Shown here one piece after another: positions 1 to 64,000 of a DNA stretch of 64,000 nt. Location of the stretch: NCBI RefSeq assembly GCF_020532705.1, contig NZ_JAJAVD010000001.1, positions 558,001 to 622,000 of the forward strand, given 5' to 3'. The notes below the pieces were generated by a model, which saw only the letters and a list, made by a program, of their open reading frames with translations, had not been told where the DNA came from and made no database searches. The DNA is from Methylobacillus caricis (lineage in GTDB: Bacteria; Pseudomonadota; Gammaproteobacteria; Burkholderiales; Methylophilaceae). Both the position numbers and the translations under genes were made by a program. Numbering within the stretch: the first letter of the stretch is position 1; the number at the start of each line of letters is the position of its first letter.

Positions 1-18
1 ATGACTTTATTGTGACAA
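1..18 (-). promoter_or_regulatory. PHO-box-like direct repeat at window edge
   Basis: Read on the minus strand, two 7-mers TTGTCAC and AAGTCAT are separated by 4 bases, giving the 11-bp period of a PhoB site. The pstS and porin upstream regions in this window carry the same arrangement. It could serve a gene beyond the left edge (minus strand) or dgkA on the plus strand, since only 68 bases separate it from dgkA. The second half-site is weak, so this is only a candidate. Confidence 0.4.
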
Positions 19-86
19 TGGCGGCATGCTGGCGCTATTTGCTATACTGCGGCGCTTGTTAGCCATCGCATCATTTTGAGGAATTC

Positions 87-455
87 ATGGAAAGTCCGTA
101 CAAGGGTAAGACAGGCTTGCGCCGATTGATCAATGCTTTCAGCTATTCCATGGATGGAATCAAGGCAGCCTATCGTAACGAGGATGCTTTCCGCCAGGAG
201 GTGACGCTCGCGGTGATATTGATTCCGCTAGCGCTTTATCTTGGCCAGGATGCTATGGCCCGGGCGTTGATGATAGGCAGTGTGTTCCTGGTGATCATTG
301 TTGAGTTGCTCAATTCTGCGATCGAGGCAACCGTGGATCGTATTTCTCTGGAAAATCACCAACTGGCCAAGCGTGCCAAGGATATTGGCAGTGCTGCTGT
401 ATTGTTGACCTTGGTGAACCTGGTAGTCGTCTGGGGTTTGCTTGTTTTTGGCTAG
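87..455 (+). CDS. dgkA: Diacylglycerol kinase DgkA
   Basis: Small integral membrane kinase that phosphorylates diacylglycerol to phosphatidic acid in the inner membrane, recycling lipid by-products of envelope glycan synthesis. The 122-residue length matches the E. coli enzyme (about 121). The family core IVELLNSAIEATVDRI, which includes the catalytic glutamate, lies at about residues 70-85, and KDIGSAAVLL follows. Three hydrophobic segments are visible. The start is supported by GAGGA at 78-82. A TATACT hexamer at 43-48 may be its -10 element. The next plus-strand gene is a lipid-type glycosyltransferase about 850 bp on, beyond a minus-strand gene. Confidence 0.95.
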   Translation: MESPYKGKTGLRRLINAFSYSMDGIKAAYRNEDAFRQEVTLAVILIPLALYLGQDAMARALMIGSVFLVIIVELLNSAIEATVDRISLENHQLAKRAKDIGSAAVLLTLVNLVVVWGLLVFG

Positions 456-468
456 CCATTCACAGGCC

Positions 469-1188
469 TTACCACAGGGGTGCTGAAAGCAGGCGCAAGC
501 CTATGCTGAACCAGCGCTCCTCGGTCTGGGTGCCAAGGCGGTTGCCATACGTGGTGTCGACCTGCACCCGGTCCGGGATGATCCAGTATCTCAATCCGGC
601 CTGGTAATATGGCCGTGACCTATGGTCGCCAAATGTCTCGGCGATCAATTCAAGGTGATGGGGCAGCGGAATTTCTGAGCCTATGCCCCACGTCATGTTG
701 GTGCGGCTGAGTTCCTTGTCATGCAGTGCTCCCAAATTGGTATGCAGGATCAGCTTGTCGCTGAAGAATGAGGCGCTGATGGGCATGTAGGCATAAGCAT
801 TGCCGATCATGCTGGAATTGTTGTCCAAACGGGGATGCCGGGCGTAGCCGACTACCAATCCATAACCATAGCCATTGGTTTCCAGCGGCTTGAATAGCGT
901 TTTGGCCTGCATGGCAATATCCGTATTCTCCGAGGCCCGCTCTTCCCGGGTGATGGCACCACCAAATGAGAGCTCTAGTCTTTCGCCCACATTGCAGCCT
1001 GGCAATGCCCAGTATTCCATGCTGCCGCGGTTTCTTTTCACCCAGGACTCCAACTGGCAGCTTTTGGGATCCACCACGCGAGCATCATCCGTGACCATGG
1101 GGCGTGCCGCAAAGACGGCGGGCGAGCACAATACCAAGGGGATGCAAAGACTGTAGCCGGCAAGTAAATTGCTAATGCGAAAAGTCAT
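469..1188 (-). CDS. Putative outer-membrane beta-barrel protein, signal peptide
   Basis: 239 residues with a clear Sec signal peptide ending near CSPAVFAA (about residues 20-28). The mature part starts with the motif MVTDDARVVDPKSCQLESW, seen at the N-terminus of uncharacterised betaproteobacterial outer-membrane proteins, and continues with alternating polar/aromatic stretches (GYGYGLVVGYARH, YYQAGLRYWIIPDRVQVD) ending in a hydrophobic/aromatic strand (WFSIGLRLLSAPLW), as in small outer-membrane barrels. It carries two cysteines (about residues 44 and 65). The function is not known. It is convergent with dgkA and divergent from the glycosyltransferase gene. Confidence 0.7.
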   Translation of the reverse strand: MTFRISNLLAGYSLCIPLVLCSPAVFAARPMVTDDARVVDPKSCQLESWVKRNRGSMEYWALPGCNVGERLELSFGGAITREERASENTDIAMQAKTLFKPLETNGYGYGLVVGYARHPRLDNNSSMIGNAYAYMPISASFFSDKLILHTNLGALHDKELSRTNMTWGIGSEIPLPHHLELIAETFGDHRSRPYYQAGLRYWIIPDRVQVDTTYGNRLGTQTEERWFSIGLRLLSAPLW

Positions 1189-1298
1189 GGCGTCACTCTA
1201 AAGAAAAAATATGACGGATGTATGGCAGTTCATCGAAGCGTCATAATCCATGCGTATCTTCTTCATATGCATTTCTAGTTCCTTTGGAGAGGGATCGC

Positions 1299-2501
1299 GT
1301 GAAGATTCTATTTATTTCCGATGTATATTTTCCCCGTGTGAATGGAGTTTCAACTTCTATCCGCACATTTGTCCACCAGATGCGGGACATGGGGCATGAG
1401 GTACACCTGATTGCACCGGACTACGGTATTGTGACTGAGGATGAGGCCTGGATCAAACGCGTACCAGCCCGTCAGATCTATTTTGATCCTGAAGATCGTC
1501 TCATGCGGTATGGTGCAGCCCTCAAGATGCTGCCCGAGTTGCGTAATGAGAATTACGATGTCATTCATATCCATACGCCATTTGTTGCCCATTATCTGGG
1601 GCATAGGCTGGCGCATTTGCTGGATATTCCGTGCCTGGAAACCTATCACACCTTTTTTGAGGATTACCTGCATCATTATCTGCCGTGGATTCCTCAAAAG
1701 ATGGCGCGCAATCTCGCCATTACTATTTCCAGGCGCCAATGCAATGCCGTCAATGCCGTGGTAGCGCCTTCCCAACCCATGCTGAATGCATTGAGGAGCT
1801 ATGGAGTGAAGGCCAGTGCGGAAGTGATACCCACTGGTTTGCAAGCCAGGAGTTTTGAGGCGGCAGACGGGGAAGGCTTCCGGGATCGATATGGCATTGC
1901 TCGTCATCGTCCGGTGGCCTTGTTTGTCGGACGGGTCGCGTTTGAAAAAAACATAGACTTCCTATTGCGTATGTCCAGCGAGCTGAGACGCCAGCAACCA
2001 GATATGCTGCTGGTGGTGGCTGGGGAAGGGCCTGCAGAAAAACATCTGCATGAGCTCAGCCAGAAACTGGAGCTTGCCGGCAATATCAAGTTCATCGGCT
2101 ACCTTGATCGCAATACGGAGCTGAATGCCTGCTATCGTGCGGCCGATGTCTTTGTCTTTGCATCCAAAACAGAAACACAGGGCCTGGTGCTGCTTGAGGC
2201 GATGGCGCAGGGCGTGCCCGTGGTTGCCTTGGCTGAGCTGGGCACCAAATCCATCCTGATTGAGGGCGAGGGCGCCATGATTGCCCCGGAAGATGAGCGC
2301 ATATTTGCGGCCAAGGTATTCAGCCTGTTCTCAAATCCAGGCAAGCGTGCCAAGCTGGGTGAGGCAGGAAGAAATTATGCAGCCAAGCGCTGGACATCGC
2401 GTATGCAGGCAGAACGCATGCTGCAGTTTTATCAGCGCGTATTGAGCCGCGATGCATTTCATGCGCTGCATGTGGATACACTGAAGGTCAAGGGCGGTTA
2501 A
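1299..2501 (+). CDS. Family 4 (GT-B) glycosyltransferase
   Basis: Retaining GT-B glycosyltransferase of the GT4 group, probably glycosylating a membrane lipid or polysaccharide precursor from a nucleotide sugar. The N-terminal Rossmann half begins ILFISDVYFPRVNGVSTSIR, as in the mannosyltransferase/digalactosyl-diacylglycerol synthase-like subgroup. The C-terminal half has the donor-site EX7E motif in ETQGLVLLEAMAQGVPVVA. I place the start at the GTG at 1299 because GGAGAGG (1286-1292) is correctly spaced before it; a longer frame from 1218 adds 27 residues unlike the family. Length is then 400 aa. The substrate cannot be told from sequence alone. Confidence 0.85.
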   Translation: MKILFISDVYFPRVNGVSTSIRTFVHQMRDMGHEVHLIAPDYGIVTEDEAWIKRVPARQIYFDPEDRLMRYGAALKMLPELRNENYDVIHIHTPFVAHYLGHRLAHLLDIPCLETYHTFFEDYLHHYLPWIPQKMARNLAITISRRQCNAVNAVVAPSQPMLNALRSYGVKASAEVIPTGLQARSFEAADGEGFRDRYGIARHRPVALFVGRVAFEKNIDFLLRMSSELRRQQPDMLLVVAGEGPAEKHLHELSQKLELAGNIKFIGYLDRNTELNACYRAADVFVFASKTETQGLVLLEAMAQGVPVVALAELGTKSILIEGEGAMIAPEDERIFAAKVFSLFSNPGKRAKLGEAGRNYAAKRWTSRMQAERMLQFYQRVLSRDAFHALHVDTLKVKGG

Positions 2502-2575
2502 CCATAGCCGATTCAATATATTTCTAAGCCGGTCTTGGTGATAAGCTAGCCTCATCTGTAATTGGGGAGGGTGGC

Positions 2576-3826
2576 GTGCGCATCATTGTGATGGGAAGCG
2601 GCGTAATCGGTGTGACGACGGCCTGGTATCTTGCCGAGGCAGGCCACGAGGTGACGGTGCTGGATCGCCAACCTGGTCCGGCGCTTGAAACCAGCTATGC
2701 CAACGCCGGGCAAATATCCCCAGGATATGCCGGCCCCTGGGCTGCTCCAGGTATTCCGCTCAAGGCGCTGAAATGGATGCTGCGCCGCCATGCGCCATTG
2801 TTCATACGTCCTGATGGTACCTGGCAACAGTTGCGCTGGATGTGGCATCTTCTGCGGAACTGCACTGCAGCACGCTATGAACAGAACAAGGCACGTATGG
2901 TGCGCCTGGCGGAATATAGCCGTGATTGCCTGGATCAACTTCGGCTGGAAACGGGCATTGCGTATGAAGGCCGGCAACGCGGAACCCTGCAGCTCTTCCG
3001 TACCCAGGAGCAGCTTGATGGTGCAGTGCGTGATATTGAGGTATTGCGCTTTGCCCATGTGCCGTTCGAGTTGCTGCCGAGATCACTACTTTCCAAGGCA
3101 GAACCAGCGCTGGAGCGTGCCAGCCATAAACTGGCTGGTGGTTTGTGGCTGCCACATGATGAGACTGGCGATTGCTACCTGTTTACCATCCGCCTTGCCG
3201 AGATGGCAGCTGACAAGGGGGTGAGGTTTCTCTACGGGCAGGAAATCGACCATCTTGATATTGAGTCAGGCCAGGTTGCAGGCGCGGTCGTGAATGGAAA
3301 ACACATGCATGCAGATGCCTATATTGTTGCGTTGGCAGCTTATTCCACGGGGTTTTTGCATGATGTCATCCATTTGCCAGTCTACCCGGTCAAGGGTTAT
3401 TCAATCACGGTTCCCATTGTTGACGAGACTGTTGCTCCGGTATCGACAATATTGGACGAAACCTACAAGACGGCAGTGACACGTTTTGACCAACGTATCC
3501 GCATTGGCGGCATGGCCGAGCTGGTTGGCCTTGATCGCCGTCTCAGCCCACGGCGGGAAGGTACATTGAAAATGATTATCGATGACCTGTTTCCCGGCGC
3601 GGCCGACCTTAGCCAAACCAGTTTCTGGGCCGGGTTGCGCCCAATGACGCCTGATGGAACGCCGATTGTGGGGGCGACCCATCTTCCCAATCTATACTTG
3701 AACACCGGCCACGGTACATTGGGATGGACCATGGCCTGCGGTTCGGGAAAGCTGCTTGCGGATATCATGTCAGGGCGTGAGGCAGACATCAGATATGATG
3801 ATCTGGGCCTACAGCGCTATTATTAA
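2576..3826 (+). CDS. dadA: D-amino acid dehydrogenase small subunit
   Basis: FAD-dependent dehydrogenase that deaminates D-amino acids (classically D-alanine) at the inner face of the cytoplasmic membrane, feeding electrons to the respiratory chain. 416 residues. The N-terminal [20 protein letters not shown] is the dinucleotide-binding fold, [20 protein letters not shown] is the DadA signature, and the C-terminal [14 protein letters not shown] and [20 protein letters not shown] blocks complete the FAD site. It starts at a GTG preceded by GGGGAGGG. No racemase gene is adjacent. A strong bidirectional terminator follows. The exact substrate range is inferred only from the family. Confidence 0.9.
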
Positions 3827-3851
3827 TGCTCAATAAAAGAGCTTGCCAATA

Positions 3852-3877
3852 AAAAAGCCGGATTGTTCCGGCTTTTT
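3852..3877. terminator. Bidirectional terminator between dadA and pstB
   Basis: A perfect 11-bp stem (3852-3862 with 3867-3877) closes a TTGT loop. A-runs and T-runs flank it on both strands, so it can end both convergent genes. Confidence 0.85.
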
Positions 3878-3897
3878 CGTGGAAATATGACAAGAGC

Positions 3898-4677
3898 CTA
3901 ACCGAACTTGCCGGTAATATAGTCTTCAGTTTCTTTGCGGCTTGGATTGGTGAAGATACGGTCAGTATCATCATATTCAATCAGCTCGCCCAGGTACATA
4001 TAAGCGGTGTAATCTGAAACACGGGCTGCCTGTTGCATATTGTGTGTCACCACCAGGATGGTGAGCTTGTTGCGCAGCTCGGACATCAGTTCTTCAATAT
4101 TGGCAGTGGCGATCGGGTCCAGCGCAGAAGTCGGTTCATCGAACAGCATGATTTCCGGATCTGTAGCCAGGGCACGCGCAATACAGAGACGCTGTTGCTG
4201 GCCGCCGGAAAGGTTGAAGGCCAAGTCATGCAGGCGGTTTTTCACTTCGTCCCAGAGTGCTGCGCCCTTGAGAGCTTCTTCCACCTTGTCATCGACCACG
4301 CGTTTGTTGCGCTCGCCACGTACGCGCAGCCCATAGGCTACGTTTTCATAGATGGATTTCGGGAATGGGTTGGGTTTCTGGAACACCATGCTGATCCGCA
4401 TGCGGACTTCAATCGGGTCTACACCCTTATCCAGGATGTTGGTGTTGTCCGGGTGCATGACGATCTGGCCATCATAACTATTGCCGGGGTAGAGATCATG
4501 CATGCGATTGAAGCAGCGCAGGAACGTGGACTTGCCACAGCCTGAAGGGCCGATCAAGGCAGTGATGCGCTTTTCATACAGCGGCATGGTGATGCCTTTG
4601 AGCGCCTTGTGGCCGTTGCTGTAGTAAAAATTCAGGTCGCGGGATTCGGCTTTGATCGGGCTAGTTGTTGTAACCAT
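3898..4677 (-). CDS. pstB: Phosphate ABC transporter ATP-binding protein PstB
   Basis: Cytoplasmic ATPase that powers PstCA phosphate import and takes part in Pho signalling. 259 residues from the ATG at 4677, where the text runs MVTTTSPIK; the frame is open further upstream only because it overlaps pstA in another frame. Walker A is GPSGCGKST, the ABC signature [16 protein letters not shown], and Walker [14 protein letters not shown], with the switch histidine in [14 protein letters not shown]. Last gene of the pstSCAB operon, 62 bp after pstA. No phoU follows; dadA is convergent. Confidence 0.96.
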
Positions 4678-4739
4678 GAGTGAGATATCCTGATTCGATT
4701 TTGTCTGCGTAGTGGTCGTTGTTTCTGATGCTTGTTCTA

Positions 4740-5678
4740 TTACCACTTGATGTTCTTGCGGATGCGGTAGCGCAACCAGATGGCCGTGCCGTTCATCAGC
4801 AGTGTCACCACAATGATCAGCGCGCCTGTGGCGGCTGCATTGATGTGGAAGGCATGATCCGGGCGTGATAGCCAGTTGAACATCTGAATCGGTAGCACGG
4901 TGAAGCCGGAACTCAGCCATTCAAAATTGATGAATGGGGCGGTATCGGTAATTGGCGATGGTGGCAGGAAGGCAATAAAGGTGAGTGCGCCAATCGTGAT
5001 GATGGGCGCTGTTTCACCCAGTGCGCGGGCCATGCCGATGATGATGCCGGTCAGGATGCCGCCTGAAGAGTAGTGCAACACGTGATGGAAGACCACTTGC
5101 CACTTGGTTGCCCCCACTGCGTATGCCGCTTCACGGATGGCGACGGGAATGCCGCGTATGGATTCACGGGTGGCGACGATGACAATAGGTAGGATCAATA
5201 GACCCAATGTCAGGCCTGCTGTCAGTATGCTTTCACCCAGGCCCAGGCCATATACGAACAGGCTTAGAGCCAGAAGGCCATAAACGATGGAGGGCACGCC
5301 AGCCAAGTTGGTGACGTTAATCTCGATCAGGTCGGAGAACCAGTTCTTGGGAGCATATTCTTCCAGATAGATGCCTGCGGCAACGCCCATGGGCACGGCT
5401 GAGAAGAAGGTGACGAGCATAACCAGCAAGGAGCCCACCCATGCTGACAGCAAGCCGGCACTGGCTGCGCGTCGTGAGGGATAGTTGCTGAGGAAGTCCA
5501 GGTTAAAGCGCTGGTAGCCGTCGGATACCAGGTCAACAAACAGTGTCAGCAGGGTGAGCAGGCCAACCATCAAGGCAAGCAGGCCAATGATGGAAAAAAT
5601 CAGGTCATTGCGCTTGTGGCGGCGGATCATGGCCCGCACTTCTGCGAGATTTTTCAGTACAGATGCTTGTGTTGTCAT
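4740..5678 (-). CDS. pstA: Phosphate ABC transporter permease PstA
   Basis: Inner-membrane permease that forms the phosphate channel together with PstC. 312 residues with about six membrane segments; an N-terminal cytoplasmic stretch (MIRRHKRND) precedes the first one. The conserved permease loop contacting PstB is visible as [20 protein letters not shown], followed by [16 protein letters not shown]. The periplasmic part before ETAPI-TM6 contains [20 protein letters not shown]. It starts 4 bp after the pstC stop codon, indicating translational coupling. Confidence 0.95.
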
Positions 5679-5682
5679 GATG

Positions 5683-6624
5683 TTAGTATGTCTCGCGGAA
5701 TTTCTTGCGGGTGATATGGCCTAGGATGTTGAAGACCAAGGTCATCAGCATCAGGACCAGGCCTGCAGCAAAAATACTCTGATAGCCGATACTGCCGTGC
5801 GGCAAATCGCCCATGGCTACTTGCACGATATACGCGGTGATCGTGGCTGCACTTTCCATCGGGTTGAAAGTGAGGTTTGGTTGCTGGCCTGCAGCTAGTG
5901 CTACCACCATGGTTTCTCCTACAGCGCGCGATATCCCAAGAATATAGGCCGCGATAATGCCGGAGATGGCAGCCGGCGTGACAACGCGGATTGCCGTCTG
6001 GAAGCGGGTGGCTCCCATGGCATATGAGCCTTCCCTCATGCTCATCGGTACGGCACGCATGGCGTCTTCAGCGACTGAACTGATATAAGGAATAATCATG
6101 ATGCCCATCACGATACCTGGGCCCAGCATGTTGAAGCCTGGCAGTTCAGGGAAAATCTTTTGCAGCAATGGCGTCACGAACAGCAGCGCGAAATAACCGA
6201 ATACGACGGTAGGTACGCCAACCAGCAATTCCAGTATGGGTTTGACGATTTCGCGTGTGCGGTGAGAGGCAAACTCCGACAGGTAGATGGCGCCTATGGT
6301 GCCCAATGGAATAGCAACACCCAATGCAATGGCAGAGGTAGTGAGTGTGCCGGAAACCAATGGCAGGATGCCGTAGTGGGCATCCTCGAACAATGGTGTC
6401 CATTGTGTATCGGTGAGGAAGTCAATAATGGAAACATGTTCAAAAAAGCTGAGTGATTCATAGAGCAGGATCACCACAATAGCAATGGTGGTAGCGACAG
6501 CAGAAAGCGCTGCCAGCATCAGGATGAATTCAATGATGCGCTCCAGCACATGGCGGCGCACATTCTTTGCCAAGCGTGGACTAATGGGTAGTTCGATGGG
6601 CTTTTGTAACACTTGAGTGGTCAT
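5683..6624 (-). CDS. pstC: Phosphate ABC transporter permease PstC
   Basis: Partner permease of PstA. I choose the ATG at 6624 (MTTQVLQKPIELP), giving 313 residues, close to the family norm; the frame remains open 14 residues further and no start has a strong ribosome-binding site. The family loop REGSYAMGATRFQTAIRVVT and GISRAVGETMVVALAAG are clear, and VGVPTVVFGYFALLFVTPL is the conserved mid-membrane segment. Separated from pstS by 93 bp holding a long hairpin, which may set a lower pstC level than pstS. Confidence 0.94.
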   Translation of the reverse strand: MTTQVLQKPIELPISPRLAKNVRRHVLERIIEFILMLAALSAVATTIAIVVILLYESLSFFEHVSIIDFLTDTQWTPLFEDAHYGILPLVSGTLTTSAIALGVAIPLGTIGAIYLSEFASHRTREIVKPILELLVGVPTVVFGYFALLFVTPLLQKIFPELPGFNMLGPGIVMGIMIIPYISSVAEDAMRAVPMSMREGSYAMGATRFQTAIRVVTPAAISGIIAAYILGISRAVGETMVVALAAGQQPNLTFNPMESAATITAYIVQVAMGDLPHGSIGYQSIFAAGLVLMLMTLVFNILGHITRKKFRETY

Positions 6625-6673
6625 GTTCACGTTAATAATCCGTGCATTGTAACGGAATTGCAGCAATGCATGC

Positions 6674-6711
6674 GATGCCTGGAAGTGACTGGTGCGTCAT
6701 TTCCAGGCATC
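6674..6711 (-). other. Long hairpin in the pstS-pstC intergenic region
   Basis: A 16-bp stem with one mismatch (6674-6689 with 6696-6711) closes a TGGTGC loop only 6 bases after the pstS stop codon. There is no U-run, so it is probably not a full terminator. A role in stabilising the pstS 3' end, or partly attenuating transcription into pstCAB, fits operons where the binding protein is needed in excess. That role is inferred. Confidence 0.6.
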
Positions 6712-6717
6712 AACCTG

Positions 6718-7737
6718 CTATTTGATACGCTTGAGAAGATCGGTGATCTTGACGCCTACTTCAGGTTCACCACCAAATCCGGTACCCACTTTCATGGTTT
6801 TCCAGTGCTCGTTGACTGCCGCATATTCATTGGCTGGCAAAGGAATATATTTCACTTCTTCAACCAGTGTCTTGGCATTGGCCAGGTAGAAATCAACGAA
6901 TGCCTTTACGTTGGGATTGTTCTTGGCGGCGTTTGCGCTGACATAAATAAACAATGGGCGTGAAAGCGGCTGGTAAGTGCCGTTCATGACGGTTTCACGT
7001 GACGGCAGCACAGCCGGGGCACCGGCCTTAGCAACAATAGGCACGGCTTTTACGCGGGTGCTGTTTTCTTCATAATAGGCAAACCCGAAGTAACCGGTAG
7101 CCGCGACATCGCTTGCCACACCTTGCACCAGCACATTGTCATCTTCAGAGGCTGTAAAGTCGCCACGGCTGGATTTTGCCTTGCCGACGACGGCTTCAGT
7201 GAAGTAGTCGAAAGTACCGGAGTCGGAGCCTGCACCGAACAGTTTGACCGGTGTGTCAGGCCAGGCGGCGTTGATTTGCTTCCATGTCTTGATCTTGCCC
7301 TGGGCTTCTGGCTCCCAGAGCTTCTTCAGCTCTTCAACGGTGAAGCTCTTGATGAAGGTGTTTTTGGGGTTAATGACTACAGTCAATGCATCATATGCTA
7401 CTGGCAGCTCGATGTATTCAATGCCCGCTGCCTTACAGGCTTCCATTTCCTTGGACAGGATAGGGCGGGAAGCTTCTGAAATATCAGTTTCGCCACGGCA
7501 GAACTTCTTGAAACCACCGCCGGTGCCTGAAATGCCAACCGTGACCTTGATGCGCTTGGCTTTCTGGAAATCCTCGGCAACAGCCTCGGTAATCGGGTAA
7601 ACAGTGCTTGAGCCGTCAATACGGATAATGTCGTTTTTATCGGCTGCATCTGCATGCTGGATAGAAAATGCAGCAGTAACGAGGGCAGCAACACCTGCTA
7701 CCTTCAATAACTGGGTTGGAACAAATTTGGATTGCAT
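6718..7737 (-). CDS. pstS: Periplasmic phosphate-binding protein PstS
   Basis: High-affinity periplasmic phosphate receptor that delivers Pi to PstCA. 339 residues with a signal peptide (LLKVAGVAALVTAAFS, cleavage near HADA-ADKN). Phosphate-contact motifs of the family are visible: DGSSTVYPITEAV near the N-terminus, VGISGTGGGFKKFCRGETDI, and FGAGSDSGTFDYFTEAVVG. The length and the GETDI/ISEASRP segment place it in the longer PstS subgroup rather than with E. coli PstS. First gene of the operon, with a PHO-box-like repeat about 86 bp upstream. Confidence 0.96.
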   Translation of the reverse strand: MQSKFVPTQLLKVAGVAALVTAAFSIQHADAADKNDIIRIDGSSTVYPITEAVAEDFQKAKRIKVTVGISGTGGGFKKFCRGETDISEASRPILSKEMEACKAAGIEYIELPVAYDALTVVINPKNTFIKSFTVEELKKLWEPEAQGKIKTWKQINAAWPDTPVKLFGAGSDSGTFDYFTEAVVGKAKSSRGDFTASEDDNVLVQGVASDVAATGYFGFAYYEENSTRVKAVPIVAKAGAPAVLPSRETVMNGTYQPLSRPLFIYVSANAAKNNPNVKAFVDFYLANAKTLVEEVKYIPLPANEYAAVNEHWKTMKVGTGFGGEPEVGVKITDLLKRIK

Positions 7738-7822
7738 ATAGGCTCCGTCGATTGATCAATGTTGCGTCCGGTGCATGAGGAGGCCGGGTTTTTTGGCAAC
7801 GTGGCAAATATAAAGATGAATT

Positions 7823-7840
7823 GTTTCAGGTTTGTGACAA
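7823..7840 (-). promoter_or_regulatory. PHO box upstream of pstS
   Basis: On the minus strand the site reads TTGTCACAAACCTGAAAC: a 7-mer TTGTCAC, the A-rich spacer AAAC, then CTGAAAC, aligning to the PhoB consensus CTGTCAT-AAAT-CTGTCAC at about 13 or 14 of 18 positions. Its location about 86 bp before the pstS start suits PhoB activation. Confidence 0.7.
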
Positions 7841-7907
7841 TTCAGCAAAAATGCCATTTTGCCTGTCTCATCTCCTCATGTCATGCCTCAATGTCTCGTG
7901 ACGGTGG

Positions 7908-8798
7908 TTAAAATCCCGGATTGATCCTGCGGGGAAGGGCATCTTGATATTGTTGGCGGAATTTTCTCCAGCCAAGCAGTAGCCCGGAGAGCATCAACAG
8001 TATGGTTGAAGGTTCAGGGACGGCTGCGACGGAAGAGCTGGCCATGCTGGATATGCCTCCGGGAATGCTGACGGTTTCCACCCATTGCACTGATTGCCTG
8101 GGTGTTTCGTCCGGATTGCTTGGCACGTATAGCATCATCGTGATATCCAGCCAGTCACGGTAAGCCGTAGGCTGCACATAACAGGATTTGTTGGTCAGGC
8201 AAATGGCAGAAGCGATCCCTCCCAGCACTGGCGCGACTGTATCGGCCAATCCAAGGTACAAGGCGCTGCCACTGTCACCACCTTGCACTATCGGCCTGCC
8301 ATCAGGGCTCTGGTCGGCCACAATCCAATGCACAAAATAGTTGCCAGCGTGGGCATAAGCGTTTACGAGGGTGGTCTCTACATACTGATTGTTGCCATTG
8401 CCGCTCGCATTGGCAAGGGTAACAGTGCTGAAATCTGCAATGTTGCCAGCTTCAATATAAGTTAAATTCAGGGCGGTGAATGGCTGGTTTTCAATGGCAC
8501 TGGAGAGGTGCAGCAATGCAAGGTCATTGCCTGGAAAGTTGTAATTTGGCAGGATGAATTTGGCGTCTATCATGGCCGATCCTGCTCCTGAGGAAAACAT
8601 CTTGCCTGTAGTGGCGGCGTGGCCTGCTGTCAATACCCAGTTTGGCGCAATCAGAACGCCATCAGCTCCGCCTACAATCTGGCCCACCATATCGAAATCT
8701 GTGCTTGGAGTGCCATTAAGCAGTGCATGCGCCGGCGTGCTGCAAACCAGTATTGCCAATAGTATTGAAACGTGGAGTTGAGCGGGGACTGCTGGCAT
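7908..8798 (-). CDS. Secreted trypsin-like serine protease with PEP-CTERM anchor
   Basis: 296 residues: Sec signal peptide (LLAILVCSTPAHA), an S1-type protease body and a PEP-CTERM sorting signal. The catalytic triad is visible in order: His in LTAGHAATTG, Asp in GNDLALLHLSSAI, and Ser in GGDSGSALYLG. The C-terminus is VPEPSTILLMLSGLLLGW followed by RKFRQQYQ: the PEP motif, a membrane helix and a basic tail, the substrate signature for exosortase (EpsH/XrtA family). No exosortase gene is in this window. The natural substrate is unknown; related fusions are thought to act in biofilm matrix or envelope processing, which is inference here. Confidence 0.85.
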   Translation of the reverse strand: MPAVPAQLHVSILLAILVCSTPAHALLNGTPSTDFDMVGQIVGGADGVLIAPNWVLTAGHAATTGKMFSSGAGSAMIDAKFILPNYNFPGNDLALLHLSSAIENQPFTALNLTYIEAGNIADFSTVTLANASGNGNNQYVETTLVNAYAHAGNYFVHWIVADQSPDGRPIVQGGDSGSALYLGLADTVAPVLGGIASAICLTNKSCYVQPTAYRDWLDITMMLYVPSNPDETPRQSVQWVETVSIPGGISSMASSSVAAVPEPSTILLMLSGLLLGWRKFRQQYQDALPRRINPGF

Positions 8799-8923
8799 CT
8801 GTCTTTATCCTTGAGGGCGAATGGATGATTGTAGGTAAAACCTGGTGCCTGGAATACATAACTGGAATCATGGGTATTGTCATGAGTGATGAAGAGGGAA
8901 CGGCTGGCACACAGGCAATAATG

Positions 8924-8929
8924 TATAAT
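8924..8929 (+). promoter_or_regulatory. Candidate -10 element of the prfB-lysS promoter
   Basis: A perfect TATAAT at 8924-8929, preceded by TG, lies 37 bp before the prfB ATG. No good -35 hexamer is seen, so it may act as an extended -10 promoter. Confidence 0.5.
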
Positions 8930-8966
8930 TGCATGCTTTGAATTCAGCATGGTTCGGACATTTCTC

Positions 8967-10071
8967 ATGGAAGCGGAACAACTCAATATCATCGCCAATC
9001 GTCTTGACGATCTGGCTGAGCGTCACCAGGCCCTCCGGGGGTATCTTTGACTTCGACACCAAGCAACAGCGCCTGGAAGAAGTTTCCCAGTTGCTGGAAG
9101 ACCCCAATATCTGGAACGATAACGAGCGTTCGCAAAAACTAGGCAAGGAACGTCGTGAGCTGGAGTTTGTCGTCAAGTCATTGACGGAGGTCGATAACGG
9201 CGTGCGTGACAGTCGCGAGCTGTTTGAGATGGCGCGTGATGAAAATGACGACAGCACCTTGCTCAGTATCGATAGCGATACCCAAGCGCTGGAAAAGATT
9301 GTGGCGGAAATGGAGTTCCGCCGCATGTTTTCCCACCCTATGGACCCCAATAATTGCTTCCTGGACATCCAGGCCGGTTCCGGGGGTACCGAGGCACAGG
9401 ATTGGGCCTCCATGCTGTTGCGCATGTATCTGCGCTATTGTGAAAACAAAGGCTTCAAGGTCGAGGTGCTGGAAGAATCAGAAGGCGATGTGGCTGGTAT
9501 CAAGAGCGCATCCCTGAAAATTTCTGGCGACTATGCCTATGGCTTCCTCCGTACCGAGAGTGGCGTGCATCGCCTGGTGCGTAAGTCGCCGTTTGACTCC
9601 GGCAATCGTCGCCATACCTCTTTTGCCAGTGTATTTGTCTACCCAGAGGTGGATGACTCCATTGTGGTAGAGATCAACCCTGCTGATTTGCGGATTGATA
9701 CTTATCGGGCTTCCGGCGCAGGTGGTCAGCACATCAACAAGACCGATTCAGCTGTGCGTATTACCCACTTGCCGACCAATACCGTCGTGCAGTGCCAGAA
9801 TGATCGCTCGCAGCATCGCAACAAGGATGAGGCGATGAATATGTTGAAAGCGCAGTTGTATGCATTGGAACTGCGCAAGCGCAACGAGGAAAAGCAGGCG
9901 ATGGAAGATTCCAAGACCGATATCGGCTGGGGTCACCAGATTCGTTCTTATGTGCTTGACCAGTCGCGCATCAAGGATTTGCGTACCAATGTCGAAGTTG
10001 GTAATACCCAGGGGGTGCTGGATGGCGACCTGGATCCGTTTATTTCTGAAAGTTTGAAGCAGGGAGTGTAA
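8967..10071 (+). CDS. prfB: Peptide chain release factor 2 (programmed +1 frameshift)
   Basis: RF2 terminates translation at UGA and UAA. Translation starts at the ATG at 8967 and reads 27 codons to an in-frame TGA at 9048-9050 within GGGGGTATCTTTGAC, the classic RF2 shift site (internal Shine-Dalgarno-like G-run, CTT slippery codon, UGA, C). A +1 shift joins 9047 to 9049, and the second frame runs to 10071, giving about 367 residues. The anticodon-like SPF tripeptide is in [12 protein letters not shown] and the catalytic GGQ in [15 protein letters not shown]. Low RF2 increases shifting, so the gene autoregulates. lysS starts 2 bases after the stop. Confidence 0.97.
9042..9051 (+). promoter_or_regulatory. 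RF2 programmed frameshift site
   Basis: TATCTTTGAC with an adjacent G-run (9037-9041) is the conserved prfB recoding element. The in-frame UGA is followed by C, a weak termination context, and the ribosome slips +1 on CTT. Without the shift the product stops after 27 residues. Confidence 0.95.
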
Positions 10072-10073
10072 GG

Positions 10074-11603
10074 GTGAGCGAAGCTGAAAATTCAAAGGTG
10101 GTGACTGAAACGTCCACCGTGGCGCAGGATGAAAACCATGTGATTGCCGAGCGGCGCGAGAAGCTCAAGGCCATTCGTGAGAAGGGCGTGGCATTTCCCA
10201 ATGATTTCAAGCCCGAGCATATCTCGCAAAGCCTGCATGATCTTTATGACCCGCTGGAGGCTGAGGCACTGGAAGCGCAAGTTGTGCAGGTGGCCATTGC
10301 TGGCCGCATGATGCTCAAGCGGGTCATGGGCAAGGCCAGCTTTGCCACAGTGCAGGATAAAAGTGGCCGCATCCAGCTTTTTGTCACCAGGGAGAATATT
10401 GGTGAAGAGCTATATGACGCTTTCAAGAAATGGGATCTGGGAGACATCATTGCAGCGCGTGGCGTGCTGTTCAAGACCAAGACCGGGGAGCTTTCAGTCA
10501 AGGTCAGCGAACTGCGCTTGCTCACCAAGTCATTGCGTCCACTGCCAGAGAAATTCCACGGCCTCGCTGACCAGGAAACCAAGTACCGCCAGCGCTATGT
10601 GGACCTGATAGTTTCCGAGGAAACCCGCGCCACCTTTACTGCACGCAGCAAAATTGTGGCGGCAATACGCGCTTTCATGCTCAGCAACGAGTTCCTGGAA
10701 GTGGAAACACCGATGTTGCATCCGATTCCTGGCGGGGCTTCTGCCAAGCCGTTCATCACGCATCACAATGCGCTGGATATGCAGATGTACATGCGTATCG
10801 CACCTGAGTTGTATCTGAAGCGCCTGGTTGTGGGGGGCTTTGACCGTGTGTTCGAGATCAACCGGAATTTCCGTAATGAAGGGCTGAGTGTTCGCCATAA
10901 CCCCGAATTCACCATGATGGAATTCTATGCGGCTTACACTGATTACCGCTGGTTGATGGATTTCACTGAACACTGTATCCGCGCAGCGGCGATCGCTGCC
11001 TGTGGCTCTGCTGTTGTGCAATACCAAGGCCGTGAGCTGGATCTGGCCAAGCCATTCCAGCGGCTCACCATTGTTGGAGCGATCCAGAAATATGCGCCTC
11101 AATATACTCTGGAGCAGTTGAATGACCAGGTTTTCCTGCGCCAGGAACTCAAGAAGTTTGGCGTAGAGGCGTTTGCCCATCTGGGGCTGGGCGCGTTGCA
11201 ACTGGCATTGTTTGAAGAAACTGCAGAAAGCCAGTTATGGGAGCCTACCTATATTATTGACTACCCGGTGGAAGTTTCCCCACTGGCGCGTGCTTCTGAC
11301 ACTGATCCTGCCATTACCGAGCGTTATGAACTCTTTATCACTGGTCGAGAGATTGCCAATGGTTTCTCAGAGTTGAACGATGCTGAAGATCAGGCTGCAC
11401 GCTTTCATTCACAAGTGGCTGCCAAGGAAGCAGGAGATGATGAGGCAATGTATTACGATGCGGATTTCATCCGTGCGCTGGAATATGGCATGCCTCCTAC
11501 TGGCGGCTGCGGTATCGGTATTGACCGTCTGGTGATGCTGTTGACTGATAGCCCCAGCATCCGGGACGTGATTCTATTTCCGCATATGCGGCCAGAACAT
11601 TAA
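10074..11603 (+). CDS. lysS: Lysyl-tRNA synthetase, class II
   Basis: Charges tRNA-Lys with lysine in the cytoplasm. 509 residues from a GTG two bases after the prfB stop, with AGGGAG as ribosome-binding site inside prfB. The N-terminal OB-fold anticodon-binding domain spans about 60-160 ([17 protein letters not shown]). Class II motif 2 is [20 protein letters not shown] and motif 3 is [20 protein letters not shown]. The prfB-lysS order is the standard operon in proteobacteria. A matching tRNA-Lys(CUU) gene lies at about 50.3 kb in this window. Confidence 0.97.
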
Positions 11604-11607
11604 GCTC

Positions 11608-11632
11608 AAGGCCGGAATTTCCGGCCTTTTTT
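11608..11632 (+). terminator. Terminator of prfB-lysS
   Basis: A perfect 8-bp GC-rich stem (11608-11615 with 11621-11628) with loop AATTT is followed by a T-run, 5 bases after the lysS stop. Confidence 0.9.
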
Positions 11633-11978
11633 GTATCATGCCTCGCGGTACCGTTGCCTCTGGGCGACAGGAGTTTTTGTTGTAGGATAATTTGACCTTA
11701 AGGGCCGGATCCAGTCTTGATGAGGCTTATAGCCTTGCTATACGCCAGAACGACAATAATTGCCTAGCTGGATAGACGGCCTGAATCCTTGATGCCGGGT
11801 TTTCAACGTCGTATATGGGCGACGTTTGATCGGTAATTCTCTTGCTAACTCTTAATTTACTTTTCTAACATGTTGATTTTTAGTGTTTAGTTATAGCCGG
11901 CACAGGCTTTGCTAACTGCATTGGGTCTGGATTCGCTGTCATGTGAATCTGTTTTCAATCCAGAGAGAGGTTTCCCCC
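11633..11978. other. Intergenic region lysS-bactofilin
   Basis: I see no convincing gene in these 346 bases. A 7-bp hairpin (11805-11811 with 11820-11826) lies in the middle, and the AT-rich part from about 11835 to 11900 is the likely promoter region of the bactofilin gene. Confidence 0.5.
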
Positions 11979-12545
11979 ATGTTAAACAAGCAAGGTCTTT
12001 TCAGTCGCAATTCAACTCCCAGCCATCATTCCAACTCGGTCAGCCCTTCCGTTTCCTCAGCTTCCACGTCGCTCAACAGCAAGCCGGAGGTATCGCCTAT
12101 TCCCGGCCATATGGCCGCTGTAGCATCCGCCAGCACGCCCAAGCAGGAATCAAAGCCTGCGCCTTCAGCCAATACTGATGTACAGACGGGAAGCCGCTTG
12201 ATCGTCGGCCCTGACGTCAAGTTGAAGGGGGCTGAAATTCAGGATTGTGACATCCTCGTAGTGGAGGGCCGGGTCGAAGCTACCATGGATAGCCGGGTTA
12301 TCCAGATTGCGGCTGATGGCTCCTTTTCCGGCAAGGTGGGCATTGATGTTGCTGAAGTGCATGGAAATTTTGAGGGTGAGCTGACTGCGCGTAGCCAGCT
12401 GATTATCCATGCGACAGGTCGTGTCAGTGGCAAGATTCGGTACGGTAAGATTTTTATTGAAGAGGGTGGTGAGCTTTCCGGCGACATTGCATCGCTGTCA
12501 TCCGAGGAAGGCTCGAAGGTCAAGCGTATCCAGTCCGCTTCATAA
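11979..12545 (+). CDS. Bactofilin (DUF583 polymer-forming protein)
   Basis: Cytoskeletal bactofilin that self-assembles into filaments at the inner membrane and positions envelope enzymes. 188 residues from the ATG at 11979, supported by AGAGAGG at 11963-11969. The first 65 residues are a Ser/Pro-rich disordered arm. The rest is the right-handed beta-helix: repeated short hydrophobic turns GSRLIVGPDVKLKGAEI, CDILVVEGRVEATM, ADGSFSGKVGIDVAEVHGNF and YGKIFIEEGGELSGDIA. It stands alone, without an adjacent M23 peptidase, so its partner cannot be inferred from context. Confidence 0.9.
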   Translation: MLNKQGLFSRNSTPSHHSNSVSPSVSSASTSLNSKPEVSPIPGHMAAVASASTPKQESKPAPSANTDVQTGSRLIVGPDVKLKGAEIQDCDILVVEGRVEATMDSRVIQIAADGSFSGKVGIDVAEVHGNFEGELTARSQLIIHATGRVSGKIRYGKIFIEEGGELSGDIASLSSEEGSKVKRIQSAS

Positions 12546-12562
12546 CATGTCCTGTTGGCAAT

Positions 12563-12588
12563 AAAAAGCCCCTTGGAAGGGGCTTTTT
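12563..12588. terminator. Bidirectional terminator, bactofilin / SulP
   Basis: A perfect 12-bp stem (12563-12574 with 12577-12588) has A- and T-runs on each side and serves both convergent genes. Confidence 0.9.
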
Positions 12589-12616
12589 ATTTTTTATTTC
12601 ATGTGCAAATTCAAAA

Positions 12617-14176
12617 TCAATATCCCTGGATTGCTTCAGCTTCCCTGGAGTGATATTTATTGATCAGGCTATCCCACTCTATGGTGACTTGGCCACCAGT
12701 CATCTCGTATTGCTTCTGCCAGCCGTTCAGTAGTTCTATGCAGGCATGGTCAATATATTCAAGATCATCAAACTGGACGTGGATGTCACGCCCAGCTTCC
12801 AGCCTGTCAAGCACGGACACCAGCTTGGGAATGCCGAGCAGGGTAGCCGAGCCCTTGAGGTGGAGTACGGTCTTGTTATTGCTGGCTTGATGCTCTGGCT
12901 TGATTGACACATGGGAGAATACATACAGCAGCTTGGCAATTGACAGGGCCAGGCCGGTAATCACGCCTGCCAGCAGGTTGAAGCTCACGATGGTGATGAT
13001 GGTGATGATGTAGATTGCCAGCTCAGGCTTGCCATAGGCCAGAAGTTGTTTGGCGACCTTGGGGTAAGCCAGCTTGTAGCCTGTGTAAACCAGCACGGCT
13101 GCCAGGGTGGCGACCGGGATGTATTCAAGCGTGAACAGGAAAACGCTGATGAAAAGCAATAGCCAGAAACCATGCATGATAGTCGATGCACGGGTAGTGG
13201 CGCCTGCTTCAACGTTGGCGCTAGAACGTACGATAACCCCTGTCATCGGGAGCGCGCTGAGAAAACCGCAAATTGTGTTACCTACGCCCTGAGCCATCAG
13301 TTCTTTATCATATTTGGTGCGTACGCCTTGATGCATCTGGTCAACAGCTGCGCATGACAGCAGGGATTCCGCACTGGCAATAAATGCCAAGGACAGCACT
13401 GCAACGATGACGCCGCCTGTCATGGAAGCCTGAGCTATACCGAGCGTAGGTGTGACAATGGTGCCCAGGATATTTTCAAGATTGGTCGGACCGTCAAACA
13501 GGTCTGTCAGATACTTGATGTCAAAGTTGAAAAGATTGGCCACAATTACGGCCAGGACTACCCCAATCAGCGCACCAGGGATCAGTTTTAGTTTTGGCGG
13601 GGCGTATTTGGTCCAGAGCACGATGGAGGTGATGGTCAACAGGCCTATGCTGGCTGCATAAATGTTGCCGCCATGCACTTCAAATGTTTCAATCAATGCA
13701 CTGGGTATATCCATCAGGTTCTTGATACCGTTCGAAAGCGGGTCACGGTCCAGCATGATGTGAAATTGCGAACCTATGATAAGAATACCGATACCACCCA
13801 GCATGCCATGAATCACGGCAGGCGAAATGGCACGGAACCATACGCCGAGCTTGAATATGCCAGCCAGTATTTGGACCAGGCCTGCCAGCAGCACGATGAT
13901 GCCGTAAATGGCAAGGCCATACTCAGCCACAATGTCGGCGACAATCACGACCAGTCCTGCAGCCGGGCCGCTGACCGTCAATGGTGAGCCTGAGATGCTG
14001 CCTACAACTAGGCCGCCGATAATCCCGGTAATGATACCTGCAGTTGGAGGCAGGCCCGATGCGATAGCAATGCCCAAACAAAGTGGTACCGCTACCAGGA
14101 ATACAACAATGGAAGCAAAGAAGTCCTTGCTTAAGGAGCCCTTGCTGACTGAAGGTGCTATGGTTTGACTTGTCAT
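12617..14176 (-). CDS. SulP-family anion transporter, probable bicarbonate uptake
   Basis: 519-residue inner-membrane transporter with about 12-14 membrane segments and a C-terminal STAS domain (about 430-515, HLKGSATLLGIPKLVSVLDR). The N-terminal family block is VALFLAV-like: FFASIVVFLVAVPLCLGIAI followed by SGLPPTAGIITGIIGG, and ISGSPLTVSGPAAGL is the substrate-site loop. SulP proteins carry sulfate, bicarbonate or other anions. The carbonic anhydrase gene 45 bp upstream on the same strand argues for bicarbonate here. Known family behaviour suggests Na+- or H+-coupled symport; the ion is not readable from sequence. Confidence 0.88.
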   Translation of the reverse strand: MTSQTIAPSVSKGSLSKDFFASIVVFLVAVPLCLGIAIASGLPPTAGIITGIIGGLVVGSISGSPLTVSGPAAGLVVIVADIVAEYGLAIYGIIVLLAGLVQILAGIFKLGVWFRAISPAVIHGMLGGIGILIIGSQFHIMLDRDPLSNGIKNLMDIPSALIETFEVHGGNIYAASIGLLTITSIVLWTKYAPPKLKLIPGALIGVVLAVIVANLFNFDIKYLTDLFDGPTNLENILGTIVTPTLGIAQASMTGGVIVAVLSLAFIASAESLLSCAAVDQMHQGVRTKYDKELMAQGVGNTICGFLSALPMTGVIVRSSANVEAGATTRASTIMHGFWLLLFISVFLFTLEYIPVATLAAVLVYTGYKLAYPKVAKQLLAYGKPELAIYIITIITIVSFNLLAGVITGLALSIAKLLYVFSHVSIKPEHQASNNKTVLHLKGSATLLGIPKLVSVLDRLEAGRDIHVQFDDLEYIDHACIELLNGWQKQYEMTGGQVTIEWDSLINKYHSREAEAIQGY

Positions 14177-14221
14177 TGCGATGAAATCCTGAAATTAAAA
14201 ATGAACCGACCCCCTATTTGT

Positions 14222-14887
14222 TCAGTTTTGAACAAGAGGGTGGTCGCCATTGAATATCTGGTAATGGTCAGGGAAGGTGACTTGGGCAGTTTGGAGATCG
14301 TAAACTCCGCCTACAATGCCGATTTCGCCGCGGTTGAGCAGGTCTCGCAGAATTTCGCTTGAATTCCAGATGGAATCAATCTGTGTTTTTACATTGAGAT
14401 CGCATACATGCTGAACAAACTCTGCATTATTAGAGTTGCGGTTTTCCTTGATGGTTTGCTCAGCTTCTACTGCAGGGAAAATCATTTTGGTGATTTCACC
14501 AATGTGCCCACCGGAAAATCCATCACAAGCGGCCTTGATGGCGCCGCAACCGCTATGGCCAAGAACCACAATCAGCTTGCTGCCGAGATATTTGCACGAA
14601 TATTCCAGACTGCCGATAGCTTTTCTAGAGGCGATATTGCCCGCCAAGCGAACACTGAATAAATCTCCCAGGCCTTGATCAAAAATCAGTTCAGTTGACG
14701 TACGTGAATCACTGCAACTGAGGATGGCAGCAAACGGATGCTGCTTGTCCTTGGTGATATTGACTACATTCAGCAAGTCTCGGTGCGCGGAAATATTCTG
14801 GGTAAAACGCTCATTGCCTTCCAGCAGTATGCTCAAGGCTTCTTGTGGAGACATTTTGTCGCGATCTTTTAATGGGTGTTTATACAT
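14222..14887 (-). CDS. Beta-class carbonic anhydrase
   Basis: Zinc enzyme interconverting CO2 and bicarbonate, 221 residues, cytoplasmic. The zinc ligands and catalytic dyad are visible: ILSCSDSRTSTELIFDQGLG (C-x-D-x-R) and VLGHSGCGAIKAACDGF (H-x-x-C). The segment RLAGNIASRKAIGSLEYSCK is the family core. It is the first gene of a two-gene operon with the SulP transporter, a recurring pair for bicarbonate supply to carboxylating reactions. An AT-rich region of more than 250 bp upstream holds the promoter. Confidence 0.93.
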   Translation of the reverse strand: MYKHPLKDRDKMSPQEALSILLEGNERFTQNISAHRDLLNVVNITKDKQHPFAAILSCSDSRTSTELIFDQGLGDLFSVRLAGNIASRKAIGSLEYSCKYLGSKLIVVLGHSGCGAIKAACDGFSGGHIGEITKMIFPAVEAEQTIKENRNSNNAEFVQHVCDLNVKTQIDSIWNSSEILRDLLNRGEIGIVGGVYDLQTAQVTFPDHYQIFNGDHPLVQN

Positions 14888-15360
14888 ATGTTGGATTCCC
14901 CCGGTTAGTAAAAATCAAATTGATTTTTAGGTGAATTAATCAAAGTAAGACTTAAAAAGAGACATGGATATAAATATTTTGTTCAGTACAAATATGATTA
15001 TTATAGATAATTTTTTATGTATTTATAAAATACAATTTGTTAAAGAATGTAAGTTTTTGAAAGGACATGGTAAAAATTGCACCGTATCATGCAGTTAAAT
15101 CATGAAGGTTCGATGAAAATAATCCAAAGTTTTTCTAATTCATAGTCCTTTTTTGGTATTCGCTGTTTTGTTCTTGTCACAAATTTGTCATTTCATGTAC
15201 ATGAGAAAGTCACATTGAATGCACATACTGCACGCCATACCGCTATGAGAAGGTCAATAACCTGACAGAGCGGGGCTTGGTGGTAAAAAAGCCGCCAAGA
15301 ATGGGGTGGTATTAATCAGATTGATGCCACATCGATGAGTGCATGATTAAAGTGATTCTG
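14888..15360. other. AT-rich intergenic region with PHO-type repeats
   Basis: About 470 bases between divergent genes. The left half (14930-15060) is very AT-rich and probably holds the carbonic anhydrase promoter. The right half holds the four-unit PHO-box-like array at 15174-15213. A short open frame around 15205-15315 resembles the end of a degraded coding region but has no start. Confidence 0.6.
15174..15213 (+). promoter_or_regulatory. PHO-box array upstream of the porin
   Basis: TTGTCAC, TTGTCAT, TGTACAT and AAGTCAC start at 15174, 15185, 15196 and 15207, an exact 11-bp period. The first pair with spacer AAAT matches the PhoB consensus closely and the third unit is degenerate. It lies about 150 bp before the porin start and supports PhoB control of the porin. 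Confidence 0.75.
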
Positions 15361-16803
15361 ATGACAACAGGGAAAATGAACATAAATGCAGCCGTCATGG
15401 CTGCTTTGCTGACCATGGCATCTGCTACTGCAATAGCAGATTCTTCACAAACTCTGGAATTGTATGTGGATTCCAATACCAAGCAGATTTTCTCAGAGCC
15501 CGGTCCTAACCGGGTAAAGATGGGCACATTCAAGCCGGTGGATGACACGGCAGAATTCCGCAGCGATAATTCGGCAGGCATTGATTTGGTGGAGATGAAG
15601 CAGAGCCTGGAACTCAAGCAGCGCGAGCTGGAAGAGAAGCTTGACCAGATTGCAATGGCACCTGCACCAAAGCCAGCCAGTTCCAGTAAAAGCTGGGCGG
15701 ATACGATGAAAGTGCGCGGGTACATACAGATCCGCAGCAATCCTATCCTGGGTGGCGATAAGCAGGTCCGGCACCAAGCAGACCGTTCTATCGGCGATAA
15801 CACCAACTTGATGATCCGCCGTATGCGATTGATATTCTACGGTGATATCGGTGAGCGTCTCTCTTATTATATCCAGCCTGATTTTGCCAGCCGTACTGGC
15901 AGTAGCGACAATACCGGCAATATTGCCCAGTTGCGTGATGCTTATGGTGATATCTACCTGACCAAAGACCGCGTGCACCGTATCCGGGTAGGCCAGTCCA
16001 AGATTCCTTACAGTTTTGAGAATTTGCAGTCCAGCCAAAACCGTATTGCCCTGGATCGTAATGATGCCTTGAACAGTTGCTGTAAGGATGAGCGGGATCT
16101 TGGCGCATTCTATTACTACACCCCGAAGGACAAGCAGGAGATGTTCAAGTACTTGGTTGACAGTGGACTGAAGGGTTCTGGCAACTATGGTATGTTCGCT
16201 TTCGGTGTCTATAACGGTACCGGTGCCAATCGTGACGAAAATAACGACAATATGCATGTAGTGTCGCGTTTCACTTATCCAGTCAAGTTTGAAAGTGGCC
16301 AGATTGTGGAAGCGGGTATCCAGGCATTGTCTGGTACTTTCAAGCCCAATCGCGGCACGGGTATCGCTGCTGATTCTGGCACCGACGGCTTCAAGGATCA
16401 GCGCGTAGGTGTCCATGCAGTGCTCTACCCACAGCCTTTCGGTTTGCAGGCTGAATGGAACTGGGGACGCGGCCCGTCGTTGAACGACGCAGGCACGAGA
16501 GTTGAAGAGAAGTCATTGAATGGCGGTTATATACAAGCCATGTACAAGATCAACGATTTCTATGGATATGGCGTGTTGATTCCTTTCGTCAAATGGCAAT
16601 ACTATGATGGCGCGCAGAAGTTTGAAACCAATGCGCCGCAGAACCATGTCAAGGATTGGGAGGCGGGTTTCGAATGGCAGCCAGTGCCTGAAATTGAGTT
16701 CACTGCTTACTATTCCAAGCTTGATCGCAATAATTTAGCGACAGCTCCCTATGACAAGTACAATACTGACATCTTGCGCATGCAGTTGCAGTACAACTTC
16801 TAA
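15361..16803 (+). CDS. Phosphate-selective porin (OprP/OprO family)
   Basis: Outer-membrane trimeric channel for phosphate or polyphosphate. Signal peptide MNINAAVMAALLTMASATAIA preceded by MTTGK, a coiled-coil-like stretch (EMKQSLELKQRELEEKLDQI, about 75-95), then the Porin_O_P barrel with SWADTMKVRGYIQIRSNPIL, RRMRLIFYGDIGERLSYYIQ and a C-terminal strand DILRMQLQYNF ending in Phe, the BAM recognition end. Starts at 15343, 15361 and 15376 are all possible; 15361 gives the most normal signal peptide. The PHO array upstream and pstSCAB nearby support phosphate as substrate. Confidence 0.88.
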   Translation: MTTGKMNINAAVMAALLTMASATAIADSSQTLELYVDSNTKQIFSEPGPNRVKMGTFKPVDDTAEFRSDNSAGIDLVEMKQSLELKQRELEEKLDQIAMAPAPKPASSSKSWADTMKVRGYIQIRSNPILGGDKQVRHQADRSIGDNTNLMIRRMRLIFYGDIGERLSYYIQPDFASRTGSSDNTGNIAQLRDAYGDIYLTKDRVHRIRVGQSKIPYSFENLQSSQNRIALDRNDALNSCCKDERDLGAFYYYTPKDKQEMFKYLVDSGLKGSGNYGMFAFGVYNGTGANRDENNDNMHVVSRFTYPVKFESGQIVEAGIQALSGTFKPNRGTGIAADSGTDGFKDQRVGVHAVLYPQPFGLQAEWNWGRGPSLNDAGTRVEEKSLNGGYIQAMYKINDFYGYGVLIPFVKWQYYDGAQKFETNAPQNHVKDWEAGFEWQPVPEIEFTAYYSKLDRNNLATAPYDKYNTDILRMQLQYNF

Positions 16804-16823
16804 CATATTTGCAGAGCAGTTCC

Positions 16824-16848
16824 AGCCCGCCTTGTGCGGGCTTTTTTA
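16824..16848 (+). terminator. Porin terminator
   Basis: A perfect 7-bp GC stem (16824-16830 with 16836-16842) with loop CTTGT is followed by a T-run. Confidence 0.85.
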
Positions 16849-16903
16849 TTTGCATTGAAGATTAATGCGCGATGTAGGAATTTACTAATACAATACCCGA
16901 ATT

Positions 16904-19900
16904 ATGTACATATCCAGCCACCAGCCTGTCGCCAGGAACAGGCCGATTCGATATTGCCTGACGATTGCAATGATTGGACTGTGCTATTTCCTGTTGGCAC
17001 AAAGTGCAATCCAGTTCGGTGTGCCAAAAACCATCGCCGTCCTAATCTGGCCGCCAGCCGGGTTTGCCCTGGCAATGCTTGTTATCGGCGGTCATCGGTT
17101 TCTGCCAGGTTTGCTGATTGGGGCCTTTTTTGCAGAATACAGCATAGGTTTGCCTATCATGGTGGCAATCGTGATTGCGCTAGGCAATATTGCCAGTGCC
17201 TGGCTGGCCAATTATATGCTGAAGCGTATGGTGCAGTTCGACCCCGCCATGACTCGCTTGCGCGATCTTCTTGGGTTAATGGTCCTGGGAGCAGTGTTAA
17301 GCCCTGTGCTTGGTGCCACTGTGGCTTTGTCCAGCTTATCCGTGGCAAGCATTTTGGAGTCTGCTTCCTGGATGGATGTGTGGTGGCAATGGTGGATGGG
17401 AGATGCCTTGAGCATCATTTTGTTTACGCCGGCCGTTCTTGCATGTTTGCATCATGAGCCAATTCGCTGGAGCCGTGCCAAGGTAGTTGAGGCGGGGATA
17501 TTGCTGCTGATTCTCCTGGCAATGTTTATTCTGGCCTTTACTAATACATGGTCTGACTCACTGCTTAAGCTTGAGGCAAAAGCGTTCCTCGTATTCCCCC
17601 TTGTGATCTGGGCTGCATTGAGTTTCCATCAGCGTGGGGCAGCGATTGCCTCTTTGAGCATTTCAATTACCGCGTTATGGGTGGCGGCGGGCTATCAAGG
17701 CTATTTCGGTATGCAAATGATGCATGCTGATCTATTGAATTATTGGTTATTTGTGCTGGTCACGGTCTCTACGGGAGTTGGATTGTCAGGCCTGAATGTC
17801 GGACGGGTGCGTGCCGGGGAGAAACTCAACAATCAATTGGGGCTTTATAACGCCTTGATCAATGCGCAATCCGATGCTGGTGAAGGGGTCATCGTCATTG
17901 AGCACGGCAAGATTGTGTATGCCAATGAGGCGGTGTGGCAGATTGGTGGCTATGATGCCCGCGATATTCCGCTGGGGTCAGACTTCCTGAACCTTATCCA
18001 CCCCATGGACAGGGCGCGCGTGGCACAGCACTATCAGTTGAGAATGCAGGGACTTGATACACCCAGCCGCTATGAAGCGACAGGCATCAGCAAGTCGGGA
18101 AAGCCTGTGCCGATTGAGGTGGCAGCTGCCAATTACCGTGATGGCAGCGAGAGAGTGGTCGTGCTGATTATTGATATCAGTAGTCGCAAGCAGGCAGAGG
18201 CTGCGCTACTGCAAAGCCAGGCTGAATATCGCGAGCTGGTGGAGTCGGTGCAGGCAATTGTCTGGCGTGCTACGCCAGACGGGGTATTTACCTTTGTTAG
18301 CCAGGAGGCCGAAACATTGATGGGTTATCCGCTGGCTGAATGGACGCAGAGTCCCACTTTCTGGATGGAAAAAATCCACCCTGATGACCGGGGGTGGGTG
18401 GTTGATTTCTGCAAGGCTGAGTCGGCCCAGCTTAAAAACCATATGTTCGACTATCGCATGATTGCTGCAGACGGGCGTACTGTCTGGGTGCAGGATATTG
18501 TGCGCGTGATTCCCAACCGGTTTGGGCATCCCCAGGAGCTGGTGGGGGTCATGCTCGATATCACAGCCCGCAAGGAGGGCGAAACCAGTTTGCGATTATC
18601 CAAACAGGTGTTTGAGAATACGGCAGAAGGTATCCTGATCGCTGATCGCAACCGTCAGATACTGGAGGTGAACCAAGCTTATCTGGATATCACCGGTTAT
18701 GCTAGAGACGATACGGTAGGCAAGCACTTGCGGCTGCTCGATGAGATAGGGGAGGAAGACCAGCCGATTGGTAATATCGTGCAGGAAAAAGGCAAATGGA
18801 TGGGCGAGATACTGGCGCGCAAGCAGAATGGCGAGTATTACCCCGAGTGGGTGTCCATCAGTACGGTACATGATGCTAACGGCCTATTGCAGAACTATGT
18901 GGCGGTGTTGACTGACATCAGCCAGCGCAAGCAGTCCGAAGAGCGCCTGCAGTTCCTGGCTACCCATGATGCGCTGACTGGCTTGCCTAACCGGGCGCTG
19001 TTGCAAGAGCGTATGGAGCTGGCGCTGCTACGTGCGCAACGATACCGGAATCGGGTGGGGGTGCTCTTTATTGACCTGGATCGGTTCAAGATCATCAATG
19101 ATACTTTGGGGCACCAGGCTGGAGATATGTTGTTGCAAGAGGCGGCCAAGCGCCTGAAGGATTGTTTGCGGCTGACTGATACGATCGCACGCCAGGGTGG
19201 TGACGAGTTTGTGGTGCTGCTTGAAGATTTTACTGAAACTCAATACCTGAGCGCAGTGGCCCGCAAGATCATGAATATGCTTGCACAACCTTTTATCCTG
19301 ATGAATCAGGAGCTTTATATTAGCGCCAGTATCGGCATTAGCGTTTATCCCGAAGATGGTGTTGATATCTTCTCGCTGCTTAAAAATGCAGATATGGCCA
19401 TGTACAAGGCCAAGGATGATGGAAAAAATACCTTCCACTTTTATTCAGCCGAGAGTAATACCCATAGTGTGGATCGCCTGATCCTGGAAAATAACCTGCG
19501 TCGTGCGCTGGAACGTGAGGAATTCACCCTGCTTTACCAGGCCAAGCTTGATTTGTCGGGACAGCATATCGTGGGAGCAGAGGCACTGATACGTTGGAAC
19601 AGTGCAGAATTGGGAACCATTTCGCCACAGGATTTTATCCCAATCGCAGAGGAGACAGGTCTGATTATCGACATTGGGGCGTGGGTCATCAACCAGGCCT
19701 GCAAGGATGCCTATCAATGGCAGTCTATTGCCGGCCGACCGATCAGGGTGGGTGTCAACCTGTCTGCACGCCAATTCCGTGAGGATAGCCTGCGGGAGGT
19801 TATCAGCGAGGCCTTGGCAGACAGCGGGCTGACGGCAGATTGCCTGGAGCTAGAGATTACCGAGAGCATGATCATGCAAAATGCCGAGCATGCCAGCGAT

Positions 19901-20299
19901 ATTCTGCAGCATTTCCGCGATCTAGGTACGCATGTATTGATTGATGATTTTGGCACCGGCTATTCATCCCTGGCCTACCTCAAGCATTTCCCCATTGATT
20001 CTCTCAAGATTGATCGCTCTTTTGTCAGGGATGTGCCACAGGATAGCGATGATGCGGCGATTACACAGGCGATTATTGCCATGGCACACAGCCTGAAGAT
20101 CAAGGTGGTGGCGGAAGGGGTGGAGAATCAGGCACAGCTTGAATTTCTGCGTGCGCAATCGTGTGACCAGCTGCAGGGCTATATTTTCAGCAGGCCTTTA
20201 CCGGATGAAGATTTCACTGGCATGCTCCGGTTTGATACGGCGAAACGTGGCGGACGCACCCATATCAAGGATATGCAGTTTGAGTTGGATCAGGTATAG
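16904..20299 (+). CDS. MASE1-PAS-PAS-PAS-GGDEF-EAL c-di-GMP enzyme
   Basis: 1131-residue membrane sensor for cyclic di-GMP metabolism. The N-terminal MASE1 domain (about 10-300) has eight or so membrane helices (VLIWPPAGFALAMLVIGG). Three PAS modules follow at about 320-430, 440-560 and 565-690 (VYANEAVWQIGGYDARDIPL, GVFTFVSQEAETLMGYPLAE, ILEVNQAYLDITGYARD). The GGDEF domain has an intact ARQGGDEFVVLL active site, and RLTD five residues before it is an intact inhibitory I-site. The EAL domain has GAEALIRW, IDDFGTGYSSLAYL and AEGVENQAQLEFL, so the phosphodiesterase site also appears complete. It stands alone after the porin. Confidence 0.93.
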   Translation: MYISSHQPVARNRPIRYCLTIAMIGLCYFLLAQSAIQFGVPKTIAVLIWPPAGFALAMLVIGGHRFLPGLLIGAFFAEYSIGLPIMVAIVIALGNIASAWLANYMLKRMVQFDPAMTRLRDLLGLMVLGAVLSPVLGATVALSSLSVASILESASWMDVWWQWWMGDALSIILFTPAVLACLHHEPIRWSRAKVVEAGILLLILLAMFILAFTNTWSDSLLKLEAKAFLVFPLVIWAALSFHQRGAAIASLSISITALWVAAGYQGYFGMQMMHADLLNYWLFVLVTVSTGVGLSGLNVGRVRAGEKLNNQLGLYNALINAQSDAGEGVIVIEHGKIVYANEAVWQIGGYDARDIPLGSDFLNLIHPMDRARVAQHYQLRMQGLDTPSRYEATGISKSGKPVPIEVAAANYRDGSERVVVLIIDISSRKQAEAALLQSQAEYRELVESVQAIVWRATPDGVFTFVSQEAETLMGYPLAEWTQSPTFWMEKIHPDDRGWVVDFCKAESAQLKNHMFDYRMIAADGRTVWVQDIVRVIPNRFGHPQELVGVMLDITARKEGETSLRLSKQVFENTAEGILIADRNRQILEVNQAYLDITGYARDDTVGKHLRLLDEIGEEDQPIGNIVQEKGKWMGEILARKQNGEYYPEWVSISTVHDANGLLQNYVAVLTDISQRKQSEERLQFLATHDALTGLPNRALLQERMELALLRAQRYRNRVGVLFIDLDRFKIINDTLGHQAGDMLLQEAAKRLKDCLRLTDTIARQGGDEFVVLLEDFTETQYLSAVARKIMNMLAQPFILMNQELYISASIGISVYPEDGVDIFSLLKNADMAMYKAKDDGKNTFHFYSAESNTHSVDRLILENNLRRALEREEFTLLYQAKLDLSGQHIVGAEALIRWNSAELGTISPQDFIPIAEETGLIIDIGAWVINQACKDAYQWQSIAGRPIRVGVNLSARQFREDSLREVISEALADSGLTADCLELEITESMIMQNAEHASDILQHFRDLGTHVLIDDFGTGYSSLAYLKHFPIDSLKIDRSFVRDVPQDSDDAAITQAIIAMAHSLKIKVVAEGVENQAQLEFLRAQSCDQLQGYIFSRPLPDEDFTGMLRFDTAKRGGRTHIKDMQFELDQV

Positions 20300-20345
20300 G
20301 CTGCCTGCAGCTTGGTATTGCCTTACCCAAGCTGAACCCTGCAAT

Positions 20346-20687
20346 CTAGTGGGGTGGCTCTTTCGCCAGGTTAAGCGAGTAAATCGGGATTTCAACAACG
20401 ATGTCCTCATCGCCAATAATCGCCTGGCAGGATAATCGGGAATCGGCTCTCAGGCCCCAGGCCTGGTCCAGCATATCTTCCTCATTCTCATCAGGTTCGG
20501 AGAGCGAGTTATAGCCTTTCCGGATGAAAACATGACAAGTGGTGCAAGCGCAGACACCGCCACAGGCGCTGTCTATATCTATATGCTGTTTGTGCAGGTT
20601 ATGGCAGATCGAGCGGTCTGGCTGCGCCTCGAAGGTCTTACCTTCGGGGCATAGCTCAGGGTGGGGAAGTACGGTGATTTTGGCCAT
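20346..20687 (-). CDS. fdx: Isc-type [2Fe-2S] ferredoxin
   Basis: 113-residue adrenodoxin-type ferredoxin supplying electrons for Fe-S cluster assembly. The cluster ligands are in CGGVCACTTCHVFI (three Cys) and the fourth in LSCQAII. ELCPEGKTFEAQPDRSIC is the family N-terminus. It starts 3 bases after the hscA stop and is the last gene of the isc operon. Confidence 0.95.
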   Translation of the reverse strand: MAKITVLPHPELCPEGKTFEAQPDRSICHNLHKQHIDIDSACGGVCACTTCHVFIRKGYNSLSEPDENEEDMLDQAWGLRADSRLSCQAIIGDEDIVVEIPIYSLNLAKEPPH

Positions 20688-20690
20688 GAG

Positions 20691-22559
20691 CTAGATTTCC
20701 AGTGTATTCAGTGTTTGCCCTGCCAATGCCTGCTTGACAGAAGCATCCATGCGGCGTGCTGCAAAAGTTTCGGTAGCGTGGTTAAGCGCTTCCACAGCCT
20801 GGTGAATGGCAGTGCTGTCTTCTGCACCCATGAGCATGCGCAGCTTGTAGGCTTCAGATTCTATAATCTGCTTTTCCTCTGCATTGAGCAGAGCGTCACC
20901 ATCCTTGGCAAGAGCGGCTTCTATTGCTTCCAGCAAGCGAGCGGCATCTACACGCGCTTCCTGCAGGGCGCGTGCCTCCTTGTCAGCAGCGGCAGAATTG
21001 AATGATGATCGCAACATGCCGATGATGTCTTCTTCGCTAAGGCCGTATGAAGGCTTGACGACAATATTCGCTTCAACGCCGCTGGTTTGCTCGCGTGCAG
21101 ATACGGAAAGCAGGCCGTCAGCATCTACCTGGAAAGTCACGCGAATGCGTGCGGCACCTGCCGCCATTGGAGGAATGCCCCGCAATTCAAAGCGCCCCAG
21201 CGACCTGCAGTCAGTGACTAGTTCCCGTTCGCCTTGAAGCACATGGATGCTCATGGCAGTCTGCCCATCCTTGAATGTGGTGAAGTCCTGGGCGCGGGCA
21301 AGTGGCAGCGTAGAGTTGCGCGGGATTACTTTTTCCACCAAGCCGCCCATGGTTTCCAGGCCCAGCGAAAGGGGAATGACATCCAGCAGCAGCAGATCGT
21401 CGTCACTACGATTGCCTGCCAGTACATTGGCTTGTATAGCGGCCCCGAGGGCAACTACCTTGTCCGGGTCAAGGTTGGTTAACGGTGCCTGGCCAAAGAA
21501 TTCGGCGACTGCCTGCTGAATTTGCGGCATGCGCGTAGCACCACCCACCATGACGATGCCCTTGACGTCTGAAATATCCAGTTGTGCATCGCGCAAGGCT
21601 TTGCGTAGCGGGGTTAGCGTACGGCTGATCAACTGCTGGCTCAAGGCATGGAATACCTCTTGGCTCAAATTCAGGTCAATCAATTCGCCATTGCTCAGCA
21701 GGGCGGTAATGTTGGCGCTGGCGTGCTCGGTGAGCCATTCCTTGGCTTCACGCGCCTTGGTTAGCAACAAACGGGTGTCTGCAGGGCTCAGCAGTTGCAT
21801 GCCCGATTGCTCTAGTATCCAGCAGAAAATGCGTCGATCAAAGTCATCGCCGCCCAGCGCAGAGTCGCCATTTGTGGATAAAACTTCAAATACGCCCTTG
21901 GATAAGCGCAGGATGGAAACATCAAATGTACCGCCACCAAGATCATAAATGATGTAAATGCCTTCGGATGCATTATCCAGGCCATACGCGACAGCGGCCG
22001 CTGTTGGCTCGTTCAGCAGGCGCAACACATTCAATCCAGCCAGTCTGGCTGCATCCTTGGTGGCCTGCCGCTGCGCATCATCAAAATAAGCTGGTACTGT
22101 AATCACGGCGCCGGTAAGTTGACCACCCAATGCTTGTTCTGCACGCGATTTAAGGGTTTTTAAAATTTCAGCGGAAATTTCCACCGGGCTTTTGATCCCA
22201 GCCCGGGTTTCCACCTGCACCATGCCAGGGGCTTCCACAAAGCGGTAGGGCATATGACTTGTATCACCAATATCCTTGAGTCCGCGACCAAGAAAACGTT
22301 TTGCCGAGGCGATAGTGTTTTGGGAGTCCTGGCTTTGTTGTAGCTGGGCAGAGTAACCCACTTCAACCTTGCCTGCCTCAAGGTAATGCACGACTGAAGG
22401 CAACAGGGCCCGACCTTGGTCGTCCAGCAGTACAGTGCTCAGGCCACTACGAACAGTGGCCACCAGCGAGTTGGTCGTGCCCAGGTCTATTCCCACAGCC
22501 AGCCTGTGCTGGTGCGGGGCAGTACTCATTCCGGGTTCTGATATTTGTAGTAAGGCCAT
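20691..22559 (-). CDS. hscA: Fe-S assembly chaperone HscA (Hsp70 type)
   Basis: Specialised Hsp70 that releases the nascent cluster from IscU in an ATP- and HscB-dependent step. 622 residues. The ATPase domain starts [18 protein letters not shown] and contains [16 protein letters not shown] and [16 protein letters not shown]. The substrate-binding domain from about 395 includes [20 protein letters not shown]. The short C-terminal lid lacks the EEVD-like tail of DnaK, as usual for HscA. hscB lies 24 bp upstream. Confidence 0.96.
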
Positions 22560-22583
22560 GGGTTGTAATCTTGATGCTAGTGG

Positions 22584-23114
22584 TTAGTCTTCCAGCTTGG
22601 TGATTTCATGTTCGACATCGTAGCGTATCTTGTCTATAAAACTGAGCTTGCGCACTATCTCGGCCGCGGTCTGCCAGGCTTGTTCCTGGTCAAGGGCGGT
22701 TTGCAGGTCTGCCTGAAGCTCTGCGGACTTGCTAAGCATTTCCTTTAGCATGGCATCCAGTGCGCCGATATCTTTGTCATGACTGGCCTCTTCGGTTTTT
22801 TCACGCCATTCCATTTGCAGCATCAGGAACTCAGCGGGCATTGCCGTATTGTTTTCTTCCTCTGTGTCCACGCCTTGCAAGTGCAATAAATATCGTGCGC
22901 GTGCGGTCGGGTTTTTCAGGGTGCGGTAAGCCTCGTTAGCCTGGGTTGCCCATTGCATGGATTGCATGCGTTCAGTAGAGGTGCCGGCAACAAACTTGTC
23001 TGGGTGTACTTCAGCCTGTATCTTGCGATAGCTTTGATCAAGTTCTGCATTATTGATCTCAAACCTTGGTGCAAGGCCTAGCAACTCAAAATGATTTTTC
23101 AGGAAATCGGACAT
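22584..23114 (-). CDS. hscB: Fe-S assembly co-chaperone HscB
   Basis: J-domain co-chaperone that delivers IscU to HscA. 176 residues. The N-terminal J domain (about 5-75) carries the HPD tripeptide in IQAEVHPDKFVAG. The C-terminal three-helix IscU-binding domain contains TARARYLLHLQGVD and AEFLMLQMEWREKTEE. It sits between iscA (98 bp upstream) and hscA, in the canonical order. Confidence 0.95.
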   Translation of the reverse strand: MSDFLKNHFELLGLAPRFEINNAELDQSYRKIQAEVHPDKFVAGTSTERMQSMQWATQANEAYRTLKNPTARARYLLHLQGVDTEEENNTAMPAEFLMLQMEWREKTEEASHDKDIGALDAMLKEMLSKSAELQADLQTALDQEQAWQTAAEIVRKLSFIDKIRYDVEHEITKLED

Positions 23115-23212
23115 ACGGGGCGTGGTTCAATCTGCGGAAAATGGCACATCCTTGGCCGATAGGGCGCTGGCAAGGGCAATTAGGGTAAAACCTGCGGCAA
23201 GATCCAGCACTA

Positions 23213-23536
23213 CTAAACCGTGAAGCTCTCGCCGCAGCCGCATTCGTCCTTGACGTTTGGGTTGTTGAACTTGAAGCCTTCGTTCAAGCCTTCCTTGGTG
23301 AAATCCAGTTCAGTGCCATCAATGTAAACCAAGCTCTTGGGATCAACAATGACGTTCACCCCGTGGCTCTCGAACATCATATCCTCGGCATTGGATTCAT
23401 CAACAAACTCCAGTGTGTAAGCCATGCCTGAACAGCCTGTAGTCTTGACGCCCAAGCGCAAACCTATGCCTTTGCCTCGGTTGGCAAGGAATTTCTGTAC
23501 CCGCTTGGCTGCAGTTTCAGTCAGAGTGATTGCCAT
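23213..23536 (-). CDS. iscA: Fe-S carrier protein IscA
   Basis: A-type carrier that transfers iron or clusters to apoproteins. 107 residues with the three conserved cysteines, one in [14 protein letters not shown] and two in the C-terminal [10 protein letters not shown]. It starts 10 bases after the iscU stop. Confidence 0.96.
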
Positions 23537-23546
23537 GGTTCCAGCC

Positions 23547-23948
23547 TCAAGCTACCTGTTCGTCCTTGATGCCCTGCTTAGCCTTGAGGTCAGCTACCGC
23601 GGCACGAATGGCATCTTCTGCCAGGACTGAGCAATGTATCTTGACTGGCGGCAATGCCAGCTCTTCGGCAATGTCGGAGTTCTTGATTTCCATGACCTGA
23701 TCCAGGGACTTGCCCTTGATCCATTCGGTCACCAGTGAGCTGGAAGCAATTGCGGAACCGCAGCCATAAGTCTTGAACTTGGCATCTTCAATAATGCCGC
23801 TTTCATTCACCTTGATCTGTAACTTCATCACATCGCCACAAGCAGGAGCACCAACCATGCCGGTACCTACCGTTGGGTCGTTCTTGTCTAAAGAACCCAC
23901 ATTACGGGGATTTTCATAGTGATCTAGTACTTTGTCTGAATAAGCCAT
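23547..23948 (-). CDS. iscU: Fe-S cluster scaffold IscU
   Basis: Scaffold on which [2Fe-2S] clusters are built with sulfur from IscS. 133 residues. The cluster ligands are visible in [34 protein letters not shown] and [13 protein letters not shown]. The HscA-recognition tripeptide-containing loop LPPVKIHC is intact. It lies 120 bp after iscS; no terminator is evident in the gap. Confidence 0.97.
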
Positions 23949-24068
23949 TTTTTACTCCTCAAAATATGCAAAACATGTTGCTGTCGATATCGTGATGCAA
24001 ATTATCTGCGTAGCATGTTTCACATGGTATTTCCCAGGCACAAAGCTGTATGCCTCTATAAGTAATTG

Positions 24069-25289
24069 CTAATGCTCAGCTGCCCACTCGACTGTACTGA
24101 GGTCAATACCGTCCAGATGCATTTCCCACAAGGGGGACAGTTCTCTCAATTTCCCAATCTTGCTTTTCATGAGGCCAATTGTGTAATCAATATCTTCTTC
24201 GGTCGTAAAGCGGCCAATAGAGAAACGAATCGAGCTATGTGCCAACTCATCCGAGCGGCCCAGTGCACGCAGCACATAAGAAGGTTCCAGGCTGGCAGAG
24301 GTGCATGCGGATCCGCTGGATACCGCAATATCCTTGACTGCCATAATCAGTGACTCACCTTCAACAAAATTGAAGCTGATGTTCAGGTTATGTGCTACAC
24401 GATGTTCCAGGTCTCCATTGACATACACTTCGTCAATTTCTTCCAGTCCCTTGAGCAGGCGGTCGCGCAGTTGGCGGATACGCACATTTTCCGTGTCCAT
24501 TTCCTCGCGTGCAATGCGGAAAGCTTCACCCATGCCCACGATTTGATGGGTTGCCAGAGTGCCTGAGCGCATACCGCGTTCGTGGCCACCACCATGCATC
24601 TGCGCTTCAATACGCACACGGGGCTTGCGGCGCACATACAATGCGCCTATGCCTTTAGGCCCATAGGTCTTGTGGGCAGAGAAGCTCATCAGGTCGACCG
24701 GTAGTTTTTCCAGGTCTATATGTACTTTGCCAGTGGCCTGTGCAGCATCAACGTGGAAAATCACGCCGCGCTCGCGACAGATATTGCCCAAGGCTTCAAT
24801 ATCCTGGATCACGCCGATTTCATTGTTAACAAGCATGACAGATGCCACCACGGTATCAGGACGTAGGGCAGCCTTGAATTTTTCCAGGTCTAACAGGCCA
24901 CTAGGTTCAGGTGTCAGATACGTTGCCTCATAGCCAACACGTTCGAGCTCGCGCACGGTATCGATCACAGCCTTGTGCTCGGTTTGCACGGTAACGATAT
25001 GCTTGCCCTTGGATCCGCTGTAAAAATTGGCAGCTCCCTTGATGGCAAGGTTGTTCGATTCGGTGGCTCCCGAAGTCCAGACAATCTCACGCGGATCAGC
25101 GTTTACCAGCTTTGCCACTTCTTCACGAGCATTCTCCACGGCTTTTTCCGCTGTCCAGCCAAACGCATGGCTACGTGAAGCCGGGTTGCCGAAATGCTCG
25201 GTCAGGTAAGGGATCATCTTTTCTGCCACCCTTGGATCTATAGGGGTAGTGGCCGAATAATCCAGGTAAATTGGAGTACGTACTGTCAT
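24069..25289 (-). CDS. iscS: Cysteine desulfurase IscS
   Basis: PLP enzyme that removes sulfur from L-cysteine and donates it to IscU and tRNA-thiolating partners. 406 residues. The PLP lysine is in [15 protein letters not shown] and the persulfide Cys in [20 protein letters not shown]. The N-terminus [19 protein letters not shown] is diagnostic for the IscS (group I) class. Ten bases downstream of a second, divergent desulfurase gene, in an operon that starts with iscR. Confidence 0.97.
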
Positions 25290-25299
25290 ATCAACTTTC

Positions 25300-26448
25300 C
25301 TAAACTGCTACCGCAGTTAATTTTCTCAATCTCGATAATTCATTTTTCAGTGCATGCAGAAAAAGGTCTATTTCTTCGGCAGTATTGTGAGTGCCTACGC
25401 TGACTCTCACCGCACCACGCGCCATATCCGCTTCCACGCCCATGGCCAACAGAACATGACTTGGCTCGGTGCTATCGCTGGAGCAGGCTGATCCACTTGC
25501 CACTGCAAAACCTTGGCGATCCAGTGCCATGACCAGTGTTTCACCTTCTATGCCAGCAAAGGCAAAGAAGCTTGTATTAGCCAGGCGCTCTGTACTTGCA
25601 CCGAAGATGGTGGCATCCAGCTGTTTAAGGCCTTGTTCAAGTCTTTCACGCAGCATCTTGAGCTTAGTTGTGCGTTGCTGGATTTCGCGGCTGGCAAACG
25701 CACAGGCTGCGCCAAAACCAACAATCGCGGCAATATTCTCGCTGCCGCTACGCAATCCTTTTTCCTGTCCGCCACCATATAACAGCGGACGGATATCGAT
25801 GCGCTTGTCCAGGATCAGCGCACCTGCACCCTGCGGGCCGTTGATCTTGTGGGATGACAAGCTCATTGCATGGACATTCAGATCGACGAAGTCGACGTTC
25901 ATTTTGCCTAATGCCTGCACAGCATCGGTATGCATAAAAGCTTTGTGCTGTCTGGCGATTTCGCCAAGTGATGCGATGTCCTGAATCACGCCAGTTTCAT
26001 TATTGGCAAGCATCACCGACACAATGTCGGTTTTCTCTTCCAATATGGCTGCTAATGCGGCCTTTTCAACCTGCCCATCACGGTTGCTGGCAATTTTTAC
26101 CACTTTCCAATCGCGCCAAACCAATGCGTCGGCAGGCCGCGTTACGGCTGGATGCTCTATACTGCTAACGGCAATGCGGCCTGGTGCAAGCGCGTTCGCC
26201 GCACCACTAATCGCCAGATTGTCTGCTTCGGTACCGCTGCCAGTAAACACTACCTGGGAAGGATGCGCGCCCACAGCGTCTGCTACCTGTTCCCTGGCCT
26301 GGTCTATGGCGTTGCGGGCAGCACGGCCAAAAATATGGCGGCTGGTGGCATTGCCCTGCTGTCCCGACAAATATGGCAACATTGCCTGGAGCACTCGGGA
26401 ATCCAGTGCTGTGGTGCCATTATTATCAAAGTAGACAGCGGTGCTCAC
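25300..26448 (-). CDS. Second cysteine desulfurase (NifS/IscS-like)
   Basis: 382 residues, a paralogue of the adjacent IscS. PLP lysine in [16 protein letters not shown], catalytic Cys in [20 protein letters not shown]. The N-terminus [20 protein letters not shown] resembles NifS-like enzymes more than IscS. It lies 15 bases after iscR and 10 before iscS, so both are transcribed under IscR control. Tandem desulfurase genes behind iscR occur in some betaproteobacteria. Whether this copy serves IscU or another acceptor cannot be told from sequence. Confidence 0.88.
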
Positions 26449-26463
26449 TGTGTCAATCCAGCC

Positions 26464-26943
26464 TTATGCTGCCACCTGCGCATGCTGCAACTGGTTGTCA
26501 CGGCTTTCTCGGCGGACAGCAAAGCGGATTTCCTTGCCTTCACGCTGCGATGCAACCAAGTCAGATAAAGCAACGCCAGAGAGATATTCCAGGATTTTGC
26601 TGTTCAGGCTGGACCAGAGATCGTGCGTCATGCATGGCTTGCCTTCATGGCAGTTCTCTTTGCCCCCGCATTGGGTAGCATCAATCAGTTCATCCACTGC
26701 AGTGATGATATCGGATACGGAAATATCGCTGTGTTTCTTGGCAAGCCTGTAGCCTCCACCAGGTCCGCGAACACTTTTGACCAGTCCGTTGCGACGCAGG
26801 CGGCTGAACAGTTGCTCCAGATAAGACAGGGAGATACCTTGACGCTCGCTGATACCAGCAAGGGTTACGGGTTTTTCCTCTTCGTTTAGGGCCAGGTCAA
26901 GCATTGCGGTAACTGCAAAACGGCCTTTTGTTGTTAATCGCAT
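26464..26943 (-). CDS. iscR: Fe-S cluster-sensing repressor IscR
   Basis: Rrf2-family regulator that represses the isc operon when it carries a [2Fe-2S] cluster. 159 residues. The winged helix (about 1-80) includes [19 protein letters not shown] and [20 protein letters not shown]. The cluster ligands are in [19 protein letters not shown] (three Cys, one His), as in E. coli IscR. First gene of the operon. A near-consensus IscR binding site overlaps its promoter. Confidence 0.97.
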
Positions 26944-27022
26944 TTTTGTTTCCTAAAGTTATTCAGATAACGCGCCCAGACTGGCTTTGGCGCAGTGTCT
27001 TACGACTTGATTCTAGTGATGA

Positions 27023-27055
27023 AGTCTAGAATACCTGAATACTTTAGTCAACTAT
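27023..27055 (-). promoter_or_regulatory. iscR promoter with IscR type-1 operator
   Basis: On the minus strand, TTGACT (27046-27051) and TAGACT (27023-27028) with a 17-base spacer form a sigma-70 promoter. Overlapping it, 27031-27055 is a 25-bp site beginning ATAGTTGACT and ending CAGGTAT that matches 23 of 25 positions of the known IscR type-1 consensus. The -35 region lies inside the 3' end of cysE. The arrangement predicts autorepression by holo-IscR. Confidence 0.85.
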
Positions 27056-27796
27056 TTTGTTGATGAAGTTCACATCAAATGCCTTGCCTATTTCAGCGTC
27101 GGTATCCACGTCTGCGCCCAGCTTTTCGAGCTGCTGCATAACAGTCTGAAGTTGTGCATCCTGCTGGGCAATATGGTCTATTAGCACGTGTATAGCCTTG
27201 GCCATGGGATCATTCATATTGTCACTGACGCCATAGGCCGAGAAGCCGATTTTTTCTGCCATGTCATCACGCTGGCGAGATTTTTCCTGGTCCAGAATGC
27301 GTGCGGGAATACCAACGGCAGTTGCATTGTCTGGAATATCCTTTACCACGACAGCGTTGGAGCCTATTTTTGCTTTGACGCCGATAGTAATGGGGCCGAG
27401 AACTTTGGCTCCAGCTCCAATCACTACGCCGGCAAGCAGGGTGGGATGGCGTTTGCCCTTATTCCATGATGTGCCGCCCAGCGTGACCCCATGATATAGC
27501 GTACAGTCGTCTCCGATGACGGCGGTTTCGCCAATGACTACCCCCATGCCGTGATCGATGAAAACACGCCGACCGATCACTGCACCCGGATGGATCTCAA
27601 TACCGGTGAACCAGCGGGCAATATGGGAAAAGAACCTGGCGATCCAGTAAAAGCGGTGTGTCCATATCCAATGTGAAATGCGGTGGATCAGCAGTGCATG
27701 AACACCGGGGTAAGTGGTGAGTATTTCCCAGCGTGTGCGTGCTGCAGGGTCGCGCTCGAATACGACGCTGATGTCTTCTTTGATATGGCTGAACAT
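27044..27796 (-). CDS. cysE: Serine O-acetyltransferase CysE
   Basis: Makes O-acetylserine from serine and acetyl-CoA, the first step of cysteine synthesis. 250 residues from the ATG at 27796; an upstream TTG frame adds 23 unlikely residues. The C-terminal half is a left-handed beta-helix of hexapeptide repeats ([58 protein letters not shown]). The catalytic His/Asp are in FIDHG. Its 3' end carries the iscR promoter, so cysteine supply and Fe-S assembly genes are adjacent, as in many proteobacteria. Confidence 0.94.
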
Positions 27797-27873
27797 CTTA
27801 ATTATTTTACTCTGAATTGTTAACAATATCTCGTCATCCCTATCCTGGGTCCATGGGTGAGACAAGGTCCAGG

Positions 27874-28623
27874 TTATTTTCTGTTTGCGGGTGGCCGAGG
27901 AGCCTGGGTTGCTGAGAGTATGCCTCGTAGGATATTGACCTCCTCTTTTTCCAGTCCGGTACGACCGAACAGGCGGCGTATCCTCTGCATCAATCGCTTG
28001 GGATATTCTGGATCCAGGAAGCCGATATCAATCAAGGTTTCTTCCATATGAAGATATAAACGCTCAATATCTTCGTTGGTTGCCAAAGGCTGAGGCGGAT
28101 TGGTCACAGGCTGTGGATTGTCCATGGCCGCCATGCGCAGTTCGTAGCTGAACACCTGTACCGCAGCTGCCAGATTGAGTGATGAGTATTCCGGGTTGGC
28201 GTGGATCATGGATTGCAACTGACAGTGATTAAGCTCCTCATTGGAAAGGCCGCTCATTTCAGTGCCGAACACAATGGCGACTTGCTCTGTATGTGCCGCA
28301 GCCGTTGCCCTCAAGGCGCCATCCCGAGCAGAAACCAATTCATGTGAAAATTCACGTCTACGGGCACTCATGCCAATAGCAAGTGTGCAGCCCTCAAGCG
28401 CTTCTGTCAGCGTTTCGCAGATCAGGGAATTTTCAAGTAGATCATCCGCGCCGGAGGCCATTGCTGTTGCATCGGCATGCGGGAATGATTTTGGCTTGAC
28501 CAGCATCAGGCGGCTAAGCCCCATTGTTTTCATCGCACGGGCCGCAGCGCCTATATTGCCCGGGTGACTGGTTTGGCAGAGGACTATGCGGATTTGTTGA
28601 AGTAGATTAGGTTTGGAGGTCAT
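27874..28623 (-). CDS. trmJ: tRNA (cytidine/uridine-2'-O-)-methyltransferase TrmJ
   Basis: SPOUT-class methyltransferase acting on position 32 of the tRNA anticodon loop. 249 residues. The N-terminal [20 protein letters not shown] and the SAM-knot segment [20 protein letters not shown] are diagnostic. [19 protein letters not shown] follows. The trmJ-cysE-iscR order is common in proteobacteria. Divergent from suhB across 125 bp. Confidence 0.94.
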
Positions 28624-28748
28624 GGCAATAAGGCATTAAAATGCTATTTTACCAGTTCTTGGGCGCAGACTTAATTGTTGGGTGCGTCCATGTCTGACCT
28701 GTTCTTTAAAATTTGCCCGGTGTGCCGGGATATCATACGGAAAAATCT

Positions 28749-29555
28749 ATGCATTTGTTGAATAATGCGGTCAAGGCCGCTCGCCGCGCTGGCGACATTA
28801 TTAACCGCGCCTCCATGGACATTGGTGCGTTGACTGTACGCAGCAAGGACTATAACGATTTTGTCAGCGAGGTTGACCATGCTGCGGAAGCTGCCATTAT
28901 CGAAGTGCTCAAGGATGCTTATCCTGATCATGGTTTTTTTGGCGAAGAGAGTGGACGCCAGGATGCAGATGCGGAAAGTGTCTGGATTATTGATCCGCTT
29001 GATGGCACAACGAACTTCCTGCATGGGTTTCAGCAATATTCAGTGTCGATTGCCCTGATGCACAAAGGACAAATTATCCGGGCTGTAGTCTATGACCCCA
29101 GCCGCAATGATTTATTTACTGCCATTCGTGGCGGCGGTGCCTTCCTTAATAACAAGCGTATCCGCGTCACTAACCGCCCCAAGATGCAGGATGCCATTAT
29201 TGGCACGGGTTTCCCATTCCGCGATTTCACCCATCTTGATACCTATCTTGGAATGTTCAAGGACATGGTCAAGAAAACTGCAGGGATTCGACGTCCTGGG
29301 TCGGCGGCGCTCGATCTGGCGTATGTGGCTGCGGGCTGGTTCGACGGCTTCTGGGAAATCGGGCTATCTACCTGGGATATTGCTGCAGGCTCGCTGCTGG
29401 TACATGAAGCCGGTGGGCTGGTAGGTGACTTTGAAGGAAATGAAGGTTTTCTTGAAAGCGGCAATATTGTGGCAGCCAATCCAAAAGTATTTGTTCAAAT
29501 GCTACAAACGTTAGCACCTCATTTGACAGAGGAACTCAAGTCTCGCCGCAAGTAG
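28749..29555 (+). CDS. suhB: Inositol monophosphatase family protein SuhB
   Basis: Mg2+-dependent phosphatase and rRNA transcription antitermination factor in E. coli. 268 residues from the ATG at 28749 ([15 protein letters not shown]). Metal-site motifs: [23 protein letters not shown] and [33 protein letters not shown] is typical of the bacterial SuhB group. Divergent from trmJ. Confidence 0.94.
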
Positions 29556-29581
29556 CCGGGCGAAAGTAAGGGCTTCTTCAG

Positions 29582-29614
29582 AAAAGAAAAAAGCCAGCGT
29601 GAAAACACGCTGGC
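29582..29614 (-). terminator. Minus-strand intrinsic terminator after suhB
   Basis: A perfect 9-bp GC-rich stem (29593-29601 with 29606-29614, loop AAAA) has its T-run only in the minus-strand reading, where six and then four T follow. No minus-strand gene is known upstream, so it may end a small antisense or intergenic RNA, or an unrecognised transcript. Confidence 0.6.
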
Positions 29615-29807
29615 GTTACACTATGGAGAAGTTGCAAAGAACATGGAGTGAACTCTTAACTTCTGCTTACCATTCTATTTGTCGATAGGTTATGTGGATG
29701 TAGGAATGTCTCATTTCGAGTAAGGGAATTGTTCATTAAGTTTGATTCTGCTAAATAATGAACATTGGGATTTTCTCCCGTATCTGTTTTCGGAGAACTG
29801 ATTTAAA

Positions 29808-31181
29808 TTGCGCAATCGTCTGCAACGGCTCACAAGATCCAGTTCCCCGATGAACCTGAAGCTTCGCCTTAACCTGATCATTACGCTCCTGCTAGCATTG
29901 GTATTATTTTTTGCAGCACTGTTGATGATCCACAATGCACGGAATGATGTACGTGCAGAAGTGGAGTCGACTGCAATGCTTGCCATGCATTTGCTTGATG
30001 CAGAAATTCTTCATTACACCTCGGATTTCGGCTGGCTGCGGAATGATGAAAAAAATCAAAGCTCAATTTTCAGGCTGCAAAGCTTGGAGAATGTCAGGCA
30101 TCTCCGCATAGAGTTCTTTGATGCTTATGGACGTTTGCGGGATAGCAATATTCAACCTGATAAGGAAGAGGGTGTTTCCTGGCTGGTGCGTACCATGGGT
30201 TTTATTTCACCGGCTATGCCTGAGATACGGCGCAAGATTTTTGTCAATGGCCGCATGATAGGCGAGCTGGTTGTGACACCGGATCCATCATATGAAATTG
30301 CCGAGGTGCTTGATGATATTTTTGGATTGCTTGTGCTTGTGGCAATATTTTTTGTCGTTGTGAATGCGGTGGTTTACTGGGCAGTGGGGCGTGCCATGAG
30401 ACCCGTAGATAGTGTCCTATCTGCTTTAAACGAACTTGAGCAGGGAAATCTCAAGGCCAGGTTGCCGGAGTTTGAGTTGCCTGAATTGTCGGGCATCAGC
30501 CGCAAGTTTAATGCGATGGCTGAGACCCTTGAAAAAAGTATACATAGCAATCATAAGTTGACGCAGCAAATGATCCGCTTGCAAGAAGACGAGCGCAAAA
30601 ACCTTGCGCGTGACTTGCATGATGAGATTGGTCAGTATTTGACGGCCGCCCATGTAGATGCTTCTGCAATTCTGAATGCCAAAAGTATTGAGGGGGCAAA
30701 GGAAAGTGCAAAGGCAATCAGTGTGGTAGCCAGGCAGATGATGGATATAGTCCATGACATGCTGCAACGTTTAAGGCCTAGCGGGCTGGACGAGTTTGGT
30801 CTTGCAGTTGCCTTGACGGATCTGATTGATACGTGGCGCCAGCGCAACCGGGCAATTGAAGTGGATGTGGCTATTTCTGAAGGCTTGGAATCTGTGCAGG
30901 ATGAAACCATGGCGATTGCTATTTATCGTATAGTGCAGGAATGCCTGACCAATATCACGCGTCATGCGCATGCAAAAAAAATAGCTATCCACGTTCAGTC
31001 TGAGAACTCGGCTATTGTTCTCAGGATAGATGATGATGGTCAGGGTTTTAATGTCGGGCAGGCGCCATCAGGATTTGGTTTGGCCGGGATGCGTGAACGA
31101 GTGGAAGGTCTTGGCGGAAAGTTTGAGTTAGACAGTGCTCTGGCAGCTGGTACGCGTATTTATGTCAAGTTGCCAATGTAA
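29808..31181 (+). CDS. NarX/UhpB-type sensor histidine kinase
   Basis: 457-residue membrane kinase for the adjacent regulator. Two membrane helices (about 18-42 and 165-195) enclose a periplasmic sensor of about 120 residues, then HAMP (AMRPVDSVLSALNELEQGNL), a HisKA_3 dimerisation helix with the phospho-His near residue 271 in ARDLHDEIGQYLTAAHVD, and the HATPase domain (IVQECLTNITRHAHAKK, GFGLAGMRERVEGLGGKF). A TTG start (29808) has GGAGA at long spacing; the ATG at 29850 is an alternative. The signal is unknown. A 9-bp dyad (29730-29738 with 29756-29764) lies upstream. Confidence 0.88.
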   Translation: MRNRLQRLTRSSSPMNLKLRLNLIITLLLALVLFFAALLMIHNARNDVRAEVESTAMLAMHLLDAEILHYTSDFGWLRNDEKNQSSIFRLQSLENVRHLRIEFFDAYGRLRDSNIQPDKEEGVSWLVRTMGFISPAMPEIRRKIFVNGRMIGELVVTPDPSYEIAEVLDDIFGLLVLVAIFFVVVNAVVYWAVGRAMRPVDSVLSALNELEQGNLKARLPEFELPELSGISRKFNAMAETLEKSIHSNHKLTQQMIRLQEDERKNLARDLHDEIGQYLTAAHVDASAILNAKSIEGAKESAKAISVVARQMMDIVHDMLQRLRPSGLDEFGLAVALTDLIDTWRQRNRAIEVDVAISEGLESVQDETMAIAIYRIVQECLTNITRHAHAKKIAIHVQSENSAIVLRIDDDGQGFNVGQAPSGFGLAGMRERVEGLGGKFELDSALAAGTRIYVKLPM

Positions 31182-31201
31182 ATAATATAAAAGGATAGGG
31201 A

Positions 31202-31843
31202 ATGAGTGCCATTATTCGTGTCATGCTGGTGGATGATCATGAGGTCGTTCGCTCCGGTCTGCGCCGGTTGCTGGAGCAAAGTGATGGCATCGATGTCATT
31301 ATAGAGGCGGATAGCGGTGAACAGGCTTACCAGCTCTATGGAGAGCATCTTCCTGATGTGGTCGTCATGGACATGTCCATGCCTGGTATGGGCGGTCTGG
31401 AAGCCCTGAGACGCATTGTGGCTCGGTATTCTCAGGCGCGGGTCGTGATTTTCTCCATGCATGAGAATGCAGCTTTTGCGTCACAAGCATTGAGCTCAGG
31501 CGCACGCGCGTATGTTGCAAAATCTGGCGCTGCAGATGATCTTGTGCAAGCCGTACGTGAAGTTTCAGTTGGCAAGGGATACCTCAGTTCAGGTATTGCG
31601 CAGAAAATCGCACTACAGAGCCTGTCTGGGGATGATGATCCTACACGATTGTTATCTGCGCGCGAGTTTGAGGTATTCCGATTGCTCGCCGAAGGACATG
31701 GTATTGAAGAGATTGCCACTATCCTCAAAATCAGTCAGAAAACGGTGGCTAATTATCAGACATTACTCAAACAGAAATTGGGGATTAGCAGCCCAATAGA
31801 ATTGGTCAGACTGGCGATCAGGCATGGACTGATAGAGGGATAA
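31202..31843 (+). CDS. NarL/FixJ-family response regulator
   Basis: 213 residues. Receiver domain with the phosphoacceptor Asp57 in VVVMDMSMPGMGGLEAL and the conserved Lys in ARAYVAKSGAADDLV. The LuxR-type helix-turn-helix is at about 150-205 (LSAREFEVFRLLAEGHGIEE, ISQKTVANYQTLLKQKL). 20 bp after the kinase, with which it forms a pair. Paralogous to the regulator at 32.1-32.8 kb. Confidence 0.92.
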   Translation: MSAIIRVMLVDDHEVVRSGLRRLLEQSDGIDVIIEADSGEQAYQLYGEHLPDVVVMDMSMPGMGGLEALRRIVARYSQARVVIFSMHENAAFASQALSSGARAYVAKSGAADDLVQAVREVSVGKGYLSSGIAQKIALQSLSGDDDPTRLLSAREFEVFRLLAEGHGIEEIATILKISQKTVANYQTLLKQKLGISSPIELVRLAIRHGLIEG

Positions 31844-31913
31844 AGCTATTTTGTTGCTATTGTGCTCGAGGATGATTAGTTATTCCTGATATTTGGTGAA
31901 TTTATTCCTTATT

Positions 31914-31927
31914 GGGAATAAATCCCG
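31914..31927. promoter_or_regulatory. GGGA-N5-TCCC dyad upstream of the RNA candidate
   Basis: GGGAATAAATCCCG at 31914-31927, followed by ATCATTT (31928-31934). The identical GGGAATAAATCCCGA occurs on the other strand before the TonB receptor (34267-34283), there too flanked on the plus strand by ATCATTT. Such repetition near two-component genes suggests a shared regulator site. Confidence 0.55.
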
Positions 31928-31929
31928 AT

Positions 31930-32095
31930 CATTTTAGGGAATTACTTGATGGATTATCTATGAGCTTAGGCATACGATACACATGAACAACTTGCGCACC
32001 CAGCGGAATAAGTAAGCCTAGCTCCCAGGCATGTTGTCCATACTCCATACCACTAAGGTTATACTGAAACCAGGCATCCAACCTGGTTTTTTTTT
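31930..32095 (+). ncRNA. Candidate small RNA between two two-component systems
   Basis: These 165 bases contain no plausible reading frame but have RNA-like structure: GAGCTTAGGC (31962-31971) pairs with GCCTAGCTC (32016-32024) leaving one bulged base, and an 8-bp intrinsic terminator with a nine-T tail ends at 32095. The terminator is 224 bp past the preceding stop codon, too far for a simple operon end. The 5' end is not defined; no strong promoter hexamers are seen after the dyad. Alternative: a long structured 3' UTR of the response regulator mRNA. Confidence 0.45.
32067..32095 (+). terminator. Strong terminator before the convergent regulator
   Basis: Stem 32067-32074 with 32082-32089, loop CATCCAA, followed by an uninterrupted T-run. 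Confidence 0.85.
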
Positions 32096-32143
32096 ATCAT
32101 CGAAAGATAATTGCTTGACGTTCAAGTCATTGAATCGTTATTG

Positions 32144-32782
32144 CTATTCGCGTTTTTGACTGATGCCGAACCGGATTGCCATATGGACCAGTTGGCCGGT
32201 AGTTTGAACATTCAGCTTTTGCCTGACCTGCGTTTGGATGTTGGCTGCAGTTTTGTATCCTATGTGCAATTGTTCTGCAATACCCGCCAGTGAAACGCCT
32301 TCGGCTATGCGCCTGAATACTTCGAATTCGCGAGGGGAGAGTTTCTCCAAGGGATTTTCTGAAGGTGAGAAACGATCCATGGCCAGATGCTGGGCCAGTT
32401 CGTGACCAATGTATCGTCCTCCGCGCAGTACTTGCTTCACTGCTTCGAGCAATACTTCGGGGGCATCGGTTTTAACGACATAGCCTTTGGCGCCAGCTTG
32501 CATGGCGCGCGCGGCATAGATATTGTCATCATGCATGCTGAATATAATCAATTTTGCGTTGGCATCGCGCGCGATAATCCGTTGCAGTGTTTCAAGCCCG
32601 CCTATTCCCGGCATATCTAAATCCAGGATTCCCAGATCAGGATGATGCTCTTGCCAAAGAATGGAGGTGCGTTCCCCATTTTCTGCTTCTGCGATGATTT
32701 TATAACCTGCATTTTCCAATAATGTGCGTAAGCCGCTGCGCACAACAGCGTGATCATCGGCTAGCAATATTTTATGAGCCAT
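32144..32782 (-). CDS. NarL/FixJ-family response regulator (second)
   Basis: 212 residues. Receiver with phosphoacceptor Asp in LGILDLDMPGIGGLETLQ and Lys in GAKGYVVKTDAPEVL; LuxR-type helix-turn-helix LSPREFEVFRRIAEGVSLAG and IGYKTAANIQTQVRQKLNV. It ends 1 bp before the kinase frame begins on the same strand (kinase upstream), so the two are cotranscribed. Clearly paralogous to the regulator at 31.2 kb. Confidence 0.92.
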   Translation of the reverse strand: MAHKILLADDHAVVRSGLRTLLENAGYKIIAEAENGERTSILWQEHHPDLGILDLDMPGIGGLETLQRIIARDANAKLIIFSMHDDNIYAARAMQAGAKGYVVKTDAPEVLLEAVKQVLRGGRYIGHELAQHLAMDRFSPSENPLEKLSPREFEVFRRIAEGVSLAGIAEQLHIGYKTAANIQTQVRQKLNVQTTGQLVHMAIRFGISQKRE

Positions 32783-32783
32783 T

Positions 32784-34124
32784 TTATTTATTTTCCTGAA
32801 TTGCTTGTGATGCTGTGGTCAATGGGATGCTGGCTGATATCAAAACCCCTGTGCCATTGCTATGAATGTAAAAAACGCCGCCCTCAGCCTCCACCCTTTC
32901 TCGCATTCCTGAAAGCCCGAATCCTGCACGCGGGGAGTGCGGTTTAAAACCTATACCATCATCTCGTATCTCAATAGAGAGGGTGTCAGATAAAATACCT
33001 CGTGTACGCATGATCTTGACGTCAACAGAATGTGCTTGGGCATGGCGTGCGATATTGGTCAGGGATTCCTGCACAATGCGATAAGCGACTATGCTGATTT
33101 TTTCAGGCAGGTTCTGACAGCTTTTTTCTAGAACTAATGAGCAGGTGATGCCAGGGTGTTGCTTCTTCCATTCATTCACCAACTGGTCCACTGCTTCAAT
33201 TAAGCCATGTGCATCGAGCGCAGTGGGACGTAGCCGGTGAATCAGGCCCCTGACCCCTTGTTGAATATGCTCCACATGTGAATTGATACGTTTTGCATGT
33301 TCAGCGATGGTGTTGTCGGCATCTTTAGGCAGAGAAGCAATGTCCAGCCGGATAGCAGTTAAATACTGCCCCATTTCATCGTGGATTTCTCGCGCAATGT
33401 TTCTGCGTTCCTCTTCCTGTACTTGCATGGCGTGACGTGCCAGCGATTGGTTTTCTTTAAACAGGAGAGCAAGTTCACGTTCAGCCAGATGCTGCTCCGT
33501 GATGTCGGTAAAGAACCCATGAATATTTTTCTGTTCCGCTACCGGACTATCCAGCGTACAGGTCAAGCGGGCCATGACAATCCATGGTGCCCCATCGGGG
33601 CGCTTCACAGATAGTTCGGGAATATCCACTTTTTCGACTACCTTCAGTTTGTTGCACAAGTCATCCCAGTTTTTTCCTAAGGCATTACTCAGGTTAAGGG
33701 TGGCTTCACTTCTTCCGCACATGCTGCTAAATGCTTGATTGCAAATAAGGATGTTTCCTTGCAAATCTGCTACAAAATTACCGCACAATCCTTGATCAAA
33801 GAGCGTTTTGAACATGCGTTGGCTTTCTTTGGATGCATGTTCGGCCTCTACGCGACGTGTGGCTTCTGCTACAACTTCACGCATACGGCGGCGAGAAAAC
33901 CAGATGGCAACTACTGCAGCTGAAAACAATACTAATGGCAGTTCATCCAATTGGAGAGATTCGTGGAGTAAAGCCCATTCAACAAATTTTTCTGAAAGAT
34001 CCAGTTTTGCCGAAACAAAAAACACACTGGCGATAGTGAAAGTAGCGATAACAAGATCACGGTGAGACTGATTAAAACGACTCCAGAATGTGATCATGGG
34101 GGAGGATGGATGGTAAGTGTTCAT
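32784..34124 (-). CDS. PAS-containing sensor histidine kinase
   Basis: 446 residues from the ATG at 34124. Two membrane helices near the N-terminus (about 20-40 and 55-75, nearly no periplasmic loop), a coiled linker, one PAS domain (about 105-215, FKTLFDQGLCGNFVADLQGN), then HisKA_3 with phospho-His about residue 248 in AREIHDEMGQYLTAIRLD and an HATPase domain (IVQESLTNIARHAQAH, GFGLSGMRERVEAEGGVF). The lack of a periplasmic domain suggests a cytoplasmic or membrane signal. Divergent from the TonB receptor with a shared dyad between them. Confidence 0.88.
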   Translation of the reverse strand: MNTYHPSSPMITFWSRFNQSHRDLVIATFTIASVFFVSAKLDLSEKFVEWALLHESLQLDELPLVLFSAAVVAIWFSRRRMREVVAEATRRVEAEHASKESQRMFKTLFDQGLCGNFVADLQGNILICNQAFSSMCGRSEATLNLSNALGKNWDDLCNKLKVVEKVDIPELSVKRPDGAPWIVMARLTCTLDSPVAEQKNIHGFFTDITEQHLAERELALLFKENQSLARHAMQVQEEERRNIAREIHDEMGQYLTAIRLDIASLPKDADNTIAEHAKRINSHVEHIQQGVRGLIHRLRPTALDAHGLIEAVDQLVNEWKKQHPGITCSLVLEKSCQNLPEKISIVAYRIVQESLTNIARHAQAHSVDVKIMRTRGILSDTLSIEIRDDGIGFKPHSPRAGFGLSGMRERVEAEGGVFYIHSNGTGVLISASIPLTTASQAIQENK

Positions 34125-34267
34125 TATCAGGGTATTTTGAATAGCGCAATCATTATGAGGAAGTGATTTTTTCCTGAAATCGCCTGGTAGATGGGAGGTT
34201 TGTGAATATTTCCTGATTGTGTGGTTGATTACATAATTTAACAATGGAGATTAATAATTAATATATT

Positions 34268-34283
34268 CGGGATTTATTCCCGG
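34268..34283. promoter_or_regulatory. Dyad operator between kinase operon and TonB receptor
   Basis: CGGGATTTATTCCCGG (34268-34283) followed by GA and ATCATTT. Its core is the reverse complement of the site at 31914-31927. Further GGGAATT-type elements lie close by (reverse-oriented GAATTCCCC at 34298-34306). Its position between divergent genes suits control of both. Confidence 0.55.
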
Positions 34284-34453
34284 AATCATTTGTGATGAAT
34301 TCCCCTTTTAGGTTTGGGCTTATCCCCGGAAACTCTCGCCTGTTGCTGATTACATTTTTTTACAATTACAAAAAATCAGTGATATTTATGGAGAAGACCA
34401 GGTTGGTCCTGAAGTTCAACCTGACATTAATGAGATTAAGAGGGAATTCCAAC

Positions 34454-36670
34454 GTGATTAAAAAACCAATGATGGGGATGGCCGCCATGATTCTTGTGAT
34501 GCCGGCTTTTGCGGCAGAACTAGCCAGCCAGCAAGATACAGCAAAGGCCACACCAGGTGATGAGCAATTGCTGACTGATAAGGTCAAAGTCACCAGTATC
34601 CTGCCTGACCGTCTGGAAGCGGTTCCAGGCTCTTTCAATGTCGTGGATGAAAAGGAGCTGAAGTCTCGCCAGCCTTTCAGCGTCCGTGAGGCATTGAACC
34701 AGGTGCCCGGCATTAATATAGTGGGCGAAGATGCCTTCGTCCTTGCTCCCAATATTGGTATTCGTGGCCTGAATCCGCGCCGTACTTCGCGCACTTTGCT
34801 GATGGAGGATGGCATGCCATTGTTCCTGGCGCCATATGGCGATCCGTCGGCACATTACTCCACTCCGCTGGATCGTGTAAGCCGCATTGAGGTAGTGAAA
34901 GGCTCTGGACAAACTCTATATGGCCCCCAAACGATAGGCGGCATGATCAATTTCGTGACTAAGCCTGTGCCAAAAGAATTCCAGGCGAGTGTCATGGCGA
35001 TTATTGGCAATAACAACTTCAGTGGCGGACACGTCAATATCGGAACCGGTGGCGATTGGGGCGGGATCATGTTGGATGCTGTCAACCGCAAGGGGGATGG
35101 TATTCGCAGGAACCACGATTTTGAGATTAATGAGCTGACCTTGAAAGGGCAATTGAACCTTGATGACCGCAATACCTTGATCGCCAAGGTGGGCTGGTAT
35201 GAAGAGAATTCCAGCGTTTCGGAAACCGGTCTGGGCCTGGTTGAATACAATGAGGACAAATACCAGGCACCTACTGGCAAGCAAGACTCTTTCAATCACA
35301 CCCGAAAGACCCTACAACTGCAGCACATTTTCCAGGTGAACGACAAGGCTAAGCTGAGCACGCAATTTTATTATGCCAATTCCGAGCGTGCATCTTTTCG
35401 CCAGATCAATGATCCAGGTGGATTGGGAGGCCGCTCGGAAATGGATCGTTGTGCAGGCGTAGTGGCGACGGAGGCAAACTCGGCACAGTGTGGCGGTCGC
35501 TGGCGTCCCCGTGATTTTGATTATTGGGGTGTTGAGCCGAGACTGGATATAAGCCACAGCTTGTTTGGTATCGAGAGTGATGCCGTGATTGGCTTCCGTT
35601 ATCACAAGGAAGACCAGAACCGCAATCAATACCGTGACGGTAACCCTTTGGCGCAGAGCCTGAATTGGGCGATTGCCAATGGTAGCCATCGTGAGGATAT
35701 TCGGATTGATGTCGAGGCCAAATCCTATTATGCCCAGAATACCTTTTATCTGGGCAACTGGAGCGTGACACCAGGGTTGCGCGTGGAGGATGTGAAGAAG
35801 CGCACGAATATTGCCCGTGCGGAAGGCGCCTTGCAAGACATTCAATACGATAACAACGAGACAGTCTATCTGCCTGGCCTGGGAGTGGCCTGGAACGGGA
35901 TTGCCAACACCACTTTCTTTGCTGGCATCCACCGTGGTTATGCGCCTCCGCGACCAGACAGGGATATTGCCCAGAATACCTTGGGCGACGTGGTGGCAAG
36001 CCGCACCAAGGCCGAGAAAAGCACCAATATTGAATTCGGGGTCAGGAGTCATTACTTCAAGGGGGTAACAGTGGAGTCCACGCTGTTCAATATTGATTTC
36101 GACAATATCGTGATTGGCACAGGTGACGGTTCCGGACGCTTTATCAATGCAGGCAAGGCCCAGCATACCGGGTTGGAAATCGCAGGCCGTGTTGATTTGG
36201 GCACGGTATACGATACACCACATAATTTTTATGTATCCGGTAACTACACCAGCCTGTTCACCGCGAAGTTCAGGAACAGCCGCACGATTGTTGATGAAGA
36301 TGGCGATGTTACTACCGACAGCTTCGATAGTGGTAATCGCCTGACATATGCACCCAAGCATATTGCATCGGTCAATTTCGGCTATCAGCATCCAGTTGGG
36401 TTTGAGGCACGCATCGGGGTGGACTATGTCAGCAAGCAATATGCGGACAATACCAATACTACCGCGGCAAGTCTGTCAGGACTGACCGGTACCATTCCGT
36501 CCTACGCCTTGATCAGCGCTTCTGCCAGCTATCGTCCAATTGGCAGCAAGGCGACCTTTTTTGTCAGCGGCCATAACCTGGGAGACAAGGAATACCTTGC
36601 AAGCCGTGTAGACGGCATGGTTGCAGGCCGCCAGCGTCAAGTGTTTGGTGGCGTACGCTACGACTTTTAG
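34454..36670 (+). CDS. TonB-dependent outer-membrane receptor (FecA-like)
   Basis: 738 residues from the GTG at 34454, chosen because AAGAGGGA (34438-34445) is well spaced and the signal peptide then begins immediately (VIKKPMMGMAAMILVMPAFA). The plug domain (about 60-180) shows VREALNQVPGINIVGEDAFV, NIGIRGLNPRRTSRTLLMED and IEVVKGSGQTLYGPQTIGGM. A 22-strand-type barrel ends in RQRQVFGGVRYDF with terminal Phe. The plug resembles ferric-citrate-type receptors, but the ligand is not determined. No FecIR-type pair is adjacent; instead two NarL-type systems are. Confidence 0.9.
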   Translation: MIKKPMMGMAAMILVMPAFAAELASQQDTAKATPGDEQLLTDKVKVTSILPDRLEAVPGSFNVVDEKELKSRQPFSVREALNQVPGINIVGEDAFVLAPNIGIRGLNPRRTSRTLLMEDGMPLFLAPYGDPSAHYSTPLDRVSRIEVVKGSGQTLYGPQTIGGMINFVTKPVPKEFQASVMAIIGNNNFSGGHVNIGTGGDWGGIMLDAVNRKGDGIRRNHDFEINELTLKGQLNLDDRNTLIAKVGWYEENSSVSETGLGLVEYNEDKYQAPTGKQDSFNHTRKTLQLQHIFQVNDKAKLSTQFYYANSERASFRQINDPGGLGGRSEMDRCAGVVATEANSAQCGGRWRPRDFDYWGVEPRLDISHSLFGIESDAVIGFRYHKEDQNRNQYRDGNPLAQSLNWAIANGSHREDIRIDVEAKSYYAQNTFYLGNWSVTPGLRVEDVKKRTNIARAEGALQDIQYDNNETVYLPGLGVAWNGIANTTFFAGIHRGYAPPRPDRDIAQNTLGDVVASRTKAEKSTNIEFGVRSHYFKGVTVESTLFNIDFDNIVIGTGDGSGRFINAGKAQHTGLEIAGRVDLGTVYDTPHNFYVSGNYTSLFTAKFRNSRTIVDEDGDVTTDSFDSGNRLTYAPKHIASVNFGYQHPVGFEARIGVDYVSKQYADNTNTTAASLSGLTGTIPSYALISASASYRPIGSKATFFVSGHNLGDKEYLASRVDGMVAGRQRQVFGGVRYDF

Positions 36671-36687
36671 TGCAACCTGATCCTTCC

Positions 36688-36711
36688 CCTGGGACTTGTT
36701 CCCAGGTTTTT
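36688..36711 (+). terminator. First of two tandem terminators after the receptor
   Basis: 7-bp stem (36688-36694 with 36700-36706), loop CTTGT, then TTTTT. Confidence 0.85.
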
Positions 36712-36715
36712 GTTC

Positions 36716-36743
36716 AACGCCCCCTATGTGGGGCGTTTTTTTG
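36716..36743 (+). terminator. Second tandem terminator
   Basis: 8-bp stem (36716-36723 with 36730-36737) followed by a long T-run. Tandem terminators insulate mutS. Confidence 0.85.
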
Positions 36744-36832
36744 CGCAGAGAATCTGGGGGCTACGGCTATAATAAATGGAATTGTAATGATGGATAAGCC
36801 TTGCTTCAGGCGAGGGCAGATAGGTTACTAAC

Positions 36833-39406
36833 TTGAGCACAAACGACAGCACTTCTCTTGAACAACATACCCCGATGATGCGCCAATACTTGGGGATCAA
36901 GGCGCAATACCCGGACATGCTGCTGTTTTATCGGATGGGTGATTTTTACGAGCTGTTTCATGATGATGCTGAAAAGGCGTCGCGCCTGTTAGGCATTACC
37001 CTGACGAAGCGTGGAGCCTCCAATGGCGAGCCAATACGCATGGCGGGGGTGCCTTATCACGCCGCTGAGCAATATTTGGCCAAGCTTGCCAAGCTGGGCG
37101 AGGCTGTAGCTATTTGTGAACAGATCGGTGATCCTGCCAAGAGCAAGGGCCCAGTCGAGCGCCAAGTGACACGGATACTCACACCTGGCACATTGACGGA
37201 TGCGGCATTGCTGGACGATACACGGGATAACCTGTTGTTGGCAGTGGCTAGAGGGGAAGGTGTGCTGGGTCTTGCATGGATCAATCTTGCCTCTGGTCGC
37301 TTCGTATTGAGTGAGATTGCACCAGGTCTGCTCGGGCAGGAGCTGGAACGCATCAGTCCGGCAGAAATCCTGCATGCGGATGATTTTTCTCATACTGCCA
37401 TTGAGGTGAGCAAATGCTCCAAAAGGCGATTGGCTCCATGGCAGTTTGATATTGATTCATCCTTGCAGTCCTTGATCAAGCAATTCAATACGTATGATCT
37501 GAATGGCTTTGGCTGCGCGGATATGCAAGCAGCAATAGCTGCGGCGGGCGCATTGCTGGATTACGTCAAGCATACCCAGCGTACCACCTTGCCTCATATC
37601 AATGGGCTGTCAGTAGAGCAGGCCAGCAGTTTTATCCAGCTGGATGCTGCGACCAGGCGCAATCTGGAGATAGACCAGACGCTACGTGGTGAACCATCCC
37701 CTACACTCTATTCCTTGCTCAACACTACGCAGACCGCGATGGGTGCGCGGTTGCTACGTTTCTGGCTGCACCATCCCTTGCAGCATCAACAGGCAATCCT
37801 TGGCCGGCATGAGGCGGTTGCAAGTCTGCAAGCACAATACACAGCGCTCAGGCCTTTGCTGAGAAATATCGGGGATATAGAGCGCATCACGGCACGTATC
37901 GCCTTGAAAAGTGCACGGCCACGGGACCTGTCGGGTTTGCGTGACAGCCTCCGTCAATTGCCATTATTGCAACAACAGCTCCAACAGCAGTCATCAGTGT
38001 TGCTGCAAACGTTGTTACAAAGCTTGCAAGTCCCCGAGGATGTGCTTGAGATGTTGCTGGCTGCCGTCAAGGATGAACCTGCCGCTATATTGCGCGAAGG
38101 AGGGGTGATTGCCGATGGATTTGACTCAGAGCTGGACGAGTTGCGCGGAATACAAGCCAATTGTGGCGAGTTTCTGCTCAAGTATGAAGCTGATGAGCGT
38201 GCGAGGACTGGCATCAATAACCTCAAGGTGGAGTACAACAGCGTTCATGGCTTTTACATCGAGATCAGCCGTGCACAGGCAGAGACAGTACCGGCTGAAT
38301 ATCGTCGCCGGCAGACCTTGAAGAACGCTGAACGCTTTATTACCCCAGATTTGAAGACGTTTGAAGACAAGGTGCTTTCCGCCAACGAGCGTGCATTGGC
38401 TCGTGAAAAATGTTTGTATGAGCAGTTGCTGGAAAGCCTGTTGCCGCATATTCCAAGGTTGCAGCAGCATGCTGATGCTGTTGCCCAGCTAGATGTACTG
38501 GCCACGTTTGCTGAACGGGCAGACGTACTCAATTACGTGGCGCCTGAATTCACTACTGAGGCAGGGCTGGAAATCGCTGGCGGCAGGCATCCCGTGGTTG
38601 AGCAATTGGCCCAACCCTTTATTGCCAATAATGTTTCTTTATCCCCTTATCGCCAGTTACTGTTGATTACCGGTCCCAACATGGGGGGTAAATCAACCTA
38701 TATGCGGCAGACTGCGCTGATTGTGCTATTGGCGCATTGTGGGAGTTTTGTGCCCGCAGCCTCTGCTCGTCTGGGTGCTATAGACCGTATTTTCACTAGG
38801 ATCGGGGCTTCAGATGATCTGGCTGGAGGACGTTCCACTTTTATGGTGGAGATGACCGAAACTGCCAATATTCTGCATAATGCTACTGAGCGCAGCCTGG
38901 TGTTGCTGGATGAAATAGGGCGCGGAACTTCCACTTTTGATGGTCTTTCGCTGGCATGGGCCGTGGCGCGGCAACTGCTGGAAAAAAATCGTAGTTATAC
39001 ATTGTTTGCCACGCATTACTTTGAGCTCACGCGCATTTCCGAGGACTTCAAGCAGGCGGCCAATGTTCATCTTGATGCCGTTGAACACGGGAATGGCATC
39101 GTTTTCCTGCATAGCGTGGAAGAAGGTCCAGCCAGTCAGAGTTATGGTTTGCAGGTAGCCCAATTGGCTGGGATTCCAAGGTCTGTTGTAAATGCCGCCA
39201 GGCGCAAGCTTGCCCAGCTGGAACAGAGCCAGGTGGCGCAGCAGAGCCAAACCTCTGCGTGGCAAGGAGACATGTTTGTAGCAGCGCAAATTGAACCTGA
39301 GCAACCAGTGCATCCAGTGGTGATTGAGCTGGAAACTATAGATCCTGATGAGTTGACACCCAGGCAGGCCCTGGAGGTTTTGTACAAATTGAAAAAATTA
39401 AGTTAG
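36833..39406 (+). CDS. mutS: DNA mismatch repair protein MutS
   Basis: Recognises base mismatches and starts methyl-directed repair. 857 residues from a TTG at 36833; this start places [14 protein letters not shown] at the same distance from the N-terminus as in E. coli, supporting it over the internal Met. The mismatch-contact Phe-x-Glu is in [20 protein letters not shown]. The ATPase shows Walker [17 protein letters not shown] and Walker [21 protein letters not shown]. The C-terminal tail [16 protein letters not shown] is the tetramer/MutL-type end. Confidence 0.97.
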
Positions 39407-39445
39407 GGATTGGACATAATTCTGAAACAACTCATTGCGACAATA

Positions 39446-39478
39446 TGAACCGTAACCTTTATCAAAGGCTACGGTTCA
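39446..39478 (+). other. Long hairpin before the small membrane protein gene
   Basis: A 15-bp stem with one mismatch (39446-39460 with 39464-39478) closes an ATC loop. No T-run follows, so it is not a normal terminator. It lies 40 bp after mutS and 25 bp before the next ATG; it may bind a regulator or affect translation of the small gene. Confidence 0.5.
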
Positions 39479-39502
39479 ATAACTTAATCCCAAAAGGAAA
39501 AT

Positions 39503-39751
39503 ATGGTCGTCGAGTATTTCATCAAGATAGTCATTCCAGTGGTGTTCTCCACTTTAGTTGCCATGATCGGCTGGTTCGCCGATGAAATGGCCGGTGCGTT
39601 GATCGCTGGTGGTTCTGCTCTGGCAATTTCTGCCGGTTGGACCAGCTATAACTGGGCACTTGCAGCCAGGCAGTCGCGTATTAACGAACGTCTAGCCAAG
39701 AGAAAGCATGCACGTGCAAAAAAGACAGTGCGCCAGGTGTCTTGCGCCTGA
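39503..39751 (+). CDS. Small two-helix membrane protein, unknown function
   Basis: 82 residues preceded by AAAAGGAAAAT, a good ribosome-binding site. Two hydrophobic helices (VIPVVFSTLVAMIGW, about 9-24, and AGALIAGGSALAISAGWT, about 30-47) are followed by a very basic tail (RLAKRKHARAKKTVRQ). I do not recognise the family. Codon use looks like its neighbours, and it has its own terminator, which supports a real gene. Confidence 0.65.
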   Translation: MVVEYFIKIVIPVVFSTLVAMIGWFADEMAGALIAGGSALAISAGWTSYNWALAARQSRINERLAKRKHARAKKTVRQVSCA

Positions 39752-39805
39752 TCTCTATTGCTGAAGCTATAGCGTAGCGGCGTATGTCGCCGGATTGATC
39801 AAAGT

Positions 39806-39832
39806 AAAAGCAGCCAGTGGCTGCTTTTTTTA
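39806..39832 (+). terminator. Terminator after the small membrane protein gene
   Basis: 10-bp stem (39806-39815 with 39819-39828), loop AGT, T-run beyond. Confidence 0.85.
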
Positions 39833-39920
39833 TTGCCTGTCTCACATATCTGTTGAAAACCAGCTTAAGAGAGATTGTGTATTTACTTCGCCATCTTTTA
39901 TGGGATGAAGAATACCATCA

Positions 39921-40400
39921 TCAATGGTGATGACCGCCCGCGCCATGTACATGCCCGTGCTCTACCTCTTCCTTGCCAGCAGTACGTACATCCGTGACAG
40001 ATGCCTTGAATAAAACACGTTCGCCGGCCCATGGATGATTGCCATCCACAACGACCTTGCCATCTTCAATGTTGGTGATGGTATAGAGAATCACTTCGCC
40101 GGATTCATCTTCACCTTCAAACTGCATACCTACTTTCAGGTCCTGGCTAGGGAACGCAGAAGCTGGTTCCATTTGTACCAGTTCTTCATCGTACTCGCCA
40201 AATGCGTCAGCAGGCTCCAAAGTGAGCTCAATCGTGTCACCTTTGGATTTGCCATGTAGTTCCTCTTCTACACGCGGGAAAATGTTGTCGTAGCCACCGT
40301 GTAAATAACTGACTGGTTCTTTGCTGGCTTCGAGGACATTGCCATCACTATCGCGCAGTTCGTAGGTAATGGTTACAACAGTGTTCATGGCGATTTGCAT
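39921..40400 (-). CDS. slyD: FKBP-type peptidyl-prolyl isomerase SlyD
   Basis: Cytoplasmic prolyl isomerase and chaperone, also a nickel-binding protein in E. coli. 159 residues from the ATG at 40400 with AAGGG upstream. FKBP halves (VVTITYELRDSDGNVLEASK, ISY-like VSYLHGGYDNIFPRVEEELHG) enclose the insert-in-flap domain (about 65-130, LTLEPADAFGEYDEELVQ). The tail HGHVHGAGGHHH is His-rich but shorter than in E. coli, so metal binding may be weaker. 10 bp downstream of bcp on the same strand. Confidence 0.93.
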   Translation of the reverse strand: MQIAMNTVVTITYELRDSDGNVLEASKEPVSYLHGGYDNIFPRVEEELHGKSKGDTIELTLEPADAFGEYDEELVQMEPASAFPSQDLKVGMQFEGEDESGEVILYTITNIEDGKVVVDGNHPWAGERVLFKASVTDVRTAGKEEVEHGHVHGAGGHHH

Positions 40401-40410
40401 GAAAAACCCT

Positions 40411-40872
40411 TCAAATTGATTTAATAAAATTAAGTATTTCGGCAGCGTGGCCTTTGGCTGTGACGCCATATTGCGCCAAGCGTAACATTCCGGCAGTGTC
40501 GATGACAAATGTAGAGCGGACTATGCCCATTTTCCTGATGCCATCCTTTTCTTTTTCCTGCCATACGCCATATTGCTGGCATACCTTGCCATCCATGTCA
40601 GAGAGCAAGCTGACGGCAAGGCCATGCTTATCGCGAAAATCAGCATGACTGATGCAGTCATCCCGGCTGATGCCGATGACCAGCGCATTGTGGCGTATAA
40701 ACTCGTCTTCCAGGTCACTGAACTCAATGGCCTCCAGTGTGCAGCCGGGAGTGTCGTCCTTGGGATAAAAGTAGAGTACGACAATACTATCGCGCAACTG
40801 GGATAGGCTGATGGATTGCATATCTGCATCAGGCAATGTGAAATCCGGCGCTGGAGTATTTTGCTGCAACAT
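40411..40872 (-). CDS. bcp: Peroxiredoxin of the Bcp/PrxQ family
   Basis: Thiol peroxidase reducing hydrogen peroxide and organic peroxides. 153 residues. The peroxidatic Cys is in FYPKDDTPGCTLEAIEFSDL. The resolving Cys five residues later, present in E. coli Bcp, is replaced by Ile in TLEAIEF, so this member is a 1-Cys form or uses another Cys (DDCISHADF or KVCQQYGVW). Cotranscribed with slyD. Confidence 0.93.
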   Translation of the reverse strand: MLQQNTPAPDFTLPDADMQSISLSQLRDSIVVLYFYPKDDTPGCTLEAIEFSDLEDEFIRHNALVIGISRDDCISHADFRDKHGLAVSLLSDMDGKVCQQYGVWQEKEKDGIRKMGIVRSTFVIDTAGMLRLAQYGVTAKGHAAEILNFIKSI

Positions 40873-40951
40873 GGCGTGATTTGCAGTAAGTGAATAGTCG
40901 AGATTCTAACCTAATTTCTAACCGGCGTAAGCAATGGGATATGATGTGTGA

Positions 40952-42118
40952 ATGAAAAATAATCCGACGCACCATTATTCTCTATCTCAGCCATTGGCCT
41001 TGCTGAGCGGCATGAATGCAGAACAGTTTCTTGCTGAGTACTGGCAGAAAAAACCTCTATTGATCAGGCAGGCGATTCCCGGTTTCAGTGGGCTACTCAG
41101 CCCAGATGAGCTGGCTGGGCTTGCTTGTGAAAGTGATGTGCAATCGCGTCTGATTTCTCATAAGAAATCCGGCTGGAAGGTTGAGAATGGCCCTTTTGAT
41201 GAACGGCGATTTGCCAAGTTGCCACCCAAGGATTGGACGTTGTTGGTGCAGGGTGTCAATCATCATTTGCCTGAAGCCGATCAGCTGTTGCAGCAATTCA
41301 GATTTGTGCCTCATGCCAGGTTGGATGACCTGATGGTAAGTTTTGCACCTGACGCAGGTGGTGTTGGCGCGCATTTTGACTCTTACGATGTCTTCCTCCT
41401 GCAAGGCGAGGGCAGGCGTCTCTGGCGTATCAGCGAGCAAAAGGACCTGGCGCTGGTCGAGGGCGTTCCCTTGCGTATCCTACAAAACTTCCAGACAGAG
41501 CAGGAATGGGTGTTGGAGCCGGGGGATATGTTGTATCTGCCACCCCACGTGGCACATTGGGGAATAGCGGTCGGCGCCTGTATGACCTATTCAATTGGTT
41601 TCCGTGCACCATCCGCTCAAGAATTGGCGAGTGAATTCCTGAGCTTCTTGCAGGACAAAATCAAGTTGACAGGCATGTATGCCGACCCGGATCTCCCATT
41701 GCAGCAGCATCCGGCAGAAATTGAGCAGCATATGGTGCAAAAGGTGAGCAATATGCTGAACGCAATCCGCTGGGAAAAGGAGGATATTGCAGAGTTTATT
41801 GGGCGATATCTTTCTGAGCCAAAATGCCATATTGTCTTTGACAGCCCTGCCAGTGTGACGCTCAAAGTCTTTAGGCAACGCTTGGCCAAAAAAGGAATTG
41901 CATTGTCTGGCAAGAGCCAGATGCTGTTCCATGGAAACTCTTTTTTTCTGAACGGAGAGCAGCTGAGTACATTACCTGCCCATCATGCGCTATGGGTGGA
42001 ATTGGCGGATGACAGGCAATTGGCCAGCTCTCGTTTTACCGAGGAGTTGCTGAATGATGCTGAGCTGATTGAGCAATTGCTTGGCTGGTACCAGGCCGGG
42101 TATGTGCAATTTGTTTGA
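40952..42118 (+). CDS. roxA: Ribosomal protein L16 arginine hydroxylase-like (YcfD/RoxA) oxygenase
   Basis: Fe(II)/2-oxoglutarate oxygenase of the JmjC-like cupin class that hydroxylates an Arg of ribosomal protein L16 in E. coli. 388 residues. The iron facial triad is seen in GVGAHFDSYDVFLLQ (His, Asp) and YLPPHVAHWGIAV (distal His). The N-terminus MNAEQFLAEYWQKKPLLIRQ matches the family. The C-terminal winged-helix region (about 280-385) is present. Substrate assignment comes from the family, not from this sequence. Confidence 0.88.
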   Translation: MKNNPTHHYSLSQPLALLSGMNAEQFLAEYWQKKPLLIRQAIPGFSGLLSPDELAGLACESDVQSRLISHKKSGWKVENGPFDERRFAKLPPKDWTLLVQGVNHHLPEADQLLQQFRFVPHARLDDLMVSFAPDAGGVGAHFDSYDVFLLQGEGRRLWRISEQKDLALVEGVPLRILQNFQTEQEWVLEPGDMLYLPPHVAHWGIAVGACMTYSIGFRAPSAQELASEFLSFLQDKIKLTGMYADPDLPLQQHPAEIEQHMVQKVSNMLNAIRWEKEDIAEFIGRYLSEPKCHIVFDSPASVTLKVFRQRLAKKGIALSGKSQMLFHGNSFFLNGEQLSTLPAHHALWVELADDRQLASSRFTEELLNDAELIEQLLGWYQAGYVQFV

Positions 42119-42136
42119 ACAGAGCTTTAAGCCATC

Positions 42137-42625
42137 ATGAGCTCATTGCCGGAACATCAAATCCTGCTCGGCGAATTCGATTATGCACATACACTTGATT
42201 GCATCATTGGAAGGGCTGAATCCAGCCTGCTGATTTTTGATATTGATCTACGAACAGGCAATTACGCTAGTGCTCTCCGCTACCAGCAATTGCACGATTT
42301 TTTTGCCAATAGTATCCACTCCACTCTTACCATGGTATTGCACGATACAAGCTATCTGGAACTACATTGTTTTCGCCTCTTGAAGTTGGTGCAGCAATAT
42401 GGGCATCGCCTCGTGGTTTATCAGGCTTCAGACCAGGCCCGAGTGGCCATGGATCCATTTATTGTGGCTGATAACAGGCATTATGTGCGACGTTTTCATG
42501 CCGGCCATGCCAGATTCAAGTATGCTTTCAATGACTTGGATGCCAGTAGCATGCTGAATCGGCGTTTTGCCGAGTTGCTGGAGTCTTCTACCCACAGGTT
42601 TACATTAACTCGTCTGGGGCTGTGA
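42137..42625 (+). CDS. Conserved hypothetical protein (DUF7931-like)
   Basis: 162 residues, no signal peptide or membrane helix. Short hydrophobic strands (SSLLIFDIDLRTG, HSTLTMVLHDTSYLEL, GHRLVVYQASDQARVAMDPF) and conserved polar positions RYQQLHDFF and HYVRRFHAGHARFKYAFND recall PLD-like folds used in DUF7931 proteins next to arginine-hydroxylase genes. The DUF assignment is from memory and tentative. It lies 18 bp after the oxygenase gene and overlaps the next gene, so three genes form an operon. Confidence 0.7.
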   Translation: MSSLPEHQILLGEFDYAHTLDCIIGRAESSLLIFDIDLRTGNYASALRYQQLHDFFANSIHSTLTMVLHDTSYLELHCFRLLKLVQQYGHRLVVYQASDQARVAMDPFIVADNRHYVRRFHAGHARFKYAFNDLDASSMLNRRFAELLESSTHRFTLTRLGL

Positions 42626-43455
42626 TGCGATTATTGCTGATAATGCTGGTGCTGATGGCTGTTCGTGCAGAGGCGGGGGCGCTCGATTTCAAGATGATTA
42701 CGCTGCAACATCGTTTTCCGCAAGACATCATGCCTGCAGTGGAGCCATTGGTGGGACCTGGGGGCACAGTGAGTGCCATAGATAATCATCTGGTGGTACG
42801 TGCGACTCCGGAGCGCATGCAGGCAGTGGAAGAGCTGGTGGCAAGACTGGATACTGCCCGGCGTAATCTGAGAATCACTATCAGCCATGAGGATGATATG
42901 CAGAGTGAGGCCAGGCAAACAGGTGTGAATGGACGAGGCCGGTTTGGCAATATTGAAATAGGCACAATTGATGGTTCGCAAACATATTCTCAAGACAGGC
43001 GGCAGGATAATGCTGGACTCAATATCAATCTTGAACGTAGCCAAGGCCAGGTGAGCCATAGTGGGCAAGAGTTTGTTACTGTGATTGATGGTGAGCGTGC
43101 ATTTATACGTGTAGGGCAGTCTGTGCCTTATACCCAGCAATGGATGGCATTGACACAGCGTTACCTTAATGTGCAGCAGACAACGGAGTTTCACGAAATC
43201 TCTACAGGCTTTGCAGTGCGGCCTCGATATATAGGCAGTCAGGTGGAGCTTGAGGTAACACCACGCATCGCTCGCCTGAATGAACGCGGATTTATCGATT
43301 TCGAGGAGTTGTCCACTATTGTAAGAGTGACTCCGGGAGAATGGCTTGATCTTGGAGGTGTCATGAAAGGGCGCGATCAGGTGAGCAGTGAGATCCTTTC
43401 GCAAGGCCAATATGCAGAGGGGAAAAGCACACAATTGCGAATCCGCATCGATTAA
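42625..43455 (+). CDS. Secreted secretin-like protein (short, NolW plus secretin core)
   Basis: 276 residues. A signal peptide (LLLIMLVLMAVRAEAGA) precedes an N1/NolW-like domain (LQHRFPQDIMPAVEPLVGPG, ATPERMQAVEELVARLDTAR) and a C-terminal part that resembles the secretin beta-domain start (VELEVTPRIARLNERGFIDF). It is too short to form a full outer-membrane secretin pore and lacks the usual second half. The ATG at 42625 overlaps the previous stop (TGATG), so translation is coupled. The role is unknown, with a pilus or secretion accessory being the obvious guess. Confidence 0.75.
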   Translation: MRLLLIMLVLMAVRAEAGALDFKMITLQHRFPQDIMPAVEPLVGPGGTVSAIDNHLVVRATPERMQAVEELVARLDTARRNLRITISHEDDMQSEARQTGVNGRGRFGNIEIGTIDGSQTYSQDRRQDNAGLNINLERSQGQVSHSGQEFVTVIDGERAFIRVGQSVPYTQQWMALTQRYLNVQQTTEFHEISTGFAVRPRYIGSQVELEVTPRIARLNERGFIDFEELSTIVRVTPGEWLDLGGVMKGRDQVSSEILSQGQYAEGKSTQLRIRID

Positions 43456-43637
43456 GTTCTTTAGAATGGATATTTTTAGCGAAAAACCTGTGAATTTGTG
43501 TCAAATAAGGCTTCTAGGCCAAAAAACAGTGGTATTTTTTGTGAGAGCTGGTAAAATTTTTGGCACTCGGTTGGTTGTTTAAGGCTCACCGTAACTGGTT
43601 TTATATTTATTATTGTCTACATCTTAAGGGATAAAAA

Positions 43638-43847
43638 ATGACACGTTCTGCTCTGCTTGCCGCTCTGCTCGCACTTGCTCTGACCGCTTGTGGTCAAAAG
43701 GAAGAAGCTCCTGCTGAAGCTCCTGCTGTTGAAGAAGCTGCACCTGCAGTTGAAGCACCTGCAGTTGAAGAAGCTCCAGCTGAAGTTGCACCTGCTGAAG
43801 AGGCTCCAGCACCTGCTGAAGAAGCTCCAGCTGAAGAAGCTAAGTAA
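43638..43847 (+). CDS. Ala/Glu/Pro-rich small lipoprotein
   Basis: 69 residues. A lipoprotein signal with the lipobox LTAC at residues 16-19 (LLALALTACGQK), then a low-complexity tail made almost only of A, E, P and V in imperfect EEAPAEAPAV units. AAGGG is upstream and a strong terminator follows. The tail is disordered and acidic, so a periplasmic tether or spacer is plausible, but no function is known. Confidence 0.8.
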   Translation: MTRSALLAALLALALTACGQKEEAPAEAPAVEEAAPAVEAPAVEEAPAEVAPAEEAPAPAEEAPAEEAK

Positions 43848-43886
43848 TTTAACGCTGGCTTATTAGGCCAGCTTTGAATTATCTAA

Positions 43887-43917
43887 GCAAAAAGCCGACT
43901 TAATGTCGGCTTTTTGC
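43887..43917. terminator. Terminator of the A/E/P lipoprotein gene
   Basis: 13-bp perfect stem (43887-43899 with 43905-43917), loop TTAAT, with runs of A and T on both sides, so it also works for the convergent hydrolase gene. Confidence 0.9.
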
Positions 43918-43985
43918 TTTGTGTGGCGCATACAAGGTTTTTAGTGATACAGGTGTGTGCCGTGGGTATAGCAGCCCTGCTGCGG

Positions 43986-44759
43986 CTATACTAACTGGCG
44001 CCAATCAAAGCCCAGCGACTGTCCCGCAATTCCTATCCATTCACTTTCACAATTCAGGCTGCGGCTTAGCGCGGCACGTGCCAGTTCTGGTGCGTTGTTC
44101 TTTTCACTGAGATGGGCGGCAATGATGTGTTGTAACTTGCTGTTGTCCAGCCTGGAAAGCAAGGTGGCCGCACTTTCGTTGTCCAGGTGCCCCAAGCGAC
44201 CACCTACCCGTTGTTTGAGTGATCGTATATAAGGGCCATTCTGCAACATTGCAATATCGTGATTGCATTCAAGCACTAGCGCGTCACAGGCAGTCAGCAT
44301 GGCTTCTATGTGTGGTGTTGAGCAGCCGGTGTCCGTCAGTATCCCCAGTTTGTGCCGGCCATCTTCAAATAGGTACTGCACAGGTTCGCGCGCATCATGT
44401 GGAACCGGGTAAGGGTGTATTTCCAGATCAGCGATACTGAACCGCTGGTGACTGTCTATAGTATGAATTTTAAAACTTCGTTGTTTGGGGATTAATCTCT
44501 CGCTCATGGCGAGGGTGCCATGTGTAATCCAGACAGGGATGCCATACTTGTTGGCAAGCTTGAAGACTCCACTGGTATGGTCGTCATGCTCGTGACTGAC
44601 AAGAATGCCGGTGATCTGTTCAGGCTCCAGGCCCAGCCTGTGGATGCGAGCGACGGCATCACGCAGTCCAAAACCGCAATCAAGCAATAAGCGGGTGGTC
44701 TGTTGCTCGACAATCAGGCCATTGCCCGCACTGCCACTACCCAGCGAGGCAAAGCGCAT
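43986..44759 (-). CDS. Metallo-beta-lactamase-fold hydrolase (YycJ-like)
   Basis: 257 residues. The metal-binding HxHxDH block is in ILVSHEHDDHTSGVFKLAN, further ligands in PYPVPHDAREP, ILTDTGCSTP and VLECNHDIAM. RFASLGSGSAGNGLIVEQ is the N-terminus of the YycJ/WalJ group of small nuclease-like hydrolases. In Methylophilaceae-type genomes it follows bamC, as here. Probable nucleic-acid or nucleotide hydrolase; the substrate is unknown. Confidence 0.88.
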   Translation of the reverse strand: MRFASLGSGSAGNGLIVEQQTTRLLLDCGFGLRDAVARIHRLGLEPEQITGILVSHEHDDHTSGVFKLANKYGIPVWITHGTLAMSERLIPKQRSFKIHTIDSHQRFSIADLEIHPYPVPHDAREPVQYLFEDGRHKLGILTDTGCSTPHIEAMLTACDALVLECNHDIAMLQNGPYIRSLKQRVGGRLGHLDNESAATLLSRLDNSKLQHIIAAHLSEKNNAPELARAALSRSLNCESEWIGIAGQSLGFDWRQLV

Positions 44760-44792
44760 ATGGATAATGGACTGGCAGGCGGTAGAACATGG

Positions 44793-46016
44793 TTATTTCA
44801 GTTGCTCATAAAGTAGCGTGATAATGCGGTTGGCCGTGCTGGAATGCTCGCGGTTGCCATCCTTGTCGGTTACTGTGACTATGGAGCCACCGGAACTGGA
44901 ATTTTCCACCTTGACGTGATACTGGTTTTCACCTGACTTACGCTTCTTGCCAGATTTATCGTTGCCTTCATCCTTGTCATCACCCCAGAATTTCAGGGTT
45001 GCCAGCAGGCCCTTCTTCTCTTTGGGGGCGTCATCAATATCAATGTCGGTATATCGTACAAAGAACAAGCCACTGGATCGGTCTCGATCTTCAACCACAA
45101 AACCTATGCGATCCAGGGCAAGGCCAACACGGCGCCATGCACGATCAAATGCATCATTGGTGCTAAGGTTCAAGGTGCCATCCGCTTCCTTGTTGACGTT
45201 TGCACGTAGCTCTGTAGTCGGATTGGCAATGATGGCGCGTGATTTCTTTTCCTCGACTCCAAGGCGTACCATCAGGCGGCGTAACAATTCTGCATCAATG
45301 TCTTCAGCAGTGGACTTGGCCTCATCTCCCTTGTTTCTAGAGGTCTTAGTCGGGGCATAGCCCATCTCAACCTCACCCGCAATAGTGCGAACCTTGACCT
45401 TGCCATCATCTGGAACATTGCTGACAGCGCGATGGCTCATGTAGATTTCAGTAGTACCAGCTTCCTGGCCGCGATCAATACGGGTACGGAATTTCTGGCG
45501 GCTTTGCAGGCTGTTGAGCTTGTCCAGCCATCCCTGGAATTTCTCCAGGTAGCTTTTATCATCCGATTGCAGTGAGCTCGGGTCTACCCATTCGGTTTCC
45601 ATAACCCCGGTCTGTGCATTTTCGGTACGTACAGCAAAACCCAGGTCAGCCCAGAATTCGCGAATCACTGGCCATACCTTTTCTGGTGGTGCATTGACCA
45701 CTAGCCAGCGCTGAGATCCTGCCCGTTCCATCTTGACCCCGTCAGGCGTAGGTAGCAATTTCTCCTGTTCATTTTCCTGCTGGCCGCTTTCATTCAAGCC
45801 TTGGCTGTAATCAGAATAGTTGGTTGCAGCGCCGGGGATAGCATAGGCGTCACTGGCGGAAATGTTGGTCAGGTCAGGAGGCACTTCCAGGGGGCGTGAA
45901 CGTCCAGCAGCCTTGTAGTCGGAACTGGTGTCAATAAATGGAATTGAATCACAACCGCTTACTGTCAGGGTCAGTAATGTGGCCAATAAAACAGGTTTGA
46001 AAGTAAATTGATTCAT
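44793..46016 (-). CDS. bamC: Outer-membrane assembly lipoprotein BamC
   Basis: Subunit of the BAM complex that inserts outer-membrane barrels. 407 residues, longer than in E. coli (344). Lipobox LTVSGCDSI at the signal end, then the unstructured lasso SSDYKAAGRSRPLEVPPDLT that binds BamD, and two helix-grip domains (ERAGSQRWLVVNAPPEKVWP and NDAFDRAWRRVGLALDRIGF). The extra length is a Lys/Glu/Asp-rich linker near the C-terminus (WGDDKDEGNDKSGKKRKSGE). 28 bp after dapA, as usual. Confidence 0.93.
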   Translation of the reverse strand: MNQFTFKPVLLATLLTLTVSGCDSIPFIDTSSDYKAAGRSRPLEVPPDLTNISASDAYAIPGAATNYSDYSQGLNESGQQENEQEKLLPTPDGVKMERAGSQRWLVVNAPPEKVWPVIREFWADLGFAVRTENAQTGVMETEWVDPSSLQSDDKSYLEKFQGWLDKLNSLQSRQKFRTRIDRGQEAGTTEIYMSHRAVSNVPDDGKVKVRTIAGEVEMGYAPTKTSRNKGDEAKSTAEDIDAELLRRLMVRLGVEEKKSRAIIANPTTELRANVNKEADGTLNLSTNDAFDRAWRRVGLALDRIGFVVEDRDRSSGLFFVRYTDIDIDDAPKEKKGLLATLKFWGDDKDEGNDKSGKKRKSGENQYHVKVENSSSGGSIVTVTDKDGNREHSSTANRIITLLYEQLK

Positions 46017-46044
46017 GGTTTCTCTTGACTGGTAAACGGTAGCA

Positions 46045-46917
46045 TCAAACAGCGGCTTGCTTCATGGCGCTGCGTAATGTTTCATGGAATTGAGCTGAAA
46101 GTGGCACTAAAGGTAAACGGATGCCACCTTGAATCAAACCCATCTCTTGCAATACCCATTTGACAGGGATTGGGTTGGCTTCGACAAACAATTTCTGGTG
46201 AAGTGCGAAGAGTTTTGCATTAATCTTGCGTGCTTCATCGATTTTGCCATTTTGTGCAGCTACACACAGCTCACGCATGAGCTTGGGGGCTGCATTGGCA
46301 GTAACGGAGATGACCCCGTGTCCACCGAGCAATAATAAGGCCAGGCTACTTGCATCGTCACCACTGTAAATTGCAAAATCGGCCGGGGCTCGCAGAATAA
46401 GATCCGTACCGCGTTCTATGCCGCCAGTAGCATCCTTAATGCCGATAATGTTCTTGAGGCCGGCCAGGCGCAATATAGTGTCATTGTTGATGTCGCAACC
46501 AGTTCTGCCTGGCACGTTGTAGAGAATTTGCGGGATATCAACGGCTTCAGCCACGGCATGAAAGTGCCGGTATAAACCTTCTTGTGTTGGCTTGTTGTAA
46601 TAAGGTGCAACCAGAAGGCAGGCGTCTGCTCCTAGTTCTTTGGCCTTGCGGGTGAGTGCGATTGCTTCGCTAGTCGAGTTGGCACCAGTGCCTGCAATGA
46701 CCGGAACGCGGCCTGCTGCATGTTCTATAGTTGTTTGGATCAGCAACGCATGCTCAGTGAAGTCCACAGTAGGAGATTCACCTGTAGTGCCGACAACGAC
46801 AATACCGTCAGTGCCTTGTTCGACATGAAAATCTATAAGTGAGCGTAATGCCTTGATATCTAAACTGCCATCATCGTGCATGGGGGTGACAATGGCAACG
46901 AGACTGCCTTGCAGCAT
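46045..46917 (-). CDS. dapA: 4-hydroxy-tetrahydrodipicolinate synthase DapA
   Basis: Condenses pyruvate with aspartate semialdehyde in the lysine/diaminopimelate pathway. 290 residues from the ATG at 46917 ([13 protein letters not shown]); a longer frame adds 19 atypical residues. The substrate-binding loop [18 protein letters not shown] and the catalytic Tyr in [13 protein letters not shown] with the Schiff-base Lys in [13 protein letters not shown] are visible. First gene of dapA-bamC-MBL. Confidence 0.96.
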
Positions 46918-47114
46918 GTTAAACAACCTGATAATGAATAAACCTGAACATTCTAACTGAAACTGGCATAACAATAATATGATTTTATGCCATCGCCATA
47001 TGGTAAAACATTGTGAGGGCGGCGCTTTTCATTGACCCTCGCGCTGCAATTGCCAATTGAAAACACCCCATTAATTTGGCTTCCAGATGATGATGCCATC
47101 AAACAACATCAATA

Positions 47115-47669
47115 CTAAAATCGCCTTGTCATCAAACGTATATTTTCCAGCAGCAAATCCGTGCGTGCAAAACGATGATTTCCTGCCCCCGGGAGCAATA
47201 GTTTTGCCTTGCCGACAAAGTTTTTCACACTTTCCTGATAGGGGATCAATTCATCCCCTTGCTCGTGTAATACCGTGATGTATCTTGGTTTGCCAGGGAA
47301 GCGGAACCGCTGATATTGAGCCAGGTGATGTTTGGTCAATAAGCCGGTTTCGTGGGTATAGAAATTTTCTACTGGGCCTACATAACGCTGGAGACTGATT
47401 TCAGGTGACATGCAGGGGTTGATCAACAAGCAAGGTAATTTATATTGGCTGGCCAGGTGATAAGCCCAAAAGCCGCCCAGTGATGAGCCTGTGAGTAGAA
47501 GTTTTTCTGAAAGCAGGGGTTCTATGCAATGAGTAAGCTGGGCATAGGATATTTCTGGGTCCCAGGAGTTGTAGTCGGGGATCACAATCCCCGGGAATTG
47601 TGCTGTTAATAGTTTGGATTTTTCACTCAGTGGGCTAGAGTTAAAGCCCGGCATATAGACAATATTCAA
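47115..47669 (-). CDS. yqiA: YqiA-like esterase (UPF0227)
   Basis: 184-residue alpha/beta-hydrolase. The nucleophile is in LLTGSSLGGFWAYHLA (G-S-S-L-G), the Asp in HEQGDELIPYQES and the His in GAGNHRFARTD. The N-terminus IVYMPGFNSSPLSEKSKLL fits the YqiA esterase family. Adjacent to a HAD phosphatase (17 bp). The physiological ester is unknown. Confidence 0.85.
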   Translation of the reverse strand: MNIVYMPGFNSSPLSEKSKLLTAQFPGIVIPDYNSWDPEISYAQLTHCIEPLLSEKLLLTGSSLGGFWAYHLASQYKLPCLLINPCMSPEISLQRYVGPVENFYTHETGLLTKHHLAQYQRFRFPGKPRYITVLHEQGDELIPYQESVKNFVGKAKLLLPGAGNHRFARTDLLLENIRLMTRRF

Positions 47670-47686
47670 ATATCCGCTTTCCGATG

Positions 47687-48472
47687 TTAATAGGATACCA
47701 AGCCCAGCAGGGGCGGTAGGTCGCTGATGGAGTCTATCACCATGTCAGGCTTGATGGTTGAGGACTCAAGGTAGGATTGGCGAAATTTGCCCGTGCGCAC
47801 CAGGATACCCCTCAGGCCCGCTTTTTGTGCACCGCCAATGTCAGAGTCTATGTCATCGCCAATGACCAGAGCCTCAGAAGCTGGCACCTTCAGGTCTGCC
47901 AATGCAATCTGGAAGAAGGCGGTTGAGGGCTTGCCTATAATCATGGCTTCAGTGCCTGACGCATATTCGAGGCCATCAATAAAACCGCCAATATCCATTT
48001 TCAGCCCCTCGTTTGTTTGCCAGAAGCGATTCTTATGTATGGCAATCAACTTGGCGCCATTTTTCAGGCAATTGAAGACTTCATTCAGCATTTCATAAGA
48101 CCATGCATCACCAATATCGCCTACAACAATATATTCAGCATCGGTCTTAGATTGACGAAAATGTGAAAAATCCTGCTTGACGTCTTCGGTCAGCAGGAAG
48201 CGGCATACAGGGTTACCCAATTGCTCAAGGTATCTGAGTGCTGCTTCTGGTGCGCTGATGATTTCTTCAGGCGAAATGTAAAACCCCATACCCGTGATCT
48301 TTTTGTGCAGAGATTTGCGGGAAAGGGTGCTGGTGTTGGTGAGGAAGCGACAGGCAATGCCTCGCACCCTCAGCAGGTCAACGGTTTCAATGGCACCCTC
48401 TATCGGACTGTTGCCGATATGCAGTACACCATCCAGGTCAAACAAGACTGCATTAACAGAAGACGTATCCAT
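47687..48472 (-). CDS. HAD-IIA family phosphatase (NagD-like)
   Basis: 261 residues from the ATG at 48472 with AGGAGAA upstream. HAD motif I is LFDLDGVLHIGNSPIEGA, motif II CRFLTNTSTLS, motif III/IV in EALVIGDDIDSDIGGAQKAG, and IIGKPSTAFFQIAL precedes it. HAD-IIA enzymes (NagD, phosphoglycolate or 4-nitrophenyl phosphatases) act on small phosphorylated compounds; the actual substrate is not known. Confidence 0.88.
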   Translation of the reverse strand: MDTSSVNAVLFDLDGVLHIGNSPIEGAIETVDLLRVRGIACRFLTNTSTLSRKSLHKKITGMGFYISPEEIISAPEAALRYLEQLGNPVCRFLLTEDVKQDFSHFRQSKTDAEYIVVGDIGDAWSYEMLNEVFNCLKNGAKLIAIHKNRFWQTNEGLKMDIGGFIDGLEYASGTEAMIIGKPSTAFFQIALADLKVPASEALVIGDDIDSDIGGAQKAGLRGILVRTGKFRQSYLESSTIKPDMVIDSISDLPPLLGLVSY

Positions 48473-48535
48473 CGCGAGTTCTCCTAGTGGGGTATGTCTA
48501 GTAGATCTCAAGCAAAGCCTGTGCCGGTATTCATG

Positions 48536-48562
48536 AAAAACAACGGAGGCAGGAGCCTCCGT
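48536..48562 (-). terminator. Terminator of the CxxCH membrane protein gene
   Basis: Perfect 8-bp stem (48543-48550 with 48555-48562), loop AGGA, with a T-rich run in the minus-strand reading. Confidence 0.75.
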
Positions 48563-48592
48563 GTAGCCTAGCACGATATTGTGACAACTTGC

Positions 48593-49369
48593 TTAATGCT
48601 TCAAGTCAGCTTCCCAGGCGTTACCGTAGATTTTGCCATTGCGGGAAAGGATGAGCATCTGGTACATGCTGGTGAACCACATGAAGGTGGAAGCGATGCT
48701 GTAACCTACGCCGCCGATAATGGTAAGCCACGCAAAGCCTGGATTCCATTTTGTCAGCCACCAGGAGAGTACGTCCAGGATGAGGAAGGCGAACGGGAAG
48801 GCAATCGCTAGAATCTTCAATATGCGTGGCACATTCACCGCAAAACTGAAAATAAAAGCCATAAAGAAGAAAATAAAACTGATGCCGAACAAGTGTATGT
48901 GTGACACGCGGGTAAGGCTTTGCACGCTGGCACCTTCGTTGATGGCAGCTACTTTTTTGACTTCGTCAAACTTGGTGAAGTTGGGAATGCCGGGAATATT
49001 GCTATGGCACATGACACAATGTTGAGCAAACACCCCTTTGAAGTGGTTTTCCCATTCTGCTTCAGGTGCGCCTTCTCGTGCCCATTTGATGATTTCCAGT
49101 TTAACTGCCGGTGGTGCATGGTCCTTCATAGAGCCATTAAGCTTGCTCTCCAGTTTGCTGCCACTGCGATCACCATAATAACTATAAACAATATCATCCT
49201 TGGAAAGACCTAATTTCCCATCGGCCATGCCATGAGTCAGCATGATTTGTAACCCGGCCATACAGAGACCAACACCAATCACTAAAAGATAGCCGGCAAA
49301 TAAAACTTTGAGTGAAGTAGGAAGGTTGGGCAAATTTAGCCAGGGAAGGCTGGAGGAAGTGTCTTTCAT
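48593..49369 (-). CDS. Membrane protein with one heme-c motif, unknown
   Basis: 258 residues from the ATG at 49369. An N-terminal membrane helix (LKVLFAGYLLVIGVGLCMAG), a periplasmic segment of about 100 residues with the heme-attachment motif in AQHCVMCHSNIPGIPNFTK, then three or four further helices, the first beginning SHIHLFGISFIFFFMAFIF with conserved His. This suggests a membrane cytochrome c with possible further heme ligands. Not one of the named complexes. A small DUF3149-like protein gene lies upstream on the same strand. Role presumably electron transfer. Confidence 0.75.
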   Translation of the reverse strand: MKDTSSSLPWLNLPNLPTSLKVLFAGYLLVIGVGLCMAGLQIMLTHGMADGKLGLSKDDIVYSYYGDRSGSKLESKLNGSMKDHAPPAVKLEIIKWAREGAPEAEWENHFKGVFAQHCVMCHSNIPGIPNFTKFDEVKKVAAINEGASVQSLTRVSHIHLFGISFIFFFMAFIFSFAVNVPRILKILAIAFPFAFLILDVLSWWLTKWNPGFAWLTIIGGVGYSIASTFMWFTSMYQMLILSRNGKIYGNAWEADLKH

Positions 49370-49531
49370 AAACAGTCTCGTCAAGCATTAACAAAGTACA
49401 AGCAGAGCAAAGAATAACTCAATTTGAGATATAACACCTAATTTTATTAGGGATATTTGAGAATGAAAAGCCGTTATGCGATTGATGCGGTCATTGGCTT
49501 CTCATTCACGGAGGCACAGGCGAGCAATTAC

Positions 49532-49669
49532 TCAGCGCAATGATTGCTCGCGCTCTTTGCGGGCGTTGATTACGCAAAAGCCAACCCAGTAAGTCACTAC
49601 AAGAATAGTAAGGATGATGGTGGATATTGAGGCAATTCCTACCCATGAGCCAAATAGCACCTTAAGCAT
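49532..49669 (-). CDS. Small membrane protein, DUF3149-like (45 aa)
   Basis: 45 residues beginning MLKVLFGSWVG, one membrane helix (IASISTIILTILVVTYWVGF) and a charged tail NARKEREQSLR. A perfect AAGGAG lies 7 bases before the ATG at 49669. Length and layout (LFGS then hydrophobic helix then KxRE tail) match the DUF3149/CcoQ-like small proteins often placed near cytochrome oxidase genes. It lies 163 bp upstream of the CxxCH membrane protein and may belong to the same respiratory function. The family call is from memory. Confidence 0.7.
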   Translation of the reverse strand: MLKVLFGSWVGIASISTIILTILVVTYWVGFCVINARKEREQSLR

Positions 49670-49980
49670 GACGTTCTCCTTTTTTACAATTATTTGCTGT
49701 AGGCCTGATTAGGATCCTACGCTTCTATAAAAAAGAGTAAAGACCTTTTTTTAAAAAAGGTTAAATAACCATAAAAAAATTATGTGTTTTATTTTGATGT
49801 AGCCAAATTGATACAGTTTTTGCATTATTGATCTCAATGTTCGAGCAGGAACTGTTTGGATTTATCGTAGTGGTAATAAAACCACAAAGTTCTGGACCAT
49901 GTCTTCATCATGGTATTTTGGAATGCGTCAATTACTAGAAAAATGACAGATAGCAATAAAAGCCTTCAGATCTGAAGCAG

Positions 49981-50115
49981 ATGGAGTTTGAGGCAATGAA
50001 TCTTCAGCCTGGTACTAAATACAGCTTCTTGCCATCGGGCCCATATGCCGGTGCAACACGCCTTGGCCTCATCTGGATGAAAGACATGACTACGGAGCTT
50101 GATCCAGCTGAATAA
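49981..50115 (+). other. Doubtful short reading frame (44 codons)
   Basis: An open frame beginning MEFEAMNLQPGT and ending with TTELDPAE. It has protein-like composition and a weak GAGG site before an internal ATG at 49996, but no recognisable family. It could be a small protein, or a remnant. Confidence 0.3.
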
Positions 50116-50215
50116 CTGGTTGCGCGAAATTATGTCTATGAGGCTTTAATAGATAGGAGGCAAAGTATTGTCTGAAGTTGCCTGTCAATTAAGTGGGACG
50201 GGAAAGAGAAATGGA

Positions 50216-50243
50216 AAAGGCTTGTGCTGATGCACAAGCCTTT
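50216..50243 (-). terminator. Terminator of tRNA-Lys
   Basis: 12-bp stem (50216-50227 with 50232-50243), loop TGAT on the plus strand, placed 9 bases past the tRNA 3' end and followed in the minus reading by a short T-run. Confidence 0.75.
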
Positions 50244-50251
50244 GATTTTTC

Positions 50252-50327
50252 TGGTGGGGCATGTAGGGGTCGAACCTACGACAAACGGATTAAGAGTCCG
50301 CTGCTCTACCAACTGAGCTAATGCCCC
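50252..50327 (-). tRNA. tRNA-Lys (anticodon CUU)
   Basis: Minus strand, 76 nt with CCA encoded. Acceptor GGGGCAT pairs with ATGCCCC before discriminator A and CCA. The D arm is GCTCAGTTGGTAGAGC, the anticodon stem GCGGA/TCCGT with loop CTCTTAA, giving anticodon CUU, and the T arm GTAGGTTCGAACCTAC is perfect. Confidence 0.95.
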
Positions 50328-50376
50328 CAATCGAGAGGCGCAATTATGCTGAGATTGAGGCTGTGTGTCAACTTGA

Positions 50377-52068
<1,692 letters not shown>

Positions 52069-52111
52069 TATGCATCCATTCGAGATAGGAATTGAAAGTC
52101 TGTGTTTGAGC

Positions 52112-52157
52112 GTTGATTCATGACATCTGGGCTCCCGGGGGCGCCAGGTGAATCAAC
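52112..52157. other. Large inverted repeat between convergent genes
   Basis: GTTGATTCA (52112-52120) and TGAATCAAC (52149-52157) pair perfectly across a 28-base GC-rich interior that folds further. A second hairpin (52206-52215 with 52222-52231) follows. Neither has a T-run. Together they fill the space between the convergent pgm and protease genes and may act as transcription stops or processed ends. Confidence 0.5.
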
Positions 52158-52279
52158 TCTCCAGTGGTGGACGGGTTAAAGCCCGTGTCAACGGTTGGTA
52201 TGTGCAGCCTGACTTACAGGAAAGTCAGGCTGGATGTAAACAAAGCGCGATCTTCAATGAAAAAGTGGTGATGCGAAAT

Positions 52280-52753
52280 TCATTCAACCTGCGTAATAGT
52301 CATTTTCCCCTGGAATAACCTGACATCCATGCGTCCCAGATAAGACATGCCAAGCAATACGTCACCATTGAGTCCGGGGGCAATAACAGCCGCCACATTC
52401 TTGGCCTCAACCCCGCCAATCCTGACTGATTCGAGCCGTGTCATATAGCTTACCGTGTTGCCATTGGCGGTTGAGGTGCGAATGGCATGGTTGCTGCTGA
52501 GATTCAGCTTGTCGGCAATGTCTTGCGAAATGGCGACGCCGGTTGCGCCAGTATCTACCAATACATCTACCTTGATGCCGTTAATAAGCGCTTCTGCACG
52601 ATAATGTCCATCTGGTCCGCGTTGAAGGGTGACAGTACTGGCTTCACCTAACACCGAAAGTTTGTTCGGATTCAGCATGCTGTCGGCAAGATAGTAAAGG
52701 CCGCCTGCCAATGTAAGCCAGACGGCGATCCAGAGTACCTTGCCGCCAGACAT
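52280..52753 (-). CDS. Membrane-anchored retropepsin-like aspartic protease
   Basis: 157 residues. One N-terminal membrane helix (VLWIAVWLTLAGGLYYLA) and a single aspartic-protease domain with the catalytic VDVLVDTGATGVAISQDIA and the flap/fold end NGDVLLGMSYLGRMDVRLF. It fits the TIGR02281-type clan AA single-domain proteases, expected to act as dimers. The ATG overlaps the preceding stop codon (TGATG), so it is translationally coupled to the phosphomutase. Confidence 0.85.
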   Translation of the reverse strand: MSGGKVLWIAVWLTLAGGLYYLADSMLNPNKLSVLGEASTVTLQRGPDGHYRAEALINGIKVDVLVDTGATGVAISQDIADKLNLSSNHAIRTSTANGNTVSYMTRLESVRIGGVEAKNVAAVIAPGLNGDVLLGMSYLGRMDVRLFQGKMTITQVE

Positions 52754-54126
52754 CAGAACGGCAACTTTGCGTCTGGTGCTGCAGCCAGAATCACGTGGCG
52801 GAACTGTTCCTGGATACGCTTGAGGGCAGCGATATTATCTGCCTCAAAACGCAGCACAATCACTGGTGTGGTGTTGGATGGGCGCATCAGGCCAAAACCG
52901 TCAGGATATTCCACACGCAGGCCGTCAATGGTGATGACTTCATCCGCACCATCAAAGGTTGCGCTGGCTTGTAACTCTGCAATCAGCTTGTGCGGTTCAC
53001 CCTCTTGCATATTGATATGCTGCTCGGGCGTGCTCACGCTGTCTGGCAATCCATTGAGGATATCCGATGGATTATCGAACTGGCTGAGGATTTCCAGCAG
53101 GCGGGCACCTGAATAAAGGCCGTCATCAAAGCCATACCAGCGCTCCTTGAAGAATATATGGCCGCTCATTTCACCAGCCAGCGCTGCGCCCGTTTCCTTC
53201 ATCTTGGCCTTGACCAATGAATGGCCGGTTTTCCACATCAGCGGGTTGCCGCCACGCTGCTTGATCCAAGGGGCAAGGTTACGCGTGGATTTGACGTCGT
53301 AAATAATGGTGGCAGCCGGGTTGCGCTTGAGCACGTCTTCGGCAAACAGCAACAACTGGCGATCAGGGTAAATGATGCTGCCGTCTTTGGTGACCACACC
53401 CAGGCGGTCGCCATCGCCATCAAATGCAAAACCGATTTCAGAGCTACCATTGATTAGATTGTCGATCAGATCAGCCAGGTTTTCCGGCACGGAAGGATCG
53501 GGATGGTGATTGGGGAAGTTGCCATCCACCTCGCAGAAAAGCTCTTCCACTTCACAACCAAGCGCACGATAGAGCTTTCCGGCAAATGCCCCTGGTACGC
53601 CATTGCCGCAATCCACGGTGAGTTTGAGCGGGCGCTTGAGTTTGATGTCTGAAGCAATGCGGTCTATATAGGCAGGCGCAATGTCAAAGCTGCTTTCACT
53701 GCCGTTGCCAGTGGTGAAATCATTGTTGTCTATGCGATGGCGCAGGCGCTGGATGGTATCGCCGGAAAGAGTTTCACCGGCGACAACCATTTTCAGGCCG
53801 TTATATTCTGGCGGGTTGTGACTGCCGGTCACCATGACGCCGCAATCTGTGTTGAGGTGGAAGGCGGCAAAATACACCATGGGGGTGGCAACCAATCCCA
53901 GGTTGATGACGTCCAGCCCACTTTTGCGTATACCGCGAGAAAGGGCAGCAGCCAGTTCCGGGCCGGACAGGCGTCCATCGTAGCCAACGCAGATGGCCTT
54001 TTGCTGGCGCGCGGCAGCTTCACTGCCTATAGCCTGGCCTATGGCTTCCACCACTTCAGGCGTTAGGGTCTTGCCGACGATGCCGCGAATATCATAGGCC
54101 TTGAAGATTTCTTTTGGCGCAATCAT
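52753..54126 (-). CDS. Phosphomannomutase/phosphoglucomutase (AlgC/ManB type)
   Basis: 457 residues from the ATG at 54126 with AAGGAGTT upstream. Interconverts hexose 1- and 6-phosphates for exopolysaccharide or LPS sugars. The active-site serine is in VMVTGSHNPPEYNGLKMV, the Mg2+ loop AFDGDGDRLGVVTKDG, sugar-binding GEMSGHIFFKERWYGFDD and phosphate-binding RPSNTTPVIVLRFEAD. N-terminal IFKAYDIRGIVGKTLTPEV is the AlgC-type start. Confidence 0.94.
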   Translation of the reverse strand: MIAPKEIFKAYDIRGIVGKTLTPEVVEAIGQAIGSEAAARQQKAICVGYDGRLSGPELAAALSRGIRKSGLDVINLGLVATPMVYFAAFHLNTDCGVMVTGSHNPPEYNGLKMVVAGETLSGDTIQRLRHRIDNNDFTTGNGSESSFDIAPAYIDRIASDIKLKRPLKLTVDCGNGVPGAFAGKLYRALGCEVEELFCEVDGNFPNHHPDPSVPENLADLIDNLINGSSEIGFAFDGDGDRLGVVTKDGSIIYPDRQLLLFAEDVLKRNPAATIIYDVKSTRNLAPWIKQRGGNPLMWKTGHSLVKAKMKETGAALAGEMSGHIFFKERWYGFDDGLYSGARLLEILSQFDNPSDILNGLPDSVSTPEQHINMQEGEPHKLIAELQASATFDGADEVITIDGLRVEYPDGFGLMRPSNTTPVIVLRFEADNIAALKRIQEQFRHVILAAAPDAKLPF

Positions 54127-54191
54127 GGAACTCCTTCTGGTCAAACCTTTGTTATTCAAGTCTTTAAGTGTTTTTCCGTACATGCACAGCT

Positions 54192-54386
54192 TTATTCTGC
54201 TTCTTCTATCCATGCCAACTGGATGGCTTCCAATATTCTTTCGCCGCATTTGCTGGGGTCGTCATTGAAGCCATCCAGTTTCAGTATCCAGTCATACAAA
54301 TCGGTGAAGCGTATGGTCTTTGGATCCACGTCTGGATATTGATCAAATAGTTCTTCAGCAATGCGCTGGCTATCAGTCCATTTCAT
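54192..54386 (-). CDS. iscX: Fe-S assembly regulator IscX (YfhJ)
   Basis: 64 residues from the ATG at 54386 with AAGGAAAG upstream. Acidic protein binding IscS and iron; the family blocks KWTDSQRIAEELFDQYPDVD, TIRFTDLYDWI and ILEAIQLAWIEE are intact. It sits about 28 kb from the isc operon, between an OYE reductase gene and the phosphomutase, instead of after fdx as in E. coli. Confidence 0.92.
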   Translation of the reverse strand: MKWTDSQRIAEELFDQYPDVDPKTIRFTDLYDWILKLDGFNDDPSKCGERILEAIQLAWIEEAE

Positions 54387-54396
54387 TCTGCTTTCC

Positions 54397-55464
54397 TTAT
54401 AGGTGCTTGGCTCGGACATATTGCTCCGGCCAGGTTAAATCTACATGTAATTCCTTGGCTGCATGCAATGGCCAGTGCGGATCACTTAATAATATACGAG
54501 CCAGCAGGATGACGTCTGCCTGCCCGGTGGCCAGGATATGTTCCGCCTGCAGGGCGGATGTGATAATACCAACCGCACCGCTGGCTATGCCGGCCTCCTT
54601 GCGGATGCGCTCGGCAAATACCGTCTGGTAGCCCGGACCTGTCGGTATTTTGGCATCCAGGATCAAGCCGCCGCTGGAGCAGTCTATGAGGTCTATGCCC
54701 AGCTCTTTCAGCCAATTGGCAAGCTGTATGGATTGCTCTATATCCCAGCCGCCTTGCACCCAGTCGGTTGCGGAAATGCGCACAAACACGGGCTTGTCCT
54801 GCGGCCAGAACTTGCGCAGGTCTTTGGCGATCTGCAACGTCAGACGGCAGCGGTTTTCCAGGCTGCCGCCATATTCGTCCTGACGCTGGTTGGAGAGGGG
54901 AGAGAGAAACTCATGCAACAGATAGCCGTGGGCGCAGTGAAGTTCCAATACTTCAAAGCCGATAGCCAGTGCACGTTCTGCTGTTGCTAGAAATTGTGCC
55001 GCTATCTCCTGGATATCAGAATGGCTTAGTTCAACTGGTGTGCCGTGCTCAGGTGTGACAGGAATGGCAGAAGGCGCAACTGTTTGCCATCCGCCTTGTT
55101 CCTTGGATAAAAACTTGCCGTCACGCCAGGGCACATCACATGAAGCCTTGCGGCCTGCATGGGCAATCTGGATGGCCGGAATGGCGCCGTGCTCCCGGAT
55201 AAACTGCACGATAGGTTGCAGCGCCTGCGCATGCTCTTCTGACCACAATCCCAGGCAGGAAGGGGTGATGCGCCCTTCAGGGGATATGGCTGTGGCTTCC
55301 ACCATCACCAGTCCTGCACCACCGACTGCCAACCCACCCAGATGTACCAGGTGCCAGTGGTTGGCAATGCCATTCACTGCCGAGTATTGACACATAGGGG
55401 CGACAAAAATACGGTTCTTGATTTCTGTCTTGCGCAGGGTGATGGGAGTGAAAAGTTTGGCCAT
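54397..55464 (-). CDS. NADH:flavin oxidoreductase (OYE family, YqjM-like)
   Basis: 355 residues. FMN-dependent ene-reductase with TIM barrel. N-terminal RIFVAPMCQYSAVNGIANHW contains the YqjM-type Cys, substrate His pair in IQIAHAGRKASCDVPW, FMN contact DYGGSLENRCRL-like QDEYGGSLENRCRLTLQIAK, and C-terminal GQADVILLARILLSDPHWPL. Physiological electron acceptor unknown. It lies 9 bp after the fumarase gene and 10 bp before iscX, so a single operon is likely. Confidence 0.92.
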   Translation of the reverse strand: MAKLFTPITLRKTEIKNRIFVAPMCQYSAVNGIANHWHLVHLGGLAVGGAGLVMVEATAISPEGRITPSCLGLWSEEHAQALQPIVQFIREHGAIPAIQIAHAGRKASCDVPWRDGKFLSKEQGGWQTVAPSAIPVTPEHGTPVELSHSDIQEIAAQFLATAERALAIGFEVLELHCAHGYLLHEFLSPLSNQRQDEYGGSLENRCRLTLQIAKDLRKFWPQDKPVFVRISATDWVQGGWDIEQSIQLANWLKELGIDLIDCSSGGLILDAKIPTGPGYQTVFAERIRKEAGIASGAVGIITSALQAEHILATGQADVILLARILLSDPHWPLHAAKELHVDLTWPEQYVRAKHL

Positions 55465-55473
55465 TAATATTCC

Positions 55474-56997
55474 TTAGTGACTGAATATGGGGATATCGGC
55501 AATCCGTGGTCGCCATTCCGCTGGACCTGATTCATGCACTGAATGGCCTTGGCTGTCTACTGCCACGGTAACGGGCATGTCCTCCACCGTAAATTCGTAG
55601 ACGGCTTCCATGCCCAGCTCGGGAAAAGCTACCACGCGGGATGCCTTGATGGCCTGGGAAATGAGGTAAGCCGCACCGCCGATGGCAATCAGGTAGACTG
55701 ACTGATGCTGGCGTATGGCATCGACTGTCAATTCTCCGCGTTCTGCCTTTCCTATCATGCCAAGCAAGCCGGTCTTGGTCAGCATAGTGTCGGTAAATCT
55801 ATCCATGCGGGTAGCAGTGGTTGGGCCGGCCGGACCTATGATCTCTTCCCCCACTGGGTCTACCGGACCGACGTAATAGATAAAGCGATTAGTGAAATCC
55901 AGCCCTTCCGGCATTGGTTCTCCACGGGCAATCAGGTCCACGATGCGTTTGTGCGCAGCATCACGTCCGGTAAGCAGTTTGCCAGAGAGCAGCAGCTTTT
56001 CGCCCGGCTGCCAATCCTTGATGTCAGCCTTGCTTAGCTCATCAAGGTTGACGCGGCGCATGGGTGTGCTGGCATCCAGCACTACCTGAGGCCAGTCTTC
56101 CAGCTTTGGTACCGGCAACTGAGCTGGGCCGCTGCCATCCAGGGTGAAGTGGACATGACGGGTGGCTGCACAATTGGGAATAATCGCAACAGGCAATGAG
56201 GTGGCGTGGGTGGGGGCTTCCAGTATTTTGACATCGAGTACCGTTGTGAGACCGCCTAACCCTTGTGCGCCTATGCCCAGGCGATTGACCTTCTCGTAGA
56301 TTTCCAGCCGCAGTTCTTCCGTACGCGTTTGCGCGCCGCGCGCCTGCAATGCCTGAATGTCAATCGCTGAAAACAATGACTGCTTGGCCAGCAATACGGC
56401 TTTTTCAGCAGTACCGCCAATGCCGATACCGAGCACGCCCGGTGGGCACCAGCCTGCGCCCATTTCAGGCACAACCTGCAATACCCAATCCACAATGCTG
56501 TCAGACGGCTCCAGCATGGCAAGTTTTGACTTATTCTCGGAGCCGCCGCCCTTGGCCGCAATATGAATTTCCACCGTATCCCCAGACACCATTTCCACAT
56601 GCACCACGGAGGGCGTGTTGTCACGCGTGTTAAGGCGCTTGCCTGCCGGGTCGCTCACAATAGAGGCACGCAAGCGGTTATCTGCATCTGTATAGGCACG
56701 CCGAACACCTTCATCCACCATCTGTTGCAAGCTCATTTCGGTTTGCCATTGCACACTCATGCCCACCTGGACAAAAGCCACAACAATACCCGTATCCTGG
56801 CACAGCGGGCGCTGGCCATTGGCACAAAGATAGGAATTGATGAGTATCTGGCCGATGGCATCGCGGGCAGCAGGAGAGGGCTCTCGCTGCCAGGCCTCAT
56901 GCATTGCATGCAGAAAGTCGGGCGCGTGGTAACAGGCAATATATTGCAAAGCCTGGTGGATGCTGCTGATAAAATCTTCTTGGCGGATCAATGCCAT
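55474..56997 (-). CDS. Class I fumarate hydratase ([4Fe-4S])
   Basis: Hydrates fumarate to malate. 507 residues from the ATG at 56997; the frame open beyond it belongs to degraded sequence. The N-terminal half is TtdA-like and the C-terminal half TtdB-like, fused as in FumA. Cluster cysteines lie in RPLCQDTGIVVAF, GAGWCPPGVLGIGIG and IPNCAATRHVHF. The C-terminal GPTTATRMDRFTDTMLTKTG and KASRVVAFPELGMEAVYEF blocks are typical. Oxidant-sensitive enzyme, matching the Fe-S machinery elsewhere in the window. Confidence 0.94.
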   Translation of the reverse strand: MALIRQEDFISSIHQALQYIACYHAPDFLHAMHEAWQREPSPAARDAIGQILINSYLCANGQRPLCQDTGIVVAFVQVGMSVQWQTEMSLQQMVDEGVRRAYTDADNRLRASIVSDPAGKRLNTRDNTPSVVHVEMVSGDTVEIHIAAKGGGSENKSKLAMLEPSDSIVDWVLQVVPEMGAGWCPPGVLGIGIGGTAEKAVLLAKQSLFSAIDIQALQARGAQTRTEELRLEIYEKVNRLGIGAQGLGGLTTVLDVKILEAPTHATSLPVAIIPNCAATRHVHFTLDGSGPAQLPVPKLEDWPQVVLDASTPMRRVNLDELSKADIKDWQPGEKLLLSGKLLTGRDAAHKRIVDLIARGEPMPEGLDFTNRFIYYVGPVDPVGEEIIGPAGPTTATRMDRFTDTMLTKTGLLGMIGKAERGELTVDAIRQHQSVYLIAIGGAAYLISQAIKASRVVAFPELGMEAVYEFTVEDMPVTVAVDSQGHSVHESGPAEWRPRIADIPIFSH

Positions 56998-57116
56998 GCT
57001 GCTGCTTGAGTTTGTGGATATGCAGGAATTATACCCTGCATCAAGGCTAGCACCGCATGTAAAAATCTGCATGAATCTTAGCCACGCAGATGACTTGATG
57101 GTAGTAGATGATATTT

Positions 57117-57171
57117 GTTTGCTCATTGACCGAGGCATAGTCGTTATTGATCTTGCTACTGGAAGAGCCGA
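57117..57171 (-). pseudogene. Fragment of a haemagglutinin-like gene
   Basis: Minus-strand translation SSSSKINNDYASVNEQ matches SSSSSKINSDYASVNEQ of the exoprotein at 63.35-63.40 kb; 46 of 52 bases at 57120-57171 are identical. The frame is broken on both sides, so this is a relic of a second exoprotein copy. Confidence 0.75.
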
Positions 57172-57326
57172 GTGAGCTGCTGCGGCAATATCCATGTTTT
57201 CATTGTGCCACTTTTAATAAAACAGAAATTGCTAGTCATACCTGTAGTAATGGCCATACAGATGGAAAGGTAATGTGCAATTTGATTCGGCATGTTGTTA
57301 AGGTGGCCTGCGGCGAATTTTGCTGG

Positions 57327-57563
57327 CTATTGTGAGCCGCAAGCTGGCATAGATTTCCAGTAGTCCGTATGGCAAAGCCCAATATAACGATAGCCTTTAC
57401 GGATCAGACAACGTTGGTGTTCGGCACTTTGCCGTTTAGAGGCTTGCAGGTCATCTTCTCCTTCAATACTGTGTTTAGGGTCCATTGCAAAGTTCCCGCT
57501 TTTAACTCCGCCACGTGCTTGCCAGTCGACCAGGCGGGTTTCTGAGGAGGCTTCAGATTTCTC
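57327..57563 (-). pseudogene. Remnant of a small Cys-containing secreted protein or lipoprotein
   Basis: An open minus-strand frame whose last 52 codons from the ATG at 57485 begin MDPKHSIEGEDDLQ and continue with HQRCLIRKGYRYIGLC. Coding continues upstream without a start for about 26 more codons until a stop, so the 5' part is missing. Such short Cys/Tyr-rich tails are seen on lipoproteins beside two-partner-secretion genes; no family is certain. Confidence 0.45.
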
Positions 57564-57789
57564 TCAATTTTCTATCGCTGGCTTTGGTGGCGAGGGTAAA
57601 TGTTGTAAGCGAGCTATGGATACTGACAGCGTGCATCGCAATATTCCAGATAGGTACAACCTCTGTCGCGCATGCACTCAGCCCATTTTTTACTGAGTCG
57701 CACCTCTGCTTGAATATCGTTCGGATATCGGATCGAATCTTCTCCTCGCTGAAAGTAACGTATTTCTCTTCTTCAGTTTCCGCGCTCTT

Positions 57790-57930
57790 GGAATCAAAGG
57801 GGTCAGACTCGATGGAATCAAAGGGGTCATGGAATCAAAGGGGTTGGAATCAAAGGGGTTGGAATCAAAGGGGTGGAATCAAAGGGGTGGAATCAAAGGG
57901 GTGGAATCAAAGGGGTGGAATCAAAGGGGT
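57790..57930 (+). repeat. Tandem array of 14-bp units from the transposon end
   Basis: Nine copies of GGAATCAAAGGGGT start at 57790, 57814, 57831, 57846, 57861, 57875, 57889, 57903 and 57917. The last five abut with a 14-bp period; earlier ones carry one extra T or 3 to 10 extra bases. Copies 1 and 9 are followed by CAGACTCGAT, the inner part of the 26-bp terminal repeat of the adjacent element. So the array is the outer half of the transposon end, multiplied. Confidence 0.95.
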
Positions 57931-58736
57931 CAGACTCGATTGATCCATAATTATCGTTGACGACGAAAAGCCTCTGACTTCCTGTCTCCACCTCTAGGTA
58001 GCTTGTCTATTCTACGGTTGAGTTGTTGAGCAATCTTTTGCTTGAAATATTCGCTTCCCAGTACCCAAGCTTTGTTGGTAGCTTCTCTTAGCTGATGCAG
58101 GCTCAGTTCATCAATATGCGCTTCAAACAAGCACCGATAATGCACCTGCCTGGATGTTTCGTCATTGCCCAGCCTGTGATACATCGTATGAGGGGTCACC
58201 AATGGATCAGCTTGTCCCAGTGCATTGGCACGATAGCTACTCCATGGATATTCAGCAGGGAGTTGCACCATGTTGGCTCTGACTGGATTCAGTTCAATAT
58301 AGCGATAACAGAGTAGGGCATAGGTTTCACTATCAATCAGGCTGGCTTTGTAGCGGCCTTCCCAAAGGGTGCCGGTACGTCGATAGGTAACGTTGTAATA
58401 TTGCACGTAATGTCGGCCCACACTTTGCATCATCTTCGCAATGCTATTCTCTTGATGAGGCGTGACCAATAAATGTACATGGTTGGTCATCAAGACATAG
58501 GCATGAATATCACATTGATGTTTCTTGGCAGCTTGCGACAGTTTGTCCAGGAAGAAGTGATAGTCTTCTTCCGCAGAAAAAACCGGTTCACGGTTATTGC
58601 CGCGGATGATGATATGTTGAGGGTGTCCCGTCAGTACAAAGCGTGGTAGGCGAACCATTCGAGTCTCTCCAACAGAAACTGCTCTCACCATAGCAGCCGC
58701 TTGAAGCAAAATCAATCGAGTCTGACCCCTTTGATT
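57919..58736. mobile_element. RAYT-type element with perfect 26-bp inverted ends
   Basis: The left end 57919-57944 and right end 58711-58736 are perfect 26-bp inverted repeats (inner core GGGGTCAGACTCGATTGAT at the left). They bracket a single Y1 transposase gene. No target-site duplication is visible, as expected for single-strand HUH/Y1 transposition. The ends resemble the GGGGTCAGACTCGA sequences that commonly surround such transposase genes in proteobacteria. Confidence 0.88.
57951..58658 (-). CDS. REP-associated tyrosine (Y1) transposase
   Basis: 235 residues from the ATG at 58658 with GGAGAG upstream. Family start MVRLPRFVLTGHPQHIIIRG; the HUH-type histidine pair is in AYVLMTNHVHLLVTP and the catalytic Tyr region in GRHYVQYYNVTYRRTGTLWE. 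GRYKASLIDSETYALLCYRY and AEYPWSSYRANALG are conserved. Intact, so the element may still be active or act on nearby repeats. Confidence 0.93.
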   Translation of the reverse strand: MVRLPRFVLTGHPQHIIIRGNNREPVFSAEEDYHFFLDKLSQAAKKHQCDIHAYVLMTNHVHLLVTPHQENSIAKMMQSVGRHYVQYYNVTYRRTGTLWEGRYKASLIDSETYALLCYRYIELNPVRANMVQLPAEYPWSSYRANALGQADPLVTPHTMYHRLGNDETSRQVHYRCLFEAHIDELSLHQLREATNKAWVLGSEYFKQKIAQQLNRRIDKLPRGGDRKSEAFRRQR

Positions 58737-58782
58737 TGTTCTGTATTTAATTGAACTGTTATTTTATCGGACATGGCAATTC

Positions 58783-58869
58783 TCAATTGACTCCAAGTCG
58801 GGAAAGAGGATTAACGGAAACTATCTTCCCAGTGGTTGGATTAATAGCAACAATAGGGGACAGACTGGG
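58783..58869 (-). pseudogene. 3' relic of a toxin-like C-terminus
   Basis: 28 codons and a stop on the minus strand: SPIVAINPTTGKIVSVNPLS is the type of sequence that ends many polymorphic exoprotein toxins. It is cut at its 5' side near a hairpin (58852-58860 with 58873-58881) containing GGGGACAGAC, a motif common at RAYT-type insertions. Confidence 0.4.
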
Positions 58870-58908
58870 CTATCCCCTATTATTCATTATTTTCATTTCT
58901 GTGATGTA

Positions 58909-59010
58909 TTACCATCCTCCTTTATATCCATTGACAGCACATGAACAAGTGACAAAAACTAGAATAATAATTCCTAATACGCTAAATGTTTTTTTCAAAA
59001 TTTTCTTCAT
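58909..59010 (-). CDS. Small lipoprotein candidate (33 aa)
   Basis: MKKILKKTFSVLGII with a hydrophobic stretch and the lipobox-like VTCSC (residues 20-24), then a nine-residue tail AVNGYKGGW. AGGA lies 7 bases before the ATG at 59010. It starts 24 bases after the orphan adhesin module on the same strand and may be its partner, or an entericidin-like peptide. Too short to be sure. Confidence 0.5.
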   Translation of the reverse strand: MKKILKKTFSVLGIIILVFVTCSCAVNGYKGGW

Positions 59011-59034
59011 ATTTTCATCCTGATGAGTATATTG

Positions 59035-59844
59035 CTATTTTATATTTTTTAATGATTGGAGAATGGTACTAAATACTTCTGGAGGAAGTAGGATGCTAGC
59101 CGCAAATGGTGTTGCAATTAGAACATTTAATTTATTCGCAGCCTCTCCGATGTTACCTCGTAAAGTGTTGTCTAATTGTTTTCCAGTTCCGATCTTGTCA
59201 TACCAGATAAAGCTATTGAGAGTATCATGAGTGCCGGAGTAAGCCTCTGCTAATCTATCCCAAAAATCTCCGGTAGAGTATTCAAATTGTACCCCTAATG
59301 CCATTTGACCATTACTGCCTTGCACTCCACAGAGTGGACTTATTAAATCCTGATTTTGTGCAATAAAATCGTTAATTGTTATATCATTTCCTTGTGCATC
59401 TTTTGGTTTAAAAATAACTGTGCCATCAGAGTTTTCTGCGTATCCACTTTTTGTAGATAGGTCGGCTTGGCATGCACCAGCACCAGCAACTTCACACCAT
59501 TTTTCCAGTACAATCCGTCCGCCAGCTAGCTTGAAATTATCTCCATTAACACCAACACTTACTCCTGAAGCATTATTAATACAATCGTTTTCGCTGGCAC
59601 AAAGATTTTTGAATTTCTTTGAGTCGTCAATCATTTTCTGCCGCATCACATCAGCAGCCCAGGAAAGAGACTCCTTAGTGACGGTAGAAGTAAGTTCGGC
59701 AGAGCTGCCGCCGATCGCAGCGATGATGATATTCGCAGCCCTGCGGTAATTACCATTGCCATTCCAGTTCTCATAATTAGATTTGGCTTGTGGGTCATTT
59801 AGTATCGCTTGAGCTGATTCCAGCGTCATTCCCGAGGCTTCCAA
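59035..59844 (-). pseudogene. Orphan C-terminal module of a TPS adhesin (FHA/CdiA-like)
   Basis: 269 codons from a TTG, with the reading frame open only 10 codons further before a TAA; no good ribosome-binding site is seen. The sequence matches the conserved C-terminal module of FHA-type exoproteins: TKESLSWAADVMRQKMIDDS, VSVGVNGDNFKLAGGRIVL, EAYSGTHDTLNSFIWYDKIG and ATPFAASILLPPEVFSTILQ. It is intact to the end but lacks any export signal, so it is an orphan cassette that could recombine onto the upstream exoprotein gene. Confidence 0.65.
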
Positions 59845-59905
59845 TACTGCCAGCCGGTTACTCTTACCCTTTAATTAATTTGAATTGCTTGATTTTATTT
59901 AAATG

Positions 59906-60499
59906 CTATTTACATGGAGGCGCGGGCTGGAGTTTTATCTCGATTGGATTAATTTCCCCTGTAATATCATCAGCGACTAGTTCCCGAACTCTTAGATTGC
60001 ATCGGCCGCCTTCCAAAAGAAGTGCAGCATCATAATCTTTTCCGGGTTCAGGGCTAAAGCTTCCTGTAAAAGGGCCACAACTAGCGTGCCTCCATTGTCC
60101 ACCGACTTCTCCATTGGCGACATAGGTGGAATAGATGGTTATTGGCTGACTTGCTTGCACGATAAACTCGTTGTACGCCCAAGTGATGTCATCTGTTATA
60201 GGCATCCCGATCTTTCTGTTTTTGCTTAACTGGGACAAACCATAAAAAAGACCATAATCTTTTCCACCAGAAAAAGCAGGAATCGTTGCTTTATCGTACA
60301 AGGTATAACAAGACTTGTTGGGATGAAGATAAACGAATGCCCCTGTGGTGAGTACGCGCATGCGGGCAATAGGTCCATGTTCTGGAGAGGCATCCAGCAC
60401 TTTGGGTCCTGCACATGCGGTCAGCATGCTGATAACAATCATAAAAAGCAGGAGATTTCGAGAGTTCATGAGATTTATCTTAAAGATATGGGGCCACAT
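59906..60499 (-). CDS. Lipoprotein of unknown function beside the TPS locus
   Basis: 197 residues. The signal ends in the lipobox MLTACAGPK (about residues 24-32); an AGGGAG site supports the start at 60499, though the Met at 60469 is also possible. The body is beta-rich (TGAFVYLHPNKSCYTLYDKA, PITIYSTYVANGEVGGQWRH) with four cysteines after the lipidated one. No homologue known to me. Placed between a lipoprotein and the orphan adhesin module. Confidence 0.72.
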   Translation of the reverse strand: MWPHIFKINLMNSRNLLLFMIVISMLTACAGPKVLDASPEHGPIARMRVLTTGAFVYLHPNKSCYTLYDKATIPAFSGGKDYGLFYGLSQLSKNRKIGMPITDDITWAYNEFIVQASQPITIYSTYVANGEVGGQWRHASCGPFTGSFSPEPGKDYDAALLLEGGRCNLRVRELVADDITGEINPIEIKLQPAPPCK

Positions 60500-60531
60500 A
60501 TCTATGCTCCCTATTATTGTTTTAACGGGAG

Positions 60532-61524
60532 CTACTCAACGTTAGACGGGATTGGCTCAAACTTGAATGATTCCAGCCAGTGCCTTAAAAATTCCTGACG
60601 CTTGGTTAGCCAGTCGGGGACGTGTGTTGCTAAATCTCCGCTATACCATGCAAGCATTGCAAACGTGTAGTTGCCTACCTTGGTGATATAGAGTTCATCA
60701 ACTCCAGAAGATGCTCCTGGCACATTGTACTTTTCTTGGACAGGGTCACTTTTTCCATAAATTATGCTCCACTTCATATACTCCCACTCCCGCCCATTAA
60801 TGGTGACGGTTTCTTTTTTGGTACGGGGGTCGGTGGTAAATTTACCTCTACTAAAATTACTCCCCGTTGGTAATTTGTGACCTTCAATAATCATCGGCCA
60901 AAAACCGATCATGGTGGCTCGGTAATTCAGGCCATCCATACTCACATGGGGCAATGTCCACACCCGTACTGCACCTTTGCTGGGGTCCAAGTTATAACGG
61001 AGGCGCACATCATATTTGTAATCGGGCTCCAATTGAGTAAATAAACCACCTATGCCAGGACTGGTGATGACTTGGGTAGAAATGCCGTTTTGGCATAGTT
61101 GTTGTGGGTATTTCGGTGGGATACGGGGGGGGGTCGGATAAACCGTGACATCCCAGATACGGTCGTAAGTCACCATAAAGTCCAAAGGCGGATGCGTGTA
61201 ATCTGTAGCAGGTCTCTCTTTAGTGTCTTGAGAGAGAAAATATGCGCTTCCGGTGCGATCATCTACCGCGTGTCTGTCTTCGTCAGTCAGCGCCGACCCG
61301 TGCGTGCGGCGTGGGGTATAGTCCACCATGTGCCTGTCATGGTCGGGTTTCACAATAACCTGCGCACGGCACATGACTTTCATGTCGCTCATCACGGGCA
61401 TGCCTTTTTGGTAGCGTGGCAGCGACATTTCTTCTATTTTCTGATACCCAGTCATGCTGCAGGCGCTGAGTGTAGCTATACCTGTGGCGCTGATGAACAG
61501 AAGGGTGGTAATGGATTTATACAT
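60532..61524 (-). CDS. Lipoprotein, candidate immunity protein of the exoprotein
   Basis: 330 residues. Signal MYKSITTLLFISATGIATLS with lipobox LSACS at residue 22. The mature part has no known domain to me; it contains an Arg/His/Asp-rich stretch (DHDRHMVDYTPRRTHGSALT) and a beta-rich second half (YKYDVRLRYNLDPSKGAVRV, KKETVTINGREWEYMKWSII). It starts only 3 bases after the exoprotein stop codon, so the two are translationally coupled. A surface or periplasmic immunity role against the C-terminal hydrolase is inferred from this position only. Confidence 0.7.
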   Translation of the reverse strand: MYKSITTLLFISATGIATLSACSMTGYQKIEEMSLPRYQKGMPVMSDMKVMCRAQVIVKPDHDRHMVDYTPRRTHGSALTDEDRHAVDDRTGSAYFLSQDTKERPATDYTHPPLDFMVTYDRIWDVTVYPTPPRIPPKYPQQLCQNGISTQVITSPGIGGLFTQLEPDYKYDVRLRYNLDPSKGAVRVWTLPHVSMDGLNYRATMIGFWPMIIEGHKLPTGSNFSRGKFTTDPRTKKETVTINGREWEYMKWSIIYGKSDPVQEKYNVPGASSGVDELYITKVGNYTFAMLAWYSGDLATHVPDWLTKRQEFLRHWLESFKFEPIPSNVE

Positions 61525-61527
61525 GGT

Positions 61528-64000
61528 TTACCTTGGTGGGTTGCTGGAAACAGGCGCAACCGTTGTGGTCGGCCAAGTGGAAGGGTCATTCCAGCGGTAG
61601 GTGGAGTGTGCGCTATCGCTCGTGGTAAATAAAGCCTTCAGCTCCAATACCGATTGCAATAGATTGCCTAGCTCAACTCCTTGTAAATGCGTGGCTGAGT
61701 TGGGGTCATTATATTGATTGGTTTGACCTAAATTACCACCTACCACCGTGGCAACAGGGTCATTGGCGTGATTATGGTAACCAAGGCCATTAATACTATT
61801 ATCTATTGGACCATTAACATTGCCATAGGCCAACCAGTTAGCCTGCTGTTCAGGCGTTGCGCCTGCCAAACCGGCGGCATTCAATGCTGCAGCGACTGCT
61901 GCGCCTGTGGAAGATGCCGGCCCGAAGTAATCGATATGCAGATTAGGGTTTGCATTACCTTGTGCGGCATAATCATTCAAGGCAATGTTGCTGGAGAGCG
62001 TGCCGCCGCTATGGGAAAGGAGATTGGTTTCACCGTGGCCTCCCACTTGCTGGTTGCCGTGAGAGGCGATCAAGGCTTGCACGATGGCGTCTGAAGTGTT
62101 GGAAGTCGCTTTGGCGTATTGGTCGATGGCTGCATTGAGCAAATCGGCCAGGCTGCCCTGGGTGTCGTTATAGGACAGGTAAATGGATTGATTTTCACCA
62201 TTCGTTGGTAAATGACCAATACCCAGCACCAATGCGCGGTCTGGCTCATTCAGAATGCCATTCACGGCAATATTAAATAGACCTTCACTATTGCTATCCA
62301 CGGCTTTAATCTCGAATAGCGGTGTATCGTCTTTTTTTAGATCGGCTAAGGCCTTGATGCGTTCTTCTAGCGGCAAGTCTGCATTGTTAATGGTGTCGCC
62401 TAGCCCAGAGGCGGCTTGTGCGCATTCAGGCGGTGATTTTTTACAAGTGGCAATAAACCCTTGCGTGATGTCGCTATCGCGCTTTTGTGCAGTTAACAAG
62501 AAGGCATTGCCCAGCGTCCCAACTGCATAACTGGTGGCGGCATTCGCGATATCAATTTCACCAGCCAAACTACCGACCAGTATATTACCCAAAGTGAGTG
62601 CTAAGCCTTGCGATAGGCTTGGTTTGTCACGTTCATTGCGAATATCAATCGCTTGATAACGCAGTGTTTGCGCTTCGGCTATTAAACTAGCTGCTTCGCT
62701 TGTTTTACCGCTGGCATTCAGAACAGCCGCTTCTGCTTCTTTGTCTCTGGCGAGGTTGAGCTTGTCATTATATTGCTGATCATATTCCGCCATTCTTTTG
62801 ACGTAATACGAATTGATGGCCGTAGTCACTTGCTGGGTGGCTGCGCTGACAATGCTTGCATTCGCCGCTATTTCATTTTGAATGGCTGTGATGTCAGGTT
62901 TAGTCAATACATCATTGTTGGCTGTGTCAGTATCCCGGTTTAAGGTAGCGATGGTTGTTTCGGCATTTTTACCAGTCAATGCAGTTTGCTTTGCATCATC
63001 AGTAATGGCAATTTGTGCTGTACTTACCGCGCTATGCGTAACACTGGAGTCTGTGCCTGACTGATTTAGGTCGGGTGTCAATGTACCAGGAAGATTGACT
63101 AAATTATTACCAATATTTTTGGTGATGGATTGGTTAGAGTTATAAGACATACTTAAGCTCATGCTACTACTGTCGGCTGCATATTCTGCTCGATTCTGAA
63201 TGTCCGAAACCGTGAGCGTCTCCGTAGTCAGGCTGTTCCTATTCTCCGCAATCGCTGTTTCAGTCGATGCAATCACTGCCCCCTTGAGGTCGGTATTGCC
63301 GTTGACATTGACCTGGAAGCCGCCATCTCCCGCAAATATACCCGCCTGCTCGTTGACCGAGGCATAGTCGCTATTGATCTTGCTGCTGGACGAACTGAAC
63401 GACCCGCCGGCCATGCCCGCGCCAACCGGCACACTGACGCTGATGCCGGCGCTTTTCTGCTTGCTGTCGTAGGTGCTGGAGTCCTGCAAACTCTGGATAT
63501 TGAGATTGCCCTTGCCCGAAGTGCCGACGTTGGCTACTACCTGATCGCCCTTGACTTGCGAACCGATGATATTGGTATCCGTGCCACTTTCCAGGCTGAC
63601 CTTGTTGCCAGCCTGTACCACGCTTTCTGTCCACGTGACATCCGACCCATTGGCCTTGCCTTTACCCTGTGATGCGCTGGCGGTAATGGCAAGCCCGTTG
63701 GAACCGATGCTGATGCCGACACTGGCACTGCTGTTTTTATTCTTGCTGTTAAGTGTTTCCGTGTTCTGCGCAGCGATCAGGTTCACCTTATCATCCGCTT
63801 TCAGGTTGACATCTCCGCCTGCCTTGATTGTGCTGCCGATGACGTTAATATCAGATTGCTCGCCAGCCCCTGTGGCCTGGATGGCAATATTGCCGCCCGC
63901 CATCACATTGCTGCCTTGAACCGTGCTGCTGGTTTGCGTGGAGGTGCTGCTGCTTTTGCTGGTGCCGATGGAAAGACTAATGTTGACGCCGCCTGCCTGA
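61528..64000 (-). CDS. Filamentous haemagglutinin/CdiA-like exoprotein, 5' end outside the window
   Basis: 823 codons visible, open past the right edge. Haemagglutinin-type repeats (NVIGSTIKAGGDVNLKADDK, NIIGSQVKGDQVVANVGTSG, SDYASVNEQAGIFAG) mark a two-partner-secretion beta-helix. A charged helical region (about KRMAEYDQQYNDKLNLARDK) and a hydrophobic part follow, then DKPSLSQGLALTLGNILVGS. The last 250 residues hold IASHGNQQVGG and LLSHSGGTLSSNIALNDYAA (Ser codon at 62008-62010), with later GLGYHNHANDPVATVVGGN, compatible with a Ser-Asp-His hydrolase. The C-terminal domain thus looks like an enzyme, possibly a toxin. Confidence 0.82.
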   Translation of the reverse strand, partial: QAGGVNISLSIGTSKSSSTSTQTSSTVQGSNVMAGGNIAIQATGAGEQSDINVIGSTIKAGGDVNLKADDKVNLIAAQNTETLNSKNKNSSASVGISIGSNGLAITASASQGKGKANGSDVTWTESVVQAGNKVSLESGTDTNIIGSQVKGDQVVANVGTSGKGNLNIQSLQDSSTYDSKQKSAGISVSVPVGAGMAGGSFSSSSSKINSDYASVNEQAGIFAGDGGFQVNVNGNTDLKGAVIASTETAIAENRNSLTTETLTVSDIQNRAEYAADSSSMSLSMSYNSNQSITKNIGNNLVNLPGTLTPDLNQSGTDSSVTHSAVSTAQIAITDDAKQTALTGKNAETTIATLNRDTDTANNDVLTKPDITAIQNEIAANASIVSAATQQVTTAINSYYVKRMAEYDQQYNDKLNLARDKEAEAAVLNASGKTSEAASLIAEAQTLRYQAIDIRNERDKPSLSQGLALTLGNILVGSLAGEIDIANAATSYAVGTLGNAFLLTAQKRDSDITQGFIATCKKSPPECAQAASGLGDTINNADLPLEERIKALADLKKDDTPLFEIKAVDSNSEGLFNIAVNGILNEPDRALVLGIGHLPTNGENQSIYLSYNDTQGSLADLLNAAIDQYAKATSNTSDAIVQALIASHGNQQVGGHGETNLLSHSGGTLSSNIALNDYAAQGNANPNLHIDYFGPASSTGAAVAAALNAAGLAGATPEQQANWLAYGNVNGPIDNSINGLGYHNHANDPVATVVGGNLGQTNQYNDPNSATHLQGVELGNLLQSVLELKALFTTSDSAHSTYRWNDPSTWPTTTVAPVSSNPPR

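Follow-up and report, generated by a model that had tools for sequence, protein, structure and literature searches.

The locus lies in a 64,000-nucleotide stretch of Methylobacillus caricis DNA (the window) and comprises two two-component systems, HK1-RR1 and RR2-HK2, a gene for a TonB-dependent receptor and two putative small RNAs, sRNA1 and sRNA2. Its features, in window positions, are the following.

29587..29665 (ends approximate), minus strand: sRNA1, with a 5' hairpin bearing a CACTCCATG loop and an intrinsic terminator; conserved in 6/6 Methylobacillus genomes
29619-29631, minus strand: sRNA1 seed, CTTCTCCATAGTG
29672..29677, minus strand: -10 of sRNA1, TAGAAT, proposed from the sequence; conserved in 6/6 genomes
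29701..29715, minus strand: degenerate site RTGASACWTTCCT, -42 slot of the sRNA1 promoter; kept in 6/6 genomes
29724..29738, minus strand: degenerate site RTGAANATTTCCC, -65 slot of the sRNA1 promoter; includes GGGAATT, 23 bp from the RTGASACWTTCCT site
29767..29779, strandless: dyad 1, GGGATTTTCTCCC, in the HK1 promoter, centred at about -42
29803..29808, plus strand: -10-like TTAAAT of HK1, 37 nt past the first base of the 15-bp dyad
29850..31181, plus strand: HK1, sensor kinase (HAMP, HisKA_3, HATPase_c)
31202..31843, plus strand: RR1, receiver and LuxR/GerE HTH
31914..31926, strandless: dyad 2, GGGAATAAATCCC, -65 slot of the sRNA2 promoter
31936..31950, plus strand: half-site AGGGAATTA, -42 slot of the sRNA2 promoter; 6/6 genomes
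31973-31978, plus strand: -10 of sRNA2, TACGAT
31985..32095 (ends approximate), plus strand: sRNA2, with terminator CCAGG..CCTGG and a T run
32042-32049, plus strand: sRNA2 seed, ACTCCATA
32144..32782, minus strand: RR2, paralogue of RR1 (46% identity)
32784..34124, minus strand: HK2, sensor kinase (PAS, HisKA_3, HATPase_c); proposed start ATG 34124
34269..34281, strandless: dyad 3, GGGATTTATTCCC, between HK2 and the receptor
34297-34304: inverted half-site GAATTCCC, about 23 bp from dyad 3
34387..34396, plus strand: TATGGAGAAG, leader of the receptor; complements the sRNA1 seed, with which it may pair; TATGGAGA is conserved
34454..36670, plus strand: TonB-dependent receptor, FecA-like; proposed GTG start with Shine-Dalgarno (SD) sequence AGAGGGAA

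The start of HK1 was moved from TTG 29808 to ATG 29850, since in many genera the homologous part of the protein starts only at residue 15. The receptor gene is broken in genome G002. The sRNA1 promoter has degenerate sites only, whereas that of sRNA2 has a perfect dyad; the RTGASACWTTCCT site resembles by its form the degenerate mxaF sites of other genera.

A 15-mer, GGGAATAAATCCCGA, is located at 31914-31928 on the plus strand and at 34267-34281 on the minus strand. A sequence-only reading of this DNA had reported these two copies within 2.4 kb, and a search for exact copies in the window and in the whole 2.97-Mb genome recovered both and no third, where about 0.006 copies of any given 15-mer are expected by chance. 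The sole place in the genome with one mismatch lies upstream of LanP. The 15-mer represents one variant of the dyad YGGGAN5TCCCR, and each of the six Methylobacillus genomes has this dyad in all three gaps of the locus; the earlier reading had noticed two of these dyads and had overlooked dyad 1, before HK1. The ATCATTT that it described after both 15-mers is there in this genome but is not conserved in the five relatives. The further single copies of GGGAATT exist, at 29724, 31937 and 34298, and two of them fall within conserved slots: the copy at 31937 belongs to the sRNA2 promoter and the copy at 29724 to one of the degenerate sites in the sRNA1 promoter. As a motif by itself, however, this 7-mer is at chance level in the window (6 found against 9.9 expected). 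A looser motif, CGGGAN5TCCCG with one mismatch, gave 76 matches against 140 for the reversed control and is therefore uninformative.

Strict dyads are rare and concentrated on few gene classes, and so the motif is not scattered widely over the genome independently of these genes. In the six Methylobacillus genomes, 30 of 44 strict dyads, assigned by hand, are at this locus or before xoxF, mxaF, LanP, moxR-like or tonB/quinoprotein-relay genes. The XoxF and MxaF genes belong to the PQQ methanol/ethanol dehydrogenase family, XoxF having an extra Asp (DYD vs DFA in MxaF). In a set of 120 methanol-dehydrogenase genes, a subset of all those listed, a dyad score of at least 14 was obtained for 7 of the 8 genes of the XoxF cluster beside HK1-RR1 (shuffle expectation 0.00), 7 of the 26 MxaF genes (0.03), 12 of the 80 genes of the large XoxF cluster (0.15) and none of the remaining six. 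Only three dyad-bearing genes of the large cluster are outside Methylobacillus. The mxaF sites are often degenerate: that of G000 scores only 4.4, and no convincing mxaF site was found in G002. Furthermore, a LanP orthologue is found in all six genomes and has an upstream dyad in five. It is an exported protein with two PepSY stretches, orthologous to the Methylobacillus flagellatus protein lanpepsy (Hemmann et al. 2023, as given in excerpts of the reviews PMC11845868 and PMC12482762), and here it would be a member of the regulon, not a regulator. The G002 copy is identical to the chain of PDB 9vy3, which is presumably lanpepsy.

The excess of dyads follows RR1. The 16 genomes with RR1 have 51 strict dyads against 14 in the control, and the 14 genomes without it have 16 against 17; the genomes were picked by us from 78 with an RR1-grade match (E < 1e-70) and 42 without, several of the latter being drafts, and several genomes are close relatives. 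The HK1-RR1 pair, a HisKA_3 kinase with a LuxR-type response regulator, has the composition of an MxaY/MxaB-type switch. It is found across the Methylophilaceae and in Methylophaga, where it lies near XoxF-like genes, and its neighbours in other genera are often xoxF, mxaF, LanP or receptor genes. Linkage to mxa or xox genes is thus seen in several genera, while within the window only the receptor adjoins HK1-RR1. The dyad sits near -42 of HK1. It is present in 32 of 41 HK1 upstreams, from 14 genera, and is missing, at a score of 14, from nine, the 41 being 35 of 38 neighbourhoods (L212, L219 and L220, with HK1 absent or incomplete, were omitted) and six Methylobacillus loci; in L184, L207 and L208 the best dyad belongs to an sRNA and not to HK1. 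In 21 of the 32, a -10 of the form TANNNT is located 37-38 nt downstream of the dyad.

RR1 is the best candidate for the binder of the dyad. The sequence-only reading was right that the sites join both systems, an RNA and the receptor, and that they are most obviously bound by one of the paralogous regulators of LuxR type, RR1 and RR2 each having a receiver and a GerE/LuxR HTH. It is conceivable, though we consider it rather unlikely, that RR2, or RR1 and RR2 together, bind the dyad and that the locus serves mainly for cross-regulation of paralogues. The 46% identity of RR2 to RR1 is in keeping with this, as are the RR2/HK2-like pairs, which are oriented divergently to mxaF in three genera (g3, g16 and g17) and in g19 lie close to an MxaF-like gene, and the degenerate GTGA form of many mxaF sites. 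However, HK1 upstreams retain the dyad where the neighbourhoods that were searched show no RR2 (e.g. G053, G025 and G052). Cross-regulation, which had been proposed earlier, is therefore possible but not needed, because RR1 alone accounts for the dyad there. Another system, RR3/HK3 (C1:879025, 49% identity to RR1), was rejected as the binder, as no strict dyad lies nearby. Neither the receptor nor HK2 is a clear target of dyad 3; judged by eye, no convincing -10 is found at the expected spacing.

The RNA previously linked to the sites, sRNA2, is indeed associated with them, but the RNA that fits a role is sRNA1, which lies on the opposite strand upstream of HK1 and had been overlooked. Syntenic copies of sRNA1 (model R1) are also found in G020 and G025. 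Further matches of model R1 lie in G013:C19 and at another position in G003, and model R2 has one in G039. Strong matches to sRNA2 are confined to Methylobacillus.

Among seven genera, the sRNAs adjacent to HK1-RR1 match the xoxF ribosome-binding site (RBS) over 12-17 nt in four and over 8-9 nt in the other three. The search for these RNAs looked for CTCCA[AT]A upstream of a terminator, a pattern that admits both seed classes and is biased to RNAs of this shape. Of the 16 XoxF genes of Methylobacillus, 12 have an RBS that sRNA1 of the same genome matches over 11-13 nt and one has a match of 10 nt, and three (L113, L117 and L118), with 6-7 nt, lack a match; since each open frame was assigned its first start that has an SD, the RBS may be wrongly placed in some cases, probably in L113. 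The best own-genome matches elsewhere are of 13 nt (G026, G052), 12 (G069), 11 (G058), 9 (G020) and 8 (G022, G025). None of 114 control RBSs reached 11 nt. Duplex energies discriminate xoxF from controls more weakly than match length does. Moreover, seed and site vary jointly, as CTCCATAG/CTATGGAG vs CTCCAAA/CTTTGGAG. Seed class equals RBS class in seven of seven genera (g16 carries both seeds), and 27 of 5040 genus permutations reach the agreement of the true pairing, in a test that takes the best match over all genes of a genus, ignores the tree and includes G020 with both seed classes. A conserved RNA with a terminator, complementarity to the target RBS and covariation thus come together for sRNA1 and the dyad-linked RNAs. 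They do not for sRNA2, which was rejected as a xoxF regulator, its 7-nt match being no better than those of control RBSs.

The dyad could also be the RR1 operator for methanol oxidation genes with sRNAs that are unrelated to xoxF, their CUCC seeds being generic anti-Shine-Dalgarno sequences; we regard this as unlikely. Enrichment at RBSs is common to all 11-mers that bear an SD, the matches of sRNA2 are no better than those of controls, and the xoxF paralogues may share their RBS through descent. The complement of sRNA1, ACTATGGAGAA, occurs at 26 places in the six genomes, six of them sRNA1 itself; 17 of the other 20 are at RBSs, and nine of these belong to other genes. The remaining eight, however, are xoxF RBSs, although there are only about five such genes per genome, and the matches extend past the SD on both sides and vary jointly between genera. 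Genera in which no sRNA turned up conserve the xoxF RBS ACTATGGAGA too, and so it may be kept for other reasons. The matching to the xoxF RBS and the joint variation of seed and site suggest that the sRNA beside HK1-RR1 is lanthanide-sparing and would silence xoxF, a role that in the window fits sRNA1, on the minus strand, and not sRNA2.

Two further explanations concern the dyad. That an unrelated transcription factor binds it and happens to control methanol genes is improbable: binding by RR1 is something that we infer, but the dyad excess follows the presence of RR1 and the dyad is placed at -42 of HK1-RR1. An ordinary iron or siderophore uptake circuit is very improbable. The receptor does have its best score against FecA, as such a circuit would suggest, but at 225 bits this is far below the NCBIfam cut-off of 1100 bits, and the dyad precedes methanol dehydrogenases, LanP and moxR-like genes. 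Rather than the local, undescribed nutrient-uptake circuit proposed earlier, a family-wide methanol-dehydrogenase/lanthanide-switch regulon is the better description.

In our reading, a lanthanide-switch two-component system has the dyad YGGGAN5TCCCR as its operator, to which the regulator would bind. From the sequence comparisons, it is probable that the dyad is the RR1 operator and that HK1 acts in a lanthanide switch, regulating mxaF, xoxF and the receptor together with xoxF-silencing sRNAs. Lanthanide scarcity would lead to phosphorylated RR1, a signal assigned by analogy with MxaY/MxaB. Phosphorylated RR1 would activate its own operon and mxaF, act on the receptor promoter, block the xoxF promoters and turn on small RNAs with a CU-rich seed over the xoxF RBS, the sign of each effect and the expression of the sRNAs being predictions. 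As the seed covers this RBS, the lanthanide enzyme would stay untranslated when the metal is missing, as proposed here in the manner of RyhB for iron enzymes. In RyhB-type systems, the sRNA is under a regulator that responds to metal scarcity, and it covers the RBSs of enzymes that require the metal. RyhB serves iron and is released from a repressor, whereas the proposed sRNA would serve lanthanides and be driven by a response-regulator activator. The sequence comparison with this class is an Rfam search, in which nothing at the locus was above the gathering score (best, a sub-threshold engA match, E 0.67).

Similar switches have been described, and the statements here follow the portions of these papers that were covered. 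In the absence of lanthanum, MxaY and MxaB of Methylomicrobium buryatense increase mxaF and decrease xoxF, and mxaB is itself under lanthanide control (PMC5018670). As here, a sensor kinase goes with paralogous response regulators, METBUDRAFT_1817 and MxaB being 50% identical (PMC5018670). However, M. buryatense belongs to another bacterial family, its likeness to HK1-RR1 is by description and not by sequence alignment, and the covered text names neither a binding site nor a small RNA arm (PMC5018670). MxaXYZ of Paracoccus and MxaY/MxaB of Methylocella are likewise two-component systems adjoining mxaF but, unlike here, are alphaproteobacterial, and MxaY has low sequence identity to database homologues (PMC5018670, PMC9291206). 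Against the present reading, a review states that in M. flagellatus the protein level of two two-component systems is unchanged with lanthanum (PMC11845868), which would not bear on their phosphorylation.

The question of how rare earths are sensed in methylotrophs, and how these change over between MxaF and XoxF, is still open, and the literature covered names no operator for this switch. With a defined operator, the regulon can be predicted and binding tested directly in Methylobacillus, Methylovorus, Methylotenera and Methylophaga. We hold it an evenly balanced proposition that the Methylophilaceae have a two-layer switch, in which a regulator reading GGGAN5TCCC would drive sRNAs that mask the xoxF RBS and co-evolve with their target across genera. 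If true, lanthanide scarcity would shut the rare-earth enzyme at both the promoter and translation, and a rare-earth-sparing sRNA would put a known regulatory logic to a new use and offer a starting point for lanthanide biosensors and recovery strains.

The 15-bp sequence GGGAATAAATCCCGA, which a sequence-only reading had found twice beside two paralogous kinase/regulator pairs, lies at 31914 (+) and 34267 (-), and the 2.97-Mb genome (window, C1:558001-622000) holds no third exact copy. Its single one-mismatch copy genome-wide precedes the gene of a PepSY protein. The shared sites are confirmed, while their interpretation as a cross-regulated nutrient-uptake circuit is supported in part, and the 7-mer GGGAATT by itself is not enriched. 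When the six Methylobacillus genomes are aligned, every one of the three intergenic gaps shows a dyad, GGGAN5TCCC (AGGA in a few copies), whose position is kept between genomes.

Dyads (gap alignment, six genomes) and predicted small RNAs of the locus
29767: dyad 1, before the sensor kinase gene HK1
31914: dyad 2, in the gap between the LuxR-type response regulator genes RR1 and RR2
34269: dyad 3, in the gap between the kinase gene HK2 and the FecA-like TonB-dependent receptor gene
About 29665 to 29587, minus strand: sRNA1 (predicted), near-invariant across the genomes aligned; its parts are a 5' hairpin, CU-rich linker and terminator
About 31985-32095, plus strand: sRNA2 (predicted), sharing ACTCCAT with sRNA1, less conserved

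Dyad 3 could serve either HK2 or the receptor, or the two together. RR1 shares 98% identity with its M. gramineus counterpart. In G002, very probably M. flagellatus KT, the receptor match (L054, about 7419-8372) stops at residue 332 and gives way to unrelated sequence, and the rest of the gene was not found in the following 3 kb; M. flagellatus KT may be without this receptor.

Across the six genomes, the strict form of the dyad, GGGANWWWWTCCC, occurs at 44 distinct places, 30 of which were assigned by hand to the locus or to the genes listed below. The remaining 14, some of them intragenic, look like chance.

Assigned strict dyads (G000, window's genome; G001, M. arboreus; G003, M. glycogenes; G004, M. 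gramineus; G005, M. rhizosphaerae)
13/44: HK1-RR1/RR2-HK2/receptor locus
4/44: methanol dehydrogenase XoxF
2/44: methanol dehydrogenase gene mxaF
4/44: LanP (lanpepsy), in G000, G001, G004, G005
5/44: moxR-like AAA ATPase, first gene of a second mxa-type cluster, in G000-G004
2/44: intergenic region separating tonB from a quinoprotein-relay metallohydrolase, in G003, G005

By weight matrix, the dyad precedes 9/9 genes of the two XoxF groups of the genus and is absent at score 14 from its three other PQQ-dehydrogenase groups. A fragmented PQQ dehydrogenase gene under the family cut-off, possibly a pseudogene, lies at G000:C1:73973-75602. The mxaF dyad is located ~240 bp ahead of the open frame in 4/6 genomes (score just 11.8 in G003); mxaF of G000 has a degenerate copy and that of G002 no convincing one by weight matrix. 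LanP carries the dyad in 5/6 genomes, G002 having a weak form only. The gene is so named because its protein has two PepSY stretches and the G002 copy is identical to the PDB 9vy3 chain; according to two reviews (PMC11845868, PMC12482762), the lanpepsy of M. flagellatus binds lanthanides. G002 holds two LanP copies, 143 kb apart (L089/L090). The moxR-like gene and its neighbours (L180:8275-13701; G000:C1:438274-443700) form a cluster that by eye resembles mxaRSACKL, is separate from the mxaF cluster and has the dyad ahead of it in 5/6 genomes.

RR1-grade matches (E < 1e-70, or the split match in G003) are found in 78/120 Methylophilaceae genomes by our own count. Strict dyads number 51 versus 14 for the reversed control in 16 RR1-bearing genomes, and 16 versus 17 in 14 genomes without RR1. 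The dyad scores at least 14 in 32 of 41 HK1 upstreams, from 14 genera (9 below the cut-off). From the family-wide comparison RR1 is likely the binder, and the comparative evidence for the dyad as an operator is strong. The 38 neighbourhoods differ by genus: in a number of genera HK1-RR1 adjoins the receptor, XoxF, LanP, or MxaF together with an RR2/HK2-like pair, while elsewhere none of these stands next to it. Within a set of 120 methanol-dehydrogenase genes of the family, scores of at least 14 occur at 7/26 MxaF genes (0.03 expected from dinucleotide shuffles), many remaining MxaF upstreams having a degenerate GTGAN4TTCCC form; at 7/8 genes of the XoxF cluster adjoining HK1-RR1; at 12/80 of the large XoxF cluster; and at 0/4 in a fourth cluster and 0/2 in two singletons. 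Methylophaga RR1 proteins (55-76% identical) are mostly encoded ahead of XoxF-like genes, in several cases with the dyad between. A 47% RR1 relative in Methyloversatilis is directly followed by two strong dyads with 19 bp between them (L453:2087-2120, L455:2933-2966). A third paralogous kinase/regulator pair (G000:C1:879025-879660, L059), whose regulator RR3 is 49% identical to RR1, is kept across the family, including small genomes without RR1, and adjoins HK1-RR1 in Methylophaga; no strict dyad was found near it.

The position of the dyad differs between promoters. At HK1, a -10 element TANNNT begins 37-38 nt downstream of the 15-bp dyad, counted from its first base, in 21/32 upstreams (10/14 at one per genus). 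The dyad is therefore centred at about -42, where a class II activator sits. The LanP dyad is on a different face, its start being 32 nt from the -10 in G000, G001 and G004 and 34 in G003, as counted by eye. Both Methylobacillus XoxF groups show by eye a sigma-54-type promoter (consensus TGGCAY-N5-TTGC), with the dyad directly downstream in one group and ~30 bp upstream in the other; since neither position suits a simple activator, we infer repression at XoxF. The sRNA1 and sRNA2 promoters share a layout of two slots spaced by 23 bp, which hold two degenerate RTGAN5TCCY sites in sRNA1, and a perfect distal dyad and a proximal half-site in sRNA2.

Strong sRNA2 matches are confined to the genus. 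The sRNA1 model, R1, has two weak matches outside it, one in G020 (E 1.2e-4), the other in G025 (E 0.004); both are syntenic and have a dyad nearby. A neighbourhood scan for CTCCA[AT]A ahead of a terminator gave RNAs with a dyad 79-81 nt before this seed in G053, G069, G116, G111, G083, G052, G026, G058 and G020, others at different distances in G022 and G025, and a few matches without a dyad.

The complement of the sRNA1 linker, ACTATGGAGAA, has 26 places in the six genomes. Six are sRNA1 itself; the remaining 20 include 17 that coincide with an RBS, 8 of these ahead of XoxF. The same RBS precedes a small exported protein (CHVNATAMNL or a close form) in four genomes (L343, L338, L344, L347) and makes it a possible further sRNA1 target. 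Against XoxF RBSs of its own genome, sRNA1 matches 11-13 nt at 12/16 genes, 10 nt at one and 6-7 nt at three (G002 L118, G003 L113, G003 L117); mxaF gives 8 nt. Among 114 control RBSs the longest match is 10 nt, reached by a few. For sRNA2, the match to XoxF shows no specificity over control RBSs. The best own-genome matches in other genera are 13 nt (G026, G052), 12 (G069), 11 (G058), 9 (G020) and 8 (G022, G025); over all same-genus genes they are 14 in genus g1, 17 in g7, 15 in g22, 12 in g19, 9 in g16 and 8 in g18 and g21. The seed CTCCATAG (g1, g16, g18, g21) goes with the XoxF RBS CTATGGAG, and CTCCAAA (g7, g19, g22) with CTTTGGAG, with exceptions among individual genes; both seeds occur in g16. 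The true pairing of seed and RBS by genus is beaten or equalled by 27/5040 permutations, which ignore the tree. The RBS ACTATGGAGA is present also in genera where no sRNA was found.

Earlier work reports that the M. buryatense switch depends on MxaY and the orphan regulator MxaB, a nearby regulator 50% identical to MxaB having no effect (PMC5018670), and that MxaY/MxaB are present in Methylocella (PMC9291206). We found no published report of this operator or of an sRNA acting on xoxF in a search mostly outside the subscription literature, and this partial coverage makes it weak evidence for the novelty of either. The sRNA arm, which is likely and would act on xoxF, is the newest part of the picture.

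Follow-up and report, generated by a model that had tools for sequence, protein, structure and literature searches.

Evidence for tandem duplication in place at one end of a TIRtron in Methylobacillus caricis

How does a transposable element come to carry nine copies of a part of one of its own ends? The question is raised by a locus of Methylobacillus caricis in a window of 64,000 nucleotides, by which we mean the whole stretch of DNA that was analysed. Here the sequence GGAATCAAAGGGGT occurs in nine exact copies between positions 57790 and 57930, on the + strand only and without substitutions in any unit. The copies start at 57790, 57814, 57831, 57846, 57861, 57875, 57889, 57903 and 57917, that is, with start-to-start spacings of 24, 17, 15, 15, 14, 14, 14 and 14, and from the spacings of 14 it follows that the innermost five form a perfect 14-bp tandem. 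An earlier note on this DNA had reported both the nine copies and the five units in perfect tandem, and these observations are confirmed. Shuffled sequence gives 0.39 matches to GGAATCAAAGGGGT with two mismatches permitted, and a genome-wide search found no tenth copy of the 14-mer anywhere in the 2.97-Mb genome, that is, none of the free units for which the note had proposed a search.

The units become shorter towards the element. The bases that follow GGGGT are CAGACTCGA plus T, CA plus T, T, T and then none, until the innermost copy continues into the complete TIR GGAATCAAAGGGGTCAGACTCGATTGATCC. A complete end had been described as standing both first and last in the array; this holds for the last copy, while the first is only near-complete, since it ends with CTCGA, and the closing arm TTGATT is missing. 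The features are collected in Table 1.

Table 1. Features of the array and of the adjoining element (positions in the window).
Feature	Position	Strand	Basis
Outermost unit, near-complete end GGAATCAAAGGGGTCAGACTCGAT, without TTGATT arm, period 24	57790..57813	+	
Unit ending after GGGGTCA, period 17	57814..57830	+	
Two units ending after GGGGT, period 15	57831..57860	+	
Five perfect 14-bp units; the innermost doubles as outer arm of the complete TIR	57861..57930	+	
Complete TIR, transposase 3' side, AATCAAAGGGGTCAGACTCGATTGATC	57919..57945	+	sequence, weak hairpin
TIRYT-type Y1 transposase, 254 aa, motifs NHVH, WE, YIELNP	57951..58715	-	
Complete TIR, transposase 5' side, single copy, AATCAAAGGGGTCAGACTCGATTGATT	58710..58736 (+/- one or two bases)	-	

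Short tandem arrays can be mis-sized, and an assembly artefact was therefore considered. However, the array of 141 bp is internal to a 1.94-Mb contig, and similar structures are present in contigs of 3.66 Mb (L136) and 1.54 Mb (L251) as well as in complete plasmids (L216, L217). With similar arrays in multi-megabase contigs and complete plasmids, we consider the probability of an assembly error to be practically negligible.

The array adjoins a complete TIR of a 0.8-kb element whose sole gene encodes a Y1 transposase, the only gene of this kind in the source genome. The protein matches the Pfam family Y1_Tnp with 6.8e-16, while its scores against the NCBIfam models REP_Tyr_transpos (77.8 bits) and transpos_IS200 (26.3 bits) are under the respective cut-offs of 80 and 55. 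It is longer than the median of 238 aa and has a C-terminal extension; subclass 2.1 is characterised by an extension resembling a helix-turn-helix at this end of the protein, but Pfam shows no HTH here. Its motifs NHVH, WEGRY and YIELNP fit the motif table for TnpA-Y1 of subclass 2.1 (NHVH, W[EQ], YIELNP; Quentin et al. 2018, PMC6006769). Both ends of the element are inverted repeats AATCAAAGGGGTCAGACTCGATTGAT with a match to GGGGWSAS, GGGGTCAG, and the end core AAAGGGGTCAGACTCGA has three copies in the genome, every one of them at this element. This is the arrangement of the TIRtrons or TIRYTs, for which a Y1 transposase flanked by GGGGWSAS TIRs is described by Di Nocera et al. 2013 (PMC3733652).

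By these motifs and TIRs we classify the element as a TIRtron (TIRYT; RAYT group 1, subclass 2.1) and not as a GTAG REP system. RAYTs with GTAG REPs go together with GTAG- or GTGG-tagged hairpins that are dispersed genome-wide, whereas here the ends are GGGG and the core stands three times at one element; the classifying paper reports no REP-like hairpins at TIRYT genes (PMC6006769). Strictly speaking, the element, for which the earlier note had used the word RAYT, is no REP-associated RAYT: it is TIR-flanked, its ends are GGGG, and there are no dispersed core copies. The canonical IS200/IS605 elements (IS608) belong to the same family of Y1 HUH single-strand transposases, but the canonical IS200 enzyme (TnpA subclass 1.1) is short and has Y-x-x-x-Q and DH[VI]H, where the window enzyme has NHVH and YIELNP.

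The nearest relative of the transposase is found in M. arboreus, with 97% protein identity, and the element there has one copy at each end. In M. arboreus the same TIRs also occur 0.14 kb apart without a transposase (L207, G053:C4:1900-3200, about 566-703), a pair that forms a MITE-like derivative, possibly mobilised by the TIRYT. The genome G534 and other relatives hold several identical element copies per genome. The transposase-less pair and these identical copies together argue that the family is mobile.

It is essential for the interpretation to know where the element ends. Five further TIR copies in two Methylobacillus relatives have AATCAAAGGGG in common while the preceding bases differ, and in the element of the window the bases before AATCAAAGGGG likewise change from one end to the other. 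Since the preceding base varies in both comparisons, the GG of GGAATCAAAGGGGT is to be assigned to flanking DNA. The unit is thus not exactly the outer 14 bases of the element end, as had been supposed; instead, these comparisons indicate that 2–3 flanking bases (GG or TGG) are copied along with the TIR's outer arm. The point is of consequence, since the insertion of a solo end would import no local flank.

One can imagine that the array was built by nested insertion, with element copies or solo ends landing in an existing end and the bodies being lost later. Other members of the family are indeed mobile, as the identical copies in G534 indicate, and at the ends of locus L015 cores of different TIR families are found close together. 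However, the repeat units contain the local flank of the very end at which they stand, such as catag at L098 and TGG in the window, and nested insertion is on this ground largely refuted and rejected. A direct before-and-after comparison speaks against it as well. Namely, two loci of G534, L251 and L253, share a common upstream flank of 92 bp and an element that is identical over 792/792 bp, and L251 has one additional 14-bp unit, TATAAAGGGGTCAG, that L253 lacks. The gain is exactly 14 bp, with nothing foreign in it. We therefore regard nested insertion as quite improbable.

A second case is provided by two Skermanella species, in which an orthologous element with flanks conserved on both sides carries different stutters, with units of cacgcaaatGGGGTCAG in one species and gaggaaatGGGGTCA in the other. 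The G534 pair and the orthologous Skermanella locus show that units arise in place. The outer half-end has been duplicated repeatedly in tandem and in situ, together with a few flanking bases, and the survey described below shows that break points are restricted, that microhomology is generally lacking, and that the process recurs and turns over across the family. This agrees with the earlier reading of the array as a direct tandem amplification of the end of a Y1 element.

We now consider the break points. In 46 mapped duplications the unit starts 6-12 nt 5' of GGGG, with a peak at -9/-8, which coincides with the boundary of the element or lies a few bases beyond it. The inner junctions lie mainly at +7 (after GGGGTCA), at +5/+6 (after GGGGT and GGGGTC) and at +2 (GG/GG), and have a tail at +9 to +19; the +2 cluster and the tail mean that there is no single strict cut site. 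An earlier test, conditional on units that contain GGGG, had placed 26/38 junctions at +5 to +7 (expected 9.3); it was superseded by the unconditional mapping, which exposed the cluster at +2. A second sample was drawn from the phylum after the break-point prediction had been written down. In this sample, which is small and comes partly from the same class, the prediction held for 9/10 junctions (expected 3.8, P about 0.0009), and 9/10 unit starts were inside the predicted range.

These data bear on the strongest competing account of the primary events, namely that the end hairpin gave rise to them purely through replication slippage or template switching, with no part played by the transposase. 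Slippage requires no enzyme, the ends fold into a weak hairpin, and the five perfect 14-bp copies of the window are typical slippage products. The clustering of the break points at fixed distances from GGGG argues against it, as do the junctions, which have no microhomology in 27/46 duplications of the first sample, a share close to that of random joining that excludes homology-driven slippage only in part, and in 7/10 of the second. As a full account we find plain slippage unlikely, although the last rounds of multiplication of the 14-bp unit in the window are probably due to it.

How common such stutter is was surveyed at 146 loci with related transposases, with one genome per species. Within the 100 bp next to the gene, 11.5% of the sequence consists of tandem repeats, compared to 0.1-1% past 200 bp, and a tandem repeat within 250 bp is found at 70/266 ends, compared to 14/266 at 500-750 bp (Fisher 1.3e-11). 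In the second sample the coverage was 7.1% at the ends and about 0.1-1% elsewhere. Where a TIR pair is recognisable, 25/54 elements have a duplicated end. The earlier note had called this kind of end amplification rare; about a quarter of the related ends in fact carry tandem copies. The nine copies of the window are the longest array among 201 core-bearing ends, the next having 7 and 5, and the exact two-unit version of this array is absent from the other genomes searched. Canonical IS200 ends, on the other hand, are almost without stutter, with 1/53 in the sample (1.6e-5 against the TIRYT ends), although they bear hairpins by published description, which is a further point against slippage alone.

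Because break points are restricted, microhomology is generally lacking and IS200 ends rarely stutter, we favour a cut-and-rejoin reaction of the transposase that the element itself encodes. In our preferred reading, to which we give a probability of roughly 0.6, the 3'-side end of the TIRtron was stuttered in place, most likely by its own Y1 transposase, and was then extended by slippage. In the primary event the outer boundary, which lies 9-10 nt 5' of GGGG, would be joined to a site within the same end; for the window this site would lie after GGGGTCAGACTCGA, GGGGTCA or GGGGT. The transposase would cut single-stranded DNA at the boundary, leaving a 5'-phosphotyrosine, and near GGGGTCA, leaving a 3'-OH, and the boundary 5' end would be joined wrongly to the internal 3'-OH, the two ends coming from sister strands or from a slipped strand. 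Each event would add a truncated outer copy while the innermost copy remains complete. Once two near-perfect 14-15-bp units were present, ordinary replication slippage could bring their number to nine.

The catalysis by the transposase, the strand involved and the slippage for the last copies are parts that we infer. The joining of a 5' end to a 3'-OH is in itself usual in the superfamily; the related E. coli TnpA-REP cuts single-stranded DNA near REP, and the cut product is then linked to a free 3'-OH (PMC8266576). The breaks could alternatively be localised by the weak end hairpin or by polymerase stalling, and arrays with no transposase seen nearby (L205, at a contig end) count against a role for the enzyme. 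The two causes named in the earlier note, end cleavage by the Y1 enzyme and slippage, are still the leading ones.

The array might instead be functional and under selection, for example as a multi-site binding platform, which the earlier note had suggested, or as a transposase sink. Its nine identical units and its length, unequalled at any surveyed end, would suit such a role. However, the closing arm of the end hairpin is absent from the truncated units, the array folds no better than shuffled sequence, and copy number and unit vary between orthologous loci, with one copy in the closest relative. The platform idea thus finds no support here, and selection on the array appears very improbable.

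Turning to what has been described before, TIRs of TIRtrons have been reported to stand singly, as dimers or in groups (Di Nocera et al. 2013), so that TIR dimers and clusters are already known; the available part of that text has no truncated outer-half tandem copies, break points or in situ duplication (PMC3733652). Tandem REPIN clusters containing flanking DNA are known as well, beside each of three RAYT genes, and a second, unknown mechanism was proposed for them (Bertels and Rainey 2011, PMC3116915). Their units include flanking sequence, as those of the TIRYT stutter do, but consist of whole REPINs with GTAG REPs, whereas the stutter unit, in most cases 11-19 bp long, is half a TIR with 0-6 flanking bases. 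In the literature searched there is apparently no description of half-end stutter with fixed break points, of how frequent it is, or of a before-and-after pair such as that in G534.

More tentatively, and with somewhat less than even confidence, we suggest that TIRYTs perform a site-directed, replication-linked joining of the outer boundary to the site after GGGGTCA, which would stutter the end outward by one unit at a time. If so, RAYT group 1 enzymes would have a single-strand cut-and-rejoin activity of a distinct kind, and the REP and TIR clusters that were attributed to the second mechanism (PMC3116915) might have originated in this way. From the footprint of the stutter one can derive cleavage positions that are open to test, about -8 and +5 to +7 as counted from GGGG. 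Strong TIRYT relatives were found in 106/272 sampled genera of the class; these enzymes are common, yet rarely treated by that name in the literature searched.

A search of 187 genomes of the family with a less strict pattern of paired GGGGT matched mostly unrelated sequence, except for an array of 13 cores in G143. There (L205, G143:C7:1000-3065), 13 GGGGTC cores lie on one strand over 2 kb as a mosaic of full and truncated units; the TIR is of a different type (AAAGGGGTCAGGTTACATTAAATCCC), the array having arisen independently of the one in the window, and no transposase was seen on its short contig. Three Paraburkholderia caribensis plasmids and their relatives encode transposases that are more distant, and no GGGGTCA core adjoins the gene there. 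Similar tandem duplications with the core GGTGACA stand beside more distant Y1 transposases at L329 and L332, and stutter may thus extend past GGGGTCA ends.

Some observations concern the surroundings in the window. Beside the element, 58848-58890 holds an inverted AATAGGGGACAGACT...ATCCCCTATTATT that looks like a remnant of a second TIR family, of the GGGGACAGA type. A filamentous-haemagglutinin-like gene (59035-63906) with a short C-terminal module adjoins the element, and in M. arboreus a further similar module lies on the element's far side, which indicates that the flanks have been rearranged around it. Finally, an imperfect tandem repeat at 43701-43841, with a period of 15-36 and many GAAGCTCCTGCT units, is probably a Glu/Ala/Pro-rich coding linker.
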